Positions 1 to 64,000 of a stretch of DNA of 64,000 bases are shown piece after piece. Origin of the DNA: Corticibacter populi (lineage in GTDB: Bacteria; Pseudomonadota; Gammaproteobacteria; Burkholderiales; Burkholderiaceae_C); the NCBI RefSeq assembly GCF_004217315.1, contig NZ_SGWR01000001.1:496001-560000 (forward strand), written 5' to 3'. A model generated the notes under the pieces. It searched no databases. It was not told the origin of the DNA and was given only the letters and a program-made list of their open reading frames with translations. A program made the translations under genes and the position numbers. The number at the start of each line of letters is the position of its first letter. Position 1 is the stretch's first letter.

Positions 1-300
1 ACTGCGCACGTGCTGGCTGGCGCTACGGGCCACGGCTGCGGCACGGTCCTTCTCGGCCTGCGACTTGGCAAAGCCGGAGAGCTGCACCTCGCCCTTGAGC
101 GTCTCGACACTGATGGCGATGGCCGAGGTCGTCGGGTCCTCAGCCAGCTTGGCCTTCACCGCCGTGGTGATGGCGGCGTCATCGATGTAGGAGCCAACGG
201 TCTGCTGGTCGCGCGCGACGGCGCAGCCCGTGGCGGTAACAGCGGCAATGCCCAGCGCGGCGGCCAGCGCCAGTGCCTGTGTGAAACGGGTTGTTGTCAT
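1..300 (-). CDS. BON-domain lipoprotein, 3' end cut off by window edge
   Basis: The reading frame starts at an ATG at 300 on the minus strand and stays open to base 1, so only the first 100 residues are present. The N-terminus is a lipoprotein signal with a lipobox ending ATGC (Cys26), preceded by an Ala/Leu-rich stretch. The mature part has DDAAITTAVKAKL followed by SVETLKGEVQLSGF, which is the pattern of a BON domain (OsmY-like family). Such proteins are exported or outer-membrane anchored and are linked to osmotic and envelope stress. A purine-rich GGAGAA-type ribosome site lies just upstream (minus strand). The next genes on the same strand (DUF883 and DUF1328 proteins) are also stress-linked membrane-associated small proteins. 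The family is confident; the exact role is not known. Confidence 0.8.
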   Translation of the reverse strand, partial: MTTTRFTQALALAAALGIAAVTATGCAVARDQQTVGSYIDDAAITTAVKAKLAEDPTTSAIAISVETLKGEVQLSGFAKSQAEKDRAAAVARSASQHVRS

Positions 301-519
301 GGTTTTCTCCTTTTCAAAACTGCATCCTGGCGAGAATGCCCTGATGCCCACACTTCGATCAATGGAAGTCGTTGGTGGTCGGTTGGCAATGCCCTCGGCC
401 TCGGGCCGAGCCGGCATTGCATTCTGGTTGAATGATGGGAGCTGGGTCCACGGTTCCCGGATCAGCCAGATGGCCCCGGCAGAGCCGGCAGCAGTGTGGC
501 AGCGTCCGGAGCCGTTGGC

Positions 520-990
520 TCAGCGCCCCCGGCGACCGCCCAGCAGCAGGGCCGTCAGCGCGGCGCCAGCGGCGGCGGCAAAAAACAGGGCCTTGGTCGG
601 CTGTTCGGTGACGTAACGGTTGGTCGCTTCCGACAGTTCGAGCACACGCTGGCGGGCACGCTCGCCGGTATCAGCCACCAGGTTGATGCTCTTGGTCGCC
701 AGGTCCAGCGCCTTGTGGGCCAGCTCGTCGATGGCCGGGTCGGCGTGCTGGTGCAGCGACTGCAGCGATTGTTCGGCACGCAGCAAGCCGGCATTGGTGG
801 CGTTGCGGGTGCTTTGCAGGGCTTGCTCGGCACCGCTCAGAGCCTTGCCGGTGACGTCGTGAGCCAGCTCGGCAGCCTTGTCGACGCCTTTCTCGACGGC
901 GGCACTGGCCCTGCGTGCAGTGTGCTCGGCCTTCTCGGCGACTTCCTCGACGGCGGTCTCAAGGTCTTGGTCTTTGCGGGTGGATGGCAT
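520..990 (-). CDS. DUF883/ElaB-YqjD-like membrane-anchored protein
   Basis: This 156-residue protein is very rich in Ala, Glu and Lys and is predicted to be a long helix or coiled coil over most of its length. It ends in a single C-terminal membrane anchor (TKALFFAAAAGAALTALLLG) followed by GRRGR. This layout is typical of the YqjD/ElaB/DUF883 family, some of which bind ribosomes and the inner membrane in stationary phase. The ATG at 990 is chosen because GGAG sits six bases upstream; an in-frame TTG two codons earlier is less likely. The gene lies between the BON-domain lipoprotein and the DUF1328 protein, all on the minus strand. Function is inferred from the family only. Confidence 0.75.
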   Translation of the reverse strand: MPSTRKDQDLETAVEEVAEKAEHTARRASAAVEKGVDKAAELAHDVTGKALSGAEQALQSTRNATNAGLLRAEQSLQSLHQHADPAIDELAHKALDLATKSINLVADTGERARQRVLELSEATNRYVTEQPTKALFFAAAAGAALTALLLGGRRGR

Positions 991-1059
991 AAGCAACTCC
1001 TATGTTGGTGAATCTGAATGGTTGCGGCGGTGGAACTGACGCGTCGGCGGCTTCCTGCC

Positions 1060-1224
1060 TCACCGCTTTTGTATCAGATTTAGGATGAAGCTGACCACTG
1101 CAATGACAATAAACACGAAGAACAGAATCTTGGCAATTTCGGTCGCCCCAGCAGCGATTCCAGTGAATCCGAACAGTGCGGCAATCAACGCGATGATGAA
1201 GAAGATGACAGCGTAACGTAGCAT
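1060..1224 (-). CDS. DUF1328 small membrane protein (YtjA-like)
   Basis: This is a 54-residue protein, starting [20 protein letters not shown] and ending LNLIQKR. It has two hydrophobic segments separated by [12 protein letters not shown], the signature of the DUF1328/YtjA family of tiny inner-membrane proteins. The gene has its own ATG at 1224, with a GGAAA-type ribosome site just upstream on the minus strand. Members are widespread in proteobacteria and often sit next to stress-response membrane proteins, as here with the DUF883 and BON-domain genes. The biochemical function of the family is not known. The match in length, both membrane segments and the basic C-terminus makes the family call strong. 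Confidence 0.8.
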
Positions 1225-1804
1225 GTCCGGTTTCCTTTCTATGGTTGGGTGCCTGCCATTTGCAGAGCATCGGGAGATAGCGCTCCGGTGGGCACTTCAT
1301 GGCCTCTACTGTAAGCAGGCGTTGCCGCTGGAGCGGCAGGATGAGGCCCGCAGGCCCTGTCCGCCACAGTCCTGTTGCGATGCCGGACGGCTCCTACAAG
1401 CTCAGGCGGGTGAGTCCCGGCAGGCGGGGAATCAAGCCCTGTGAAAAAATCGTAAACAAGCGCTCAAAGTTGTCATCAACGGCAACTGCCCCGCTATGCA
1501 CAGACAAACGAGACCTTGGGCAGACCACGCAGTCCCGTCGAGACCACGTTGAAGAAGCACCAAGGTCGTGCGTAACGGGCTTGTTCCGCATTGCCTTAAT
1601 ATCGGACATTGGCTGGCATCTACCGGTCCGTAGCCGATTCCATGACGGTTGGCGCCGACGCAAGCTTGAAGAGGCTCCGGCAGTCCCCATCTGGCTCTTC
1701 AGGAAGTTGCGCGCAGCCCATGCGGCGCAAGGCCATATGGAATGGGTTTCCGCCTTGGCATCACGGCAGGCGGATCCAGTCCGTCAAGAAAGAAAGGTTT
1801 GCAT
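1225..1804. other. Gene-free stretch between small stress genes and next membrane gene
   Basis: No convincing coding region was found on either strand; the open frames here have no ribosome site and no recognisable protein. The left end must hold the promoter of the minus-strand DUF1328 gene and the right end the promoter of the gene at 1805, but no clear -35/-10 pair was identified. Confidence 0.4.
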
Positions 1805-2128
1805 TTGAACAATCTTGTCGCTTTGCTGATTCGCATGCTGCTGCTGGTGACGGCGCTGGTGGCCGGCATGGTGTTTTTTGCCCTTTTCGTGTTTCTGGCA
1901 CTGGGCTTCTGGCTGTTCTGGAGTGGGCGACTTCTGTGGGCGCGGCTGACCGGCAGGCCGGTCGGAGCATGGACATTCCGCATGGATCCGCGCAACGGAT
2001 TCCAGCAGGCCTATCGCAGCGTCTGGAGCCGGGCACCCGGGGCAGGCGGCAACGCCGGCCCGAGCCGCCGCAGCGACGATTCGGATGTGACCGACGTGGT
2101 GCCACGTCAGCCTTCCCGTCCGGACTGA
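1805..2128 (+). CDS. Small membrane protein of unknown function
   Basis: This is a 107-residue protein. A TTG start at 1805 is chosen because AAAGG lies seven bases upstream; the frame is open further upstream but without a ribosome site. Residues about 4-40 form one or two very hydrophobic segments (LLIRMLLLVTALVAGMVFFA then LFVFLALGFWLFW). The C-terminal half is polar, with RNGFQQAYRSVW and a Ser/Arg/Asp-rich tail. No family was recognised. It is followed by the aldehyde dehydrogenase gene 157 bases downstream and may be transcribed with it, but nothing in the sequence shows a functional link. Confidence 0.5.
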   Translation: MNNLVALLIRMLLLVTALVAGMVFFALFVFLALGFWLFWSGRLLWARLTGRPVGAWTFRMDPRNGFQQAYRSVWSRAPGAGGNAGPSRRSDDSDVTDVVPRQPSRPD

Positions 2129-2285
2129 GAGCACCTGAGTGCCGCGCCTGACAGAACACCTGGGGCGGCCGGCCAAGCCTTTGTCGTGATGCTGGCTGAA
2201 GTCGCCTCACCGGCATGTCCATTCCATTGACCCACCACCCGATAGATCTGCGATCCGCGCCATGAGAAAACAAAAAGAGGGCGAC

Positions 2286-3713
2286 ATGGAACTGGCCGCA
2301 CTGCGCGCCGCGTTCGACTTGCAATACCAGGCCAGCCGGGCGCAACCACAGGTGCCGGAGGCCTTGCGCCGTGAGCGCCTGCTGCGCCTCGGGCAGTTGC
2401 TGGACCAGCACGGGACTGCACTGGAAGAGGCCATCGCGCAGGACTATGGCGTTCGCTCGGCCCGCCTGACGCAGCTCACCGACATTTTCACCACGCGGGC
2501 GCTGCTGGCCCGGGCGCTGCGGCAATTGCACGGCTGGTGCAAGCCGCAGAAGGTGCGCACACCACTGTACCTGCAGCCGGGACGTGCCTGGGTGATGCCC
2601 CAGCCATTGGGCGTGGTGGGGGTGATGGCTCCCTGGAACTACCCGCTGCAACTGCTGTTGGCACCGGCCATCGGCGCGCTGGCAGCCGGCAACCGGGTGC
2701 TGCTCAAACCGAGTGAGCACGCGCCCCGCCTGGCCCAGTTGCTGGCCGAACTGGTGCCGGTGTTCTTCAAACCCGAGGAGATGGCCTTAGTGCATGGCAG
2801 CACGGCCATGGCGGTGGCCTTTGCCAGTCTGCCATTCGATCACCTGGTGTTCACGGGCTCGACCGAGACGGGCCGCAAGATCGCTCTTGCGGCAGCCCAC
2901 AACCTCACTCCCACCACGCTGGAGTTGGGCGGGAAGTCGCCATGCGTGATCGAGCTCGATGCCGATATCGCGGAGGCGGCGATCCGCATCGCCCATGGCA
3001 AGCTGCTCAATGCCGGTCAGACCTGTGTGGCGCCTGACTACCTGCTGCTGCCGCGCGGCATGGAACAGGCTTTTGAAACAGCCTACAGGGACGCCGCGCT
3101 GACTCTCTACCCCGGTCTGCCCGAACATCCGGACTACGCTTCGGTGATCTCGCCCACCCAGTGGGCGCGGTTGTGCTCCATGCTCAAGCAGGCAGAACAA
3201 ATGGGCGCGCGCATCAAGGAGATCGCGGCGCCAGAAAGCCCTTCGATCTGGGGACTCTCGCCGCATGGTGCGCGGCAGATGCCCGCGGTGCTGGCATATG
3301 GCGTTACCCCCGAGATGCGGCTGATGCAGGAGGAAATCTTTGGCCCGGTGCTGCCCATCGTCAGCTACGACCGCGCCAGTGACGTACCGCAAATCATCCG
3401 CAGCCTGCCGCGGCCCCTGGCGCTTTACTGGTTCGGCCGTTCCGAGCAGGCCCGCGATGCACTGCTGGAACAGACCGTCAGCGGCGGCGTGACCATCAAC
3501 GAAACCCTGCTGCACGTGGCCCATCCGAATCTGCCGTTCGGTGGCGTTGGCGCCAGCGGCTGGGGCGCCTACCATGGCCGCTGGGGCTTCGAGCGTTTTT
3601 CCCACCATCGCGCCGTTTACCAGCCCGGCCGCTGGTTCATGGGGCAATGGCTACGGCCCCCGTTCGGTGAACGCTTCGACCGCTTGATGCAATCGCTGCG
3701 CAAGTGGCTGTGA
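2286..3713 (+). CDS. NAD(P)-dependent aldehyde dehydrogenase (coniferyl-aldehyde type)
   Basis: The product oxidises an aldehyde to its carboxylic acid with NAD(P). Seen in the sequence: the cofactor and oxyanion region GVMAPWNYPLQLLLAP, the cofactor-loop motif FTGSTETGRKIA, the catalytic glutamate in ELGGKSPCV near residue 212, and the catalytic cysteine in NAGQTCVAPDY near residue 247. It also has the conserved EEIFGPVLP motif. The length of 475 residues and the hydrophobic/aromatic C-terminus resemble class 3 and coniferyl-aldehyde dehydrogenases (CalB-like). The ATG at 2286 follows AGAGGG; an earlier ATG at 2262 would add eight residues. It overlaps the downstream YqaA-like gene by four bases, so the two are translationally coupled. 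Substrate cannot be told from sequence. Confidence 0.85.
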   Translation: MELAALRAAFDLQYQASRAQPQVPEALRRERLLRLGQLLDQHGTALEEAIAQDYGVRSARLTQLTDIFTTRALLARALRQLHGWCKPQKVRTPLYLQPGRAWVMPQPLGVVGVMAPWNYPLQLLLAPAIGALAAGNRVLLKPSEHAPRLAQLLAELVPVFFKPEEMALVHGSTAMAVAFASLPFDHLVFTGSTETGRKIALAAAHNLTPTTLELGGKSPCVIELDADIAEAAIRIAHGKLLNAGQTCVAPDYLLLPRGMEQAFETAYRDAALTLYPGLPEHPDYASVISPTQWARLCSMLKQAEQMGARIKEIAAPESPSIWGLSPHGARQMPAVLAYGVTPEMRLMQEEIFGPVLPIVSYDRASDVPQIIRSLPRPLALYWFGRSEQARDALLEQTVSGGVTINETLLHVAHPNLPFGGVGASGWGAYHGRWGFERFSHHRAVYQPGRWFMGQWLRPPFGERFDRLMQSLRKWL

Positions 3714-4213
3714 GCGCAGACATGTGGCAAGACTGGATGCATCACCTGCTGGCATGGCTGGCATTGCCCGAATACGGGCTCTCCACGGTATTCGTGGTGG
3801 CCTTCCTCTCGGCGACCCTGCTGCCCCTGGGCTCGGAGCCCGCCGTGTTCGGGCTGATCCAGCTCAATCCTGGCTTGTTCTGGCCCACCATCGCGGTTGC
3901 CACGCTGGGCAATACCTTGGGCGGCTGTCTGAGCTGGTGGATGGGTCTGGTGGCGCATCGCGCCGTGGACCGCCGCCGGGATCAGCAGCTGCGCAACCCC
4001 AAGGCCTTGCGATGGTTGGAACGCTTTGGCGCCAAGGCCTGCTTCCTGAGCTTTCTGCCGGTGGTGGGCGATCCGTTGTGTGCCGTGGCTGGCTGGCTGC
4101 GCCTGCCGTTCTGGCCTTGCTCGCTGTACATGGCCGCTGGCAAGTTCCTGCGTTATGTGGTGATGACCTGGCTGCTGATGCAGGCAGTGCACGCCGGCCA
4201 GCATTATTGGTAA
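3710..4213 (+). CDS. YqaA/DedA-like SNARE-associated inner-membrane protein
   Basis: This is a membrane protein of about 167 residues with several hydrophobic segments. It has the VTT-type core (EYGLSTVFVVAFLSATLLPLGSEP near the N-terminus, then a re-entrant stretch and SFLPVVGDPLCAVAGWLRL). This matches the YqaA branch of the DedA/SNARE-associated family, whose members are linked to phospholipid handling and envelope integrity. The start is uncertain: GTG at 3710 overlaps the dehydrogenase stop as GTGA, GTG 3704 is also open, and ATG 3722 would shorten it by four residues. The overlap suggests co-translation with the aldehyde dehydrogenase. Confidence 0.8.
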   Translation: MSADMWQDWMHHLLAWLALPEYGLSTVFVVAFLSATLLPLGSEPAVFGLIQLNPGLFWPTIAVATLGNTLGGCLSWWMGLVAHRAVDRRRDQQLRNPKALRWLERFGAKACFLSFLPVVGDPLCAVAGWLRLPFWPCSLYMAAGKFLRYVVMTWLLMQAVHAGQHYW

Positions 4214-4250
4214 GTGTTTTGCGCAGCGGCCAGTGAGCCTTGGAAGACAA

Positions 4251-4280
4251 GGCCCTCCCGGCCGGAAGGCGGGGAGGGCC
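4251..4280. terminator. Hairpin between convergent genes
   Basis: A GC-rich inverted repeat with arms GGCCCTCCC and GGGAGGGCC lies between the convergent YqaA-like and sodA genes. It lacks a clear T run, so intrinsic termination is only a possibility. Confidence 0.4.
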
Positions 4281-4328
4281 TGCGATGGGGCGGTGCTAAG
4301 GTGCGGCTGATGCCGTCACCTCCCATCA

Positions 4329-4964
4329 TCACTTCGATTGAGCGGCTTCGTAGCGCTTGGCGACCTCGCCCCAATTGACCACGTTGTAGAACGCGCCGAT
4401 GTATTCGGGGCGGCGGTTCTGGTAGTGCAGGTAGTAGGCGTGCTCCCAGACGTCAAGGCCCAGGATGGGCGTGTTGCCGGAGCCGATGCCGGTCATCAGC
4501 GGGCTGTCCTGGTTGGCACTGCTTTCGACCAGCAGCTTGCCGCTCTTGTCGCTCGAGAGCCAGGCCCAGCCGCTGCCGAAGCGGGAGACGGCGGCCTTGG
4601 TGAAGGCTTCCTTGAAGGCTTCGAAGCCGCCCAGATCACGGGTGATGGCATCGGCCACGGCACCGGTGGGTTCGCCACCACCACCCTGGCCGGCAGGGGC
4701 CAGCACCGTCCAGAACAGCGAGTGGTTGGCATGGCCGCCGGCATTGTTGCGCACGGCCGTGCGGATCGACTCGGGCAGCTTGTCGAGTTTGGTGATCAGT
4801 TCTTCGGCGCTCTGGCCGTCCCACTCGGTGCCTTTGACCGCAGCTGCTAGGTTGTTGATGTAGGTCTGGTGGTGCTTGGTATGGTGGATTTCCATGGTCC
4901 TCGCATCGATGTACGGCTCCAGGGCATCGTAGGCATACGGCAGGGGCGGAAGTGTGTAGCTCAT
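4329..4964 (-). CDS. sodA: Superoxide dismutase, Mn-type
   Basis: The enzyme converts superoxide to oxygen and hydrogen peroxide in the cytoplasm. The 211-residue protein starts [20 protein letters not shown] and has metal ligands at His27, the His in HANHSLFW, and Asp/His in [19 protein letters not shown]. The blocks [23 protein letters not shown] and NQDSPLM match SodA (Mn) rather than the NHTFYW/FGSGWTWL blocks of FeSOD. Metal use can still vary (cambialistic forms exist). A clear AAGGA ribosome site precedes the ATG at 4964; the frame is open further upstream but without support. It is transcribed alone, convergent with the YqaA-like gene. Confidence 0.93.
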
Positions 4965-5407
4965 GGTTTTCCTTTCTGGTTGGCAACAATGTGCGGTTTG
5001 CAAAAAATGGCGGTACATCCGCGATTATGAATGCGTCCGCATGACAGTGCAGGCATTGCACGGCACCCTGGCTCGAAGCGTTGAAACGGGAGCGGTGCAA
5101 CGCATCCGTTCTGTATAGCATGTTTTGCGAACTCTGCATGGTGGTGCAGGTTTTGCGCCGTTCTCGAAGACCCGCATGATGCGCATCCGGCCAGCGTCGA
5201 CTCGGCTCGCAAATGGGGCGGGGGCGGCTTGCCGTCATGCCTGCGCAGGTATAATCACGCCATTTGTCTGATTGTTGTCTGTATCAAAAGACACGGGGCT
5301 GCCAACCGCGCCAAGCTGCGCGCGCAGACCCCGAAAAATCAAGTGGGCGTGCCGCTGCTTGTCCTGTATTTTGATGAAAGATACTGAATTCAACCCGAGG
5401 TAATCGA
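4965..5407. promoter_or_regulatory. Divergent regulatory region for sodA and carA
   Basis: This gene-free region separates sodA (minus) and carA (plus). Toward carA it contains a good TATAAT box at 5250-5255, described separately, and an untranslated leader of about 150 bases. No pyrimidine-responsive palindrome or leader peptide was recognised with confidence. Confidence 0.5.
5229..5255 (+). promoter_or_regulatory. Candidate carA promoter
   Basis: A perfect TATAAT -10 box (5250-5255) is preceded by TTGCCG (5229-5234) with a 15-base gap, shorter than the usual 17. It faces carA. The -10 is convincing; the -35 is weak. Confidence 0.5.
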
Positions 5408-6571
5408 GTGCTCTTGTCCCTTCAGCAGGGGAATCTCCCCGTCGCCATCCTGGCGCTTGCAGACGGCACGGTTTTTACAGGTAATGCCATCGGCGCCACT
5501 GGTGCCACGGTTGGCGAGGTGGTCTTCAACACCTCCATGACCGGTTACCAGGAAATCCTGACCGATCCCAGCTACTGCCAGCAAATCGTCACCCTGACCT
5601 ATCCTCACATCGGCAACTATGGCATCAACGACGAGGATGTCGAGGCCGGTCGCCCGTATGCCGCCGGACTCGTCATCAAGAACCTGCCGCTGCTGGCGAG
5701 CAACTTCCGCAGCAGCGAAACCTTGCAGGCATACCTGCAGCGCAAGGGCATCGTCGCCATCGCCAATCTCGACACCCGCAAGCTCACCCGCCACCTGCGC
5801 GAGCAGGGTGCGCAGAACGGCTGCATCGTCGCGCTCGAGGCCGGTGCGGCACCGAGTGACGCAGTGATCGACGATGCCATCGCCCGTGCCCGCAAGGCGC
5901 CCAGCATGGCGGGGCAGGACCTCGCCAAGGTGGTCAGCACGCAGGAGCGCTACAACTGGTCGCAGACGACCTGGCAGCTCGGCGAGGGCTATGGGGAGCA
6001 AGGCGAGCCGCAGTTCCATGTGGTGGCCTATGACTACGGCGTCAAGTTCAACATCCTGCGCATCCTGGCCGAGAAGGGCTGCCGCATCACCGTGGTGCCG
6101 GCCGAGACGCCATTCGACCAGGTGCAGGCGCTCGCACCCGATGGCGTGTTCCTCTCCAACGGCCCCGGGGATCCCGAGCCCTGCAGCTACGCCGTCGAGA
6201 CGGCGCGCCAGGCCATCGAGGCGGGCATTCCGACCTTCGGCATCTGCCTGGGCCATCAGATCATGGCGCTGGCGCTGGGTGCCAAGACCTTCAAGATGAA
6301 GTTCGGCCACCACGGCGCCAACCACCCGGTCAAGGACCTCGACAGCGGCCGCGTCAGCATCACCAGTCAGAACCACGGCTTCGCGGTGGATGCCGCCTCG
6401 CTGCCCGACACCGTGCGCGTCACCCACACCAGCCTGTTCGATGGCACGGTGCAGGGCATCGCCCACGTGAGCAAGCCGGCGTTCTGCTTCCAGGGACACC
6501 CGGAAGCCTCGCCCGGCCCGCACGACATTTCCTACCTGTTCGACCGCTTCGTTCAGTCCATGCGCCGCTGA
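5408..6571 (+). CDS. carA: Carbamoyl-phosphate synthase small (glutaminase) subunit
   Basis: CarA hydrolyses glutamine and passes ammonia to CarB to make carbamoyl phosphate for arginine and pyrimidine synthesis. The 387-residue protein has the CarA N-terminal domain ([36 protein letters not shown]) and a C-terminal class I glutamine amidotransferase domain. The nucleophile is the Cys of FGICLGHQ near residue 279 and the His/Glu pair is in [11 protein letters not shown] near residue 363. The start is a GTG at 5408, seven bases after GAGG; a TTG two codons later is possible. carB follows after one small gene, so the pair is probably one operon driven from the promoter near 5250. Confidence 0.95.
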
Positions 6572-6709
6572 TCGGCCGTGCCGGCCAAACTGCCGGCACA
6601 CCGCGGGGCGAGGGCCATGAGCCGTGACCCCGCGCGATCCGGTGCCGGCCTAGCGCACAGTTTGCGCCGGCCGGTGCATGTCAACAGACCCTTTCGGGAG
6701 ATTCGGACG

Positions 6710-7081
6710 ATGAAACTGTTCAGCTTTCCAACGGCAGCACTGGAGAAGGCGATTGCCAAGCGCATGCTGGCCCTGGATCCGGTGGCGCGCGACTGGTTTT
6801 CCGAGCGCTGGGCGCAAAAGCCCTACAAGAAATCCTTTGTCGAGAAGAAGGCCATGCCGCTGGTGATTTTTGTCGCCAAGGGCAAGAACTGGACCGATGA
6901 AGAGTTCGACCAGGAACTGGCCGGCTGGGACGTGAATTTCTATCCCGCCGAGGTGGACGTGCTGCGTCCCATTGCCGAGGGCGATGGCATGCTGCAGCTG
7001 ATGCAGAAGAAGGTGCCGCCCGAGCGCATCGAGAAGCTTCTGCGGCACGTGCATTCGCGCACCATCCACTGCGTGGCCTGA
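6710..7081 (+). CDS. Conserved small protein between carA and carB, function unknown
   Basis: This is a soluble protein of 123 residues that starts MKLFSFPTAALEKAIAKRML. The ATG at 6710 has GGGAG nine bases upstream; a longer frame upstream has no ribosome site. No signal peptide or membrane segment is seen. The sequence is charged and ends VPPERIEKLLRHVHSRTIHCVA. It does not belong to any family I recognise. Its position inside the car operon, 138 bases after carA and 37 before carB, suggests co-transcription and a possible link to carbamoyl-phosphate or pyrimidine metabolism, but that is inference from location only. Confidence 0.7.
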   Translation: MKLFSFPTAALEKAIAKRMLALDPVARDWFSERWAQKPYKKSFVEKKAMPLVIFVAKGKNWTDEEFDQELAGWDVNFYPAEVDVLRPIAEGDGMLQLMQKKVPPERIEKLLRHVHSRTIHCVA

Positions 7082-7118
7082 ACAACCGGTCCTGCCCCGA
7101 GATATCCCGCCCTGACTT

Positions 7119-10376
<3,258 letters not shown>

Positions 10377-10411
10377 CCGGTCATTGGAGCGGTTTTTTCC
10401 CGCCCCGAGGT

Positions 10412-10443
10412 AAAAAAAGGCGTGCCGGAAAGCACGCCTTTTT
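10412..10443. terminator. Bidirectional terminator between carB and ribF
   Basis: The inverted repeat AAAGGCGTGC / GCACGCCTTT has an A run on the left and a T run on the right, so it can stop transcripts from carB (plus) and ribF (minus). Confidence 0.85.
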
Positions 10444-10468
10444 GCATTCTTTCCTCTGGATTGGATGT

Positions 10469-11473
10469 TCAGCCGCCGTGCTGCGTCAGCCAGTTCCGGG
10501 CAGCCTCACAGTCTCTGGCAATGCCCTCGGTCAGCGCCTGCAGGGAAGGGTACTTGAGTTCGTCGTGCAGCTTGTGCAGCAGCTCGACACGAATGACCTT
10601 GCCATAGGCGCCATCGCGACCCAGCTCGGCAGGCCACTCCAGGCAGTGCGTCTCCAGCAGCACGCGGCCGCCATTGACGTCGTGCGGGTCCAGCGACGGC
10701 CGGATGCCCATGTTGGCCACGCCCGGCAGCGGCGCTGGCGCAAGGCCATGCACGCGCACCACGAAGATGCCGCTGGCCGCGGGCTTCCAGTGCTTGAAGT
10801 GCAGGTTGAGGGTGCGGAAGCCATCGTCCGCATTCGGCGCGCTGGCGCCGAGCTGGCGACCCAGCTTGCGCCCGTGCAGCACATGGCCGCTGATGGCATA
10901 AGGCCGTCCCAGCAGTTTGGCGGCATCCTGCATGCGACCTTCCTGCAGGGCCTTGCGGACCTCGGAGCTGGAGACGCGCAGGCCATGCACCTCATAACTG
11001 TTCATGCGGGCCACGTCGAACCCATGGTGCCGGCCCAGGGCATCGAGCAGCGCGTAATCGCCGGCGCGGTTCTTGCCGAACCGGAAGTCGTCCCCCACCA
11101 GCACGTAACGCGCATGCAGCGCATCGACCAGCACCTGGCGCACGAATTCCTCGGGAGAAAGCGCCGCCAATTGCGCATTGAAGGGCAGGATGACGGTCTG
11201 GTCGATCTGCTGGCTGGCCAGGTCGGAGAGTTTGTCGCGCACGGTGCCGATGCGCGCCGGAGCCAGCCCGCGCTTGTGCAGCGCAGCGGCAAAATAGTCG
11301 CGTGGATGTGGCTCGAAGGTCAGCGCGCAGCTGGCCAGGCCCCGGTTGGTCGCTTCATTGCGCAGCAGCGCCAGCATGGCCTGGTGGCCCCGGTGCACGC
11401 CGTCGAAGTTGCCAATGGTCAGTGCGCAGGCCGGTGCCAGCGTGGTGTGGCAGGTGCCGAGAAAAGTCTTCAT
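10469..11473 (-). CDS. ribF: Bifunctional riboflavin kinase / FAD synthetase
   Basis: RibF phosphorylates riboflavin to FMN and adenylylates FMN to FAD. The N-terminal adenylyltransferase domain carries GNFDGVHRGH (residues about 21-30), the variant nucleotide-binding motif of the family, and VGDDFRFGKNRAGDYALL. The C-terminal kinase domain has GRPYAISGHVLHGRKLGRQLGAS, the mid-protein GxPNANxxxxxx-type region and NMGIRPSLD. The length of 334 residues is typical. In many beta-proteobacteria ribF precedes ileS and lspA; here the minus-strand neighbour upstream is an acyl-CoA dehydrogenase pair and the downstream side faces carB. The start ATG at 11473 fits the family N-terminus. Confidence 0.95.
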   Translation of the reverse strand: MKTFLGTCHTTLAPACALTIGNFDGVHRGHQAMLALLRNEATNRGLASCALTFEPHPRDYFAAALHKRGLAPARIGTVRDKLSDLASQQIDQTVILPFNAQLAALSPEEFVRQVLVDALHARYVLVGDDFRFGKNRAGDYALLDALGRHHGFDVARMNSYEVHGLRVSSSEVRKALQEGRMQDAAKLLGRPYAISGHVLHGRKLGRQLGASAPNADDGFRTLNLHFKHWKPAASGIFVVRVHGLAPAPLPGVANMGIRPSLDPHDVNGGRVLLETHCLEWPAELGRDGAYGKVIRVELLHKLHDELKYPSLQALTEGIARDCEAARNWLTQHGG

Positions 11474-11526
11474 GAATCAGGGGGAAAAGCGCGGTGGCAA
11501 CGGCGAAGCCCGCATTATGCGGGAAG

Positions 11527-11559
11527 CACAAAGGCGGCACTTGCGATGCCGCCTTTGTG
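11527..11559. terminator. Hairpin terminator after the acyl-CoA dehydrogenase pair
   Basis: The perfect inverted repeat CACAAAGGCGGCA / TGCCGCCTTTGTG, with a seven-base loop, lies just past the stop of the dehydrogenase small subunit and upstream of ribF. The T run is short, so strength is uncertain. Confidence 0.55.
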
Positions 11560-11604
11560 GACAGGGTGCCTGGCGTGGCCCTTGAAATGATCGTGAACAG
11601 GCTT

Positions 11605-12723
11605 TCAGGCGAACACGCCGGCCGTCTCCTGCATGTTGTCGCTGACGACGGCGAGGTGGTGCAGGCTGTCGCCCCAGAGAATCTCCAGCTGGGTCAGGCG
11701 CTTGAAGTAATGGCTGCCGATGTATTCGTCGGTGACACCGATGCCGCCGTGCAACTGCACCGATTGCTGGCCGACGAAGCGCATGCTCTGGCCCAGCTGG
11801 TATTTGGCGCGCGAGAGGGCCAACTGCCGCTCGCTGGGTGATGACTCTCCCAGCTTGAGCCAGGCGTAATAGCTCATCGAGCGCCCCAGTTCCAGCTGCA
11901 TCTTCATGTCGGCAATGCGGTGGCGCAGCGATTGGAAGCTGGCGATTGGCACGCCGAACTGCTTGCGCTGGTTGAGGTAGTCGGCCGTCAGCGCCAGGGT
12001 CTGGTCCATGGTGCCCACGCCCGAGGCGCAGGCGGCGGCGATGCCCAGCTGGACGGCCTCCTGCAGCGCTGCCTCGCCATGCGCGGTGATCAGGCGTGCC
12101 GGCGTGTTGCGCAATTGCAGCTCGGCGGCACGGCTGCCGTCCTGCGTGAGATAGCCGGTGGCCAGCGCACCATCGGTGCCGGCTTCGACCAGGAAAAGGG
12201 CGACGCCGCCATCGAAGCGGGCCGGCACGACCCAGGCGTCGGCCTGGTCGCCTGCCGGCACCAGGCTCTTGTGACCGCTCAGGAGGTAATCGTCGCCATT
12301 GGGCTGGGCCTGGGTTTCGATGCGGTCCAGCCGGTAGCGCGCCTGGCGCTCCTGCTGGGCCAGCACGACGACGGCATCGCCACTGGCAATGCGGGCCAGC
12401 CAGTCGCTGCGCAGCTTGCCTTCGCCATAGTGGCCGAGCAGCCGGCCACTGATGAAGGCCTGCTCGAGCGGCTCGAGCACCAGACCGCGACCGAGCTCCT
12501 CGAGCACGATCATGGCCTCGATCGGGCCCATGCCCAGGCCGCCATCGCCTTCCTCGATGGTCAGGCCGGTGAGGCCGAGTTCGGCGAACTCGGCCCAGAC
12601 ACTGCGCTCGAAACCGCCAGCGTCGACGATGCCGCGCCGACGCTCGAAGGTGTAGCCACGCTCGACCCATTTGCGCACGGCGTCGCGCAGTTGTTCCTGT
12701 TCTTCGGTGAAATTGAAATCCAT
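11605..12723 (-). CDS. Acyl-CoA dehydrogenase, small subunit (PimD-like)
   Basis: This FAD-dependent dehydrogenase-family protein of 372 residues starts MDFNFTEEQEQLRDAVRKWV. It has the family features RKQFGVPIASFQSLRHRIADM (helix of the C-terminal domain) and QLHGGIGVTDEYIGSHYFKRL near the C-terminus. The middle substrate-binding part is shorter and less conserved than in the partner gene, as expected for the small subunit of heteromeric dehydrogenases such as pimeloyl-CoA dehydrogenase. The partner gene ends 33 bases upstream on the same strand, so the two form an operon. The likely role is alpha,beta-desaturation of a dicarboxyl- or branched acyl-CoA; the substrate is inferred. Confidence 0.85.
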   Translation of the reverse strand: MDFNFTEEQEQLRDAVRKWVERGYTFERRRGIVDAGGFERSVWAEFAELGLTGLTIEEGDGGLGMGPIEAMIVLEELGRGLVLEPLEQAFISGRLLGHYGEGKLRSDWLARIASGDAVVVLAQQERQARYRLDRIETQAQPNGDDYLLSGHKSLVPAGDQADAWVVPARFDGGVALFLVEAGTDGALATGYLTQDGSRAAELQLRNTPARLITAHGEAALQEAVQLGIAAACASGVGTMDQTLALTADYLNQRKQFGVPIASFQSLRHRIADMKMQLELGRSMSYYAWLKLGESSPSERQLALSRAKYQLGQSMRFVGQQSVQLHGGIGVTDEYIGSHYFKRLTQLEILWGDSLHHLAVVSDNMQETAGVFA

Positions 12724-12756
12724 GTTGCTGTCTCCGGGTGGTCTCGGCAGGGCGCG

Positions 12757-13938
12757 TCAGCCCAGCACGGTTTGCGCCACGATGTTGCGCTGCACTTCGT
12801 TGGAGCCACCGTAGATGGTGGTCTTGCGGTAGTTGAAGTAGTTGGACGCCAACACCGAATCGGTGGCCTGGCCGCCCGGAAAATCGCCTTGCCAGCCTGA
12901 CTCCATGGCCTCTTCGATGAAGGGCAGGCTGAAGGGGCCGGCCGCGAGCATCATCAGTTCGCTGTAGCGCTGCTGGATTTCGCTGCCGCGGATCTTGAGC
13001 AGGCCGGCGATCTCCAGCGGATTGCGGCCCGAGGTCATGGCCGAGAGCACGCGCAGCACCAGCATCTCGAGAGCGACGACATCGATCTCGAGTTTGGCGA
13101 TTTCGTCGCGGAAGCGGTTGTCCTCCCAGACGCCTTCGCGCCGGGCGATGCGCTTGAGGCGTTCGAGCTCGCGTTTGGAGCGGTTGACGTCGGCGATGTT
13201 GGTACGCTCATGGCTGAGCAGGTGCTTGGCGTAGGTCCAGCCCTTGTTCTCCTCGCCGATCAGGTTCTCGGCCGGCACTTCGACGTTGTCGAAGAAGACC
13301 TCGTTGACTTCGCACTCGCCATCGAGCAACTTGATCGGACGCACCGTCACGCCGGGCGACTGCATGTCGATCAGCAGGAACGAGATGCCGGCCTGCGGCT
13401 TGCCCTCGCTGCTGGTGCGTACCAGACAGAAGATCCAGTCGCCATACTGGCCCAAGGTGGTCCAGGTCTTCTGGCCGTTGACAATGTACTTGTCGCCCAC
13501 CCGTTCGGCACGGGTCTTGAGCGAGGCCAGGTCCGAGCCCGCGCCGGGCTCGCTGTAGCCCTGGCTCCACCAGACTTCGCCACTGGCAATGCCTGGCAGA
13601 AAGCGTTTTTGCTGCTCGGGTGAACCATAGGCCATGATGACGGGCGCGACCATCACCGGGCCGAACGGGATGATGCGCGGCGCGCCAGCCATCGCACACT
13701 CCTCCTCGAACAGATGGCGCTGAACGGCATTCCAGCCAGGGCCCCCGAACTCCTTGGGCCAGCCATAGGCCAGCCAGCCTTTCTTGCCCAGAATCTTGGC
13801 CCAGCCCTGCAGGTCGTCGCGGCTCAGGCGCAGGTTGTTGCGCACCTTGTTCGCCAGTTCCGCAGGCAGATGGGCGCGTACCCATTGGCGCACTTCTTCA
13901 CGAAACGCCTGTTCCTCAGGCGTAAAGGCCAAGTCCAT
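12757..13938 (-). CDS. Acyl-CoA dehydrogenase, large subunit (PimC-like)
   Basis: This 393-residue protein starts MDLAFTPEEQAFREEVRQWV at the ATG at 13938, preceded by AGGAG; the frame is open far upstream but that part is not protein-like. It shows the FAD/substrate motif QGYSEPGAGSDLASLKTRAE, the NGQKTWTTLGQYGDWIFCLVRT block and the C-terminal IYGGSNEVQRNIVAQTVLG, which are classical acyl-CoA dehydrogenase signatures. Together with the downstream small subunit it resembles PimC/PimD and the actinobacterial FadE heterotetramers, in which both chains build the active site. The pair is divergent from purN. Substrate assignment is inference. Confidence 0.88.
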   Translation of the reverse strand: MDLAFTPEEQAFREEVRQWVRAHLPAELANKVRNNLRLSRDDLQGWAKILGKKGWLAYGWPKEFGGPGWNAVQRHLFEEECAMAGAPRIIPFGPVMVAPVIMAYGSPEQQKRFLPGIASGEVWWSQGYSEPGAGSDLASLKTRAERVGDKYIVNGQKTWTTLGQYGDWIFCLVRTSSEGKPQAGISFLLIDMQSPGVTVRPIKLLDGECEVNEVFFDNVEVPAENLIGEENKGWTYAKHLLSHERTNIADVNRSKRELERLKRIARREGVWEDNRFRDEIAKLEIDVVALEMLVLRVLSAMTSGRNPLEIAGLLKIRGSEIQQRYSELMMLAAGPFSLPFIEEAMESGWQGDFPGGQATDSVLASNYFNYRKTTIYGGSNEVQRNIVAQTVLG

Positions 13939-14110
13939 GGTGTGTCTCCTCATGTCATGATGTGATAGCGGCGGCACTGGCAGCCTGGCAGCCCCGGTGC
14001 GACGCGTGGCGGCTTTGTACCATGCCGCCTGGAGGAGGGCATGTCGAGTCGGCGACTGGCGCACAGCCTGCGGCGGGGTCGCAGACGTTCGATGCGACAA
14101 TAGCGCCTCC

Positions 14111-14731
14111 ATGAAAAACATCGTCATCTTGATTTCCGGCGCCGGCTCGAACATGGCAGCCATTGCCGAGGCCGCCCAGCGGCAGGACTGGGCAAGCCAA
14201 TTCGGCGCCCGCATTGGCGCCGTGATCAGCAATCGCCCGGATGCTCCGGGTTTGCAATGGGCCTGGCAGCATGGCATTGCCACGGCGGTGGTGGACCACA
14301 GGACCTTTGATTCGCGCGAGGCCTTCGATGCGGCACTGGCCGATGCCGTTGACGCCCACCAACCGACCCTGGTGGTGCTGGCCGGATTCATGCGCGTGCT
14401 GACGGCTCCGTTCGTGGCACGCTTTGCCGGCCGCATGCTCAATATCCACCCATCCCTGTTGCCTGCCTTTCCCGGCCTGCACACCCACCAGCGTGCCATC
14501 GAGGCTGGCTGCCGCTTTGCGGGTGCCAGTGTGCACTGGGTGACCGAGGCGCTCGATGGTGGCCCCATCGTCGATCAGGTTGTGGTGCCGATTTTCGATG
14601 ACGACACGGCACCCAGCCTGGCGGCGCGGGTGCAAACCCAGGAACATGTGCTATACCCCCGTGCCATCAGCCGCGTGCTGCCGGCTCTGACGGTGCCGGC
14701 ATGGGCCGAAGCGAAGGATGAGGCAGCATGA
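14111..14731 (+). CDS. purN: Phosphoribosylglycinamide formyltransferase
   Basis: PurN transfers the formyl group from 10-formyl-THF to GAR in purine synthesis. The 206-residue protein begins MKNIVILISGAGSNMAAIAEA (phosphate-binding N-terminus) and contains the active-site region NIHPSLLPAFPGLHTHQRAI near residue 111, followed by GASVHWVTEALDGGPIVDQ with the catalytic Asp. The start ATG at 14111 is set by alignment with the family; the open frame extends upstream without a ribosome site. Its stop overlaps the start of the RsmB-like gene as ATGA, so the two are translated together. This purN-rsmB order is common in Burkholderiales. Confidence 0.95.
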   Translation: MKNIVILISGAGSNMAAIAEAAQRQDWASQFGARIGAVISNRPDAPGLQWAWQHGIATAVVDHRTFDSREAFDAALADAVDAHQPTLVVLAGFMRVLTAPFVARFAGRMLNIHPSLLPAFPGLHTHQRAIEAGCRFAGASVHWVTEALDGGPIVDQVVVPIFDDDTAPSLAARVQTQEHVLYPRAISRVLPALTVPAWAEAKDEAA

Positions 14732-16113
14732 CGGGCAGCCGCACGACATCCGGTACCGCGACGGCCACTGCAGCCGTGCGAAGAACCGGCGAAGCCCGTT
14801 ACTTGATCGCCGTGCTTGCCCAGGCGCTGGAGCCGGTACTGCGCTTCGACGCACCGGCTGACGCGACCCTTGCGCAGTTCATGCGCGAGCACCGCCAGTT
14901 GGGCGGGCGCGACCGGCAACTGCTCGGTGACGCCGTCTACGCGCTGCTGCGCGCATGGCGATTGGCGCTGCATTGGCTCGCGCAGGGCGAACAGCCGATG
15001 CCCCGCGAGGCCCGCATGCGGCGCCTCGCATTGCTGGGTCTCGCCCTGCAGGCCGGCGGCGCGGCACCCGTACCTTTGCCAGGCGCATCGGCACTGCAGA
15101 TCGTCCAGCGCGCCCGCGCGCTGAGCACCGATGGCGGCGATACCGATTGGTTGGACGCCTGCACCGCGCAAATGTCCGATGGCCTGCCCGAAGCCTGCCA
15201 GCACAATCTGCCGGACTGGCTGGCAGACACCTTGGCGGGGCAATGGGGCCGGGACACATTCTGGACGCTCATCGCCGCGTTGCGCCAGCCGGCGCCGTTG
15301 GACGTGCGCGTCAACATCCTGCGCGCCAAGCGCAGCGCCGTGCAGCAGCAACTGGCAGCGATAGGTCTGTCATGTCAGTCGACACCATATTCACCGTGGG
15401 GCCTGCGCTTCGACGACAAACCTTCGCTGCAGCGCAGTGCACCGTTTCAGGACGGGTTGATCGAAGTACAGGATGAAGGATCCCAATTGCTGGCGCTGCT
15501 GAGCGATGCCCGGCGCAACGAGACCGTGGTGGATTTCTGCGCCGGCGCGGGCGGCAAGACTTTGGCTCTGGGCGCGATGATGCGCAACACCGGCAGACTT
15601 TATGCCTTTGATAACTCGGCGCATCGGCTTGCGGGGTTGCAGCCGCGCCTGCAGCGCAGCGGCTTGCTCAATGTGCATACGATGGCCTTGCAAGGCGAAC
15701 GGGACGAACGCCTGCAGCGCCTGGCCGGCAAAGTCGACCGTGTGCTGGTCGACGCACCGTGCTCCGGCCTCGGCACACTGCGTCGCCATCCCGATCTGGC
15801 CTGGCGCACCGGGCCGAATGATGTTGCCAGCCTGCAGGCTGCGCAGTTGGCCATCCTGCAACAGGCTTGCCGGCTGCTCAAGCCTGGCGGGCAGCTCATC
15901 TATGCCACTTGCAGCCTGCTCGATGCCGAGAACTCGGTCGTGCGCGCCCAGTTTGCGTCCGAGCAACCCGATCTCGAACCGCTGGACTGGCAACCGCTGC
16001 TGAAAAAACATCGCCTGGAGGCATTCGCCGTGGCAGACAACGCCTTGCAATTGCTGCCGCACCGCAGCAATACCGATGGGTTCTACGCCTGTGCATGGCG
16101 CAAGCAGGCCTGA
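14728..16113 (+). CDS. rsmB: RsmB-family RNA m5C methyltransferase
   Basis: This 461-residue protein is likely the 16S rRNA C967 methyltransferase. The N-terminal third resembles a NusB-type RNA-binding domain (LAQFMREHRQLGGRDRQLLGD). The C-terminal Rossmann domain has the SAM motif VVDFCAGAGGKTLALGAMM, the catalytic motif DAPCSGLGTLRRHPDLAWR near residue 346 and the second cysteine in IYATCSLLDAEN near residue 394. These two cysteines are those used by RNA m5C methyltransferases. The start ATG at 14728 overlaps the purN stop. It converges with the siderophore-interacting protein gene with only 47 bases between stops. Confidence 0.88.
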   Translation: MTGSRTTSGTATATAAVRRTGEARYLIAVLAQALEPVLRFDAPADATLAQFMREHRQLGGRDRQLLGDAVYALLRAWRLALHWLAQGEQPMPREARMRRLALLGLALQAGGAAPVPLPGASALQIVQRARALSTDGGDTDWLDACTAQMSDGLPEACQHNLPDWLADTLAGQWGRDTFWTLIAALRQPAPLDVRVNILRAKRSAVQQQLAAIGLSCQSTPYSPWGLRFDDKPSLQRSAPFQDGLIEVQDEGSQLLALLSDARRNETVVDFCAGAGGKTLALGAMMRNTGRLYAFDNSAHRLAGLQPRLQRSGLLNVHTMALQGERDERLQRLAGKVDRVLVDAPCSGLGTLRRHPDLAWRTGPNDVASLQAAQLAILQQACRLLKPGGQLIYATCSLLDAENSVVRAQFASEQPDLEPLDWQPLLKKHRLEAFAVADNALQLLPHRSNTDGFYACAWRKQA

Positions 16114-16160
16114 AATCCTTCAAGTTGCGCCGTGGCCAACTCCGCGAGGTGGCTGCCTGG

Positions 16161-16994
16161 TTACTCGTATGTCTCGTGCGCCGCGGCACTGCCTCGGCGC
16201 CAGTAGGCCGCAGCACGCAGCCATTTTGGATTGGCGCCTCGCGCCTCGATGAGATGGGTACGGATCGCCTTGGCTTCGGCGGCTTCACATGCGACCCAGG
16301 CATGGAAATCGCCATCTGGAAACGCTGCCTGTTCAATGGCACTCAGCAGCGATGAATTCCCGCTGCGGCGATGTATCCAGTGGATACGGGCATGGGAGGG
16401 GCAGGGCAGCGATTGTTCATCGGCGGAGCTATCGACCAGGATGAAAACCTGAGCCCGCGCATCTGGCGGCAGTTCCCGCAGACGCCGCCCGATGGCAGGC
16501 AAGGCCGTTTCATCTCCCGCCAGCAGATGCCAGTCAAAACAGGTTGGAATCAGCAAAGACCCTCGTGGGCCGCCCACTCCCAATGCATCACCCGGCTTGG
16601 CGCGCAATGCCCAGGTGGTGGCCGGGCCCGCATCGTGCAAGGCGAAGTCGAATGCCAGCAGGCCCTGCCGGGGGTCATGGTGGTGCGGGGTGTAGTCCCT
16701 GGCCGCAGGACGGGGACCATCAGGCCAGACTACACCTTCCGACGTGATGGCAGGCAGAATCAACTGACCTGTCTCAGGATCGGGAAACACCAGTTTGCAG
16801 TGATCATCAAAGCCCGGACTTGAGAAGTCGCCCAGTGCGTCGCCGCTGCATATGATGCGCACCACATGTGGCGACAACTGCTCACGCGCCAGCACGGTCA
16901 ATTGACGGAAACGCAGTTCATGGCGAACACGCTGTGGCAGACGTTGCTGTTCTGCCGGGTGAGGAGCTTTGGGAGTGGAGTTCGATTCAGGCAT
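16161..16994 (-). CDS. Siderophore-interacting protein (FAD-binding ferric-siderophore reductase)
   Basis: This 277-residue protein of the SIP/ViuB family releases iron from ferric siderophores in the cytoplasm using flavin and a nicotinamide cofactor. The flavin-binding N-terminal half has VRHELRFRQLTVLAREQLSPHVVRI, RDYTPHHHD and FALHDAGPATTWALRAKPGD. The C-terminal half has LLAGDETALPAIGRRLRELP and the HAWVACEAAEAKAIRTHL block. The ATG at 16994 is preferred, because the earlier in-frame ATG at 17075 lies inside a perfect palindrome that looks like an operator. It is the last chromosomal gene before the ICE. No siderophore biosynthesis or uptake genes are in view. Confidence 0.88.
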   Translation of the reverse strand: MPESNSTPKAPHPAEQQRLPQRVRHELRFRQLTVLAREQLSPHVVRIICSGDALGDFSSPGFDDHCKLVFPDPETGQLILPAITSEGVVWPDGPRPAARDYTPHHHDPRQGLLAFDFALHDAGPATTWALRAKPGDALGVGGPRGSLLIPTCFDWHLLAGDETALPAIGRRLRELPPDARAQVFILVDSSADEQSLPCPSHARIHWIHRRSGNSSLLSAIEQAAFPDGDFHAWVACEAAEAKAIRTHLIEARGANPKWLRAAAYWRRGSAAAHETYE

Positions 16995-17052
16995 ACAGCA
17001 ATTATCGGACAGCAGGAATGTACTGCTGAGAAGTACTTCATCAGCGCAAGAC

Positions 17053-17075
17053 ATGTCGTTCACAGTGAACGACAT
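17053..17075. promoter_or_regulatory. Perfect 23-bp palindrome, operator candidate for the siderophore-interacting protein gene
   Basis: The arms ATGTCGTTCAC and GTGAACGACAT meet at a single central A. The ends ATGT...ACAT fit the loose pattern of PadR-type operators, and SIP genes are often next to a PadR-like regulator, but no regulator gene is present here. Confidence 0.65.
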
Positions 17076-17121
17076 ATTTTATTTAACATAATATACATCG
17101 TATCTAGTAAATGAGACTTTC

Positions 17122-17141
17122 AAAAAGCGGGGGATCCCCGC
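17122..17141 (-). terminator. Terminator at the left end of the ICE
   Basis: On the minus strand GCGGGG and CCCCGC pair across a three-base loop and are followed by TTTTT. It can end transcripts of the relaxase operon before the chromosomal gene. Confidence 0.7.
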
Positions 17142-17236
17142 ATTCATTTTTTACCAGATACTGATGCAGATTGACATCTTCTCAGTTCAAAGAAATCAAC
17201 AAGTTAAGAACAAAGACTCCGTTGACACACGACGCG

Positions 17237-17264
17237 AATGTACCACAGCTTGTTACGGTGTCAA
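17237..17264 (-). promoter_or_regulatory. Promoter-like sequence downstream of the relaxase gene
   Basis: On the minus strand TTGACA (17264-17259), a 16-base spacer and TACATT (17242-17237) form a good sigma70-type match. It points to the terminator at 17122, so it could make an RNA of about 110 bases. Confidence 0.4.
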
Positions 17265-17280
17265 TGCACAGCACGGCCCG

Positions 17281-19809
17281 CTACACCAGCTCCAGCACCG
17301 GATTGCTCGGCGGCACCGGCTGCACGAAACGTCCCGGCTCGACCAACACCACGGTCGACAAGTGGCTGACGACCTGCTCGCCACGCTTGATCGCAAAGCG
17401 CACGATGTTGGTCTTGTTCGGACCCGGCAAGTGCCAGGCAGCCTTGATGACCGCTCGCTGCACCTGCGTGGCCAGCTCCGGGATCTTGTGGGCCTCGGGC
17501 GTGAGCGTGCCGGCGTACAGCTTGAAGATCAGCGGCGAGACCAGCGCCATGCCTTGCGGCACGAAATGCACGGCCGCTCCGGTCTCGTTGTACTTGATCT
17601 CGCGGTCCACCAGCGACTGCTGCAACCATTCGATGAAGTCGAGAGCCAGCTGCGAGGGCTCGGGCGGCGTGGTTGCGGCCGCTCCGGGAATCTTTGGCAG
17701 TTTGGGCCGCAGAATGACGGGCTCCGGCCCCAATGTGGCTTCAGCGGCTTCGCCGGAGGCATCCGAGGAAATTGGCGCAGTTTCGTGATCGCAACCAGGT
17801 CTTGCGGCTGGCTCCGGATCGACGGCCGCACTGCTGCGTGCGGTCACTGGCGCCGGTTTGCCCAGCACCACGCCTGGCAAGGTTTTACGCGGCTGCAGCG
17901 GCTTGAGCGGCGCCAAGGGCTGCAGCGGCTGCAAGCGTGGCGCGGGCGGCATCGACGCGGCATGTGCAGCCGCTGCAGCTGCGCCAGTTTCGTGATGATT
18001 GGCCTTCGGCGCAGTTGTTGCATCCTCATGCTGGCCAGGCCTCGCCGCAGCTGCGGGCGGCTTCGCCGGTGCCGTTCTGGCCGTCACCATCGCCTCCTCG
18101 AACACCGGTGCGTCCAGCAGGTCTGCCGCATCCTCGGCACTGACCCGGTTGGCCTTGCGGGTTGCAACAGGTTCAGCCGGCTGACGTTCCGCTGCTCCAT
18201 GCTTGCCCGAACCAGAAACTGCTGCAGCTTTGTTTGCCGTGGGTTTGCCTGCTGCAGGCTTGGGCTTGTTGAAGGCCGGCTCGCGCACGGCTGCGGCCTT
18301 GTTGAAACTCGGCTCCTTCACGGAAGGTTTGGAAACTGGCGCATGCTCGCGCTTCTTGCCCGAACCTGATTCAGCCTTCTGTGTGCTGGCTTGTGTGCTG
18401 ACTTCGGCATGACCTGGTTCAGTGTTCAGGACACCATCGTCAGCCGTTGCTGCAGCGCCTGCAGGATCTGGCTCTTCCTGGACGGATGCCGCATCCTTGG
18501 ATTCCTTGACCTCGATGTAGCCCTGCATCGGCTCCGGGTAGTGCTCGGGATCCGCGAACACTTTTGCAAGAGGGAACTTGAGCATCGAGAGCGAATGCGT
18601 GTAAGCGCCCTGCTCCTGGCCGTCTGCGGCCTGGCCATGCACGGCGACATGCCAGATGGCCTGGCCCGAGTGCGGATTGCGCTCGATGAGGCCATAGTCC
18701 TGCCAGGTGTCGAACAGGCGATCGTTCTTGGTCTCACCCGGCACGGTCTGATCGGGCTCATTCTTCTGAATCCAGTCGCGGGTCGCGTCCGCCAGACGCT
18801 TGGCGACGAACCAGATCGCGCCGTCATGGACCCAGCCGGCCGCGCCGCTGCGATTGAGCGGCAGGCTGGTGCCGCCGCGCAGCATTGCGCCAATGGCCTG
18901 CATCAGCAGATCGATGAGCGGCACGGCCTTGGCAGTGGCAAAGCGCGCCTGGCTGCCGCTCTGCAGTGCCCGCCTCGCCGACAAGGCGTCGGCTCGGCGC
19001 ACCAGCTGGGCGACCAGGCTGCCCTTGTCCTGGCCCGAGAGATAGAGGTTGAGCGCATCGAGCGCACGCGGCTGTGTCGAGAGGAACGCCATGGCCGAGG
19101 ACGGCGCTATGGCCGGCAGCAGCAGCTGGGCCATTCTGGAGTGGGCCGAGTAGTCGCGGGCGGCCTTGGGCGTGAAATCGACCAGGTACTCGGCGCCTGT
19201 GGTGCTGGCGTGGCCGGCCACTTGCTTGAGGTTGCCGGCCAGAGGCGCCCAGCGTAGAGGCGTGGCCATGTTGCGCGTGCGCCAGGAGATGCGCAGATCG
19301 GTCATGGGCTTGGCCACGTCGTGCAGCAGCGCCGCGAAGAACACGACATAGGTCCAGTGATCGCGTTGCGTATCGATGACCTCGATCACCTCGCCCTCGG
19401 GCAGCAGATGGCCGTTTCGCCAGGTCAGCGCTGCAAGGACCATCTCCAGCGTGTGCGAGAGTAGCCCGCCGACGTGCGCGTGGTGATGCGCCTCCGACGC
19501 CGGCATCAGCTGCACGAACTCGGCATAGGCGCGCAGTGCCGGCAGAAAGTCGCGGCGAAAGACGGCTTCGGACTGTCTCGATTGCAGCCAGATCTTCTTG
19601 AGGACTTTGCGCGCATGGACGTGGCGCAGCAGCTCGTCGGCGTCTAGGACGCGCAGCCACCCTGCCCGGCTGCCGGCGATCTCGACCTTGAGCGCGTCCT
19701 CGTCCTCATTCTGCGGTGCGGCCGCCGGCGCCGCTGCTGGAACAGGCCCCACTGGCTTGCCCTTGCTCCAGGGCATCATGGACAGCAGCCGCGCGGTGAT
19801 GGATTTCAT
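17281..19809 (-). CDS. ICE relaxase, MobH/TraI_2 family (PFGI-1 class)
   Basis: This is the relaxase that nicks the element at oriT and pilots the strand in conjugation. The 842-residue protein has an N-terminal TraI_2 domain with an HD-type metal site: HHHAHVGGLLSHTLEM near residues 108-123 and LLHDVAKP near 161-168. This is diagnostic of MobH relaxases. The middle (about residues 450-720) is a low-complexity Ala/Lys/Pro linker. The C-terminus (from about 727, LALDFIEWLQQSLVDREIKYN) matches the TraI_2_C domain. The start overlaps the stop of the small gene upstream (ATGA), so it is the last gene of a minus-strand operon. No integrase lies beside it, unlike many related ICEs. Confidence 0.92.
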   Translation of the reverse strand: MKSITARLLSMMPWSKGKPVGPVPAAAPAAAPQNEDEDALKVEIAGSRAGWLRVLDADELLRHVHARKVLKKIWLQSRQSEAVFRRDFLPALRAYAEFVQLMPASEAHHHAHVGGLLSHTLEMVLAALTWRNGHLLPEGEVIEVIDTQRDHWTYVVFFAALLHDVAKPMTDLRISWRTRNMATPLRWAPLAGNLKQVAGHASTTGAEYLVDFTPKAARDYSAHSRMAQLLLPAIAPSSAMAFLSTQPRALDALNLYLSGQDKGSLVAQLVRRADALSARRALQSGSQARFATAKAVPLIDLLMQAIGAMLRGGTSLPLNRSGAAGWVHDGAIWFVAKRLADATRDWIQKNEPDQTVPGETKNDRLFDTWQDYGLIERNPHSGQAIWHVAVHGQAADGQEQGAYTHSLSMLKFPLAKVFADPEHYPEPMQGYIEVKESKDAASVQEEPDPAGAAATADDGVLNTEPGHAEVSTQASTQKAESGSGKKREHAPVSKPSVKEPSFNKAAAVREPAFNKPKPAAGKPTANKAAAVSGSGKHGAAERQPAEPVATRKANRVSAEDAADLLDAPVFEEAMVTARTAPAKPPAAAARPGQHEDATTAPKANHHETGAAAAAAHAASMPPAPRLQPLQPLAPLKPLQPRKTLPGVVLGKPAPVTARSSAAVDPEPAARPGCDHETAPISSDASGEAAEATLGPEPVILRPKLPKIPGAAATTPPEPSQLALDFIEWLQQSLVDREIKYNETGAAVHFVPQGMALVSPLIFKLYAGTLTPEAHKIPELATQVQRAVIKAAWHLPGPNKTNIVRFAIKRGEQVVSHLSTVVLVEPGRFVQPVPPSNPVLELV

Positions 19810-20027
19810 GATGCATTCGCGGGTTTTGGTGATGCTTGCTGATTGTCTTGTTGAGTATCAGGATTCACGCAGTTCACCTTTTCCGATGGTGCAAATATCG
19901 AATATCGCTTACCACCACGACTGCAGGCTGAATTGGCATCGTAGATTTCAAAGGCAAGCAGTAAAAACAAGCCTGCCACAACGGATAAAAGACTGCGAAT
20001 TGCATCATCCATATCACTGAACCTCAT
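19806..20027 (-). CDS. Small membrane protein coupled to the relaxase
   Basis: This is a protein of 68-73 residues with one hydrophobic segment (SLLSVVAGLFLLLAFEIYDA) and a polar Cys-containing C-terminus. It can start at ATG 20027, which overlaps the previous stop as TAATG, or at ATG 20012, which has GAGG nine bases upstream. Its stop overlaps the relaxase start by four bases. The tight coupling on both sides argues that it is a real gene translated with the relaxase. It is not recognised as a member of any family. The base composition is lower in GC than the relaxase gene. Confidence 0.6.
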   Translation of the reverse strand: MRFSDMDDAIRSLLSVVAGLFLLLAFEIYDANSACSRGGKRYSIFAPSEKVNCVNPDTQQDNQQASPKPANAS

Positions 20028-20512
20028 TAATAATTGCCACAATACAAAGAAGACTTGCCATGAATCCGATTGAGCCGATACATCATCTGCAGCGCTGCTT
20101 CATGCTCGGAATACGAATGCAATGACACATAATCGATCTTCCCGTCTTTCTGAACTTGACACTCAAGCCAGTGATCCTGGCCCAGCGTCCTGGTTCTGGA
20201 TTTGCCGGTCCATCCTGCAGGCAGCTCGAAACCCAGCACGCGAATGGAGGCCTTGGAGAAGGCCTGACGGTCGCGCTCAGCTGAGAAAGTGCTACCACTC
20301 CAGACATCGACCAGTGTCGCAATGACCTCGAAGTCGGCATCCGCCTGTGTTGCGGGCATGTCGGGATCGCTGCCGATGTAGCAGCTGATCGGCGCATCCG
20401 GCCATTCGTTTCGGCATGCTTCAAATTCACCATGCAGCCAGCAACGCAGGTATTCAATTCCCGAATCTATCGATACAGCATATTTGATGGCTTCGGTCGC
20501 TGCGTCAGTCAT
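20027..20512 (-). CDS. Unknown protein of the relaxase operon
   Basis: This is a 161-residue soluble protein starting MTDAATEAIKYAVSIDSGIE. The ATG at 20512 overlaps the upstream stop as ATGA. It contains CWLHGEFEACRNEWPDAP, ERDRQAFSKASIRVLGFELP and a C-terminal RLNRIHGKSSLYCGNY. No signal peptide, membrane segment or known motif is visible. It is the middle gene of a four-gene minus-strand operon that ends in the relaxase. The predicted acidic, alpha/beta sequence with DUF-like character could be an immunity-type or accessory protein, but there is no direct evidence for either. Confidence 0.6.
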   Translation of the reverse strand: MTDAATEAIKYAVSIDSGIEYLRCWLHGEFEACRNEWPDAPISCYIGSDPDMPATQADADFEVIATLVDVWSGSTFSAERDRQAFSKASIRVLGFELPAGWTGKSRTRTLGQDHWLECQVQKDGKIDYVSLHSYSEHEAALQMMYRLNRIHGKSSLYCGNY

Positions 20513-20769
20513 GATTTCTGTCCATTCACGTAATTCACGTCTGCCCATTGATACAGTGTCCAGAAGCTGCAGCCTGGCGAGTTGTCGGGTGTGATGCACA
20601 TTTGGGCGTGGCTGTATTGGTCGCCAAACAACTTGTAGCCCAGGCGTGATGCAGCAATGGATGGCAGGCAATTCGACGACGCACGTTTACCCTTGACTGT
20701 GCTTGTCATGAAGGTCTTGCCATTGAACTTGATGCAAATATCGGTTCCAACGAGAATTTGATCTGCCAT
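20509..20769 (-). CDS. Small cysteine-containing protein, first gene of the relaxase operon
   Basis: This is an 86-residue protein, MADQILVGTDICIKFNGKTF at the N-terminus, with four cysteines (in TDICIKF, SSNCLPS, AQMCITP and SPGCSFW). A ribosome site AGGTGA stands six bases before the ATG at 20769. Its stop overlaps the next gene by four bases. It has no signal peptide. I do not recognise the family. Its pairing with the larger downstream unknown gene (overlapping, same operon) is like that of small two-gene accessory modules carried by mobile elements, but that is only a suggestion. Confidence 0.6.
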   Translation of the reverse strand: MADQILVGTDICIKFNGKTFMTSTVKGKRASSNCLPSIAASRLGYKLFGDQYSHAQMCITPDNSPGCSFWTLYQWADVNYVNGQKS

Positions 20770-20822
20770 GCGATTTCACCTGATACAGCTTTGGATTCCT
20801 TATTCGCCGCCCTGCTCCAGAT

Positions 20823-21401
20823 TCACGACTTCATCAGCAGCACGCGGCTGCGCTCGGCCAGGAGTGGATTGCCGCGTTCGGGGCGCCAGACGCACAGATC
20901 CTCGGCCACCTGGCCCAGGGCGACGAATTCCAGCCAGGTTTGCTCCAGCGGATTGAATTCCAGGCGCGGCCGGGGCGGCCTGGCGCTCCAGTAGCAGCGG
21001 TGATGGACGAAGTCTTGTTCGACCAGGTCGTCAATGATTTGCTGCCGCAGCAGCTCGGTAGCCAGAGGCCCTTTCACCACCAATCCTTTCCCAAGATCGG
21101 CGACATGGCACAGCAGTACCTGACGCACACAGAGCAATGGATGGGCGTCTTCTCTCAGGTACTGGTTCAAGCCATCGAATCGGCCCAGCCAGGTCAGCAA
21201 GGTGGGTGACCAGGCGGCCAGGCCAAGGCTGCGCAGCGATTCGACGATCACGAAGATGGCATGAGCCTGGTCGAGACGATCACGCTGCCCTGAGCCAGGT
21301 TCGGCATTGGTCAGGGGCTCGAATTGCTGCGTCAACGATGGTGGACAGGGAAACTTCTGGCTCATGCTCCGCAGGTTATGGGCTGCGTCACGATTCGTCA
21401 T
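20823..21401 (-). CDS. Unknown ICE protein
   Basis: This is a 192-residue protein. The start at 21401 is chosen because AGGA lies eight bases before the ATG and because a leader element shared with three other ICE transcription units ends exactly there. An open frame continues 24 codons further. The protein has no signal peptide. It contains RDRLDQAHAIFVIVESLRSLG, WLGRFDGLNQYLREDAHPLL and a Trp/Arg-rich C-terminal half (CYWSARPPRPRLEFNPLEQTW). No known motif is recognised. The shared leader suggests that it is expressed together with the transfer genes. It may be part of the same minus-strand transcript as the relaxase operon, 53 bases downstream. Confidence 0.6.
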   Translation of the reverse strand: MTNRDAAHNLRSMSQKFPCPPSLTQQFEPLTNAEPGSGQRDRLDQAHAIFVIVESLRSLGLAAWSPTLLTWLGRFDGLNQYLREDAHPLLCVRQVLLCHVADLGKGLVVKGPLATELLRQQIIDDLVEQDFVHHRCYWSARPPRPRLEFNPLEQTWLEFVALGQVAEDLCVWRPERGNPLLAERSRVLLMKS

Positions 21402-21440
21402 GCCGATTTCCTGCGACACGTTTGAGAGGGTTTCGGCTTG
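21399..21440 (-). promoter_or_regulatory. GCCGAAACCC leader element, copy 1
   Basis: Read on the minus strand this starts CAAGCCGAAACCCTCTCA, continues to a partly complementary AAATCGGCATG, and ends at the start codon of the gene at 21401. It resembles copy 3 (45880) most closely. Confidence 0.55.
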
Positions 21441-21494
21441 CTCGCTGCGGCAAATTCTGTTAAATGCCCGCATGAGGATGCGCCAGGCCCTTAC

Positions 21495-21528
21495 GCGCAG
21501 CGCAGCGCCTCCCGGCGCTGCGCTGCGC
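21495..21528. repeat. Perfect 15-bp-arm hairpin
   Basis: The arms GCGCAGCGCAGCGCC and GGCGCTGCGCTGCGC are separated by TCCC. There is no T run beside it. Its position between the ICE gene at 20823-21401 and the integron suggests a structural or terminator role. Confidence 0.6.
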
Positions 21529-21734
21529 CGGTAACCCCTTAGCGGCTGTTTCCCCTACCAGTAAGCCCTTTGCGGCAGCGACCGAAGAATGAGGAGCTGC
21601 CGCGCCCTTTGGATTGGGCCACTACTCCCGTAGAGAGGCCTTTGCCTGTTGCAAGCCGCCCCCGGCTTGCGGTTTCATGAGGCAAGGACTTGACGGCAGA
21701 GAAGTCTTCACCACTGCTGTGGCAGAACAAGGAG
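21529..21734. other. Non-coding junction between ICE backbone and integron
   Basis: No gene is seen here. It contains the left copy of a 28-bp repeat (21643-21670) whose second copy lies at 24921-24948 beyond the integron and the IS3 remnant. It probably includes the scar where the rest of the integron integrase gene was lost. Confidence 0.5.
21643..21670. repeat. 28-bp repeat flanking the integron, left copy
   Basis: TGCCTGTT, one base, then CAAGCCGCCCCCGGCTTGC. It matches the copy at 24921-24948 at 27 of 28 positions and contains a GCAAGCC/GGCTTGC hairpin. Confidence 0.7.
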
Positions 21735-21859
21735 GCATCTTCGGTGCAAATGGAGTGGTGACGCACCCGGATAGCCGCCCGCACCTGATCAAGCAACTTG
21801 ACGGGCCTTGCCCCCGCTTGCGACAATGGCGCCGACGAAACATTTTGTGACCTATCCAT
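21735..21859 (-). pseudogene. Integron integrase (intI) remnant, N-terminal about 40 residues
   Basis: Translated from ATG 21859 on the minus strand, the frame reads through PVKLLDQVRAAIRVRHHSI followed by CTEDA. This is the conserved SAM-like N-terminal start of integron integrases and other tyrosine recombinases (RLLDQVR...RHYSIRTE pattern). After residue 42 the similarity stops abruptly and the frame becomes unrelated sequence. The catalytic domain (Arg, His, Arg, Tyr) is absent, so the gene cannot make an active recombinase. Its place and direction, divergent from an attC-bearing cassette array and about 120 bases from the first junction, are those expected of intI. The breakpoint near 21735 is approximate. 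Confidence 0.75.
21798..21827 (+). promoter_or_regulatory. Candidate cassette promoter (Pc-like)
   Basis: TTGACG, an 18-base spacer and GACAAT, inside the intI remnant and facing the cassettes. The place is right for Pc; the match is only fair. Confidence 0.35.
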
Positions 21860-21981
21860 CCGCAGAATTTTAGGCGGCCTAAATCATCAAAGGCAAGCAT
21901 CGGCAGAGGGAAGATAGGTCGGATCGGATTGGATAGGCCGCCTGACTGTGCTTGAGCTGGGCGGCCTAAATATAGTTAGGC
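21860..21981 (+). other. attI-like recombination site
   Basis: Between intI and the first cassette lie a TTTAGGC-G-GCCTAAA palindrome (21869-21883), TAGGCCGCC (21934-21942) paired with GGCGGCCTA (21960-21968), and the core GTTAGGC (21975-21981). The crossover point is G21975/T21976. Confidence 0.65.
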
Positions 21982-21985
21982 ACGC

Positions 21986-22270
21986 ATGGAACAGGATCGG
22001 CTATTCAATTCCCTAAATTCAGTATCGGATGAGTCCTCGTTCGTCCATTTCGTCAAACTGCTGGTTGCGGATAGACAATCCGCGGATCGGTTCCCATTGA
22101 CTATTGACGGATTCCGTGGAGACTGGGCCAACCACACCATCACTGACTTCCTGGAGGCCGCGGTATCATGGGCGGAGGATTCAGATTTTGGCGAACGACC
22201 AGGGCCCAAGCCAAGCAATCCTTGGTACTTATTCGCTTTATTTTTATGGGCGGGGCAAGGCTATGAGTAG
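21986..22270 (+). CDS. Cassette 1: DUF7660-like acidic protein
   Basis: This is a 94-residue protein, MEQDRLFNSLNSVSDESSFV at the N-terminus and AEDSDFGERPGPKPSNPWYL near the C-terminus. The D-FxxF...LxxD and WxxxTIxxFLEA layout is that of small cassette-borne proteins grouped as DUF7660, often found beside toxin or immunity genes; function unknown. It starts only ten bases after the recombination point and has no clear ribosome site, which is usual for cassette ORFs. The stop lies just before the attC site. Cassette 2 is an identical copy. The base composition is less GC-rich than the ICE backbone. Confidence 0.75.
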   Translation: MEQDRLFNSLNSVSDESSFVHFVKLLVADRQSADRFPLTIDGFRGDWANHTITDFLEAAVSWAEDSDFGERPGPKPSNPWYLFALFLWAGQGYE

Positions 22271-22273
22271 CGC

Positions 22274-22333
22274 GCCTAACAATTCATTCAAGCCGACGCC
22301 GCTTCGCGGCGCGGCTTAATTCAGGCGTTAGGC
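22274..22333 (+). repeat. attC site of cassette 1 (60 bp)
   Basis: R'' GCCTAAC, the inner hairpin AGCCGACGCCGC / GCGGCGCGGCT and R' GTTAGGC. This is the typical layout of a single-strand-folding attC. Confidence 0.9.
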
Positions 22334-22337
22334 ACGC

Positions 22338-22622
22338 ATGGAACAGGATCGGCTATTCAATTCCCTAAATTCAGTATCGGATGAGTCCTCGTTCGTCCAT
22401 TTCGTCAAACTGCTGGTTGCGGATAGACAATCCGCGGATCGGTTCCCATTGACTATTGACGGATTCCGTGGAGACTGGGCCAACCACACCATCACTGACT
22501 TCCTGGAGGCCGCGGTATCATGGGCGGAGGATTCAGATTTTGGCGAACGACCAGGGCCCAAGCCAAGCAATCCTTGGTACTTATTCGCTTTATTTTTATG
22601 GGCGGGGCAAGGCTATGAGTAG
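22338..22622 (+). CDS. Cassette 2: identical copy of the cassette 1 protein
   Basis: The 94-residue product is the same as that of cassette 1, and the whole 352-bp cassette, including its attC site, reads as an exact copy. It lies in the same direction, directly downstream. Exact identity points to recent duplication, either by integrase-mediated re-insertion while intI was active or by unequal exchange between the attC repeats. The two copies are separated only by the attC site, so they are a stable substrate for later loss. What this protein does is not known; a gene-dose benefit is speculative. Confidence 0.75.
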   Translation: MEQDRLFNSLNSVSDESSFVHFVKLLVADRQSADRFPLTIDGFRGDWANHTITDFLEAAVSWAEDSDFGERPGPKPSNPWYLFALFLWAGQGYE

Positions 22623-22625
22623 CGC

Positions 22626-22685
22626 GCCTAACAATTCATTCAAGCCGACGCCGCTTCGCGGCGCGGCTTAATTCAGGCGTTAGGC
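22626..22685 (+). repeat. attC site of cassette 2 (60 bp)
   Basis: Same sequence as the site at 22274; R'' GCCTAAC at 22626 and R' GTTAGGC at 22679. Confidence 0.9.
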
Positions 22686-22704
22686 CTAAACATAAGGAGA
22701 GTAA

Positions 22705-22911
22705 GTGGCTTCAATCGCGTATTTCTATGTCTACAAAGACAACGCAAGTGAGTGGCGCTGGCGTTACGTGGCGACCAACGGCAAGACCATCGCCGTAAGC
22801 TCGGAAAGCTATAACAACCTAGTTGATTGCGAGCATTCGGTTGGCCTCATGAAAGCTTCTTCAAGTGCAGTCACTATTGGCGATGACAGCTACAAAAGGT
22901 TGCGCCCATAG
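22705..22911 (+). CDS. Cassette 3: DUF1508 (YegP-like) protein
   Basis: This is a 68-residue protein starting at GTG 22705 after a good AAGGAG ribosome site. The core YFYVYKDNASEWRWRYVATN, followed by GKTIAVSSESYNN and CEHSVGLMKASS, matches the DUF1508 fold (one copy; E. coli YegP has two). DUF1508 proteins are small alpha/beta proteins of unknown biochemical role that are frequent in integron cassettes and mobile DNA. Unlike cassettes 1 and 2 this one has its own ribosome site. The stop is followed by 15 bases and then its attC site. Confidence 0.85.
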   Translation: MASIAYFYVYKDNASEWRWRYVATNGKTIAVSSESYNNLVDCEHSVGLMKASSSAVTIGDDSYKRLRP

Positions 22912-22926
22912 ATCGCTTATGGCAAC

Positions 22927-22984
22927 GCCTAACATTGCGCTCAAGCGGACTTGCTACGCAAGCCGCTTACCTTAGTCGTTAGCC
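22927..22984 (+). repeat. attC site of cassette 3 (58 bp)
   Basis: R'' GCCTAAC, inner arms AAGCGGACTTGC / GCAAGCCGCTT and R' GTTAGCC. It differs in sequence from the other four sites, so the cassette comes from a different source pool. Confidence 0.85.
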
Positions 22985-23001
22985 TTCTTGGGGACATAGT
23001 C

Positions 23002-23670
23002 ATGCCGTTCGAGCACTTCCCTCCTGCCCTTGGAAAGGGTGAATATCACTGCCCTTACTGCAACGTTTATGCGAAGCAATTCTATGCACATCTATTGACC
23101 TTGACGCAGTTCAATTGGCGTAGCGAGGTTGCCTCACAATCCATGTTCAATGAGGTCCTGCCAAAGGATTGGATTGTTACAAAATGCCAGCATTGCAGTC
23201 AGGTCGCTTTCTGGCATGGTCAGAACATGATCTACCCAAAGAAGACCATCGCTGCCCCACCAAACCAAGACCTTTCAGAATCCATCCAGGCCGACTACCA
23301 CGAGGCTGCAAGTGTTCTTGCAGATTCCCCTAGGGCTGCCGCCGCACTTTTGAGGCTTGCTTTACAGAAGTTGTGTGTTCAGCTGGGGGAAGAAGGCAAG
23401 AACATCAACGACGACATCAAAAGCCTCGTCAAGAAGGGCCTCAATCCGCTCGTGCAGAAATCTCTCGACGCCCTCAGAATCACTGGGAACAACGCCGTTC
23501 ATCCAGGAGAAATCGATCTTTCGGAAGAACCTCAAAGGGTTCTTAAGCTCTTCGAGCTAATCAACTTCATTGCAAACAAGATGATCACCGAGCCGAAAGA
23601 AATAGAGTCCTTCTACGACGGGCTTCCTTCTGGCGCAATTCAAGCCGTCGACAAGCGGGACAAGGCATAG
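23002..23670 (+). CDS. Cassette 4: DUF4145 protein with two CxxC pairs
   Basis: This is a 222-residue protein starting MPFEHFPPALGKGEYHCPYC. CxxC at residues 17-20 and again at 62-65 (CQHC) suggests a zinc-binding N-terminal domain. The C-terminal half (IQADYHEAASVLADSPRAAA, then LDALRITGNNAVHPGEIDL) is a DUF4145 domain, found in proteins linked to restriction and defence loci and often fused to nucleases or helicases. Here the domain stands alone with a zinc module. GGGGA lies about ten bases before the ATG at 23002. A role in phage or plasmid defence is inferred from the family, not shown. Confidence 0.8.
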   Translation: MPFEHFPPALGKGEYHCPYCNVYAKQFYAHLLTLTQFNWRSEVASQSMFNEVLPKDWIVTKCQHCSQVAFWHGQNMIYPKKTIAAPPNQDLSESIQADYHEAASVLADSPRAAAALLRLALQKLCVQLGEEGKNINDDIKSLVKKGLNPLVQKSLDALRITGNNAVHPGEIDLSEEPQRVLKLFELINFIANKMITEPKEIESFYDGLPSGAIQAVDKRDKA

Positions 23671-23676
23671 TCAGAA

Positions 23677-23736
23677 GGCTAACAATTCATTCAAGCCGAA
23701 GCCGCTTCGCAGCGCGGCTTAACTCAGGCGTTAGAG
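23677..23736 (+). repeat. attC site of cassette 4 (60 bp)
   Basis: R'' GGCTAAC, inner arms AGCCGAAGCCGC / GCAGCGCGGCT and R' GTTAGAG. The stem has mismatches typical of attC extrahelical bases. Confidence 0.88.
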
Positions 23737-23745
23737 CGCACCCGG

Positions 23746-24195
23746 ATGCTAAACGAGCTCTCATACAAACTTCTTGTCCGCCCAGGGTCTACCGGCAGCA
23801 CGTCGACGACCGCGAGAACATCCGCTGATTTCCACATTGACGGGGAGTCTCTTCTCCGCACCATTGTCAAACAACATGGCGGCCATGGGGATTTTATGGG
23901 CGCTCTTGTCCGAGGCTACCCAGAGTCCCAAGCAGATGTTGCCAGGCAATTGACGCTGCAGGGCGCGCCTGAATCTGACTCCGGAAGAGTACTTCTTTAC
24001 ATATGCCCAGAGTGCGGCGATATTGGCTGCGGTGCCTACAGTGTTAAGGTAAGTCGGGATCAAAGGACATACACGTGGGGAGACTTCGCCTACGAGAACG
24101 GCTATGAGAACCCTCGCCTATTAGAAACGGTTGGTCCATTTGTATTTGAGGCTATTCAGTATGAGACAGCAGTTGAGTCGGCTAGTGCGCTCTAA
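23746..24195 (+). CDS. Cassette 5: unknown protein with a CPECGDIGCG motif
   Basis: This is a 149-residue protein, with a Ser/Thr-rich N-terminal part, then FHIDGESLLRTIVKQHG and LLYICPECGDIGCGAYSVKV (CxxC at about residues 87-90 with a third Cys at about 94). The C-terminal block WGDFAYENGYENPRLLETVG is rich in aromatic residues. It has no signal peptide and no recognised family. The cysteine cluster suggests a metal site. The stop codon lies inside the R'' core of its attC site, so the ORF fills its cassette completely. No ribosome site is evident. Confidence 0.7.
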   Translation: MLNELSYKLLVRPGSTGSTSTTARTSADFHIDGESLLRTIVKQHGGHGDFMGALVRGYPESQADVARQLTLQGAPESDSGRVLLYICPECGDIGCGAYSVKVSRDQRTYTWGDFAYENGYENPRLLETVGPFVFEAIQYETAVESASAL

Positions 24196-24249
24196 CAATT
24201 CATTCAAGCCGACGCCGCTTTGCGGCGCGGCTTAACTCAGGCGTTAGAA
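24190..24249 (+). repeat. attC site of cassette 5 (60 bp)
   Basis: R'' CTCTAAC (overlapping the cassette 5 stop), inner arms AGCCGACGCCGC / GCGGCGCGGCT and R' GTTAGAA. Confidence 0.9.
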
Positions 24250-24339
24250 TCACCAAAGCAGCAGATCCAAATTATGAGCCAGATGAAAATCTTGTTCAAG
24301 AGGTGCCTGCCAAACGCAAACGTCCTCTGGAGGTGTGGT

Positions 24340-24825
24340 CTCATCGCAGCCCAGGCCGTGCCTGCCGAGAGGCAGGAACAGCGTGTGGAGCTATGACTTT
24401 GTCTATGATGCCTGTGCCAATGGCCAGACACTGAAATGCCTGACCGTGGTCGATGAATACACGCGGTAATGCCTGGCCATTGATGTGGCAGGCAGTATCC
24501 GTGCCAAGCGGGTGATCGACGTACTCAGTTGCCTGGTCAGCCTGCGTGGTGCGCCGAAATATCTGCGCAGCGACAATGGCCCCGAGTTCGTCAGCGCCCA
24601 GCTATTGCAGTGGGCGGTGCAGGAGAGGCTGGAGACGGTGTTGATCGAACCCGGCAAGCCCTGCAGAACGGTACCAATGAGAGCTTCAACGGCAAATTCC
24701 GGGATGAATGCCTGTCCATGGAGCGGTTTCGAAACCGGCTTGAAGCGAGGGTCATCATTGAGGACTGGCGACATCACTACAATGATGTTCGGCCACATTC
24801 CAGCCTGAATTACCTGACCCCATGA
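24340..24825 (+). pseudogene. IS3-family transposase (OrfB) remnant
   Basis: The DDE integrase core of an IS3-family OrfB is readable: WSYDFVYDACANGQTLKCLT, RSDNGPEFVSAQLLQWAV and NGTNESFNGKFRDECLSMER, ending RPHSSLNYLTP. Two lesions inactivate it: a stop TAA at 24467-24469 where the family has Glu, and a one-base deletion near 24663 that turns the GKPWQNG codons into GKPCRT. The N-terminal part, OrfA and both terminal inverted repeats are missing. It breaks the sixth integron cassette. No other IS is recognised in the window. Confidence 0.85.
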
Positions 24826-24920
24826 CAGTTCGTAGGAACACTGACCAATGATTTAACAACCATGGCCTGCGTCTCTAATTCCGATTGGTAGGAAATTTCC
24901 GGGTAGGTCAGTCTTTTTTG

Positions 24921-24948
24921 TGCCTGTTCCAAGCCGCCCCCGGCTTGC
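24921..24948. repeat. 28-bp repeat flanking the integron, right copy
   Basis: Differs from the left copy (21643-21670) at one base and is in the same orientation. Confidence 0.7.
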
Positions 24949-24969
24949 CCATTTGGGTCACACGGATGG

Positions 24970-25000
24970 TACGGAAAAACATATAGTATGGAAAAACATA
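24970..25000. repeat. Pair of 14-bp direct repeats (TAYGGAAAAACATA)
   Basis: TACGGAAAAACATA and TATGGAAAAACATA start 17 bases apart and are framed by ATGGTA and TACCAT. They look like tandem protein-binding sites. Confidence 0.5.
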
Positions 25001-25050
25001 CCATCGCGGCAGCTCCGTCGATCTTCGAAATCACAAGCGATATCAGCGCA

Positions 25051-25461
25051 TTACGCTTTGAGTGATGAAGCGGCTTTCACCTTCTTTGGTCGTACAGGCT
25101 TGGCGTGGCCTGCCTTCTTCAACGCCTTCTGCAATGCGGCCATGCCCTGCCACATTTTCTCGGCTTGGACGGGGGAAATCTCGCCGCCATCAGCGATGTG
25201 CTGCACGACCTGCTGCAGGCTGAACGGCAAGCCATCCGTGCTGTAGCGCCTTCGGAACTCAGTCTGCTCCTGCTCTCTTTGCTTGAAGAACTCCTCTGCC
25301 TGCGTGCGTTCTTCCTCCGTGAGCTTCTCGGCTTCTGCCGCAGGCAATGACGTCATGTACTTGAGGCAGGTCGCAACCACCTTGCCCGATGAACGCTTGT
25401 GCCCGGGGTCATAGGTCGAGCGGATGAACTGGATTTTGCGGCCTTGTTCGCGGATCTGCAT
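25051..25461 (-). CDS. Unknown charged ICE protein
   Basis: This is a 136-residue protein starting MQIREQGRKIQFIRSTYDPG. The N-terminal part (residues 1-40) has a KIQFIRSTYDPGHKR block and then a long, strongly charged helical region (EKLTEEERTQAEEFFKQREQ). The C-terminus is basic (KPVRPKKVKAASSLKA). It has no signal peptide or membrane segment. The N-terminal pattern is seen in small ICE-borne proteins of unknown function. The basic tail would suit nucleic acid binding, which is inference. The gene is downstream of a 140-base nested inverted repeat. Confidence 0.65.
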   Translation of the reverse strand: MQIREQGRKIQFIRSTYDPGHKRSSGKVVATCLKYMTSLPAAEAEKLTEEERTQAEEFFKQREQEQTEFRRRYSTDGLPFSLQQVVQHIADGGEISPVQAEKMWQGMAALQKALKKAGHAKPVRPKKVKAASSLKA

Positions 25462-25495
25462 GGGTCATTCTCCCTTAGCAAGTAGTCAGATCAAT

Positions 25496-25636
25496 ATTCG
25501 TCCGACTACGCGGATTCAATTATATCCTATCAGCAGATGCAATTCAATCCGATGGACATATTAAATATCATCTGTGCAACAGATAGATAAATATCCATCG
25601 ACAGATTGATATGAATCCGAGTAGACGGATGGATTC
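25496..25636. repeat. AT-rich nested inverted repeat (candidate oriT, centromere or operator)
   Basis: The outer copies are 25496-25517 (ATTCGTCCGACTACGCGGATTC-type) and its inverse at 25613-25636 (GAATCCGAGTAGACGGAT...). Inner arms are CCGATGGACATATT near 25549 and AAATATCCATCG near 25590. The centre is ATCTGT-GCA-ACAGAT (25570-25584). The region is clearly AT-richer than the genes around it. Confidence 0.6.
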
Positions 25637-25957
25637 CTATCCATTATGCGAAGGCTTCGTAACCTCCGCAAGGTGCGTAGGATTGGATGGTGCGCCTGGC
25701 TGATTGCGAAAGTGGTCCTGCAGCAACATGCGGAGCTCATCGGTACTCATGCCTGGTCGGATGTCCGTGCGCACTGCTTCGACTTTTGCCCGTACCCACT
25801 CGTCGTACTCACCGTGAGCCAACTCCTGATTTGCCAAGCGCAGCAGCAATTCGACACGCTCAGGACCATGATCTTGCGGGGATATCTGCGACAGCCTCTC
25901 GGCCAACTCTCTCAGGAAACTGGCGTTCTGATAGTGATTTATGGGGCTCATGTCCAT
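25637..25957 (-). CDS. Small helical ICE protein, unknown
   Basis: This is a 106-residue protein beginning MDMSPINHYQNASFLRELAE. AGGA lies about eight bases before the ATG at 25957. It is predicted to be mostly helical and has no signal peptide. The central part (ERVELLLRLANQELAHGEYD EWVRAKVEAV, split here for length) resembles the C-terminal partner-binding segment of some antitoxins, but there is no toxin gene beside it. It stands next to the nested inverted repeat at 25496-25636, so a DNA-binding or partition role is possible. Family not recognised. Confidence 0.6.
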   Translation of the reverse strand: MDMSPINHYQNASFLRELAERLSQISPQDHGPERVELLLRLANQELAHGEYDEWVRAKVEAVRTDIRPGMSTDELRMLLQDHFRNQPGAPSNPTHLAEVTKPSHNG

Positions 25958-26015
25958 GGTGTCTTCCTGCTCTGTATGCCTAATCGCATTTTGACTTATA
26001 GGATTTGAATGGCTT

Positions 26016-26094
26016 TGTCAAGCCGAAACCCGCTTGCACGTGCGGCGGGGTTTCGGCTTGAGACAGTTTTCTCTGATTGCAACACTGGCAGGCA
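26016..26094 (+). promoter_or_regulatory. GCCGAAACCC leader element, copy 2 (79 bp)
   Basis: The arms AAGCCGAAACCC and GGGTTTCGGCTT form a long hairpin, followed by GAGACAGTTTTCTCTGATTG and CAACACTGGCAGGCA. It is 75 of 79 identical to 50379-50457. It stands 77 bases before the first gene of the mating-apparatus operon. Attenuator or regulator site. Confidence 0.75.
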
Positions 26095-26170
26095 TTGGTG
26101 GTGGGCTGTGTTCCCACCGTTGGCCCGTGTCGAAGCGCAGCAGCGGCGGGCAGTTATCCGAGGTCCAGCC

Positions 26171-27184
26171 ATGCAACAGGAAGATCAACAGCAAGAGCCA
26201 GTGGTGGCGCAGCAAGCCATTGAAGACGAGGCGGCGCGCAAGGCTCAATCGGATGCAACAGTCGATCCGCTGCCTGAAGTGGATTTTTTGGAAGGCGCGG
26301 CGGCAGAACCTGCTGATGAGGCGCGTGATGCATCGTCCGAGGGACAGGCGAGCAAGCGCAGCGCTCTGGCTGGTCTGCCTTTCTCGCTCAAGAAGATGGT
26401 CATTGGCTCAGTCATTGCGATTGCTATCGCTGGTGGCGCATCGGCATGGCTGGCTCTGCGTGACCAGGGGCTTGCAGCCCCTCCTGTGGTGCCACAGCCT
26501 GAACTCGCCAGCAGTTTCGAGCCGCTTCCAGCTGACCTGGGCGTCGTCGGCGCAGGCGAGCTGGATCAGACCTTGGCTCTTGAAAGCCCCCCAGCCTCCT
26601 ATGAGGATGATGATGAGGCCCTGACCCACGACATTGGCGTCATCGACCATGTCGCTGCGGGAGATGCCCGCAGCGCAGGTTCATCGATCCCTGCATCCGC
26701 CCAGCAGCTGCAGGCGCTGGAGCAGCAGGTCATGGCATTGCAAAGTGCCCTGGCGCAGCAACAAAGCTGGAACGCAACGCTCGAAGCTGGACTTGTCAAA
26801 GCCGGTCTGCTTCGGCAAGAGGACGGCCAGGCCACGCTGGATGTTCAGCATTTCATCGCTTCGAGTTCATCAGCATCCGCAGCAGCGCCTGCTGCCAAGC
26901 GGGCCATCGTGAGCCGACCTGCCGCACCCAGGCAGCAGCCGCGCCGCGAGGCGGTCGCCAGGGCGCCGGAGCCTGCCGAGCCGCAAGTCAAGCTCGTCTC
27001 GATCGACATGTGGAACGGCCAGCCTTCGGTGGTGGTCGGCACCACCGATACGTCGCTCGGCTACCGCGTGCTGCAGGTCGGCGATTCGACGCGTGGCATC
27101 ACGCTGCAGTCGGCGGATCCCGTCACGCAGACCGCCGTGTTCCTGGTCGGCGGCAAGCCGCAGATCCTGCGCAAAGTGCAGTGA
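26171..27184 (+). CDS. Single-pass membrane protein, first gene of the transfer operon
   Basis: This is a 337-residue protein starting MQQEDQQQEPVVAQQAIEDE at ATG 26171, seven bases after GAGG. It has a cytoplasmic acidic N-terminus (about 75 residues), one membrane segment (MVIGSVIAIAIAGGASAWLA), and then a Pro/Ala-rich periplasmic linker with a Gln-rich coiled coil (LQALEQQVMALQSALAQQQS). A compact C-terminal beta domain follows (VKLVSIDMWNGQPSVVVGTT, ending AVFLVGGKPQILRKVQ). The layout and the end domain resemble PilP-type pilus scaffold proteins, but the family is not certain. As the first gene behind leader copy 2 it may be a structural part of the transfer channel. Confidence 0.7.
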   Translation: MQQEDQQQEPVVAQQAIEDEAARKAQSDATVDPLPEVDFLEGAAAEPADEARDASSEGQASKRSALAGLPFSLKKMVIGSVIAIAIAGGASAWLALRDQGLAAPPVVPQPELASSFEPLPADLGVVGAGELDQTLALESPPASYEDDDEALTHDIGVIDHVAAGDARSAGSSIPASAQQLQALEQQVMALQSALAQQQSWNATLEAGLVKAGLLRQEDGQATLDVQHFIASSSSASAAAPAAKRAIVSRPAAPRQQPRREAVARAPEPAEPQVKLVSIDMWNGQPSVVVGTTDTSLGYRVLQVGDSTRGITLQSADPVTQTAVFLVGGKPQILRKVQ

Positions 27185-27192
27185 GGCAGGCA

Positions 27193-27795
27193 ATGCGTTT
27201 GACCACAGAAATCCGCGCCGCCGTCCTGGTCGTGCTCTGGACCACCACCGCAGCCTGGTCGCAGCAGGTGGGCAACAAGCCCATCGCCGCCACCGAGATC
27301 GGGGCACGCCAACAGGCGGCCACGCAGGCCGGCGCCATCCAGCTCGACGACCTGGACCAGTTGCAGGCGCAGTTTTGGGGACTCTCGACCGACGAGATGC
27401 GCCGCGCCAAGCTGCTGATGCAGGGGCCGCGTGCCGCATTCTCGGTCGAGAACATCTCGCCGGTCGAGGTGCTGGGCATCCATGCGCGCAGCGCCGACGA
27501 GCGCCGCAAGTACGCCGAGAAGTTCGCCAAGGCGCTGCGCGAAGACGTCGAGCGATCGCTGGCCTGGGAACGCGAGTTCCAGGGCGCCATGCAGCGCCTC
27601 TATCCGAATTCCCCCATGGTCGATTTCTCGGCCATGCCCCCTGTCGAGGCGTCGACCACGGCGGCGGACATGCTCAATGTCCCGCGAGACAAGGTGATCG
27701 ACCCGCAGGCGCAGCGCGCACGCGTGCCTGTGCAGGCCTCGCAGGCCGATCGCAACGCCGGCCGGCGTGCCATTGAACAGCTGCAGCGGAGGTGA
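27193..27795 (+). CDS. ICE protein, PFL_4693/TIGR03759 family
   Basis: This is a 200-residue exported protein with an N-terminal signal segment (VLVVLWTTTAAWSQQ). It contains FWGLSTDEMRRAKLLMQGPR, LGIHARSADERRKYAEKFAK and FQGAMQRLYPNSP, the family pattern of the PFL_4693 conjugation proteins. These always lie at the start of the mating-pair gene block in PFGI-1 type ICEs, directly before a lytic transglycosylase, as here. The function is not known; a periplasmic accessory role is assumed. The ATG at 27193 is nine bases after the preceding stop, with AGG just upstream. Overall order supports operon membership. Confidence 0.85.
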   Translation: MRLTTEIRAAVLVVLWTTTAAWSQQVGNKPIAATEIGARQQAATQAGAIQLDDLDQLQAQFWGLSTDEMRRAKLLMQGPRAAFSVENISPVEVLGIHARSADERRKYAEKFAKALREDVERSLAWEREFQGAMQRLYPNSPMVDFSAMPPVEASTTAADMLNVPRDKVIDPQAQRARVPVQASQADRNAGRRAIEQLQRR

Positions 27796-27799
27796 GTGG

Positions 27800-28504
27800 A
27801 TGCAGCGGCGCAACTTGCTCATTGCAACAGCGGTCATGCTCTCCGGTGGCTGGTCCAGTGTGAGCGCAAGCTCGCCAGTCGGCCAGACCCGCATGATCCT
27901 GCCGCAGGGCACCTACAAGCGCATCGTGCCGCTGGGTCAGTCTGCAGCTGCGCCCGCGTCAACACCTGTCCGCGCCCATCCGACCAGGCCGCAGCCTGCC
28001 GCAGGCCAGGTGCCCTGGGCCTACGCCCAGGTCGCCGCCGAACATGGCCTGCCGGCCTGGGCGCTGTATGGCGTGGCACTGCAAGAGAGCCGCATGAAGT
28101 TTGGCGAGCGGGTGCTGCCATTCCCCTGGACGCTGTGCGTGCGCGGCCGTGGCGAGCGATACCGCTCGCACGCAGCAGCCCTTGATGCGCTACAGCGTCA
28201 CATTCGCACGGGCATCACCAATGTCGATTGCGGCTCCATGCAGGTCAACTGGCATTGGCATGGTGCCAAATTCGCATCCAAGTCGGACGCGCTCGATCAC
28301 TGGACGAACCTGCGCGTGGGCGCCTCGATCCTGCAAGGCCTCTACCAGGCGCGCCGCGACTGGCTGACGGCCTTCAAGCTCTATCACATCGGCTCCGAGC
28401 GCCCGGACAACCGTGAGAGGGGCAACCGCTATGCCCGTTCAGTGGTGCGCCAGATCGCCCTGCAGGGCGTCGATACCCGCCAGCTGCTGGGAGTGACCGC
28501 ATGA
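27800..28504 (+). CDS. Lytic transglycosylase of the transfer operon (PFL_4694-type)
   Basis: This is a 234-residue periplasmic enzyme that opens the peptidoglycan for the conjugation machine. A signal peptide (LLIATAVMLSGGWSSVSAS) is followed by a Pro-rich linker and an SLT-type domain. That domain has the catalytic Glu in ALYGVALQESRMKFGERVL (residues about 92-110), CGSMQVNWHWHGAKF and LRVGASILQGLYQARRDWLT. The Q-V-N-W motif is the family variant of GLMQ. It is translated together with the next gene (ATGA overlap). Two more transglycosylase-like genes are found at 47.8 and 48.7 kb. Confidence 0.88.
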   Translation: MQRRNLLIATAVMLSGGWSSVSASSPVGQTRMILPQGTYKRIVPLGQSAAAPASTPVRAHPTRPQPAAGQVPWAYAQVAAEHGLPAWALYGVALQESRMKFGERVLPFPWTLCVRGRGERYRSHAAALDALQRHIRTGITNVDCGSMQVNWHWHGAKFASKSDALDHWTNLRVGASILQGLYQARRDWLTAFKLYHIGSERPDNRERGNRYARSVVRQIALQGVDTRQLLGVTA

Positions 28505-29025
28505 GCTGGTACGTCGCCCTCCCCCTGGTCTTTTTCCTCTCCATGCCCAGCCATGCCCAACAGGCTGTGCTGACGCAGCTGCATGACAGCGGCCGCACTG
28601 TGCCACTGGAGCCGTACATGGCCTACATGGTGGCCGGCGATGACCAGGACGGCGTGCTGCCAGGCCTGCGGTTCCCACTGGTCACGGCCCTGCATCGTGG
28701 TGTGCTGCCGCAGGATGGCCTGCAGGTGTTCGATGCGCAGTGGATGACGCAGGACGTGTTCCTGATCGGCACCGACGAGGATTCGCTGCTCTGGCTGCGC
28801 TACAACAAGCAGCGCCTGGAGCAGCTGGGCGCCTGGGGCGTGGTGGTCGCCTCGCAGGACGAGCCCGCCTTCAAGGTTGCGCAGGCTGAGGCGGCGCCGC
28901 TGGCATTGGCGCCGGCGACCAGCCGCTGGCTGGAGCAGCAGCTGCTGCGTGCGGGCAGCAGCGTCTATCCGGTGCTGCTGCGCCGTGATGGCACGGTGCA
29001 GCAGATCCTGAAGGGCCTGCCATGA
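28501..29025 (+). CDS. ICE protein, PFL_4695/TIGR03765 family
   Basis: This is a 174-residue exported protein with a signal peptide (PLVFFLSMPSHAQQ). The motif VFLIGTDEDSLLWLRYNKQR and the C-terminal YPVLLRRDGTVQQILKGLP are typical of the family that stands between the transglycosylase and TraD in PFGI-1 type elements. The gene overlaps its neighbours on both sides by four bases, so its amount is tied to that of TraD. Its function is unknown. The family is about 170 residues long, so this copy is complete. Confidence 0.87.
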   Translation: MSWYVALPLVFFLSMPSHAQQAVLTQLHDSGRTVPLEPYMAYMVAGDDQDGVLPGLRFPLVTALHRGVLPQDGLQVFDAQWMTQDVFLIGTDEDSLLWLRYNKQRLEQLGAWGVVVASQDEPAFKVAQAEAAPLALAPATSRWLEQQLLRAGSSVYPVLLRRDGTVQQILKGLP

Positions 29026-31238
29026 GGTCGGAAACCGGACTCGAGGCCCTGCTGCGCCCACCGGTCGAGTGGTATTCGGCCTTCGTGCTGCTGGTGGTTG
29101 CGGCCATCGCGGTGCTGACGCCCTGGGCGCTGATGATGCCCTGGCACATGGCCCTGGTGGTTGCGGCCATTGCCGGCTACGCCGGCTGGACGCGGCTGCG
29201 CGAAGGCCTGCGCATCGTGCGCTACCACCACAACCTCAAGTATTACCCGGTCACGCGCATCGCTCCGCACAAGATTCCGGTCGGGCCCGGCGAGTTCTAT
29301 CTCGGCGAGGGTTTTGCCTGGACACAGCAGCACACGCAGCGCGTGCATGAAGCGCGCCGACCCGATGCAAAGCCCTATGTCACGCAGAGTGCCCGCGAGA
29401 TTGCGCTGCGCAATTGGGGAGCCAAGGTGCAAGAGGGCAACTCGCGGTTGCTCAAGCGCCTCACCGGCTTCGACCATTGGCTCAACCCGTTCAAGCCCTA
29501 CCCCGATCTGGGTGGCTCGCCGGTACTGCACGGCGTCGGCTCCATCGATGAGCGGCCGGTCAAGATGCGCCAGAGCAGCCGCAACGGCCACATGGTGGTG
29601 ATGGGCACGACCCGCGTGGGCAAGACGCGCCTCTTGGAGATGCTCGCCACGCAGGATATCCACGCCGGCCACGTCGTGATCATCATCGACCCCAAGGGCG
29701 ACGCGGACCTGATGCTGCGCGTGCAGGCCGAAGCCCGACGCGCTGGCCGGCTAGAGCAGCTCTATCTGTTCCACCTCGGCTACCCGGAAATCTCCGCCCG
29801 CTACAACGGCATCGGCAGTTTCAGCCGGATCACGGAAGTCGCCACGCGCGCCACCAACGCCCTGCCCTCATCTGGCAACAGCGCGGCATTCAAGGAGTTC
29901 AGCTGGCGGTTCACCAACATCGTCGCGCAGGCGCAGGTGGCCCTCGGGCGCATTCCGACCTACGAAACCCTGCTGCACGATGTCACCGGCATTGAGCCGC
30001 TGTTCCTGGAGTACGTGACCTGGTACTACGCGAATCAGGCCATCAACCACCAGCGATTTGTGGACTTCAAGGACAAGATTGAAGTGCTCAAGGCCTTGGC
30101 CGAGTCCAAGAAGCTGCAAGGTGTCGATAAAACACTGCAGAACCGGGCGCCAGAAGTGATTGCCATGGCGGTCTGGATCCGGGAATCCAAGGCTACCGAC
30201 AACGTGCTGCTGGGTCTGCTGGGCGCTGTTTCGTATGACCGCTCTTTCTACGAAAAGATCATCGCCTCGCTCGGTCCTTTCCTCGAAAAGCTGATCTCCG
30301 GCCAGGTGGGCAAGCTCATCAGCCCGGACTACCTCGATCCCGATGACGACAGGCCCATCTTCGACTGGATGACGGTGATGCGCCAGGGTGGCATCGTTTA
30401 TGCGGGCCTGGATGCGCTCTCCGATTCCGTTGTCTCGGCTGCCGTTGGCAACTCGATGCTCTCGGACCTGGTGAGCGTGGGCGGCAAGCTCTACAAGACC
30501 GGGCTCGACCCGCACCATCCGGAGGGCAAGATTTCCCTGCCGAAGGTGTGCTGCCACTTCGATGAAGTCAACGAGATCGCCGGGCCCGAATTCGTGCCGA
30601 TGGTCAACAAGCTCGGCGGCAGCGGGTTCCAGATCACCGCCTACACGCAGTCGTTCTTCGACATCGAGTCCAAGGTGGGCGACAAGGCGAAGGCCGGACA
30701 GATCTTCGACAACTTCAACCATGTGGTGATGCTGCGTGTGCGCTCGATCACCACGGCGAACCTGGTGGCCGAGCAGATGCCCGAGGTGGACGTGGTGCAT
30801 CTGACACCGGTCTCGGGCGTGACCGATTCGGCCGCACAGGGCGGCGCCGACTTCACGTCCCGCAACGACGACATCCTGACCTCCGTCAAGATGCCCATGA
30901 TTGCGGCCTCGGACATTCTCAAGCTGCCCCAGGGCCAGGCGATTGCGCTGCTCGAAGGCAACCGCGCCTACAAGATCCGCATCCCGCTTGCGGACACCAC
31001 GAATGACCCATTCGTGCCCGAGTCCCTCAAGAAGGTAGCGCAGGACATGAAGCGGCGCTACCGCACCTCGGAGAGCTGGGCAGCCGAGACCGACTGGCTG
31101 GGAGGCCAGCCAGTCGGACCGGGCCTCATCGATGACACGCTCGCAGAGGAAACCGAGACGGCCGCAGATGCTGATGATGCGGCCGCACATGGCAGCGACA
31201 CCGCTGTCGTCACGACGATCGATCAGAGGGGTGCGTGA
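29022..31238 (+). CDS. traD: Type IV coupling protein TraD (SXT/PFGI-1 type)
   Basis: TraD brings the relaxase-DNA complex to the secretion channel. The 738-residue protein has two N-terminal membrane segments (about residues 21-60), then the Walker A motif MGTTRVGKTRLLEML near residue 195, DPKGDADLMLRVQAEARRAG and the Walker B region KVCCHFDEVNEIAGPEFVPM near residue 510. It ends with an acidic tail (TLAEETETAADADDAAAHG). Length and motifs fit the SXT TraD family of ICEs. It is co-translated with the PFL_4695 gene upstream (ATGA overlap) and the PFL_4697 gene downstream (TGATG). Confidence 0.94.
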   Translation: MRSETGLEALLRPPVEWYSAFVLLVVAAIAVLTPWALMMPWHMALVVAAIAGYAGWTRLREGLRIVRYHHNLKYYPVTRIAPHKIPVGPGEFYLGEGFAWTQQHTQRVHEARRPDAKPYVTQSAREIALRNWGAKVQEGNSRLLKRLTGFDHWLNPFKPYPDLGGSPVLHGVGSIDERPVKMRQSSRNGHMVVMGTTRVGKTRLLEMLATQDIHAGHVVIIIDPKGDADLMLRVQAEARRAGRLEQLYLFHLGYPEISARYNGIGSFSRITEVATRATNALPSSGNSAAFKEFSWRFTNIVAQAQVALGRIPTYETLLHDVTGIEPLFLEYVTWYYANQAINHQRFVDFKDKIEVLKALAESKKLQGVDKTLQNRAPEVIAMAVWIRESKATDNVLLGLLGAVSYDRSFYEKIIASLGPFLEKLISGQVGKLISPDYLDPDDDRPIFDWMTVMRQGGIVYAGLDALSDSVVSAAVGNSMLSDLVSVGGKLYKTGLDPHHPEGKISLPKVCCHFDEVNEIAGPEFVPMVNKLGGSGFQITAYTQSFFDIESKVGDKAKAGQIFDNFNHVVMLRVRSITTANLVAEQMPEVDVVHLTPVSGVTDSAAQGGADFTSRNDDILTSVKMPMIAASDILKLPQGQAIALLEGNRAYKIRIPLADTTNDPFVPESLKKVAQDMKRRYRTSESWAAETDWLGGQPVGPGLIDDTLAEETETAADADDAAAHGSDTAVVTTIDQRGA

Positions 31239-32011
31239 TGGCCATGGCAGCAGCACAGTCCCGCCCCATCCAGCCGCAAAGCCGTGGCCCGATCAGCATC
31301 GTGCTGGAGATCGCCATGGGCCTGGTCTTCATGTCGCTGTTCTCGATCTTCGTGGGCACGATCATCGAGATTGCCGGCTCCTACACATTCTGGAAGGCCG
31401 AGGGCCTGGGACATGCCCAGCGCATCGTCCAGCAGGATCTGCACTACATCGAGCAGGCTCCGCGCAGCATCCTGGTGCGCGATACCGTGTCCTTCTCCAA
31501 GCGGCTCATCGAGCGAGTGCGCTTTCCCTACGAGCGCCTGGGCATCCTGCGCTGGTACCAAAGCAGCCACAGCACCACGGGTGTCGGCGATCTGCTGCAG
31601 GGCCAGTCCAGCGGAACCCGCCAGGTGCGTGCCGGCGTCGATCGTGCGAGCGCCACGGCCAGCCGCATGTTTGCGCACATTGCGGTCACCAGCATGTATG
31701 TGGCCCAGGACGTGTTCCTGCGGCTTGCCATCGCGGTCTTCGCGCTGCCGGCATTCGCCCTGGCCTGCCTGGTGGGCGTGGTCGACGGCATGGTCAAGCG
31801 CGACCTGCGCCGCTGGCAGGGCGGACGCGAGTCCAGTTTCGTCTACCACCACGCCAAACGCTACACCAAATGGGCGCTCACCGCCGGCTTTGGCTTCTAC
31901 CTGACGTGGCCCTTCGGCGGCATCAACCCGACCTGGATGGTCCTCATCTTCACCGTGCTGGTGGCGTTCACCCTCAGCGTCACGGTGGCCAGTTTCAAGA
32001 AATACGTCTGA
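31238..32011 (+). CDS. ICE membrane protein, PFL_4697/TIGR03747 family
   Basis: This is a 257-residue inner-membrane protein with an N-terminal segment (ISIVLEIAMGLVFMSLFSIF) and a further pair near residues 155-180 and at the C-terminus. The motif ESSFVYHHAKRYTKWALTAG is diagnostic of the PFL_4697 family. The ATG at 31238 overlaps the TraD stop as TGATG and follows GAGGGG; an in-frame GTG lies one codon earlier. It always follows traD in this group of ICEs. A role in the coupling complex is suggested by this position only. Confidence 0.86.
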   Translation: MAMAAAQSRPIQPQSRGPISIVLEIAMGLVFMSLFSIFVGTIIEIAGSYTFWKAEGLGHAQRIVQQDLHYIEQAPRSILVRDTVSFSKRLIERVRFPYERLGILRWYQSSHSTTGVGDLLQGQSSGTRQVRAGVDRASATASRMFAHIAVTSMYVAQDVFLRLAIAVFALPAFALACLVGVVDGMVKRDLRRWQGGRESSFVYHHAKRYTKWALTAGFGFYLTWPFGGINPTWMVLIFTVLVAFTLSVTVASFKKYV

Positions 32012-32046
32012 TCTTTGTACGTCTGATCTTTTGCAGGAGAGAACGC

Positions 32047-32373
32047 ATGCATGCATACCCATCCCGACAACTCAATGGCCGCGCCTGGCTGGCTGCGCTG
32101 CTGGTGGCCGCAGCTGGCCTGGCAACGCCCGCGTTCGCTGACAACCTGGACGCCGAGCGCGAGCGTCTGGCCGTCATTGATGGCGAAATCACCATGCTCA
32201 AGCAGCTGGTGGCCAAGGCGCAGGCCTCGGCGCCAAGCGGACAGCGCGTCAAGTTCCACTACGAGTGGCTGATCGCCGACTTGGAGCAGATGCAGCAAGG
32301 CATCCGCGACCACCTCAACTCGCCCAGGCAGCCGCGTCCGGTGCCGGCGTTGCATGGCGACTACCGCCAGTGA
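32047..32373 (+). CDS. RAQPRD-family ICE protein (TIGR01690)
   Basis: This is a 108-residue exported protein with a signal peptide (LAALLVAAAGLATPAFA). The mature part has the family pattern ERERLAVIDGEITMLKQLVA, KFHYEWLIADLEQMQQGIRDH and the proline-rich end LNSPRQPRPVPALHGDYRQ. The start ATG at 32047 has a strong AGGAG ribosome site. A direct repeat (GTACGTCTGATCTTTT-like) stands just before it. The protein is found only in this kind of ICE; its molecular function is unknown. Confidence 0.87.
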   Translation: MHAYPSRQLNGRAWLAALLVAAAGLATPAFADNLDAERERLAVIDGEITMLKQLVAKAQASAPSGQRVKFHYEWLIADLEQMQQGIRDHLNSPRQPRPVPALHGDYRQ

Positions 32374-32423
32374 TCGCACCCACCGATCGCACCCACCGAT
32401 CGCCCACACCAATCGCCCCACTC
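32374..32423 (+). repeat. Three imperfect 13-bp tandem repeats (GATCGCACCCACC)
   Basis: Three imperfect units fill the gap before the PFL_4701 gene, which therefore lacks a normal ribosome site. Confidence 0.6.
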
Positions 32424-32654
32424 ATGAGCACGAACACCCTCTTCTCTGATGGCTCCGGCGTTGATGCCTCCGTGCTGGCCGTCACCCTGCAGTCCATCGG
32501 CTCGGTCGTCGCCATCATGGTTTTTGCCTGGATCGTGGGCCGCGTCCTGCAGGCCTACCAGAGCGAGCAGCTCAAGGCAGGAGAAGCCATCTGGCAATGC
32601 GTCAAGGCGGTGGTGGTGTTGATGTTCGTACTGACCGCGATTTTTGTCGTCTGA
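32424..32654 (+). CDS. ICE membrane protein, PFL_4701/TIGR03758 family
   Basis: This is a 76-residue protein with two membrane segments (LQSIGSVVAIMVFAWIVGRV and VKAVVVLMFVLTAIFVV) separated by LQAYQSEQLKAGEAIWQC. Size and layout fit the PFL_4701 family, always located directly before the pilin-like PFL_4702. The start at 32424 has no evident ribosome site; a longer open frame continues upstream into the preceding gene. It may be a small partner of the pilin or an inner-membrane component. Confidence 0.8.
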   Translation: MSTNTLFSDGSGVDASVLAVTLQSIGSVVAIMVFAWIVGRVLQAYQSEQLKAGEAIWQCVKAVVVLMFVLTAIFVV

Positions 32655-32703
32655 AACCGCGTTTTCTTCCCTCTTTCAACTCACTCTTTCAGGAGAAATC
32701 ACC

Positions 32704-33099
32704 ATGTCCCCATCTTCTCGACTCCTCGCCACTGCGATGGCCAACCCGCGCACCGCGCTCATGCTGCTGGCCGTGCTGGGCGCGGCACTCGGGTGGAGCG
32801 ATGCCCATGCAGCCTTGCCGACCGTCGACCTGCCGGAAGGCATCGACGGCCAGCAGGTCTCCCAGGGGGATTGGCTGGGAGCCATGGGCGGCTACTTCAA
32901 GAAGGGTGTCACGATTCTCGGATTGATCATGGCAGCATGGGGCTTCTTGATGGTCGTCTCCGGAGCGTTCACGAAGTGGCGAGCCTACTCGAAGGGCCAG
33001 GCCGAGTTTGCCGACCTCAAGGAGTACATGATCACCGGCGCAATCTTCACGGTCTTCCTGATCCTGATGGTTACCTACGCCTTCGAGGTCTTCAGCTGA
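32704..33099 (+). CDS. Pilin-like ICE membrane protein, PFL_4702/TIGR03745 family
   Basis: This 131-residue precursor has a long signal (LMLLAVLGAALGWSDAHA) and two membrane segments (GVTILGLIMAAWGFLMVVSG and MITGAIFTVFLILMVTYAFE) with KWRAYSKGQAEFADLKEY between. The two-helix layout is the same as that of VirB2/TraA/TrbC pilins, so this is the best candidate for the conjugative pilin of the type G apparatus. AGGAG stands eight bases before the ATG at 32704. The family call is secure; the pilin role is inference. Confidence 0.86.
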   Translation: MSPSSRLLATAMANPRTALMLLAVLGAALGWSDAHAALPTVDLPEGIDGQQVSQGDWLGAMGGYFKKGVTILGLIMAAWGFLMVVSGAFTKWRAYSKGQAEFADLKEYMITGAIFTVFLILMVTYAFEVFS

Positions 33100-33111
33100 T
33101 CGGATCAGGCC

Positions 33112-33597
33112 ATGCAGCACAAGGCAGTGATCACCGACCTGGTCAACAGCGAGCCCAACGTGTTCCAGGGCATGAACGTCACGGAAGCGGCGTTCATCGG
33201 TGGGATCTCGATGGTGGTTTTCCTCGTCGCGGGAGGCGCGGTTTTCGCAGCGACTGGCCTCTGGCAGGCCATCCTGCTGCTGGCGGTGTTCGGGCCGCTG
33301 GTGGTGCTGTACCTGGCGAGCGCGCAGCTGGCGGTGATCAAGCGCGGCAGGCCCGATGGCTACTACGGCCAGGCCATCCACCGCTGGCTGGCAGCGCGCA
33401 ATGTCGTCACCGACAAATCGATCTCGCGCAGCGGCGGCTGGGATATCGGACGGCGCATCCTCGGTTTCGAGAGTCCCTTCCACATGCCGTTCAGCTCCGG
33501 CCTCCCCTCGGCAGCCACTTCCCGCAAGCAGGCGCGTCCGGTTGCCCGGCGAGCCCCTTTCAAACAGACAGCCCGCACAACCCGCACTGAACCATGA
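33112..33597 (+). CDS. TraL-like ICE membrane protein (TIGR03750)
   Basis: This is a 161-residue protein with two adjacent membrane segments (ISMVVFLVAGGAVFAATGLW and ILLLAVFGPLVVLYLASAQL) and a basic C-terminus (KRGRPDGYYGQAIHRWLAAR). It is the counterpart of TraL/VirB3 in the type G mating apparatus. The C-terminal 40 residues are Arg/Thr-rich and poorly ordered. The gene starts 12 bases after PFL_4702 and overlaps the VirB8-like gene by four bases. Confidence 0.86.
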   Translation: MQHKAVITDLVNSEPNVFQGMNVTEAAFIGGISMVVFLVAGGAVFAATGLWQAILLLAVFGPLVVLYLASAQLAVIKRGRPDGYYGQAIHRWLAARNVVTDKSISRSGGWDIGRRILGFESPFHMPFSSGLPSAATSRKQARPVARRAPFKQTARTTRTEP

Positions 33598-34355
33598 GTT
33601 ACATCGACGCGCTCGAAACCGAGCGCAAGAAATCCGCGCAGCTGGTCAAGATCATGGCCTGTGGCGCATTGCTGGGCCTGGCGGCGATGTACCTGCTGTA
33701 CGCATCGCCCAAGCACGTCACGGTTCATCTGGCGCCGGACGTGCGCGCCGGCGACAGCGTCGACATCAGGGACGGCCATTCGCCGGTGCCCAGCAGCAAT
33801 GTCTATTCGTTTGGGTACTACATCTGGCAGCAGGTCAACCGCTGGCAGGCCGATGGCAGCAAGGACTATCCGGCGCAGGTCTTTGCATTGCAGGCCTACC
33901 TGACGCCGCGCTGCCGCGCCCAGCTGGTCGCCGACATGGAAACACGTGGCAAGCGCGGCGAGCTGCGCCAGCGCACGCGCCTGGTCACCGAGATCCCCGG
34001 TTTTGGCTTCGCCGAAAACCGCGTCATCAGCGAAGGCGGTTCGAGCTGGCAGGTGCTGCTGGACATGCAGCTGATCGAAGAGTTCCGCGGCCACTCGCTC
34101 AAGGACGTGTTCATCCGCTACCCGCTGCGGGTCGTGCGCTATGACGTCGACCGACAACGCAACCCCTGGGGCCTGGCTTTGGACTGCTTTGGCGCCGCTA
34201 CCCCAGCGCGCATCAATGCCGCTGATGTAGCAGCAGGCAAACCCCAGCAGGCACCCACCAGCATTGCGCCGATGACGCTGCCGCGCACCACCAATCAGTC
34301 CGTTGACCCGCTCGCCGATGCCGCACGCGGCCCCGCTGCCAGGAGCAATCCATGA
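33594..34355 (+). CDS. VirB8/TraE-like protein, PFL_4703/TIGR03746 family
   Basis: This is a 253-residue bitopic inner-membrane protein with one N-terminal segment (MACGALLGLAAMYLLYA), then a periplasmic domain with YIWQQVNRWQADGSKDYPAQ, FALQAYLTPRCRAQLVADME and IRYPLRVVRYDVDRQRNPWG. It is the VirB8/TraE-type assembly factor of the channel. The C-terminus is a Pro/Thr-rich tail. It overlaps both neighbouring genes by four bases, giving tight stoichiometry with TraL- and TraK-like proteins. Confidence 0.88.
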   Translation: MSYIDALETERKKSAQLVKIMACGALLGLAAMYLLYASPKHVTVHLAPDVRAGDSVDIRDGHSPVPSSNVYSFGYYIWQQVNRWQADGSKDYPAQVFALQAYLTPRCRAQLVADMETRGKRGELRQRTRLVTEIPGFGFAENRVISEGGSSWQVLLDMQLIEEFRGHSLKDVFIRYPLRVVRYDVDRQRNPWGLALDCFGAATPARINAADVAAGKPQQAPTSIAPMTLPRTTNQSVDPLADAARGPAARSNP

Positions 34356-35431
34356 CTCACAATTTCCACACATCCCGCCTGGTGCAGGCCTGCTGCGCTC
34401 TGGCAATCGCATTGGGCGCTGGCCTGGATGCAGCCAAGGCGCAGACCATTGACGACATCCCTGCCGAGCTGGTGGATATCACGCCGGGGCAGCGTGCAGC
34501 ATCCCCTGCCCCTGTTGCAGCCGTTGCGATGCCGGCAATGCCAGACCTGGGCGAGAGGCCCGATCTCGCACCCGATCCCGTCGTCCAGGCCGAGGTGTTC
34601 CAGCAGCTGGATGTGGCTGCGAATCCAAGCGGCGCCGACGTTGGCATTGCTGCCCGTGCGGTGCGCGAGGCGCAGAGCAAGCGCGCCGCCACGCCGGCGC
34701 GTGCGAGTACGGAGCGTGTGGTTTTCAACCGCCGTCCGATCGGTGTGGCGCTCCCGGTGGGTCACGAACGCCTGATCACACTGCCCTCGCCGGCCGTGCT
34801 GCATGTACCTGGTGACATCGAGGTGGCCGTCAGGCTCGAATCCATTGGCCGCACGGTCTACGCGAGAGCGCTGCGTCCATTCGCGCCGCTGCGAATCATC
34901 GCGGAGCTGATAGAGACCGGCGAGCAGGTGCCACTGGACCTGGTGGCCAACGAGGGCACCGTCACAGCTTCCGAGGAGCTCGAAGTGTTCCTGGGTGAAC
35001 GCGTGCTTGCAGACCGCAAGAGCGAGCCGACGGTATCGACCGAGCATCAGGACCAGGAGCAGCAACAGGCTGCCGACATGGTGCAGCTCACACGTCATGC
35101 GGCCCGCGCACTCTACGCGCCCAAGCGCCTGGCCTACGGTACGGCCGGTGTCTCCCAGGTCAAGCTCGATACCACCCCTGTCAACGGCCTCATTCGAGGT
35201 GCCCTGGTCGAGACGACGCCCATCGGACAGTGGCGCTCGGGCAACCTGTGGGTAACGGCAGTGGTGGTGCGCAACCTGGCCAAGAGCCCACTGGAGATAC
35301 CGCTGGAAGCCTTGCGCGGCCAGTGGTTGGCCGCAACGGCCCAGCACGGTCGCATTGGCCCGGCCGGCAGCGAGCGCGACACGACCGCGATCTACCTGGT
35401 CTGCCAGCGTCCATTCGAATCCTGCAGGTAA
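34352..35431 (+). CDS. TraK/VirB9-like protein, PFL_4704/TIGR03749 family
   Basis: This is a 359-residue periplasmic protein with a signal peptide (ACCALAIALGAGLDAAKAQ). It has a first beta domain (RIIAELIETGEQVPLDLVAN) and a later domain (VTAVVVRNLAKSPLEIPLEA, QWLAATAQHGRIGPAGSERD), as in the secretin-like TraK/VirB9 group of outer-membrane core proteins. With the VirB10-like and lipoprotein genes that follow, it would make the outer-membrane core complex. Starts at an ATGA overlap; next gene after 12 bases with AAGGAG. Confidence 0.9.
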   Translation: MTHNFHTSRLVQACCALAIALGAGLDAAKAQTIDDIPAELVDITPGQRAASPAPVAAVAMPAMPDLGERPDLAPDPVVQAEVFQQLDVAANPSGADVGIAARAVREAQSKRAATPARASTERVVFNRRPIGVALPVGHERLITLPSPAVLHVPGDIEVAVRLESIGRTVYARALRPFAPLRIIAELIETGEQVPLDLVANEGTVTASEELEVFLGERVLADRKSEPTVSTEHQDQEQQQAADMVQLTRHAARALYAPKRLAYGTAGVSQVKLDTTPVNGLIRGALVETTPIGQWRSGNLWVTAVVVRNLAKSPLEIPLEALRGQWLAATAQHGRIGPAGSERDTTAIYLVCQRPFESCR

Positions 35432-35443
35432 GGAGCAGCACAC

Positions 35444-36928
35444 ATGGCAACCAGCAATCGCATGCTTCCGATCATGGCCGGCGCCGTCGGCTTGATCGCC
35501 GTCGTCATCGTGGTCCAGCGCTGCACGTCCGATGCGCCGGTGCGCTCTGATGCACCGATGCAGGCGCTGCCACGTGTGCAGGCCGGCGCCGACGCCGACA
35601 CCATGACCGAGGCACTCAATACGGTCACGACCAGCAACAATGCCCTGCGCGAGCAGGTGCAGCAGCTCGTCGAGCAGAACATCCGCATCATGCGCGAGAA
35701 CGAGCAGCTGCGCGGCGGCCGGCCAGGCGCGCCAATGCCTGCAGGCACAGCCAATGATGTGGTCGATCTCGGCGGCAGCGACGTGGCGACTGCGCCCGCA
35801 GGCGATCCGTCGCCACTCGCGGGCATTGGCCGTGCCATCGACTCAGCCACGCAGACCATCGGCACGATCAGCAGCACCCGCCAGGGCATGCCCAATGCCG
35901 GCACGGTGCGCGATGCGGCGCGGGCGGCCAATGGCATGCCACCTGCGGTCTCGCAGTCCGCAGAGGTCGATCCCGATGCCGGCTCGGTCGCCTACAAGGC
36001 GCTGGCACCCATGGGCTGGCAAGCAGCGACAGAGACCCAACGCGGCAAGGCGCCGGTGGTGCGCTATGTGCGCACCTCGGCGGCCGCAGCCGACAATGAG
36101 GCGGCCAGTGCAAGCCAGGCCGTTGCCAAAGCCGCCGCCGCCCGCCCGCAGGATGAGCCCTACTTCACGCTGCCGGACAACGCCACGCTGGTGGACGTCA
36201 CGGCCATGACGGCCATCATTGGACGTGTACCGGTCGATGGTCGCGTGACGGACCCGATGCAATTCAAGGCCATCGTCGGGCGCGAGAACCTGGCGGCCAA
36301 CGGCTGGGAACTGCCAGGGGACATCGAGGGCGTCATCGTCTCGGGTATTGCCGTTGGCGACATGGCGCTGTCCTGCTCCGAGGGGCATATCCAGTCGCTC
36401 ACGTTCGTTTTCAACGACGGCACGATCAGCACGACCCGATCCGGTCAGTCAGCATCCAACATCAACACGAACAGCAGCAACGCCGGCAACCAGCGCAGCG
36501 GCTACATGGGCTACATCAGCGACCTGCACGGCAACCCCTGCATCGTCGGCCGCTTCGTGACCAATGCGCCTTCCTACCTCACGGACATCGTCGGCCTCAA
36601 GAGCCTGGAGGTTGCAGCGCAGTCGTTCGCCAACGCACAGACCACCACCAACCAGACCGCAGACGGCTTCACCAGCGCTGTCACAGGCAGTCGTGGCGAC
36701 TATGTGATGGGACAGGCGGCATCGTCGGCTGCCAGCGAAGTCTCGAACTGGCTGCTCTCGCGTCTGCAGAACAGCTTCGATGCCGTGGTCACGCCCAGCG
36801 GACAGCGCCTGGTCGTGCATCTGACACAGGAAGTGCGCATCGACAAGATCGTCGGCGCACGCAAGATCGTTCACCGCCAGCAGGCGGCCACAACCCAACA
36901 GCGAGGCACCCACTATGGCCTGGAATGA
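35444..36928 (+). CDS. TraB/VirB10-like protein, PFL_4705/TIGR03752 family
   Basis: This is a 494-residue protein that spans from inner to outer membrane: N-terminal segment (MLPIMAGAVGLIAVVIVVQR), coiled coil (LREQVQQLVEQNIRIMRENE, residues about 65-85), Pro/Ala-rich linker, and a C-terminal TrbI-like domain (TAIIGRVPVDGRVTDPMQFK, RENLAANGWELPGDIEGVIV). The end region RLVVHLTQEVRIDKIVGARK is typical. It is the scaffold of the transfer channel. The stop overlaps the start of the lipoprotein gene by 14 bases. Confidence 0.92.
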   Translation: MATSNRMLPIMAGAVGLIAVVIVVQRCTSDAPVRSDAPMQALPRVQAGADADTMTEALNTVTTSNNALREQVQQLVEQNIRIMRENEQLRGGRPGAPMPAGTANDVVDLGGSDVATAPAGDPSPLAGIGRAIDSATQTIGTISSTRQGMPNAGTVRDAARAANGMPPAVSQSAEVDPDAGSVAYKALAPMGWQAATETQRGKAPVVRYVRTSAAAADNEAASASQAVAKAAAARPQDEPYFTLPDNATLVDVTAMTAIIGRVPVDGRVTDPMQFKAIVGRENLAANGWELPGDIEGVIVSGIAVGDMALSCSEGHIQSLTFVFNDGTISTTRSGQSASNINTNSSNAGNQRSGYMGYISDLHGNPCIVGRFVTNAPSYLTDIVGLKSLEVAAQSFANAQTTTNQTADGFTSAVTGSRGDYVMGQAASSAASEVSNWLLSRLQNSFDAVVTPSGQRLVVHLTQEVRIDKIVGARKIVHRQQAATTQQRGTHYGLE

Positions 36929-37397
36929 CGCCATCTCCTTCATTTCCCTTCCGGCGCTGCTGGTGGTGACCGCCACGCTGGCCGGCTGCTCGGTGGCCGG
37001 GCCCCGGCAATCGCCGCTGATCGATGCGACGGCCGGCAGCCCGACGATCTCGGACATCTACAGCGGCCGCATCGCCCCTGGCACCGACGAGCCAGCCCGG
37101 CCCGATACACGCGCACTGCTTTACGGCAAGGGAGGTGCGCGCTCGATCGGCGCCGGCGACGAGCTCACTGACCGCTACTGGTCGGCCCTGGAGCCGATGA
37201 ACCAACGGTTCCAGCGCGTGCCCAATCCCGACCTGGTGATGGTCGTCTATCCGCACCTGGCCAAGGGCAAATACCCGGTGCCGGGCTATGTGACCGTGTT
37301 CCCGATGTACGACGAAGTGCATTACGCACTGCCCGGCGAGGTGGAGATCGAGCTCGCCACGGCCAAGAGCCTTAATCGCCCGGATGGGGCGCGATGA
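36915..37397 (+). CDS. TraV-like outer-membrane lipoprotein (TIGR03751)
   Basis: This is a 160-residue lipoprotein with a lipobox TLAGC (Cys25). The mature part has SPTISDIYSGRIAPGTDEPA and YPVPGYVTVFPMYDEVHYAL, the pattern of the family that fills the VirB7/TraV place in this ICE group. It is co-translated with the VirB10-like gene upstream and with TraC downstream (ATGA). Complete for the family. Confidence 0.88.
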   Translation: MAWNDAISFISLPALLVVTATLAGCSVAGPRQSPLIDATAGSPTISDIYSGRIAPGTDEPARPDTRALLYGKGGARSIGAGDELTDRYWSALEPMNQRFQRVPNPDLVMVVYPHLAKGKYPVPGYVTVFPMYDEVHYALPGEVEIELATAKSLNRPDGAR

Positions 37398-40354
37398 TGG
37401 AGTCACGCATGCTCGATGACATCTTCAAGCTCTTCGGATTGGGCACGGACCGTAACGCTGCCAGTCAGGCAGCCAGTCAGGAAAAACAGGCAGAGGAAAA
37501 ACAGGCAGATCCGATCGCGGGTGGTCAGTCCGCGACGCCTGCCATCGAGCGGCAGCGGCGCGAGCGGCCCTTGACGATTGCGTACCGGCGCAAGATGGCC
37601 GAGCGCCCGCCCTCGTTCACGGAGCTTCTGCCCTACAAGCAGTACCTCGATGCCGAGCAGGTGTTCGTGATGGAGGATGGCGCCACGGTGGGTGCGATGC
37701 TCGAACTCACGCCGATCTCGACCGAGTCAAGAACCGAGCAGGATCTGCAGGCTTACCGCATGAAGATCCAGGACGCCCTGCAGGCGATACCGGAAGCCGC
37801 TGGCTCGCCCTGGATCGTGCAGTTCTACCTGAGTGACGACCAGAACGTCACGCCCCTCAAGGAACGCCTGCAGGCCTACATCCAGGAGGTGCACAAGGTC
37901 TATCCAGAGCGCGCCAAGGCCATCCGGGAATCGCGCTACACGCGGGCGGTGCTGGCCGAGTTTGATCGGCACATTGACCTTGCGTCACGACCCGAAGGTC
38001 TGTTCACAGACACGCTGGTGACCGGCCAGACCTGGCGCGCGCAGCTGCGCCGCGTGCGCTGCTGCATCTACCGGCGCTTTGGCGCAATGGATGCGACCGA
38101 AGCCAATACCGCCTCTCAGCAGGTCAATGCCGCGGTATCGATGTTCACGTCCGCACTGGCCGAGGCCGGCATTGCCAGCCACCGGGGCGATGGCAAGGAT
38201 TTCTACGAATGGCTCATGCCATTCTTCAATCCTGCGCCCAAATTTGCCAGTAATGTTGCCGAGGCGCTCAAGGTCATGCCCTATACCGACGGCAAGACAC
38301 CGCCCGGACGCCCGCCGCTCTTTGGTTTCGACATCGCTGAATCATTGTCGGCGTCGCGCCCCAGGTCGGACCTGGAGGCCGGCATCTGGGAGTTCGATGG
38401 CCGGCCTTACAAGGCTTTGGTTCTGCAGGCGCTGCAGCGAGATCCGCAGATCGGCCACTTCAGCGCCGAACGGCGGGAGGACAAGCACTTCTACGCCCGA
38501 TTCGACCGGCTGCCGCCAGGCTCGATGCTCTCGATCACCATCGTGGTTGAACCGCAATACAAGGTGCAGGGCCGCGTCGAGCGTATCCGCGATGCATCCA
38601 GGGCCAAGACGGCGGTTGCCATGCAGACGCATGCCGAGTGCGAGGGCGTGCTCCAATGCATGAGCACCGGCGAGAAGCTGTTTCCGGCCTACACGGTGCT
38701 CTACGTCACCGCCGCAGACCGCAAGGCTCTCGATGACGTGGTCAATCAGGCCAGCACCAGTCTGACGTCGTCAGGCATGAAGCTGATTGACCCCAGGCAG
38801 GATCTGGTGCCGCTCGATGAATTCATCCGGGGCCTGCCGTTCAATTATGACCACGCCTTCGACACCAAATTCCTGCGCCGCCAGCGCCTGATATTTGCCT
38901 CGCAACTGGCGGCGATGCTGCCGGTCTATGGCCGTGCCAGGGGCACCAACAATCCTGGCATGTGGTTCTGGAACCGGGGTGGAGAGCCCATCTGGATGGA
39001 CCCGTTGAGCAAGCACGACCGCAAGAAGAACGCGCACATGCTGGTGTTCGGGCCGACTGGTGCGGGCAAGTCGGCCACGCTCAACTACCTCTCGATGCTG
39101 ACGATGGCGGTGCATCGTCCGCGCCTGGTGATCGTGGATGCCGGGCGGTCGTTCTCGCTGCTGATGAATTACTTCGCGGAGATGGGACTCTCGACCTACA
39201 GCGCCGAACTCACCAGCTATTCAGATGTGTCCTTGCCGCCCTTCGTGCATGCCTTGCGCCTGCTCGATGACCCCGATGTGATGGGGTCCTACCTGTCGGC
39301 CGAACAGCAGGCGCGCACCAATGCCGGCTTGCCCGATGACGAGGCCATCAACAAGCTCGCGGGAGGCGATGACGTTCTCGATGCCGCAGAAGACGACGAG
39401 GATGACAGTGAGCTGCAAAAGCGCGACCTGCTCGGGGAGATGTTGATCGCCGCCATCATGATGATCACTGGCGGCGAGACTGCGGAAGTGGCTCGCATGG
39501 GCCGTGCCGATCGTTACCTGATTTCAACGGCCATCATCCGCGCTGCCATGCAATGCCGCGATGAAGGGCGTGCGCATCCGCTGGCTCAGGATGTGGCCTT
39601 GCAACTGATGGGCATGAACAAAGACCCCAGCCTTTCTGCGGTCCGGCAACTGCGCGCCGAGGAAATGGGCCAGGCGATGATGCCGTTCACCCAGGGGCTG
39701 CGCGGGCGCATCTTCAACCGCGTCGGCACGGACTGGCCGGACGTGGACGTCACCCTGGTCGAGATGGGCACGCTCACCCAGGATGGCTATGGCGATGCCA
39801 TGGCGCTGGCCTACACCAGCCTCATCGATGCGGTGCAGTCCCGCGGTGAACGCACTCAGGCCGATGACCGCCCCATCATCTTCCTGACCGATGAGGGCCA
39901 CTTGATCACCACCAACGAGCTGCTCGGCCCCAAGATCGCCAAGGGCACGAAGATGTGGCGCAAGTTGGGCATCTGGTTCTGGCTCGCCACGCAGAACCTG
40001 GCCGACTTCCCGGCATCCATGAGCCGCGTGCTGTCCATGTGCGAATACTGGATGCTGCTGACCATGGACAAGTCGGAGATCGAGGAGATCGCCCGGTTCC
40101 GGGCGCTTTCTCCCGAGCAGCGCCAGATGATCGAATCGGCCCGCAAGGAGCCACCGAAATTCACCGAGGGCGTGATGATATCGGCTGGTGGTCAGGTGCT
40201 GTTTCGCAATGTTCCGCCCTCGCTGCCCATTGCGCTGGCGATGACTGAAAAGCACGAAAAAGCGCAGCGCCGCAGGCTCATGGAAGAGCACGGCGTCAAC
40301 GAGATGGATGCAGCCGTGATGGTGGCCCGCCAGCTCGAAAAGGCCCGGGAGTGA
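37394..40354 (+). CDS. traC: VirB4-type ATPase TraC (PFL_4706/TIGR03744 family)
   Basis: This is the main ATPase of the transfer machine, 986 residues. The N-terminal 350 residues are the CagE/TrbE-like domain (SFTELLPYKQYLDAEQVFVM). The C-terminal ATPase domain has Walker A VFGPTGAGKSATLNYLSMLT near residue 553 and Walker B RPIIFLTDEGHLITTNE near residue 825, with the WFWLATQNLADFPASM block after it. An acidic insert (DVLDAAEDDEDDSELQKRDL near residue 655) is unusual but seen in this family. Two ATGs lie close together at the start (37394 and 37397). Confidence 0.94.
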   Translation: MMESRMLDDIFKLFGLGTDRNAASQAASQEKQAEEKQADPIAGGQSATPAIERQRRERPLTIAYRRKMAERPPSFTELLPYKQYLDAEQVFVMEDGATVGAMLELTPISTESRTEQDLQAYRMKIQDALQAIPEAAGSPWIVQFYLSDDQNVTPLKERLQAYIQEVHKVYPERAKAIRESRYTRAVLAEFDRHIDLASRPEGLFTDTLVTGQTWRAQLRRVRCCIYRRFGAMDATEANTASQQVNAAVSMFTSALAEAGIASHRGDGKDFYEWLMPFFNPAPKFASNVAEALKVMPYTDGKTPPGRPPLFGFDIAESLSASRPRSDLEAGIWEFDGRPYKALVLQALQRDPQIGHFSAERREDKHFYARFDRLPPGSMLSITIVVEPQYKVQGRVERIRDASRAKTAVAMQTHAECEGVLQCMSTGEKLFPAYTVLYVTAADRKALDDVVNQASTSLTSSGMKLIDPRQDLVPLDEFIRGLPFNYDHAFDTKFLRRQRLIFASQLAAMLPVYGRARGTNNPGMWFWNRGGEPIWMDPLSKHDRKKNAHMLVFGPTGAGKSATLNYLSMLTMAVHRPRLVIVDAGRSFSLLMNYFAEMGLSTYSAELTSYSDVSLPPFVHALRLLDDPDVMGSYLSAEQQARTNAGLPDDEAINKLAGGDDVLDAAEDDEDDSELQKRDLLGEMLIAAIMMITGGETAEVARMGRADRYLISTAIIRAAMQCRDEGRAHPLAQDVALQLMGMNKDPSLSAVRQLRAEEMGQAMMPFTQGLRGRIFNRVGTDWPDVDVTLVEMGTLTQDGYGDAMALAYTSLIDAVQSRGERTQADDRPIIFLTDEGHLITTNELLGPKIAKGTKMWRKLGIWFWLATQNLADFPASMSRVLSMCEYWMLLTMDKSEIEEIARFRALSPEQRQMIESARKEPPKFTEGVMISAGGQVLFRNVPPSLPIALAMTEKHEKAQRRRLMEEHGVNEMDAAVMVARQLEKARE

Positions 40355-40357
40355 GCC

Positions 40358-40834
40358 ATGCGCAAAGTGCTGACCATGCTCCTCCTCGCCCTGGCCGCCG
40401 GCGCCGGTACTGGTGCCCACGCTCAGATCATTGCTTCAAGCCAGGCGCGCTACCAAGGCATCACCCACGTCGAAGTCTTCGCCAACTCGGCGATGCCGAT
40501 CCGCGCCGGCCAGGCCGCGCAGCGCACGCAGTTGCAGATCTTCCGTGTCGATGACGTCCAGCTCATCGAGGAGGAAATCAATGTCGGCGTGCCAGCCAGC
40601 GAGGCGGCCGCGATGGCGCATCTGCAGCGGCAGGAAGCGGCCATCCGAAGGAAGTACCAGGCACGCATCCAGCAGGCCTCTACCGGCATGAGCCGCGCCA
40701 TCGCCTACCGGCTCTCGCGCATCCCGGCCGTGGTGATCAACCAGAAATTCGTGCTCTACGGCATCACCGACATCGATGCGGCCGCGGACTTGTTCCAGCA
40801 GCGCCAGGCCAACTTGCAGGGGGATGGTCAATGA
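40358..40834 (+). CDS. TrbC-like ICE protein, PFL_4709/TIGR03757 family
   Basis: This is a 158-residue periplasmic protein with a signal peptide (TMLLLALAAGAGTGAHAQ). The mature part has HVEVFANSAMPIRAGQ and the C-terminal RIPAVVINQKFVLYGITDID, a thioredoxin-like pattern without catalytic cysteines, as in F TrbC/TraW-type proteins. The family lies between TraC and the TraU-like gene in all related ICEs. It overlaps the TraU-like gene by four bases. Confidence 0.86.
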   Translation: MRKVLTMLLLALAAGAGTGAHAQIIASSQARYQGITHVEVFANSAMPIRAGQAAQRTQLQIFRVDDVQLIEEEINVGVPASEAAAMAHLQRQEAAIRRKYQARIQQASTGMSRAIAYRLSRIPAVVINQKFVLYGITDIDAAADLFQQRQANLQGDGQ

Positions 40835-42141
40835 GGTCCACCAGGCGCATGACGATCGGCACGCAGCTGGGCATGGTGGCTGCATCGGCATTGCTCGCCA
40901 TGGGCAGCCTGGCCCTGCCTGGTCGCACGGCCTTGGCCGCCACGAACACGGCGGCGATCATCAGCAACACCATCGCGGCCGCGCCCTCGTGCCTGTCATA
41001 CCGGGTCGAGGGCCTGTGCTTCTTCCTCTATTGCTCCTGGCGGGGCTGCCGCATCCGCACGTCGCTGCGGGTGAGCCACTATGTGCCCGATGCCATCGTG
41101 TCCACCTACAACGCGGCCTCGCAGCATCCGTGGGGAGATCTCGGCGCGGTGGTGGCCACCACGCTGACTGCCGCCAGCAGCACGATGCTGGCGACGCTGC
41201 CTGACAGTTCCGCAGGCGGGATGAACACCGCTGCGGCCATGGCGAGTTTCAAGGGGGCGGATGCCTTTGGCAACCCGGTGGGCATGTTCGCACAGATGAT
41301 CTCATCGGGTGGCGTGTTCTCGGTACCCACCACATTGGCGATTCCGGACACCAGCGAGATCTCCGGGTTCCTCAGCAACGAACTGCCCAACATCGGCAAG
41401 CAATGGACGCAGGTGCCCCAGGAGATCGCATCCGGGGTCGGCTCAGGGGCCGTGAGCATGCTCAGCGGCAAGGAAGCGCTGCTCTCGGCTGTGCGTACGC
41501 TCATGTCCACAGTCGATGCGGTCAGGCGCGTCACGCAGATCTACAACACCATCGGCAACATCCAGTCGGCCCTCTCCTCGATCTCGCAGATCGTGGGGAT
41601 CATCAATGGCGCCACTGGCGGGCAGACGATTTTCTGTCCGGGCGCGGCCTCGATGTTCAGCCTGCATTTCTCATCCGAGCTCGACGCGTACTTCTGGCGC
41701 GGCGTCATGCCGCTGGAGATGCTCTACCCGCAGGCCTGGGTGCCAACGCTGGGCGAAGTGGGTACCGGCGTGACAACCTGGGGCAGCATCTATCCGCGCA
41801 CCGGCGAGATCATCCAGGGGCACCCGGTCAAGGCCTCGGCCGTACTCGCTGAACGGGTCAATTCGATCATCAGCCGCTCGAATCAGCCGCACATCTACGC
41901 TCGCCTAAAAGTCAACGGCGGCAGCGGCTACCGCTATTTCAAGCAGGGCACCGATCCCAAGTGGCAGATGCTCTATCCCGTCGCCGATCGCAGCTGCGCG
42001 ACCTTCGGCGGCAATGACAGCCTGTCGCTCTCAAGCTGGGGCGACGGGCGCACGTCCACCGAGGACGGCTACAGCTGGAACCTCTGGCGCAAGTACGAAT
42101 GCTGCCGCCGGCGCGGCTCCTACCTCTACAGCATCCCATGA
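40831..42141 (+). CDS. TraU-like protein, PFL_4710/TIGR03756 family
   Basis: This is a 436-residue exported protein with an N-terminal signal (LGMVAASALLAMGSLALPGR). It is rich in cysteine near both ends: APSCLSYRVEGLCFFLYCSW at residues about 51-70, and YECCRRRGSYLYSIP at the C-terminus. The C-pairs and the HASLRVSHYVPDAIV-type block match the TraU family, which is needed for mating-pair stabilisation and DNA transfer. The DsbC-like protein encoded at 46.5 kb may form its disulfides. Confidence 0.88.
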   Translation: MRSTRRMTIGTQLGMVAASALLAMGSLALPGRTALAATNTAAIISNTIAAAPSCLSYRVEGLCFFLYCSWRGCRIRTSLRVSHYVPDAIVSTYNAASQHPWGDLGAVVATTLTAASSTMLATLPDSSAGGMNTAAAMASFKGADAFGNPVGMFAQMISSGGVFSVPTTLAIPDTSEISGFLSNELPNIGKQWTQVPQEIASGVGSGAVSMLSGKEALLSAVRTLMSTVDAVRRVTQIYNTIGNIQSALSSISQIVGIINGATGGQTIFCPGAASMFSLHFSSELDAYFWRGVMPLEMLYPQAWVPTLGEVGTGVTTWGSIYPRTGEIIQGHPVKASAVLAERVNSIISRSNQPHIYARLKVNGGSGYRYFKQGTDPKWQMLYPVADRSCATFGGNDSLSLSSWGDGRTSTEDGYSWNLWRKYECCRRRGSYLYSIP

Positions 42142-43520
42142 GTCCCATCATGACTTCGACCATCACCTCCATCCATGCGCGGTTGCCTTCGCTTCGGCTT
42201 GCGGCCATCGCAGCGGCGCTGTGCTTGCACCTGGCTGCAGCCGATGCGCAGCCGGTTTCCGCATCCAACCTCTATTACCGCCTGGGCGGCTCCTCGCCGG
42301 CGAGCATGGCCGTCAACCGCAACATGAACAGCATGCGGCTCGGCCTCTCGGCGGGTCTCAAGATGAACTACTCCTGTGGCAAGTTCGACGTGGGCATGTC
42401 CTGGTCCACGCTGATGAACAGCGTCTCCAACCTGGGCGCGACGATCAGCGGAGCCATACAGGCAGGCATCTCGTCCCTGCCTCTTTACGTGCTGCAGCGG
42501 GCCCAGCCTGGTCTCTACCAGCTGTTCCAGAATTTCTCGCAGAAGGCGGATCTGCTGGTGGCTTCCTCGCTCAAGAGCTGCGAGGAGATGGAGGCGATGA
42601 TCAGGAATGGTCAGAACCCATACGAGGATTGGGTCAAGATGGCCAAGGGGGAAAGCTGGAAGGTCAAGGCTTCGGCATCCGGCGACGTGGTGCAGGCCAA
42701 GGCCGACATCAACGGCAATGAGTTCGCGCAAAAGCGGGGCATCACCTGGGTCAACGGCAAGCTGGCCGGTGGCGACAGCACCGATCCGATCGAGCCGATC
42801 AAGGACATCAGTGTCGCTGGCTACAACGCCACGCTGAATCTGCCGGTGAGCACGTCGCCCAGCACGGACTACCGCAACACGCCGCACGGCGTGCAGCGCC
42901 TGGTGCGTGCATTCAAGGACGCCAACAGCCTCTCGACATTCACCACCGAAGTGCTGGGCGACCAGGCCATCAAGCTCTCGGCATCACAGCCGACCACCAC
43001 CAACACGGCCACCGGGCTGGGTCCCAAGCTCGAGGACGAGCTCAAGGATGTTCAGCCCAAGCTCGTTGCTGCCGTCAAGCAATCGGGCGGGGTCAGCGCG
43101 CAGACCCTCTCGGAGATCTCCGCACCAGGCCTGGGTATCAGTCCGCAGCTGATGGAGGCCATCAAGAGCATGCCAGCCGACCAGCAGGCGCTGGTCATCG
43201 GACGGCTCTCCGAAGAGATCGCCATCCATCGCGTCGTGGACAAGGCCCTGATCGCACGCAACGTGCTGATCACCGGCCTGAGCCTGCCCGAGGTCCAGGC
43301 GGCAGGCGATGCCGTCAAGGACGTGCAGACCAAGATCGACCGTCTCACACAGTACATCGAGGATCTGCTGTTCGAGTTCCGCATCAGGAAGGAGATGACC
43401 AGCAGCACGGCGCTCGCCATCCTTGAAAACCAGGTCGACCGCAGTACGTCTGCAGCGGCCGTGCCGGGCACGCAGTACGTCGATCCACGGCCACTGGAAG
43501 GCGGCAAGGTCAGCCAATGA
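42138..43520 (+). CDS. TraH-like protein, PFL_4711/TIGR03755 family
   Basis: This is a 460-residue exported protein with an N-terminal signal segment (LRLAAIAAALCLHLAAADAQ). It contains LYYRLGGSSPASMAVNRNMN, YSCGKFDVGMSWSTLMNSVS and the long helical C-terminal region (VKDVQTKIDRLTQYIEDLLF). This matches the PFL_4711 family, counterpart of F TraH, a component of the outer-membrane pilus extension complex. The ATG at 42138 overlaps the TraU-like stop as ATGA; a second in-frame ATG follows five codons later. Confidence 0.87.
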   Translation: MSPIMTSTITSIHARLPSLRLAAIAAALCLHLAAADAQPVSASNLYYRLGGSSPASMAVNRNMNSMRLGLSAGLKMNYSCGKFDVGMSWSTLMNSVSNLGATISGAIQAGISSLPLYVLQRAQPGLYQLFQNFSQKADLLVASSLKSCEEMEAMIRNGQNPYEDWVKMAKGESWKVKASASGDVVQAKADINGNEFAQKRGITWVNGKLAGGDSTDPIEPIKDISVAGYNATLNLPVSTSPSTDYRNTPHGVQRLVRAFKDANSLSTFTTEVLGDQAIKLSASQPTTTNTATGLGPKLEDELKDVQPKLVAAVKQSGGVSAQTLSEISAPGLGISPQLMEAIKSMPADQQALVIGRLSEEIAIHRVVDKALIARNVLITGLSLPEVQAAGDAVKDVQTKIDRLTQYIEDLLFEFRIRKEMTSSTALAILENQVDRSTSAAAVPGTQYVDPRPLEGGKVSQ

Positions 43521-43855
43521 TGAAGACCGCCTTCAAGTACCTGGTGGCCGCCATCCTGGCCTTCCTGGCCCTCTCGGTGGTGGCGATGCTGATGCTGCGC
43601 GCCGGCGTTGACCTGGTCGCGCTGGACGAGCGCCTGCAGGGCCTCTTCGACGTGTTCCGCCTGGCTCACCTAGTGGCCTGGCTGGCCCTGTTCGTGCGCT
43701 GGCCAGCGGCCATTGACTGGTGCATCGGCAAGGGTTGGCTGCGCAGCCAGGACCGTGCCGTCTGGTATGGCCTCAAGGCCAAGATCATGACGGCGCTGGC
43801 CGCCTACATCCTGATCGTGGTTGTGGGCCCGGCGCGGCTCTTCAGCATTCTCTGA
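43517..43855 (+). CDS. Small ICE membrane protein before TraG
   Basis: This is a 112-residue protein with three hydrophobic segments (YLVAAILAFLALSVVAMLML, LAHLVAWLALFVRW, IMTALAAYILIVVVG). It overlaps the TraH-like gene by four bases. A protein of this size and layout is regularly found between the PFL_4711 and TraG genes of this ICE group, but its function has not been given. Its close coupling suggests that it is part of the inner-membrane complex of the apparatus. Confidence 0.72.
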   Translation: MMKTAFKYLVAAILAFLALSVVAMLMLRAGVDLVALDERLQGLFDVFRLAHLVAWLALFVRWPAAIDWCIGKGWLRSQDRAVWYGLKAKIMTALAAYILIVVVGPARLFSIL

Positions 43856-43884
43856 GCGACAAGGGCAATCACAAGGGCAATCGT

Positions 43885-45552
43885 ATGGAAGTGGGCAGCT
43901 ACCTCGAAATCTTCCTCACCGGCTACGGCTGGGGTTTCGCCAACATCATCGCCGGCACGGTGGCCTCGACCGGCCTGGTGGTGATCCCGTTCATCTGGAT
44001 CATTCTCTCGACCTGGAAGGATGCCAAGGAGCGCGGTGATTCAGGTGCCGGCGTCGAGTCGATCGTGGACACGATCCTGGTGCGCGTCGTCACGGCGCTG
44101 TGCGTCTACACCTTGTGCTTTGCAACCACGCCAATCACCACGGTGAACAACCTGGTCTACAAGCCACGCCCCACCCTGATGGAGCCCAATCCGCAACCTG
44201 TCAGCAGCTCAGGCACTGGCACGACCTTCGATACGGCCATGTCCAGCGCCTTCGACCAGAGCTACAGCACCTCACCATCCGGTCAGCTCACCTACGTGCC
44301 GGCCTGGTGGTATGCGGTGATGTCAATCGGCTCTGGCCTGAACTCGGCCGTGCTGGGGTCGCTGAGCGATCGCATGAGCGACCTGCGGGAGCTGGAAGAC
44401 ACATTGCGCACGTCGACGGTGAAGGATTCTCGAATCCTCCAGGAAATGCAGGCCTTCCGGGCGGCCTGTTTCTACCCCGCGAAATCGAAGTTTCTCAGCA
44501 GTGATCCTGCCACGATCAGCAGCGCCGGACAGGCCATCGTCACCGACGAGAGTGGTGTCTATGGCGCAAAGGATGTGGAGTGGCTGGGCAGCAAGCTGTT
44601 CACGACCGAGGCAGGCTTTTACGACGCCATCCGGCCGCCCTTCCCTGTCACGGGTTTCACGGTCGATTGCGGCCGGGACCTGGAGTACCACCAGTGCTCG
44701 AGCGACCCTCAGCCCTACTACACCGGCGCGCAGATGGACCCGGATTGGGGTCGGCCGACCTGCAATGAATGGTGGTTGGATTCGGACCACGGCCTGCGTG
44801 CCAAGATGGTCAAGTCAGGGTTCAAGAATGGCGGCGGCCTGCTGACCAACTTCAGGCTCTCGATCTCATCCGAAGATGAGCTGGACCTGCTGGCCAAGCA
44901 CATCACCAACCAGGCCAATCCGCAGTATGTGAACAACATCGGCTCATTGACACAAGGCAGTGACGAACTGGCCTGGTACACCAAGGCTGGGCGATGGCTC
45001 ACAGGCCTGGCCGGCTCCCCCAAGATGTTCATGGAAGGCCTCACCGCTGCCGGCACGATGAAGTTCCTGATGAGCATGCTGCCGATGGTTCAGGCCATCG
45101 TGCTGTTGGGTCTGTACATGTTCCTGCCGATGGTCACATTTCTTTCGGGCTTCGATGTCCGCATCATGTTCACCGGAGCGATCGCCATCCTCACCGTGAA
45201 GCTGTGGACGGCCATGTGGGAAATCGCATTCTGGATCGATGCACGCCTGATGGCTGCCATGTTCCCTCAAGATGGCCAGGCGAATGCCACCTACGTCGTC
45301 AACAACCTGATTCAAACATTTGAGGACGGCAGCATGCCTGGCGAAAAGCGCATTCTCCTGAACATCCTGATGCTGGTGATGTTCATTGGATTCCCGATGG
45401 TATGGACAGGGATGATGGCGTGGGTTGGAGCACGAGTTGGAGAAGCATTTGGCCCAGCAATGAAAAGTGCTGATGCAACTGGAAGAGGACTTGGAGCAGG
45501 TGGGGCGAAACTTATTGGTAAGACTGGCTCCGCTGTCGCAAAGAAACTATAA
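43885..45552 (+). CDS. TraG N-terminal-type mating-pair stabilisation protein
   Basis: This is a 555-residue protein with several N-terminal membrane segments (GYGWGFANIIAGTVASTGLV, VRVVTALCVYTLCFATTPIT) and a second cluster near residues 395-470 (MLPMVQAIVLLGLYMFLPMV). It corresponds to the N-terminal TraG domain of F plasmid; the C-terminal periplasmic entry-exclusion part of F TraG is absent, as usual for PFGI-1 type ICEs. The ATG at 43885 is chosen over an open frame that runs back into the previous gene. It is the last gene of the mating operon and is followed by a terminator. Confidence 0.88.
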   Translation: MEVGSYLEIFLTGYGWGFANIIAGTVASTGLVVIPFIWIILSTWKDAKERGDSGAGVESIVDTILVRVVTALCVYTLCFATTPITTVNNLVYKPRPTLMEPNPQPVSSSGTGTTFDTAMSSAFDQSYSTSPSGQLTYVPAWWYAVMSIGSGLNSAVLGSLSDRMSDLRELEDTLRTSTVKDSRILQEMQAFRAACFYPAKSKFLSSDPATISSAGQAIVTDESGVYGAKDVEWLGSKLFTTEAGFYDAIRPPFPVTGFTVDCGRDLEYHQCSSDPQPYYTGAQMDPDWGRPTCNEWWLDSDHGLRAKMVKSGFKNGGGLLTNFRLSISSEDELDLLAKHITNQANPQYVNNIGSLTQGSDELAWYTKAGRWLTGLAGSPKMFMEGLTAAGTMKFLMSMLPMVQAIVLLGLYMFLPMVTFLSGFDVRIMFTGAIAILTVKLWTAMWEIAFWIDARLMAAMFPQDGQANATYVVNNLIQTFEDGSMPGEKRILLNILMLVMFIGFPMVWTGMMAWVGARVGEAFGPAMKSADATGRGLGAGGAKLIGKTGSAVAKKL

Positions 45553-45577
45553 AAAAGCAGCCATTAGGCTGCTCTTT
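45553..45577 (+). terminator. Terminator of the mating operon
   Basis: AAAGCAGCC / GGCTGCTCTTT hairpin with an ATTA loop directly after the traG-like stop. The A run on the left lets it serve the convergent small gene as well. Confidence 0.8.
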
Positions 45578-45586
45578 AAATAAGTG

Positions 45587-45829
45587 TTATTTTAAATTTG
45601 TCCAAGCCTCTGCTGCTTGCCTTTCCAGTTCACCGATATGCAAATAATCATCTCGACCATCAAATTTATAATGAAGTCGTGGGCCTTCAATCAACTCGGT
45701 TTTTTTGGATTCATTACCCACATGAAAATCATCCAATGCAGCATCACAAAATGCACCGAACATGCGCGCACCAATACGAAGAAGCGATTTCTTCTTCGTT
45801 ACTTGAACTTGTGAGCGGATTGCTTGCAT
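45587..45829 (-). CDS. Small unknown ICE protein, convergent with TraG
   Basis: This is an 80-residue basic-to-acidic protein starting MQAIRSQVQVTKKKSLLRIG. The ATG at 45829 has GAGG nine bases upstream. It has no signal peptide. The sequence LDDFHVGNESKKTELIEGPR is not part of any family I know. It is AT-richer than the genes on either side and is the only minus-strand gene within the transfer region apart from the TA module, so it may be a late arrival or a regulator of the region. Confidence 0.5.
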   Translation of the reverse strand: MQAIRSQVQVTKKKSLLRIGARMFGAFCDAALDDFHVGNESKKTELIEGPRLHYKFDGRDDYLHIGELERQAAEAWTNLK

Positions 45830-45879
45830 GGTGTGTACCTCTATACCTGACAACGGAGGCTATTCGGTTTGGTTGACAT

Positions 45880-45923
45880 TGTCAAGCCGAAACCCCCTCA
45901 CACGTTCCACCGGATTTCGCATG
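45880..45923 (+). promoter_or_regulatory. GCCGAAACCC leader element, copy 3
   Basis: TGTCAAGCCGAAACCCCCTC followed by a decayed right arm CCGGATTTCGCATGG. It stands 60 bases before the PH-domain gene. Confidence 0.6.
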
Positions 45924-45982
45924 GCATCGCCTTGGGCGGATGCATACAGTGCATCAGGACTTAACTTTTCAGGAGAACCAAT

Positions 45983-46447
45983 GTGAATCTGGAACAGGCA
46001 AGCATGACTCCGGGCCCGGCACGGCATGTGCGCGAGCAAGATCTGCTGTGGAGTGAATCCGAGGGCCAGGCGGCCAACGCCGGCGTGTTCATCCTGGCAC
46101 TGCTCACGTTCTGGCTGCTCGTGCCGGTGCTGTACGCGGTCTACCGCTACCTGCGTTCGGCCACGACTCGCTACACGCTGACAGACCAGCGCCTGCTGGT
46201 GCAGAGCGGCATCATCGTCAAGCACATCGAGACATTGGAGCTGTATCGCGTCCTCGATCTCTCGGTCAGCGGCACGCTGCTGCTGACGGTGTTCGGTCGT
46301 GGCCGTGTGGTGATCTCCAGCACGGACGCTACGACGCCGAAACTCACCATCAATGCCATTGCCAATCCGCAGGCCGTGGCCAACCTCATCCGCGATGCCG
46401 TCGAGCGCTGCCGAGTGCTCAAGGGCGTGCGCGCATTCGATCACTGA
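45983..46447 (+). CDS. PH-domain membrane protein (bPH2/YdbS-like)
   Basis: This is a 154-residue protein with one or two central membrane segments (GVFILALLTFWLLVPVLYAV) followed by a bacterial PH domain: TTRYTLTDQRLLVQSGIIVK, IETLELYRVLDLSVSGTLLL and GRGRVVISSTDATTPKLTIN. Such proteins hold a PH-like beta domain against the membrane. The start is a GTG at 45983 with AGGAG upstream; an overlapping ATG is out of frame. It opens an accessory operon behind leader copy 3. PH-domain proteins of this type are often seen in MPF-type G elements, but their role is unknown. Confidence 0.8.
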   Translation: MNLEQASMTPGPARHVREQDLLWSESEGQAANAGVFILALLTFWLLVPVLYAVYRYLRSATTRYTLTDQRLLVQSGIIVKHIETLELYRVLDLSVSGTLLLTVFGRGRVVISSTDATTPKLTINAIANPQAVANLIRDAVERCRVLKGVRAFDH

Positions 46448-46457
46448 AAGGACAACT

Positions 46458-47189
46458 ATGCGTTATCGCAAAAGCATGGGCATGGCAGGGCTGATGCTCG
46501 CCGCCAGCGTGCTGGGCCAGGCCCTTGCCCCGTCTGACATTGCCCAGGCCATCAAGACGTCCATCGCGCAGCACAGCGACGTCCATGTCGATTCGGTACA
46601 CACGACACCTGTGCCTGGAATATTCGAGGTGGTCGCGGACGCGGACGTGTTCTACACCGACGCCAGTGGCCGCTATGCATTTCTCGAGGCACGACTGGTC
46701 GACATGCAGGACAAGCGCGATCTCACCGACGCCCGGCTGCGCGACATGAACCGCATCCCCTTCGAATCCCTGCCACTGCAGCTGGCGATCAAGGAGGTGC
46801 GTGGCGACGGCAGCCGCACATTCGCTGTTTTCGAGGACAGCCAGTGTCCGATCTGCCAGGTCTTCACGAAGTTCATCGACCAGCTCGATGACGTGACCAT
46901 CTACCGCTTCCCGTTCCCGGTGATCCACCCGACCGAGTCAGCGCGCCAGGCGCGCATTGGCTGGTGCGCACCCGATCGCGCTGGCACATGGCACGCCATC
47001 ATGAATGGCGTCAGGCCCGAGGGCACCGAATCATGCGACGTGTCCGGCCTGGTCGATATCCTCAAGGTCGGCGAGCAGCACGCCATCAACAGCACGCCCA
47101 CCGTGGTGCTGCTCGACGGCACGCGCCTGGTGGGCGCGACGCCACCAGAACAGTTCATCGAAGCCATCGACCAAAGCAGGAGGCAGTGA
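46458..47189 (+). CDS. DsbC-like thiol:disulfide isomerase
   Basis: This is a 243-residue periplasmic protein with a signal segment (MAGLMLAASVLGQALA), a short DsbC-type N-terminal domain, and a thioredoxin fold with the active site CPIC in FEDSQCPICQVFTKFIDQLD and the cis-Pro loop INSTPTVVLLDGTRLVGATP. It likely shuffles disulfides in cysteine-rich transfer proteins such as the TraU-like protein and the pilins. AAAGGA stands before the ATG at 46458. It shares an operon with the PH-domain gene upstream (10-base gap). Confidence 0.9.
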   Translation: MRYRKSMGMAGLMLAASVLGQALAPSDIAQAIKTSIAQHSDVHVDSVHTTPVPGIFEVVADADVFYTDASGRYAFLEARLVDMQDKRDLTDARLRDMNRIPFESLPLQLAIKEVRGDGSRTFAVFEDSQCPICQVFTKFIDQLDDVTIYRFPFPVIHPTESARQARIGWCAPDRAGTWHAIMNGVRPEGTESCDVSGLVDILKVGEQHAINSTPTVVLLDGTRLVGATPPEQFIEAIDQSRRQ

Positions 47190-47191
47190 GC

Positions 47192-47791
47192 ATGATAGGA
47201 ATCTTCCCCGTTCTCCGGCGCGTAGCCATGGCCTTAGCGCTGGTGTTGTCCGGCTCTATTCCCCTTTCCGCATGGGCACAGGCAGCGTTGCCTGCGGGTC
47301 TGTCCTGGCAACCCATGAGCCTGGCTGTCTTCAACTCGGCGGTGTTCCAGGGCACAGCATCGCGTGCGGAGCTTGGCCTGGCTGGCAGCATCTGGTCGCA
47401 GGAGATTGCCGCGCTGCCAGCAAAACGAGCCAGCGCACCGGCATTGCCCGGCTTTGTCCTGGTCGGCGTGGCGAGCCTGCAGGGCCAGCAGCTGGTTTTC
47501 TCCAGCATGCACGCCCTCGGTCTGTGCCCGCCGGCGGAAAACAGCCGCTCGGCCGAGGACATCTACGTGCAATGCCCGCTGAGGATCACCCGCTATGGTC
47601 CCGACTCGAAGGCCGTGACACGACAGCTGACCGAGTTCTGTTTTCTCTACTCGGATGACCAGAACAATCCTGCGCAGCTCAACCACACCGAGTACGCCTT
47701 CGATGAGCAAACCGGCACGGCCTACTTCCGCGTCATTCAGCATGGTCTGCGAGTACCGGCGTGCGACCGCAGCGTGACCATCAAGCCGTGA
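47192..47791 (+). CDS. Exported unknown ICE protein
   Basis: This is a 199-residue protein with a signal peptide (MALALVLSGSIPLSAWAQ). The mature part has three or four cysteines (ALGLCPPAE, YVQCPLRI, TEFCFLYS, RVPACDRS), which are possible substrates of the DsbC-like protein next door. It has TEYAFDEQTGTAYFRVIQHG near the C-terminus. Family not recognised. It starts two bases after the DsbC-like stop. Confidence 0.65.
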   Translation: MIGIFPVLRRVAMALALVLSGSIPLSAWAQAALPAGLSWQPMSLAVFNSAVFQGTASRAELGLAGSIWSQEIAALPAKRASAPALPGFVLVGVASLQGQQLVFSSMHALGLCPPAENSRSAEDIYVQCPLRITRYGPDSKAVTRQLTEFCFLYSDDQNNPAQLNHTEYAFDEQTGTAYFRVIQHGLRVPACDRSVTIKP

Positions 47792-47801
47792 GGGTGAGCG
47801 C

Positions 47802-48668
47802 ATGAACACGCTTTCTCATTCCCCCATCCGTCGTCGGCTTGCAAAGCCGGCCTTCGGCTGGCTTGGCTACCTGTTCATTGGCCTGGCCATCGCAGCCACG
47901 GTCACCGCCGCGCAGGTCGCGGATGCGATCCGCAACAGCAGCACGGCATCAGCCTGGCTCAAGGACAATGCCGATGCAGTCGGGCGCCTTGCCATGTTCG
48001 AGAGCAGCGGCCGCACCGACATCTACAACGGCAGCTGCTGCTATGGCGTGCTGCAGATGAACACGGCCAACATCCGTGCCAGCGGCTACACGACCGCAGA
48101 GTTCCAACAGTTATCCCTGCAGGACCAGGTCAATGCCTGGTCGACCATCATGTCGTCGGCGCTGGCAACACGCAATCCGAATACGCTCGCCGGCATGGAC
48201 ACATTCGATGGCAGGCCGGTGACCGGCGACCTGGTACTCGCATGCGTGCAGCTCGGCATCGGCAACTGCGGCTCGATGATCCGCTCGGGCAGCTGCAGCG
48301 GTTTTGCCGACCGCAATGGAACGACGATCTGCGACATGGCAGACCATATCGCCGGCAATGCGAGTGGATCGACTGCCTCGGGAGCGAGCAGTTCTACAAA
48401 CGGCATTGGAGCAGGATATGGCGGCTCGGCATTTTCTGGAACATACGATGGCAATTTCGATACAGGTTCCGGTGTTGATTCGGCAAAACTCAAGCTCTAT
48501 CTGCAAATGGCGCTGCTCTCATTGACGGCCATGGTGATTGCCGGAGCCATGATCAATAGCTGGCGTGGATATTCTCGCGGTGCTCTGACGCTCCCGGAAT
48601 TCAAGCAGGTGATATTCATGGGGACGATTGCAATATCCTTCGTCGCGTGTGTCGGTACATTTCTCTGA
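47802..48668 (+). CDS. Lysozyme-like membrane protein of the ICE
   Basis: This is a 288-residue protein. After an N-terminal membrane segment (WLGYLFIGLAIAATVTAAQV) comes a lysozyme-like domain with the likely catalytic Glu in RLAMFESSGRTDIYNGSCCY and GVLQMNTANIRASGY (the GLMQ-type motif). A Ser/Gly-rich linker leads to two C-terminal membrane segments (LYLQMALLSLTAMVIAGAMI and VIFMGTIAISFVACVGTFL). This gives a transglycosylase head on a membrane-bound stalk. Its combination with two C-terminal segments is unusual for transglycosylases. Confidence 0.72.
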   Translation: MNTLSHSPIRRRLAKPAFGWLGYLFIGLAIAATVTAAQVADAIRNSSTASAWLKDNADAVGRLAMFESSGRTDIYNGSCCYGVLQMNTANIRASGYTTAEFQQLSLQDQVNAWSTIMSSALATRNPNTLAGMDTFDGRPVTGDLVLACVQLGIGNCGSMIRSGSCSGFADRNGTTICDMADHIAGNASGSTASGASSSTNGIGAGYGGSAFSGTYDGNFDTGSGVDSAKLKLYLQMALLSLTAMVIAGAMINSWRGYSRGALTLPEFKQVIFMGTIAISFVACVGTFL

Positions 48669-48672
48669 CGCC

Positions 48673-49221
48673 ATGAGAAAAAGATGTTTCATTGCCTTGG
48701 CGCTGATCGCTGCAGCGCTTAACGTCCAGGCCGACAGCACCACCCGCTGCCTGCGCGGCCAGGTGCAAACCAGGCACTGCGCACAGGTGATCGAAAACTA
48801 CTGGCAGCATGAAGCAGCCATCCGTGAAACGGCCGTGCGCTTCGGACTGGAGCCGGCGCTGCTCAAGGCCCTGGTAGCGACCGAGAGCCAGTACAACGCA
48901 AAGGCCCGTTCGCATGCGGATGCGCGTGGGCTGACGCAGGTATTGCCCTCCACGGCCAAGGGCATGGGTGTTGCAGATCCGCATACCCGCCTCTATGACC
49001 CGCATGTATCGCTCTCGGCCGGCGCCGCATACCTGCGGCAGATGTACGTCGAGTTCCGCGACTGGCGGCTGGCACTGGCCGCATACAACGCCGGGCCCGG
49101 CGCCGTGCGCCGGCACAAAGGGATTCCACCCTACCGCGAGACGCAGCAGTACGTGGTCAAGGTGCTGGCCCTGTATCGCCAGTTCGCGCTGGTGGACGCG
49201 CAGTTGGCGAGTGCACGCTGA
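48673..49221 (+). CDS. Lytic transglycosylase, SLT domain
   Basis: This is a 182-residue exported enzyme. A signal peptide (CFIALALIAAALNVQA) is followed by an SLT domain with the catalytic Glu in LLKALVATESQYNAKARSHA, the motif GLTQVLPSTAKGMGV and the end block [20 protein letters not shown]. The ATG at 48673 is four bases after the preceding stop. The last 158 bases are nearly repeated at 50121-50278, beyond a toxin-antitoxin module. It may take the place of PilT of the type IVb pilus operon that follows. Confidence 0.9.
   Translation: MRKRCFIALALIAAALNVQADSTTRCLRGQVQTRHCAQVIENYWQHEAAIRETAVRFGLEPALLKALVATESQYNAKARSHADARGLTQVLPSTAKGMGVADPHTRLYDPHVSLSAGAAYLRQMYVEFRDWRLALAAYNAGPGAVRRHKGIPPYRETQQYVVKVLALYRQFALVDAQLASAR
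49064..49221 (+). repeat. 158-bp duplicated end of the transglycosylase gene, copy in the intact gene
   Basis: Matches 50121-50278 with three base differences seen. Confidence 0.85.
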
Positions 49222-49240
49222 GCCGCGACCACCGCCCCAT

Positions 49241-49738
49241 TTACAGGGAAAGCGCAGTCGTCAGAGGCAGGAACAAAGTAAGCGGCTCATCTTTCATTGC
49301 AATGAAGCCGTGATGCTTGTAGAAGTCCGCTGCAGATTCGTCCTTTGCATCGACAAGCATTGCATATGAGGCGATTTCCGATCGGCAAGATCGATCAAGG
49401 GCGTCTGCAAGCAGTGCCGCTCCCAGGCCCTCTCCTTGATGGGCTTGATCAACGGCCAAGCGTCCCATCCTGACGGCTGGCACTGTCGGGTAGCGAGGCA
49501 GCTTCTTGGTAATGGCAGACGGAAGGTCTCTCAGCAGGATGCTGGCCGAAGCCAAGGTGTAATAGCCCGCGATGCGCTGGTCGCTGGTCAGCGCCACAAA
49601 ACAGGCGGCCACACGGCGCCGGACGTCCTGGCTGGCCTGTTCACGCAAATAGCGATTCAGGGGCTGAGACTGGCTATTAAACGCCTGGCGTGCATGGCCT
49701 GGATCAAGTTTGACGACCTGGTAGCGCGCAGAACTCAT
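49241..49738 (-). CDS. GNAT acetyltransferase toxin (TacT-like)
   Basis: This is a 165-residue protein of the GNAT fold that blocks translation by acetylating aminoacyl-tRNA in characterised relatives. The acetyl-CoA loop is in [20 protein letters not shown], followed by [20 protein letters not shown]. The N-terminal half has [20 protein letters not shown] and [13 protein letters not shown]. It overlaps the antitoxin gene by four bases. Together they form an independent minus-strand module inserted between the transglycosylase gene and the pilus operon. Confidence 0.9.
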
Positions 49739-50031
49739 TCGGCATGGTTCCCAATAAGCTTTCGGCGCCGGGAAAAGGCACGTTTTAGCGCAGGCGTTGC
49801 CTCAGGTGGTGAGAGAAGTGCTTGGGCAAAGTTTTTTTGGTCCTCCACGGAGAGGCGAACGACTTCGGCTTGCTCAATGGTGCGCTGTGCGGCATGCAGG
49901 GCCGCCGAAACCACAAAGTCGGTCACCGTGCGGCCTTCAATCTCTGCAGCACGCTTAATCGTCTGGTGTGACGCAGGAGCAATCCTGGCCTCCAGCCTGG
50001 CGATGGATGGGGCGATATTGGCTGCGGGCAT
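49735..50031 (-). CDS. DUF1778 antitoxin (TacA-like, ribbon-helix-helix)
   Basis: This is a 98-residue protein starting [20 protein letters not shown]. The RHH region [20 protein letters not shown] is followed by the toxin-binding C-terminal part ([20 protein letters not shown]). GGAGG lies eight bases before the ATG at 50031; an open frame five codons longer exists. It is expected to repress its own promoter together with the toxin. A promoter is seen just upstream. Confidence 0.9.
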
Positions 50032-50063
50032 GGCGTGTTCCTCCAAAGAATCTACTGTTGAAA

Positions 50064-50092
50064 ATTATCCGGCAAATAGCCGTACATATCAA
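50064..50092 (-). promoter_or_regulatory. Promoter and operator candidate of the toxin-antitoxin module
   Basis: On the minus strand TTGATA, a 17-base spacer and GATAAT. The spacer holds CGGC-TATTT-GCCG (50070-50082), a likely RHH operator. Confidence 0.65.
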
Positions 50093-50120
50093 GGGCAAAG
50101 ATACTTGGAGTTAAACGTCG

Positions 50121-50278
50121 GGCGGCTGGCACTGGCCGCATACAACGCCGGGCCCGGCGCCGTGCGCCGGCACAAAGGGATTCCACCCTACCGCGAGACG
50201 CAGCAGTATGTGGTCAAGGTGCTGGCCCTGTATCGCCAGTTCGCGCTGGTGGACGCGCAGTTGGCCAGCGCACGCTGA
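50121..50278 (+). pseudogene. Duplicated 3' fragment of the transglycosylase gene
   Basis: This encodes only the last 52 residues of the SLT protein ([20 protein letters not shown] onward) in frame to the same stop. No start codon or ribosome site is attached to it. It lies right of the toxin-antitoxin module and is followed by the terminator that presumably belonged to the original gene. Confidence 0.85.
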
Positions 50279-50298
50279 CCTAGTCATCACCCCCTCAG

Positions 50299-50321
50299 AA
50301 CCCGGCTCGGCCGGGTTTTCC
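50299..50321 (+). terminator. Terminator after the duplicated fragment
   Basis: AACCCGGC-TCG-GCCGGGTT hairpin followed by TTCCTTTT. It would have ended the accessory operon before the module was inserted. Confidence 0.75.
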
Positions 50322-50378
50322 TTTTCTGAAGGCGCGAGGAAATCGTCGCGTAAATCACTTATACGAATGCAATCCGCT

Positions 50379-50457
50379 TGTCAAGCCGAAACCCCCTCGC
50401 ACGTGCAACGGGGTTTCGGCTTGAGACAGTTTTCTCTGATTGCAACACTGGCAGGCA
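50379..50457 (+). promoter_or_regulatory. GCCGAAACCC leader element, copy 4 (79 bp)
   Basis: Long hairpin AAGCCGAAACCCC / GGGGTTTCGGCTT, then the conserved tail GACAGTTTTCTCTGATTG and CAACACTGGCAGGCA. It stands 108 bases before pilL. Confidence 0.75.
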
Positions 50458-50564
50458 CTGGCGATGCACACCTGTGCATCCGAGGTCCGGCCCATCGCGC
50501 GCATTGATTGCAACACCGCTCGCCTGGCTCGGGATGACCCATTGTCCAACTGTCGGGAGTTGTC

Positions 50565-51629
50565 ATGGCGCCAAGCCACTCACTCAAATCCAAAGCATCC
50601 ATCGCCGCGCTGGTCGTCGCAACCCTGACCGGTTGCAACAGCGTCAGTCTTGATCCCAACGCCACCGATGGCGCGTACAGCGTGCATCAACCTGCTCCGC
50701 AGGCGCAGCGGCAGGAGGCTCCAGCACCGCAGCAACGCGTGAGCCGCTACACCACGGCAGAGTCTCGCCCCGATGCCGGGGTGGTCGAGCCACTGCAGGC
50801 GGTTGTGCAGATCACCTATCCGCGTGACGTGCGCACCATCGAAGCCGCCCTCGACTACACGTTGATGAGGAGCGGCTATTCGCTGGCCCTGCCCACCACC
50901 GTTGAGCAGCAGCGTTTCCGGGGTCTGCCACTGCCAGAATCGCAGCGCACCCTGGGCCCATACACCGTCGAGCAGATCCTGCACACGCTGCTGGGCACCG
51001 AATGGCAGCTCGTCATCAACGCGCCGCAACGCGTCGTCGGTTTCGTCGAGCCGCCCTCCCCGATCGGGTCTGCCTCACTGCCCACGCCGTTGCCGGCAGT
51101 AGCGCCTGTGGCCGCCGTGCCGGTGCCTGCCTCAGCTGCCTCATCTGTATCGGCTGAACCTGTGACCGTAGCCCCGGTCGCTGCGAGCAACGCGTCAACG
51201 TCCGCAGCCCCCACCAGCTCGGCGATTTCTGCTGTCCCTGCCAAGGCATCAGCGACATCCACTTCCGCATTTCCGCCTGCCGCGTCTGCGCAAGCCGATT
51301 CGGGTGAAGTCTCTGCCTCTGCCGAACCCTCATCCAGCACCCCGGCAGCGCGCTGGGACGTGCTGCTCACCGACGTGACCCTGGCGCAGACCTTCCTGCG
51401 CTGGGGCAAGGATGCCGGCTACCGCGTCAAGTGGGATGCCGCCAAGCACGTGCTGATCGGCGCGACCGACTCCTACCAGCGCCTGAGCTTCGAGGATGCG
51501 GTCACGGCCGCGCTCTCCACGCCTGGCATCCAGCACAGCGAATACCCGCTGGAGGCCTGCTTCTATCCCAACAACCCGCCACTGGTGCGCATCACACGCC
51601 GCGGTGAGCAAGACAAGGAGTGCCAGTGA
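50565..51629 (+). CDS. pilL: Type IVb pilus lipoprotein PilL (TIGR03748)
   Basis: This is a 354-residue lipoprotein, lipobox LTGC (Cys24). The N-terminal part resembles PilL of R64/PFGI-1 (YPRDVRTIEAALDYTLMRSG, LGPYTVEQILHTLLGTEWQL). A Ser/Ala/Pro-rich linker of about 90 residues follows, and then a toxin-coregulated-pilus Q-like C-terminal domain (WDVLLTDVTLAQTFLRWGKD, VTAALSTPGIQHSEYPLEAC). It works at the outer membrane with the secretin PilN. GGGAG lies six bases before the ATG. Confidence 0.88.
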   Translation: MAPSHSLKSKASIAALVVATLTGCNSVSLDPNATDGAYSVHQPAPQAQRQEAPAPQQRVSRYTTAESRPDAGVVEPLQAVVQITYPRDVRTIEAALDYTLMRSGYSLALPTTVEQQRFRGLPLPESQRTLGPYTVEQILHTLLGTEWQLVINAPQRVVGFVEPPSPIGSASLPTPLPAVAPVAAVPVPASAASSVSAEPVTVAPVAASNASTSAAPTSSAISAVPAKASATSTSAFPPAASAQADSGEVSASAEPSSSTPAARWDVLLTDVTLAQTFLRWGKDAGYRVKWDAAKHVLIGATDSYQRLSFEDAVTAALSTPGIQHSEYPLEACFYPNNPPLVRITRRGEQDKECQ

Positions 51630-53440
51630 TGACGGCCCCACGAAAGACCCTCACCGCCCTGGTTGTCACAGCGATGCTCTCGGGCTGCGCATCCACGGTC
51701 AGTCACCAGGCCGATGCCGACTATGAACGCGGTGCAGCAGTCTCCGCTGGCGTCAGCAACGACCTGGCTCAGCGCGTCGATGACTCGACGCATGGCTCCA
51801 AAGCCCACACCGACGCCCTGGCCGCGCAGCAGGCCTCGCCCGCTGTCACCAGGCGAGCGAGCCGCCCCTGGATCGGCGCACGCTTCGCCGAGGTGCAAAG
51901 CGACGAGGTGCTGCCTCCGGTGTTCTACGAGGATTTCTCGCTGCGCTTCGAGGATGTGGCCACCGGTGGACGCGTGCCACTGGCGGTGGTCGCCGAGCGC
52001 CTGACGCGCATCACCGGCGTGCCGGTGCGCATCAATCCCGATGTGTACGAACTGCCGGGCGGGCGCCAGGACGCCTCGGCCGTGGCACAGCGCAGCAGTG
52101 TCGTCGCACGTGCCAATCAGCCAGCCGGTGCGCTGCCGGCGCCGCTGGCGGGCATCGATGCGGATCTGGACGTGGATGCCACCGCATTCGCGCTCTCGAA
52201 TGCGACAGCGGCCGCGCATGCCGTCACCTCCCTCTCCGCGATCGAGATGCGGTTCGATGGCCCCCTGCAGGTGTTTGTCGAGTCGCTCTCCAACCGGCTG
52301 GGCCTCTCGACCTCATTCCGCGAGGGCGTGCTGTATTTCCAGCGCTATGTGACCGAGACGTTTGAGCTGGCGACCTTCGGAGGCAGCCAGGACTACCAGA
52401 TGTCGCTCTCGGGCGGCACCGAAAGCGGCGCCTCGTCCTCCGAGTCGGGTGCATCCACGACCTCCAACAGCACGTTCGAAGTGTCCGAGCGCGGCTCGGT
52501 TGAAGCCTTCGGCTCATTCTTCAAGGCCCTGGAGGGGATGCTGCAGACGGCACCTGGCAGCACCGTCTCGGTCAACCAGGGCACCGGGCGATTTGCCGTG
52601 ACCACCACCAAGGATGTGATGAGCCGGGTGCGGCAGATCGCCAAGGCCGAGAACGAGGCCCTGCAGCGGCAGGTGCGCATCCAGTTCGACATCTACTCCG
52701 TCACCAGTACGCGTGGTGATCAACTCGGCATCGACTGGAATGCGGTGATCAACTCGCTGTCCTCGAAGTGGAATGCCACGATCGCCTCGCCAACATCCCT
52801 GGCGAGCGATGCGGCCGGCTCGGTCGGCCTGAGCATCCTCAGCCTCGATGCCGGTGGCAATCCGAACAGCGGCACGGTGGCGCGCTGGGGCGGCTCCAGT
52901 GCCGTTATCCAGGCGCTCAACGAAGTCGGCTCCTCGGTTCAGCACCGTCCGCTGGAAATGCTGGCCCTCAACCGGCAGTGGGCACGCAAGACCAATCTGA
53001 ACGATCGCTACTACGTCTCCGAGACCACGCCATCGGTCAGCGGCCTCGGCGGCGGCAGCGCATCGGTGGGCATGAAGACCGACAACGTCACGACAGGCGA
53101 CAAGTTCGTGGTGCAGCCGGCCATCCTCGACAACGGCACCGTGTTGCTCAAGTTCGGCGTGTCGCTCACCAACCTGGTCGACATGTTCGAAGTCACGGCT
53201 GGCTCGGGCGAGACGCTGCAGCGTGTGCAGAACCCGGAAGTCTCCGGCACGGACGACCAGGCCACCGTGCGCCTCAAGGCCGGCCAGGTCCTGGTGCTCA
53301 CTGGCATGGGCCGCTACAAGTCCTCCAGCAATGACCGGCGTCTGGCCGAAGGCCTCTCGCTTCTGGCCGGTGGATCACGCTCGGCCGCACGCGAGCGCGA
53401 GGAGTTCCTGATCGTCGTGCGCCCGGTGATCACGCAGTGA
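51629..53440 (+). CDS. pilN: Type IVb pilus secretin PilN
   Basis: This is a 603-residue outer-membrane secretin and lipoprotein, lipobox LSGC (Cys20). The N0-type domain is near residues 110-240, followed by the secretin core with RQVRIQFDIYSVTSTRGDQL, VSLTNLVDMFEVTAGSGETL and the C-terminal LKAGQVLVLTGMGRYKSSSN. A Ser-rich stretch (SGGTESGASSSESGASTTSN, residues about 266-285) lies between the N domains and the core. The gene starts at a TGATG overlap with pilL after AAGGAG. Confidence 0.9.
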   Translation: MTAPRKTLTALVVTAMLSGCASTVSHQADADYERGAAVSAGVSNDLAQRVDDSTHGSKAHTDALAAQQASPAVTRRASRPWIGARFAEVQSDEVLPPVFYEDFSLRFEDVATGGRVPLAVVAERLTRITGVPVRINPDVYELPGGRQDASAVAQRSSVVARANQPAGALPAPLAGIDADLDVDATAFALSNATAAAHAVTSLSAIEMRFDGPLQVFVESLSNRLGLSTSFREGVLYFQRYVTETFELATFGGSQDYQMSLSGGTESGASSSESGASTTSNSTFEVSERGSVEAFGSFFKALEGMLQTAPGSTVSVNQGTGRFAVTTTKDVMSRVRQIAKAENEALQRQVRIQFDIYSVTSTRGDQLGIDWNAVINSLSSKWNATIASPTSLASDAAGSVGLSILSLDAGGNPNSGTVARWGGSSAVIQALNEVGSSVQHRPLEMLALNRQWARKTNLNDRYYVSETTPSVSGLGGGSASVGMKTDNVTTGDKFVVQPAILDNGTVLLKFGVSLTNLVDMFEVTAGSGETLQRVQNPEVSGTDDQATVRLKAGQVLVLTGMGRYKSSSNDRRLAEGLSLLAGGSRSAAREREEFLIVVRPVITQ

Positions 53441-53450
53441 GGTGCGCCCC

Positions 53451-54806
53451 ATGAGCAAAGCCGAGCTGATCGAGCGCCAATTCGTCGCCGGCATGGACTG
53501 GCGGCAGTCCGTGCAGAGCATCGACCGTAAAAAGGATGCCCTGGCCAGGGCCCGCAAGCAGCGCGCCAATTGGTACACCACCATTGGCCAGCACACCATC
53601 GGCATTGCCGCTGTGCGTGCCAAGCCTGCAAAGGGGGAACCCTTCTACTCGCTGGCGGCAGGTTTCGCCGCCCTGTGCGGCACCGGCTACGGCTTTGCAG
53701 CCGTGCGCCTGGCCGACCAGCGCATCTGGATCTGCGGCGCCATCGATGCCGCGCCGGCCGCCGGCAATGACCAGGTGGTGCGCAGCGGCGAGATCGCCCG
53801 GGAACGCCTTCAGCATTTCCTCGGCCAGGTCGATGGCTCCTGCGCGGTCTACACCAATGATCCCGGTCTGCTCGATGGCCTGGCCGGGACCATCCAGCAG
53901 CATGCTGCCGATCTCACTGACATCAAGCAAGCGGCCGTCGCTCAGGCTCCGCTGACGCGAGTGGGCTCTTCGGTGCCCGCGCCGCTGCTGGGTATCGTGC
54001 TGTTCGCCCTGGTGGGTGTCGCAGGGTTCAAGGGCTACCAATACTGGCAGCTGCAGCAGCGCATCAAGACCGATGCGGCCGCAGCCGCATCGACCCACGT
54101 CGATGCGGCGGTGGTCTGGCGCCGCGCCTATGACGAGCTGGCACAGCAGCAGGTGATCGTCGGGCCTGCAGGCCTGCGGCAACTGCGTGATGCCATCGCC
54201 GAGTTGCCCACCAGCATCGCCGGCTGGCGACTCGCCCAGGCCGACTGTGCCGCCGCCCTCGAGGCCTGGAGCTGCGCCCTCTCCTATGAACGGGTCACCA
54301 ATGTGGGCCTGGACCCGACCAACGCCGAATTCGAGCAGCTGCGCCCGCGCCATTGGCAGCACGTGCAGTTTCCCACCATCAACCTGGCCAGTGCCGCGAT
54401 CACGGTGCCATCGGCCGGACATGTGCTGGATCTGGACGCCTTGCCCCATGTCTGGGAGCGGCAGATCGAGGGCGCCAGTGCCATCCAGCGCGTGCTGCGG
54501 GCGTTCGGCAGCAACGAGCAAGGCGGCTACGAGGAGTTGGTGCCCACGATTCCGGTCGACGGCAACGGCGAGCCGGTGCCCAAGCCCGACGAGCTGCAGC
54601 TCGCTGTCCTCAAGTCGTCCACGACCTTGAGCGGGCCACTGCGCAGCGTGGACGTGCTGGTCGATGACAGCGTGCCCATGGCCTGGCGAAGCCTGCGCCT
54701 CGATGTCGAACCCATCCCTTCCGACTGGCGCGAGAGCGGCCGCCCAGGCCTCATCGACAGCCTTCTCAAAGCAACCCTCACTGGAGATGTTTATGCCAAG
54801 CGCTAA
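53451..54806 (+). CDS. pilO: Type IVb pilus protein PilO
   Basis: This is a 451-residue protein. The N-terminal cytoplasmic region (AVRAKPAKGEPFYSLAAGFA, FAAVRLADQRIWICGAIDAA) is followed by one membrane segment near residue 185 (APLLGIVLFALVGVAGFKGY) and a large periplasmic domain. This is the layout of PilO2/BfpC-like inner-membrane platform partners. GAGG stands eight bases before the ATG at 53451. It overlaps pilP by 14 bases. Confidence 0.86.
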   Translation: MSKAELIERQFVAGMDWRQSVQSIDRKKDALARARKQRANWYTTIGQHTIGIAAVRAKPAKGEPFYSLAAGFAALCGTGYGFAAVRLADQRIWICGAIDAAPAAGNDQVVRSGEIARERLQHFLGQVDGSCAVYTNDPGLLDGLAGTIQQHAADLTDIKQAAVAQAPLTRVGSSVPAPLLGIVLFALVGVAGFKGYQYWQLQQRIKTDAAAAASTHVDAAVVWRRAYDELAQQQVIVGPAGLRQLRDAIAELPTSIAGWRLAQADCAAALEAWSCALSYERVTNVGLDPTNAEFEQLRPRHWQHVQFPTINLASAAITVPSAGHVLDLDALPHVWERQIEGASAIQRVLRAFGSNEQGGYEELVPTIPVDGNGEPVPKPDELQLAVLKSSTTLSGPLRSVDVLVDDSVPMAWRSLRLDVEPIPSDWRESGRPGLIDSLLKATLTGDVYAKR

Positions 54807-55281
54807 ACCGCTCACCTTCATCCTACTGTTGGCTACCGTGGTGCACGGCACCGCCGCTGCGCAGGACGTGGTGCCGATCGATGGCGTCGCCCAAGGCGCG
54901 ACGGCGACCATACCTGTGGCTGCTTCGCCTGCTGCTCCCGTTGCAGCCCATCCGCAGCCCGGCTACGGCTTCGCACCTACCGTAGGCGCCCTGCTGCGCG
55001 CCGATGCCGACAAGGCACTGGCCGCTGCGCTCGGCCAGGACGCACCTGGTGCCAAGCCCGTAGCGCCATCTGTCGAGAAAAAGAAACCTGTCGAACAGGT
55101 TTCTCTGCTGGGCATCTACGGCCGGGCCGGCGCCTGGCGCGCCGACGTGGCCATCAATGGCGTGTCGGTGGTGCTCGCCGCCGGCGACAGCTTCCAGGAC
55201 TGGCGGGCCCGCTCGGTGGACAACCGCTGCGTCGTGCTCGCCAAGGCCGGGCAGACGCGCAAGCTCTGCGGCACGCGCTGA
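54793..55281 (+). CDS. pilP: Type IVb pilus protein PilP
   Basis: This is a 162-residue periplasmic protein with a signal peptide (LTFILLLATVVHGTAAAQ). After a Pro/Ala linker comes the PilP core VSLLGIYGRAGAWRADVAIN and GDSFQDWRARSVDNRCVVLA with two cysteines. It is the periplasmic link between the inner-membrane platform and the secretin. The ATG at 54793 follows GGAGA. Confidence 0.86.
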   Translation: MPSAKPLTFILLLATVVHGTAAAQDVVPIDGVAQGATATIPVAASPAAPVAAHPQPGYGFAPTVGALLRADADKALAAALGQDAPGAKPVAPSVEKKKPVEQVSLLGIYGRAGAWRADVAINGVSVVLAAGDSFQDWRARSVDNRCVVLAKAGQTRKLCGTR

Positions 55282-55294
55282 CCAGGATGCCCCC

Positions 55295-57115
55295 ATGTTC
55301 GGGTTCCTGAAACAAACACAAGGCAAGGCTGCGGCCAACCCTGCTGCCGTGGCCCAGCCGCAGCGTGTCAGCGCGATCGTCAGCAAGACACCGATCACCA
55401 ACGAAGCCGAGCTGTTCCAGCAGGTCTCGTTCGACCGGGCCCTTGCCGACGAAATCAGCCTCAGCCCTACGCTGCTGCAGCACATCTGTCCCCTGGAGAC
55501 CGCCAAGGGTTCGCGCAAGGTCATCATCCTGGTCTCCAGCCGGCATCGCAATTCCGAGGAGCTGCGCGAGACCATCCGGCTGCTGGCCGCCAAGCGGTTC
55601 AACCTCGATGACGGCTTCGGGCGCAGCAATGTGTTCGTCGTCAGCAACGAGCCGCTCATCCATGCGGTGGCGCGTGGCCAGATCGACGGCAAGACCGCCG
55701 GACGCATGCGCGCAGTCCATGGCGATGCCTCGAAGTCGAGCTACTTCCAGTCGTTCCAGGACATCATCGCCTATGGCGTGGTGAACAAGGCGTCCGATGT
55801 CCACTTGAACATCTTCAGCCGGCGCGAGCGCAGCGAAGTGCGCTACACGATCGATGGCAAGTACGTCGCGCCGGATCGATTCAAGCTGCCGACCGCCACG
55901 CTCGAGGCGATCGCTCGCGTGGCCTGGCAGCGCAGCGATGGCGGCAACGGCGCCGAGTTCAACCTGCGCGTCGAGCAGCAGTGCCAGATCTACCTGCAGC
56001 TGCCCGAGCTGGGCGAGTACATGCTGCGCTGGGCCAGCATGGCCTGTGACGATGGCCCCCAGGTCACCATGCGGATCACCCGTGTGGATCAGGGCTTCAA
56101 GCCCATGGGCCTGGCCGAGCTGGGCTACCTGCCTTCGCAGATCGAGATGTTCCAGCGAGCCATGCGCAGTGAGGGTGGCGCCATCGTGTTCTCGGGCGTT
56201 GTGAACTCGGGCAAGAGCACGTCCCTGACCTCGCTGCTCTCGCAGATTCCGCCCACCCGCAAGGTCGTGTCGATTGAAGACCCCCGCGAGAACATCCTGC
56301 CGGGCACCCACTTCCACCAGAACACGGTTACCCGCGAGCTGGATTCGGATGCCGACCCGTTCAAGCCCAAGGTGCGCACGATCAAGCGCACGGCGCTGAC
56401 CGACCTCTTCATCGGCGAGATCCGCGATGCGCAGACCGGCGCGCTGCTGCAGGACATCATCGAGGCGGGCAGCAACTGCTACACCACCGTGCATGCCCGC
56501 AACTGCGTGGGCATTCCAGCCAGGCTCTCGTCGCCGGCGATCGGCATCGGGCGCGACGTGCTGGCGACGCCCGGCAACCTCAAGCTGCTCATCTACCAGG
56601 CGCTGCTGCCGGTGACCTGCCAGCACTGCCGCCTGCCTGCGGCATCGCTGTGGTCAGCCGATGCCGAGGATGCCGCGTACTGGCATGCCTACTTCGAGCG
56701 CATCGAGCGGCTCTACGGCATCCATCACTCGCTCATCTTCGTGCGCAACCCGCACGGCTGCGAACACTGCCGGCGTTCCGGCCTTCCTGAACTCAATGGA
56801 CTCAAGGGCCGCACGGTGGTCGCCGAGATGGTCGAGCCTGACGACCACTTCAATGCCTGCGTGCTTGATGCGAAGGTGGTCGAGCTGACCCGATACGTCG
56901 AGAGCTTGCGCACGGCCGCGTTTGACGATCCGGACATGCGCGGCAAGTCGGCGATGGAGTGCGCCATCTACAAGGCGAGCCAGGGTCTCATCGATCCGCG
57001 GGAGATCGAGCCGCGCTTCAAGGCGTTTGCCACGGTGGAGCTTGAGCGCGAACAGCAAAAAAGGGCGCGGCAGCGCGAAGCGCGATCCCTCAAACTGGTT
57101 GGAGGTGAGGCATGA
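55295..57115 (+). CDS. pilQ: Type IVb pilus assembly ATPase PilQ
   Basis: This is a 606-residue GspE/VirB11-type ATPase that drives pilus extension. Walker A is GVVNSGKSTSLTSLLSQIPP near residue 300, the Asp box is KVVSIEDPRENILPG, Walker B is RTALTDLFIGEIRDAQTGAL and the His box is CYTTVHARNC. The tetracysteine zinc site is formed by CQHC near residue 443 and CEHC near residue 489. The Walker A motif reads GxxNSGKS in place of the common GxTGSGKS, as in other PilQ proteins of this type. Confidence 0.92.
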   Translation: MFGFLKQTQGKAAANPAAVAQPQRVSAIVSKTPITNEAELFQQVSFDRALADEISLSPTLLQHICPLETAKGSRKVIILVSSRHRNSEELRETIRLLAAKRFNLDDGFGRSNVFVVSNEPLIHAVARGQIDGKTAGRMRAVHGDASKSSYFQSFQDIIAYGVVNKASDVHLNIFSRRERSEVRYTIDGKYVAPDRFKLPTATLEAIARVAWQRSDGGNGAEFNLRVEQQCQIYLQLPELGEYMLRWASMACDDGPQVTMRITRVDQGFKPMGLAELGYLPSQIEMFQRAMRSEGGAIVFSGVVNSGKSTSLTSLLSQIPPTRKVVSIEDPRENILPGTHFHQNTVTRELDSDADPFKPKVRTIKRTALTDLFIGEIRDAQTGALLQDIIEAGSNCYTTVHARNCVGIPARLSSPAIGIGRDVLATPGNLKLLIYQALLPVTCQHCRLPAASLWSADAEDAAYWHAYFERIERLYGIHHSLIFVRNPHGCEHCRRSGLPELNGLKGRTVVAEMVEPDDHFNACVLDAKVVELTRYVESLRTAAFDDPDMRGKSAMECAIYKASQGLIDPREIEPRFKAFATVELEREQQKRARQREARSLKLVGGEA

Positions 57116-58218
57116 GTGTCTTTGGCGCTTTCTCGCGCGTACAGCGCGCCGCCAGGCGATTCCGCCGCCAGCGTGCGGCCTACTATGAGTACCTGGGAGA
57201 TCTGCTCACCGACAGTGCCGGGCGCGTGCTGATGATCGACATCTTCAACCAGGACGTCGAACGCTACGCCGGCAAGCCCCGAGGCGTCCTCTCGGCCTAT
57301 TGGGCCGAGCGCTACCTCGAAAGCGGGGCCGACCTGGTGCAAACCTGGCGCGGCACGCTGCCCGAGGCCGACATGATGGTCATCGGCTCGGTGGTGGAAC
57401 ATGGCGGTGTGGGCGCCCTCGCCCAGGCTTTCAAGGAAGTCGCCCGCATGACCCGCGTGATGGACGAGGCTGGCAAGACCTTCAAGTCCATCATGCTGGT
57501 GGGTGTCCTGGCCATCGCCCTGGTGTTTGTCGCGCTGGTGGCCATCCCGGCCTTCATCTGGCCGAAGCTCTCGAGCACCTTCGAGTTCGTCCCGCCGGAT
57601 TTCTACGGCGAGAAGACCCAGGCCATGGCCCGGTTTGCCGAGGCAGTGCCAGGCTACCTGATCGGCGCCGGCGTTGTCGTGGCAGTGGGCATGCTGGCGT
57701 TTCGCTGGTCCCTGCCGAACTGGCGGGGCCGCCTGCGTGCCTGGTTCGACCAGCGTCTCATCGTCTACCGGCTCAGCCGCGACTTCCGAGGTGCCATGTT
57801 CGTCTCGACCCTGGCCGCGCTCATCCGCAAGCGCACGGGCAACAGCATGACCCTGGCCGAGGGCGTGCAGGCCATCTCGAATGAGGCCTCGCCCTGGATG
57901 CAGTGGTACTGCGCGCAGATCCTCGACAACCTCCAGCAAGGCCATGACCAGGTGGAAGTCCTGGACGTGGGCCTGCTCGATCGGGAAACCCTCTTCTACC
58001 TCTATGACATCGCCCAGGCGCGCAGCCTCGACGAAGGCCTGCAGAAAGCCGGCTTGCGCACGGAGGGCCAGATCAATGGCGCCGTCAGGATCCGCGCCCG
58101 CATCCTGCAGATCACCCTGCTGGCCGTGATGCTGCTGACCATGGCTGGCATTGCCGGCTGGACGATTTCCACGATCAACGAGCTGGTCGACTCGACCAAG
58201 CTCGTCTACCAGCAGTGA
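57112..58218 (+). CDS. pilR: Type IVb pilus inner-membrane platform protein PilR
   Basis: This is a 368-residue T2SF-domain protein with three membrane segments (FKSIMLVGVLAIALVFVALV, YLIGAGVVVAVGMLAFRWSL, QITLLAVMLLTMAGIAGWTI). The T2SF pattern is RGAMFVSTLAALIRKRTGNS and LRTEGQINGAVRIRARILQI. It overlaps pilQ by four bases (ATGA) and, like other platform proteins, would turn with the ATPase to move pilin subunits. Confidence 0.9.
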   Translation: MSVFGAFSRVQRAARRFRRQRAAYYEYLGDLLTDSAGRVLMIDIFNQDVERYAGKPRGVLSAYWAERYLESGADLVQTWRGTLPEADMMVIGSVVEHGGVGALAQAFKEVARMTRVMDEAGKTFKSIMLVGVLAIALVFVALVAIPAFIWPKLSSTFEFVPPDFYGEKTQAMARFAEAVPGYLIGAGVVVAVGMLAFRWSLPNWRGRLRAWFDQRLIVYRLSRDFRGAMFVSTLAALIRKRTGNSMTLAEGVQAISNEASPWMQWYCAQILDNLQQGHDQVEVLDVGLLDRETLFYLYDIAQARSLDEGLQKAGLRTEGQINGAVRIRARILQITLLAVMLLTMAGIAGWTISTINELVDSTKLVYQQ

Positions 58219-58348
58219 GGGAGGAGCCGCAGGACCAGAGCAAACGCCACCCATCCCCTCATCTCTGCAAAGGCTCATTGCCTGATTCACAGGTCGTCAT
58301 GAGCTTGCCGATTTCTTCAGTTTTCCAACCAACCATCCAGTGAACATC

Positions 58349-58942
58349 ATGAAAGCATCCACCGCAACCATCATCAACACCGCACTCAAGGGCGACGTCA
58401 AGCAGCTGCGCGCCATGCACCGCCAGGGCGGCTTCACGCTCATCGAGCTGGGCGTTGTGCTGGCCATCATCGCCATCCTGGCGGTGCTGGCGATTCCATT
58501 TATCCAGGACTACATCGTCTCTGGCCGGGCCAACACCGGCGCCAAAGATCTGCAGAAGGCCGCATCCGATATTCGCTCGGCGGCAGCCGGCGTGACCACC
58601 GCAACGCCCTACTCCGGTGTGACCACCGCGACGCTGGCCGCCTACCTGCGCAACACCAGCTTCAACGTCTCCGGCAACACCGTCACCCACTCGATGGCCG
58701 CTCCCGGCCTGGCTCCGCAGAACGTGACCATCAGCGGCACCTCGGGCGCCACCTTCGCCATCCAGCTCGCCAGCGTCCACGAAAAGGCCTGCCCGGAACT
58801 GGCCTCGCAGATGAGCAAGGCCGCTGAGTCGATCACGATCGGCTCCACGTCCGTCAAGACAGCCACCACCAGCCTGAACGTGGCCAACGCCCGCACGGCT
58901 TGTGTCGCCGCCGGCGCGAACATGATTTTCACGTTCCGCTGA
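58349..58942 (+). CDS. pilS: Type IVb prepilin PilS (major pilin)
   Basis: This is a 197-residue prepilin. A 28-residue leader ends RQGG, followed by FTLIELGVVLAIIAILAVLA with Glu at +5, so the prepilin peptidase site is G28/F29. The mature domain has cysteines in HEKACPELAS and ARTACVAAGA that can form the C-terminal disulfide. The start may also be a GTG three codons earlier; neither has a clear ribosome site. It is separated from pilR by 130 bases. No prepilin peptidase gene (pilU) is seen nearby. Confidence 0.9.
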   Translation: MKASTATIINTALKGDVKQLRAMHRQGGFTLIELGVVLAIIAILAVLAIPFIQDYIVSGRANTGAKDLQKAASDIRSAAAGVTTATPYSGVTTATLAAYLRNTSFNVSGNTVTHSMAAPGLAPQNVTISGTSGATFAIQLASVHEKACPELASQMSKAAESITIGSTSVKTATTSLNVANARTACVAAGANMIFTFR

Positions 58943-59024
58943 TCACAGGCCAGCAGGCCCTGAAGCCTTCAACGTGCCGGCTCCGGTTTTTACCGGGGCT
59001 GGCCTTGCCACCGGAGTTTGGCCC

Positions 59025-60365
59025 ATGTTTCACCTTCCGACAATGCCAGCGCGTCACCCGCGACGTCAGCGGCAGTCCGGCTTCGCCCTGATCGAGCTGG
59101 GCGTTGCGCTGGCCATCGTGGCCATCCTCGCCGTCCTGGGCGCACAGCACCTGGTCAACGAGCTCGATGACCGCCAGGGCGAGGCTGCCGGCTCCTATGG
59201 CCTGGCCATCAAAGGCGCGCTGGACGCCTACATGAACACCCATGCGACACAGCTGCAGAGCGGCGCCGCCATTTCTGGTTTTGCGAACAGCCTCTCACCC
59301 ACGGTGGAAGAGCTGCGTGCCGCAGGCTTCCTGCCCAGCGCCTACCCGCTCATCGATCCGCTGCGCCGGCGCTACGTCACCGAGCTGCGCGTGACGGGCT
59401 GCCCGGGCGCCTGCGAGATCAGCGCCATCGCCTACTCGAACACGCCAATCACCGAGCGGTGCACCAGCTATGCGGGCAATGGCTCATGCCAGACCACGGC
59501 TGGCAACGTCAAGCTGCGTGTTGTCGAGGCCTTCCGCAGCACCGCACGTGGCTACGGTGCGGCCGTGACGCCGCTCGATGCCAGCCGCTTCCGTGGTTCG
59601 GTCTGCGATTACCCGACACCCTCCGGCGCCGCACTTGGCACCTACGGCATCTGCACCTCGGACAACTCGGCCATCTACGCACAGTTCGTGCGCATCCAGG
59701 ACAGCCGCGATCCCGACCTGCAGGGCGATCTCACCGTCGCCGGCAAGGTCACGGCCAAGGGCGGTGCGGACATCGAGAACGGAGCCATCATCACCGGCGG
59801 CGCAGACATCACCGGGGGCGTGGACGTCACCGGCGACCTGGTGGCCACCGGCACGGTCACGGCGCAATCGCTGAGGCCGCGAGGATCTGCCTGGCTGGGT
59901 GCGTCCTGCACTGCCGGCGAGAAGGGCACGATCATGCAAAACGGTGGCACCAGCAGTCACCTGCTCGTCTGCAACGGCTCGAATTGGGTGGTGCTGGGCA
60001 ATGAGATCGCCGGCCATGGGGCGGCGTGCTCCACAAGTGGCAAAACCGTGGTAACCACCTCCGGACAGACGCTGGTCTGCCGCGACGGTTATTACCAATA
60101 CCTGGACTCGATGTTGGGCAACTTCCTGCTTGTCGACGTGATCCGGGCCGTCGAGGGCCAGCAGATCAACAAGCCGACATGCGATATCACCGGCTCGCCC
60201 TACGTGGTGCTGGTCACCAAGAGCGAGACCAATTCGGCGGGTTCGTTCAACCGCTATGTCGATGACAGCGGCAGCTACTGGACGGTGCGCATTCGCGACG
60301 CCGCTGGTGTCGTGGTCAACAACGGCGAAGTGCTGGCCCACACGTATTGCCAGTACGGCAGCTGA
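59025..60365 (+). CDS. pilV: Minor prepilin PilV (pilus tip protein)
   Basis: This is a 446-residue minor pilin. Prepilin site RQSG followed by FALIELGVALAIVAILAVLG (Glu at +5). The middle has a short repetitive beta stretch (GDLTVAGKVTAKGGADIENG, IITGGADITGGVDVTGDLVA, residues about 240-285), followed by a Cys-bearing C-terminal domain. In R64 the C-terminus is exchanged by a shufflon; no rci recombinase or inverted segments are seen here, so this tip is fixed. GGAG lies about nine bases before the ATG. Confidence 0.87.
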   Translation: MFHLPTMPARHPRRQRQSGFALIELGVALAIVAILAVLGAQHLVNELDDRQGEAAGSYGLAIKGALDAYMNTHATQLQSGAAISGFANSLSPTVEELRAAGFLPSAYPLIDPLRRRYVTELRVTGCPGACEISAIAYSNTPITERCTSYAGNGSCQTTAGNVKLRVVEAFRSTARGYGAAVTPLDASRFRGSVCDYPTPSGAALGTYGICTSDNSAIYAQFVRIQDSRDPDLQGDLTVAGKVTAKGGADIENGAIITGGADITGGVDVTGDLVATGTVTAQSLRPRGSAWLGASCTAGEKGTIMQNGGTSSHLLVCNGSNWVVLGNEIAGHGAACSTSGKTVVTTSGQTLVCRDGYYQYLDSMLGNFLLVDVIRAVEGQQINKPTCDITGSPYVVLVTKSETNSAGSFNRYVDDSGSYWTVRIRDAAGVVVNNGEVLAHTYCQYGS

Positions 60366-60398
60366 GACATCCACACTCAACTCGAAAGGAGCAAGAAC

Positions 60399-61307
60399 AT
60401 GAAGAACATCATGATGCCAGTGGCAGCCGTATGCACAACGCTGCTCGGCCTGATCAGCGTGCCGGCAGTCGCCGCCACCCAATACACCTGGGAGCCGGAC
60501 TACACCAGCCGAACCCACTACTCTTCCGACCGGCTGCGCAAGACGCAGATCTGTGGGTACGGCGAGCGCTCGGACTCTTCCTGTGGGGGGAAGTTTGTGG
60601 CCGTGCCTGACACAGAACCTCCTGGCGGTGATTTTGAAATTAATCCGACTTCACGGTGTATTGGTAACGTACCTGGCCGAGTCAATCTCGTTGAAGCCGT
60701 GAACGTCAACGACTTCAACGCAGCGCGCTTCACTTTCGAGATCGTCAGCGGTAATCCCGATTTCCCGACTGCCTATTTTTTATCTCAGGCAGCCTTTACC
60801 AATGAAGGAAAGGGAACGAAAAACGTCTTTTGCAAACCTGGAACGACTGCAGCGCAGGCGTGGGATTGGGTCAATGCTTATGGCGGCACATGGGATCGTG
60901 AAGACGATGGGCGCTACGTGATGATCGATTCCGATGCGAAGCAGTGGGATTATTTGGGCGTTTGGATCAACGAGACCAATGGGTATGGCATTGGTGGGGG
61001 CTATGGCTCAGGTGGCGGGCTGATTTATAGCGCTCTGGGTGCAAGTACAAGATTTTATTCAACTCCACATTCCTATCCATTTCTAATGTGGAATGGATAC
61101 CTGATTGGTCTTGCTCAATTTTGCGGCGAAGGAAAGTTATATCTTTCTCCTGCTGAGGCCAAGATTGGAATCGATCTCTGGCAATGGCGTGGAATCAACA
61201 GCGGCACAATATCAACCGTCAATAATATAAGGCGCTTCACTCTTGCCTATTTCACCAGCTCTCTATCAAGATTGCACAGTGGAAACTATTCCTGTAAGTG
61301 GAAATAG
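60399..61307 (+). CDS. Exported unknown protein behind pilV
   Basis: This is a 302-residue protein with a signal peptide (VAAVCTTLLGLISVPAVAA). It has paired cysteines (TQICGYGERSDSSCGGKF) and a Gly/aromatic-rich C-terminal half (ETNGYGIGGGYGSGGGLIYS, YPFLMWNGYLIGLAQFCGEG). The first 60-70 codons look like the pil genes in base use, the rest is clearly AT-richer, which suggests a mosaic gene. AAGGAG lies nine bases before the ATG. Its place directly after pilV, in the pil operon, points to a pilus-associated surface protein. Family not recognised. Confidence 0.65.
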   Translation: MKNIMMPVAAVCTTLLGLISVPAVAATQYTWEPDYTSRTHYSSDRLRKTQICGYGERSDSSCGGKFVAVPDTEPPGGDFEINPTSRCIGNVPGRVNLVEAVNVNDFNAARFTFEIVSGNPDFPTAYFLSQAAFTNEGKGTKNVFCKPGTTAAQAWDWVNAYGGTWDREDDGRYVMIDSDAKQWDYLGVWINETNGYGIGGGYGSGGGLIYSALGASTRFYSTPHSYPFLMWNGYLIGLAQFCGEGKLYLSPAEAKIGIDLWQWRGINSGTISTVNNIRRFTLAYFTSSLSRLHSGNYSCKWK

Positions 61308-61317
61308 TCCACCAAAC

Positions 61318-61351
61318 TGTCAAAAAGGCACCATGTGGTGCCTTTTTGACA
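61318..61351. terminator. Strong bidirectional terminator
   Basis: Perfect 16-bp arms TGTCAAAAAGGCACCA / TGGTGCCTTTTTGACA around TG, between the convergent pil operon and the CAP-domain gene. Confidence 0.9.
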
Positions 61352-61370
61352 CAACGCCTGGATGCAATCA

Positions 61371-62435
61371 TTAAGTGCCAGCGTAGGTGGTTGAGCCCGT
61401 CTGGAAGGACCAAGTCTTGTCATAGGTAGCGCCACTGGTCGCACTGCCCTTGAAAACGACACTGCATGTCGAGTTCGCGGGCAGCCACTCAACAGGAACG
61501 AGGAAAGCCCAATTTGCAAGCGCCCCTTCACTCATGTTTGCGTCATTCGCAGATGTCAGTAAACGGGTAATCACAGGCACCCCATTGCAGCTTAGAATGA
61601 AGTTATTGACTGTCAAAGTATTAGTGCCACCATTTGAAAGCGATCGATCCACTGCGAAGCTGATAGGATGCCCGGGGTATGCGACGTCAGGAACTGGCCG
61701 CGGCGTTTCGTTCGACAGCGCCAATGGTACGTTGCTTGCACCATCAACAGGCCAAATGACACTTCCTTTACCGGCGTTTTCGCTCGGTATAAATGGGGCT
61801 GATTGGTTAGATGGCCGAGCAAAATTGACAACGATGTTGTGCGAATATCCAAGTGTAGAGGATGCAGGGTAGTCACTATCGCCTATACCAACATTGATGT
61901 AATGCGACGATAAGAAACTGCTGCGGTGATATACGCTTGCCAACGCCCATTCAACTGCCAATTGGGCTCCTGTAATATTCGGATATTGCGTATATGAAAT
62001 ACTTTCATTTGTCTCGGCAGGTTCATAGCCTTGAGCCTGGACTCGATAAAATGAGTTGTTTCCAGTGAAACCATTATTTCCCTGGACCTCAGCATGACCC
62101 GTCGTGTCATTGATGGTCTGATACTGCGCATGCGCCTGCGCTGCTGCATCGATGCGTGTGTTCTGCAGCAGTGGCTCCAGGCCAGCCGCCTTGCGAGCCA
62201 CATTGATGGCATCGAAAGCCGACTTCTGACGGCTACCGGCAGCGTAGTCGTCATTCTGGTTGGTGCCGTCATCGACCGGTTCGGTGGTTCCGCCGTCATT
62301 GCCACCAGTGTTGCCGCCATTGCCCGAATCGTCACTACCGCCACCACCGCCGCAGGCGGCAAGCACTGCGGCCAGGAGAATCGAGAGGGCCCAGCGTGTT
62401 TGGTTCAGACGAGCGTTGGATTGCACGGTTTGCAT
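61371..62435 (-). CDS. CAP-domain (SCP/PR1) lipoprotein
   Basis: This is a 354-residue lipoprotein with lipobox LAAC (Cys28), followed by a Gly/Ser/Asp-rich linker (GGGGGSDDSGNGGNTGGNDG). The CAP domain has FDAINVARKAAGLEPLLQN, AQAHAQYQTINDTTGHAEVQ and the C-terminal part TLGYSHNIVVNFARP. A further beta domain (residues about 220-354) ends TWSFQTGSTTYAGT. CAP proteins are secreted, of varied function. Here it is divergent from the SprT-like gene and convergent with the pil operon. It is AT-richer than the pil genes. Confidence 0.83.
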   Translation of the reverse strand: MQTVQSNARLNQTRWALSILLAAVLAACGGGGGSDDSGNGGNTGGNDGGTTEPVDDGTNQNDDYAAGSRQKSAFDAINVARKAAGLEPLLQNTRIDAAAQAHAQYQTINDTTGHAEVQGNNGFTGNNSFYRVQAQGYEPAETNESISYTQYPNITGAQLAVEWALASVYHRSSFLSSHYINVGIGDSDYPASSTLGYSHNIVVNFARPSNQSAPFIPSENAGKGSVIWPVDGASNVPLALSNETPRPVPDVAYPGHPISFAVDRSLSNGGTNTLTVNNFILSCNGVPVITRLLTSANDANMSEGALANWAFLVPVEWLPANSTCSVVFKGSATSGATYDKTWSFQTGSTTYAGT

Positions 62436-62771
62436 GGTCGTGTTCTTTCTGCGCCTCGGGCGCGGTTGCAAATCATTGAAGGGATGAAAAGTGCGCTGCT
62501 GCCGAGAGTGGTGAACCACCAGAAGCGCCTCCCCTGCCGTTGCACCTGGTGTATTACCAAGGCGTGGCCAAAAGGAATGATAGACAACGATCAGGTGTCA
62601 ATGCGACATGAATTTTCAGGCACTTGGACCTGGAGCACTGACACCGGCAATGGCTCTAACGGAGGGGCCGTCAGATCATCGCAATGCAAATCGGCCCGTG
62701 AAGTTTACCCCAATTCCTGCTTCCTGCAATAGGTTTGTATTGCACAATACAGATCAATGTTGGAGTCATCC
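62436..62771. promoter_or_regulatory. Divergent region between CAP-domain and SprT-like genes
   Basis: No gene is seen in these 336 bases. The palindrome GTATTG-CA-CAATAC at 62737-62750 lies 22 bases before the SprT-like start and may be an operator. No clear promoter was assigned for the CAP gene. Confidence 0.5.
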
Positions 62772-63593
62772 ATGACCATCACTTTCGAGCCTGGCTCACA
62801 CAGCCGGGCTGACCGCCCTACGCATGTCACCTACGACGAGTTGCAGCGCGCCTACGATCACTTCAACGAGCGGCTGTTTGGCAATGGGCTCCCGGCATGC
62901 CTGATCACCCTGCAGCGGGAAAAACGCACCTGCGGGTACTTCAGTGCGCAGCGCTGGGCCAGCATGGACGGACGCACCACCGACGAGATCGCCATGAACC
63001 CGGCCTACTTCGCCGTGACGCCGATTGTGGAGACCATGCAGACCCTGGTACATGAGATGGTTCACCTATGGCAGTACCACTTCGGCAAGCCAGGCCGCGG
63101 CCGGTACCACAACGGTGAATGGGCGAACAAGATGGAGGCCATCGGCCTGATGCCCTCTTCCACCGGCAAGCCTGGTGGCGCACGCACAGGCGACCACATG
63201 GCCGACTATGCGATCGAGGGAGGCCCCTTCCTGGCTGCATGCGAAGAACTGCTCACGCAGAGTTTCCAGATCAGCTGGTACGACCGTTTCCCCGCTGCCG
63301 ACCACATCGCCCATGGCCTGGCCAGCCAGGCCGCACAGCTCTCGAATTCAGCGGCGGCCGCACTACCCATCCAGATCAGCTCCAGCCTGGCGAGCATGGT
63401 GCGCGGCGCCAGCACAGCCATCGGCCAAGTCTCAGGCGAGGAAACCACAACAGGGCCGCAGCCGGCACCGCCAGCTGCGGCGAATAGATCGAATCGGGTC
63501 AAGTACAGCTGCAGTGGATGCGGTGTCAACGTGTGGGGCAAGCCTGGGCTGAATGTGGTGTGTGGGGACTGCAAGGTGCCGTTTGAGGTGTGA
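62772..63593 (+). CDS. SprT-like zinc metalloprotease-fold protein of the ICE
   Basis: This is a 273-residue protein starting MTITFEPGSHSRADRPTHVT at ATG 62772, eight bases after GGAG; an ATG five codons earlier is less likely. The SprT-like domain has YDHFNERLFGNGLPACLITL and the zinc motif LVHEMVHLWQYHFGKPGRGR with HExxH near residue 94. The C-terminal zinc ribbon has CSGCGVNVWGKPGLNVVCGD. The same kind of protein is regular cargo of the PFGI-1 ICE backbone; a DNA-protein crosslink or regulatory role is possible but unproven. Confidence 0.85.
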   Translation: MTITFEPGSHSRADRPTHVTYDELQRAYDHFNERLFGNGLPACLITLQREKRTCGYFSAQRWASMDGRTTDEIAMNPAYFAVTPIVETMQTLVHEMVHLWQYHFGKPGRGRYHNGEWANKMEAIGLMPSSTGKPGGARTGDHMADYAIEGGPFLAACEELLTQSFQISWYDRFPAADHIAHGLASQAAQLSNSAAAALPIQISSSLASMVRGASTAIGQVSGEETTTGPQPAPPAAANRSNRVKYSCSGCGVNVWGKPGLNVVCGDCKVPFEV

Positions 63594-64000
63594 TTGCATG
63601 GCACAGGATGGATACATCCTGAAACATCGATGCTATGATCGTCTGCAGTCGGCCAGAAGCAGCCCTCAAGCGAATCTCTATAGGTGACGACTTCAGGCTG
63701 TTTAAAGACGTTCAATAGCGAATGCTTGGGGCACCTAAGCGTGGGCCATCAAGTTGTGTCGCAGCCTCAGCAGGGCGTTCACACCACTGACTATCCGCAA
63801 CACATGAGGGCGGTTGCAATATCGGCATGACCCGTTAGCCCCTTCACGGGACGACTGTCGCTGCCCACCTAAACAAAGCGTCGGCGGACGGTGTGAACTA
63901 TGTGTTACAAATAGCATATTTGCCCGTGCGATGGCTCAGAATCTCGCACCAGAGACAAGTCCACATCCATGTCACCGAAACCAGACACGACCCGCAAGCC
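63594..64000. other. Gene-poor right end of the window
   Basis: There is a hairpin CAGGATG-GATA-CATCCTG at 63605-63622. No solid gene was found; an ATG at 63969 opens a frame (MSPKPDTTRK) that runs off the edge and could be the start of the next ICE gene. Confidence 0.4.
63969..64000 (+). CDS. Possible start of a gene cut off by the window edge
   Basis: Only ten codons are visible from the ATG at 63969. There is no clear ribosome site, so this is a weak call; it is listed because the strand and spacing fit the ICE genes to the left. Confidence 0.2.
   Translation, partial: MSPKPDTTRK

Follow-up and report, generated by a model that had tools for sequence, protein, structure and literature searches.

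An ICE that encodes conjugation proteins and a MobH relaxase of the PFGI-1 class lies in the window, by which we mean the whole 64-kb stretch of DNA analyzed. Within it, an array of palindromes lies upstream of the minus-strand gene 25051–25461 and borders a RelB-like ORF. The features at this locus are as follows.

25051–25461, minus strand: 136-aa protein of an unnamed family, the proposed array binder (profile searches, alignment, structure model)
25487–25642, no strand: whole palindrome array with 14 half-sites, seven 8-bp AT-rich linkers, and six full units
25500–25515, minus strand: unit 6, ATCCGCGTAGTCGGAC in gene orientation (chain-model scan)
25519–25547, minus strand: predicted sigma-70 promoter TTGAAT-17-TATAAT of the 136-aa gene, 10 of 12 matches
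25524–25538, minus strand: unit 5, ATCTGCTGATAGGAT, in the −35/−10 spacer with a one-base overlap with the −10 hexamer
25547–25561, minus strand: unit 4, ATATGTCCATCGGAT in gene orientation (chain-model scan; coordinates from the sequence)
25570–25584, minus strand: unit 3, ATCTGTTGCACAGAT, the core of the first-pass annotation (sequence and chain-model scan)
25593–25606, minus strand: unit 2, ATCTGTCGATGGAT in gene orientation (chain-model scan)
25615–25630, minus strand: unit 1, ATCCGTCTACTCGGAT in gene orientation (chain-model scan)
25637–25957, minus strand: 106-aa RelB/PaaA2-like ORF, its stop codon touching the array edge

Array geometry and predicted promoter

The first-pass annotation had read positions 25496–25636 as inverted repeats nested around the core ATCTGT-GCA-ACAGAT, which sits at 25570–25584. 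The outer layer (25496–25518 against 25612–25634, 83% complementary) and the inner layer (25550–25559 against 25591–25600, 90% complementary) do exist and the location holds, but the interval is slightly short at both ends and the region is better described as a tandem array than as a nest. Six palindromic units of 14–16 bp, joined by AT-rich linkers of exactly 8 bp, repeat with a period of 22–24 bp over about 25487–25642; in the orientation of gene 25051–25461 the order is a half-site, units 1 to 6, and another half-site. The layers are neighboring units, which pair with one another because they have a common consensus. Further inverted pairs lie off-centre from the core (25511–25526 with 25536–25551, 25583–25599 with 25628–25644, and 25605–25618 with 25631–25644), as expected if similar palindromic units adjoin one another. 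GC content is 0.387 at 25500–25649 against 0.487–0.667 in the remaining steps of 24000–26949.

Scored as a fixed GGAT-N8-ATCC chain, the array reached 13, whereas none of 200 dinucleotide shuffles exceeded 4, and GGAT/ATCC chains with other linkers (lengths 5 to 11) scored 2 or less. An open scan of 256 half-sites with linkers of 4–14 returned ATCC/8 as the best model, scoring 13 where the highest of 40 shuffles gave 6; the whole-window scan added an eighth linker, up to 25664, that did not raise the array score. Scanned for arm complementarity alone, the window array scored 10, where the maximum among 60 shuffles was 11. The next-best ATCC/8 place in the 64-kb window scored 3 and no exact CGGAT-N8-ATCCG occurs elsewhere in it, which argues against the master operator that had been suggested for this site. 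The array DNA had no match at E ≤ 0.001 in nine other genomes of the same genus; one of these, G188, holds locus L005 (Lampropedia aestuarii), whose array keeps the layout.

The predicted promoter is the sole sigma-70-like site found in 25400–25720, and at 0.7 such sites per shuffle it is weak when taken alone. Its spacer is filled by unit 5, and it would start transcription downstream of five of the six units. Across 15 loci, a best-pair search that admits spacers of 16–18 only, and whose counts carry no shuffle baseline, found, ahead of the start codon, a TTG-initial −35 element set 17 bp away from a −10-like hexamer in seven (the window, L011, L015, L017, L018, L019, and L031), six of them with an array. 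The best pair at the other eight loci was poorer or differently spaced. Taken with conservation of the array upstream of the 25051–25461 family, described below, a unit inside the predicted promoter supports an operator or centromere type of site, as the first-pass annotation had in part proposed.

The 136-aa protein family and its arrays

Neither Pfam nor NCBIfam gave the 136-aa protein a match above curated cut-offs, and 15 family members scanned against both returned weak, scattered matches only. Relatives were found on two Lampropedia contigs and in 41 plasmid records (E 0.01), and two relatives used as queries reached 146 and 162 plasmid records (E 0.001). The viral contigs scanned held one relative (L038), while the class and phylum genome samples held, besides the window's own genome, none in 369 and one in 398. 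AlphaFold2, run with four sequences, predicts a fairly confident monomer (mean pLDDT 86.8, pTM 0.59) with a three-stranded beta sheet within residues 2–33, a long helix at 49–90, and a helix at 97–116. In a Foldseek comparison of this model with PDB and BFVD nothing reached E ≤ 0.001, and the best VIA Z was 3.6, which is no proof of a new fold. The beta sheet may be the DNA-binding part.

Residues R4, G7, R14, Y17, and R23 are invariant among 15 sequences. R4 and Y17 were rejected as family-wide invariants, L044–L046 having K4 and L047–L049 lacking Y17 (by eye). The idea that residue 6 switches specificity, being Q where the array is ATCC and K in L017, L018, and L031, was also dropped because L044–L049 have Q6 without an ATCC/8 array. 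Probable remains of an IS3-type transposase adjoin the 136-aa gene at about 24485–24825 of the window (translation, by eye).

The top ATCC/8 array lies directly upstream of the homolog in all ten sources of the ATCC class scanned (the window, L029, L030, L043, L016, L011, L005, L004, L015, and L012, with L030 and L043 being near-copies). L004 and L012 are narrowly above shuffles (7 vs 6), L005 is best as ATCC-N8-GGAT, and L015 scores 11 with ATCC/8 against 12 for shifted versions; L018 has GACC/8. As a universal model strict ATCC/8 was rejected: among 17 loci it was not the best in L009, L017, L019, L031, and L038, and it rose above shuffles in none of seven later-fetched loci, which include L050, a near-copy of L044. 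With a different half-site and linker L047 scored 9, one above its highest shuffle (8), a result not upheld by the general scan.

That general scan, designed after the failures of strict ATCC/8, admits any 4-base half-site with an inner gap of 0–10 and a period of 21–25 in the upstream 170 bp (180 for the window, 191 for L018). Among 23 homologs, counting that of the window, 17 scored above every one of their 60 shuffles, and the scan found no array of 21–25-bp period in the other six (L009, L019, L037, L047, L048, and L049). Scores of at least 7 were reached by 16/23 homologs against 7/400 random segments off arrays, which served as the control; two of these seven segments fall inside 136-aa homolog genes (L017 and L047). 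L021 (where, by eye, the DNA ahead of the match is not conserved), L023 (near-copy of L012), and L006–L008, L025, and L036 (same places as other loci) were dropped before the counts, and L022 and L043 (near-copies of L010) and L050 are absent from the general scan.

The best half-sites were ATCC, GGAT, GATA, and GATT, which represent one class in different registers, along with CGAC in plasmids typed IncQ2 and ACTG, GGTC, CGCA, and AATT. On a protein tree whose deep forks are weak, half-site classes assigned partly by eye were jointly clustered (6 changes against a shuffled mean of 11.7, 0/200 as low), as was the ATCC class alone (3 changes, shuffled mean 7.7, 0/500 as low); the GAC/GTC class of three loci was unclustered (3 changes, shuffled mean 2.9). 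Because array and gene are linked, common descent alone would give the same pattern, as would their joint inheritance together with near-copies. The window protein groups with L011, L004, and L005 (97/97). Comparison of the loci shows that, at the level of sequence, array and gene form one conserved module carried by plasmids, an ICE, and a chromosome-like contig, and the pairing of the array with the 136-aa protein is very probable. No description of the array was found in the portions of the literature covered, including PMC7296055, PMC6015842, PMC3098194, PMC9455977, PMC7414963, and PMC6232296.

Several carriers show further repeats. The array of pPNAP08 (L016, NC_008764.1), a 6.5-kb plasmid, has 20 linkers and that of pSN1216-29 has 12. 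Outside its array pPNAP08 bears isolated exact CGGAT-N8-ATCCG sites at 1113, 3538, and 6365, the first of which falls inside the 136-aa homolog gene. Within the array are two perfect copies of TGTTTCACGTGAAACA, with cores at 460 and 670, each replacing a unit; we take this sequence to be the canonical chromosomal parS. The plasmid has no annotated parA or parB. L015 holds a second short ATCC/8 array (score 8) at 9439–9501, inside an annotated RepB-family primase gene. L038, a 61-kb IMG/VR contig, has AATTACC/GGTAATT-type repeats on both sides of the homolog, at about 3861–3912 and 4409–4442. For pPNAP08, given its three isolated sites, the master-operator question is less clear than for the window, and the second array of L015 is relevant to the same question.

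The protein of 25637–25957 had been put forward as the partner of the site, which is probably wrong: this ORF is RelB/PaaA2-like, with matches to PF21217 and NF050103 that stay below threshold; the array is found on its 3′ side and not upstream, where a type II RelB/RelE operator would precede the antitoxin gene; and L013 and L014, the two relatives with surroundings, carry no ATCC/8 array. Relatives of the ORF adjoin RelE/ParE genes on small plasmids, and no RelE gene was noticed beside 25637–25957 itself. The ORF is probably a remnant and not the binder. Its similarity to relatives ends near residue 84 and its stop codon touches the array, a picture that would fit a junction left by a deletion or insertion.

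Transfer, replication, and hairpin readings

An oriT, also among the first-pass candidates, would make the palindromes the place where the relaxosome of the ICE assembles and its MobH relaxase (17281–19809) binds and nicks. This would suit an element that encodes such a relaxase and conjugation proteins, and the homolog adjoins mobC in IncQ-type relatives. However, the array accompanies the 136-aa gene on MOBP plasmids, the MobH ICE, non-mobilizable-typed records, and the chromosome-like contig, and the relaxase gene lies about 5.7 kb away. In pSN1216-29 the putative nick site is placed in the traK–traJ gap by the published account (PMC6232296); in the plasmid record this gap lies between 5819 and 6217, and the array is elsewhere. 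Because the array occurs with varied relaxases and outside the putative oriT of pSN1216-29, we regard an oriT as highly improbable.

The same plasmid (AP018710) bears on an origin of replication with iterons. According to the covered part of its description, the minireplicon is 1640 bp with repA and iterons downstream of repA (PMC6232296); with repA at 1–1242, it leaves no room for the array at 2207–2478. No rep gene was seen beside the array in the window's ORF list. What speaks for iterons is that some plasmids carry the AT-rich units, each spanning about two helical turns, close to their rep genes; we put the chance of this reading close to negligible.

A third possibility is that the palindromes act as stems, either in a structured RNA or as single-stranded DNA hairpins. 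No covariation was found over ten arrays (262/456 paired against 258.0 re-dealt, p 0.31; L022, a near-copy of L010, left out) or in the window array (25/36 against 23.7, p 0.30). The window has no Rfam match at gathering thresholds (0), and five of the six units lie upstream of the predicted transcript start. On the other side, the arms of L011 pair beyond re-dealing (34/48 against 26.3, p 0.003), as do those of a subset of six arrays including L011 (147/228 against 138.2, p 0.03, among several subsets tried). We judge stems to be extremely improbable. An apparent compensation in L011, ATCCGTCTAGACGGAT beside ATCGCGCTAGAGCGAT, noted by eye as a sign of covarying hairpins, failed re-dealing over ten arrays and was rejected.

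Proposed operator and stability roles

On balance, we favor a reading in which the palindromes would be a multi-copy binding site of the 136-aa protein, acting as an autoregulatory operator and perhaps as a StbA- or ParR-like stability site. A dimer of the protein would probably sit on the rigid half-site pair GGAT-N8-ATCC, and several dimers may line the array, each unit covering about two helical turns. A dimer on unit 5, inside the promoter spacer, would repress the gene. Judged from this layout, autoregulation of the 136-aa gene is likely. The remaining array would build a nucleoprotein complex that aids inheritance, as StbA does on the stbDRs of R388 or ParR on parC. Counting against this reading are the six homologs without such an array, the failure of strict ATCC/8 in the seven later loci, the unclustered GAC/GTC class, and the lack of a recognized DNA-binding fold.

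The 136-aa protein could instead be a pure repressor, whose long cooperative array keeps its own gene and a divergent neighbor low without a role in segregation, its real job being another one, such as DNA transfer or host interaction. The unit in the promoter spacer of the window and some relatives fits such an operator, as do the three isolated exact sites outside the pPNAP08 array and the pSN1216-29-type array between the homolog gene and a divergent toxin–antitoxin operon. So does the Lampropedia aestuarii member, which lies in a chromosomal-looking setting where 0/7 neighbors tested are plasmid genes; a partition role is not obvious there. Yet some arrays seem longer than repression needs (20 linkers in pPNAP08, 12 in pSN1216-29), and a six-gene plasmid keeps the module. 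An operator without any further function appears unlikely, if still a serious contender. That an ICE needs no centromere while integrated also counts against a stability role.

ParA genes accompany the module in some members, and none was found in most records searched. Within the 64-kb window PF13614 (ParA) has no match; the nearest match on the contig is at C1:633417–633962, about 112 kb from the array and possibly in the same ICE, and the best array score in 19 kb around this gene is 2. Among 13 plasmid or phage records with a homolog, PF13614 exceeds the cut-off in four and is absent above it from nine, six with a weak match only and three with none. The weak matches coincide with TraL in annotated maps (checked for L010 and L012). 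In L031 a ParA gene is divergent across the array, L018 has a ParA gene near the module, and L038 has a ParA-like ORF divergent to the homolog in the same place as in L031 (by eye).

Other observations concern the surroundings of these genes. Next to the ParA gene, and near chromosomal genes, the translations show by eye an incomplete near-copy of the middle of the MobH relaxase gene, at L042 9156–9878 (G000:C1 about 634.2–634.9 kb). In G000, the window's genome, which probably shares the family Comamonadaceae with the pPNAP08 host, the best ParA match has a copy of the TGTTTCACGTGAAACA 16-mer about 1.1 kb away. Positions 21986–22671 of the window are a tandem duplication of about 350 bp, in which ORFs 21986–22270 and 22338–22622 translate identically.

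Comparison with known stability systems gives a mixed picture. In the covered sections of its account, the StbA–stbDRs system of R388 (IncW) places a small DNA-binding protein gene beside a repeat array around its own promoter, the array comprising two sets of five 9-bp direct repeats with 2-bp spacing; R388 stability requires StbA and its array, and StbB, which is ParA-like, is dispensable for stability (PMC3098194). The likeness here is one of layout, with a small protein gene adjoining a repeat array around its own promoter. The window differs in having palindromic units of about 23 bp, with inverted half-sites and 8-bp linkers, in place of 9-bp direct repeats 2 bp apart. In ParR–parC-type loci the gene of the centromere-binding protein is autoregulated through repeats placed around its promoter at intervals of about one or two helical turns. 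The window resembles them in its probably autoregulatory repeat array at a promoter, and in some members of the family a ParA gene lies near the array; it differs in lacking a PF13614 ParA and in the predicted form of the 136-aa protein, a beta sheet plus a long helical part. Of the components of ParABS and ParMRC loci, the window thus shows a cis repeat array beside a gene for a small candidate binding protein and, by PF13614, no NTPase gene in the locus. Repeats DR1 and DR2 of RA3 (units of 38, 42, and 60 bp) were considered as a match for the array and set aside.

The closest described carrier is pSN1216-29, where a member of the same protein family (1739–2182, hypothetical protein) has an ATCC/8 array upstream. 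The part of the report covered describes oriV, oriT, and a toxin–antitoxin pair, does not mention the array there, and states that a region like the replication and partition region of pMBUI2 was not found (PMC6232296).

A stability role of the array, argued from analogy and context, is tentative, with chances a little short of even. It rests on the StbA–stbDRs analogy, on the ParA neighbors in L031, L018, and L038 (by eye), on the module kept in six-gene pPNAP08, and on the lack of an annotated ParA/ParB in pSRRSH1521. Against it count the nine of 13 records without PF13614 above the cut-off, the Lampropedia aestuarii member in its chromosomal-looking setting, and the ParA gene 112 kb away on the window's contig. 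In a PFGI-1-class ICE, the window module would act on the integrated and excised forms. A bolder version, which we consider doubtful, is that the 136-aa family comprises unrecognized, ParA-optional centromere-binding beta-sheet proteins whose lineage-specific arrays would be the missing segregation system of plasmids such as the pSN1216-29 family, IncQ-type plasmids, and others. The parS copies of pPNAP08 would then tether it to host ParABS, and the ICE copy would either keep the excised circle stable or act against incoming plasmids.

Carriers of the module include broad-host-range and mobilizable plasmids, some of them from clinical isolates according to the covered part of the source (PMC6232296), and several have no annotated partition gene (e.g., pSRRSH1521, pPNAP08, and pHA020_1). 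If it is indeed a stability system, it would help explain the persistence of such plasmids. It would also add a DNA-binding protein family without a recognized known fold, and the lineage-specific half-sites would offer a natural series for working out how the protein reads its site.
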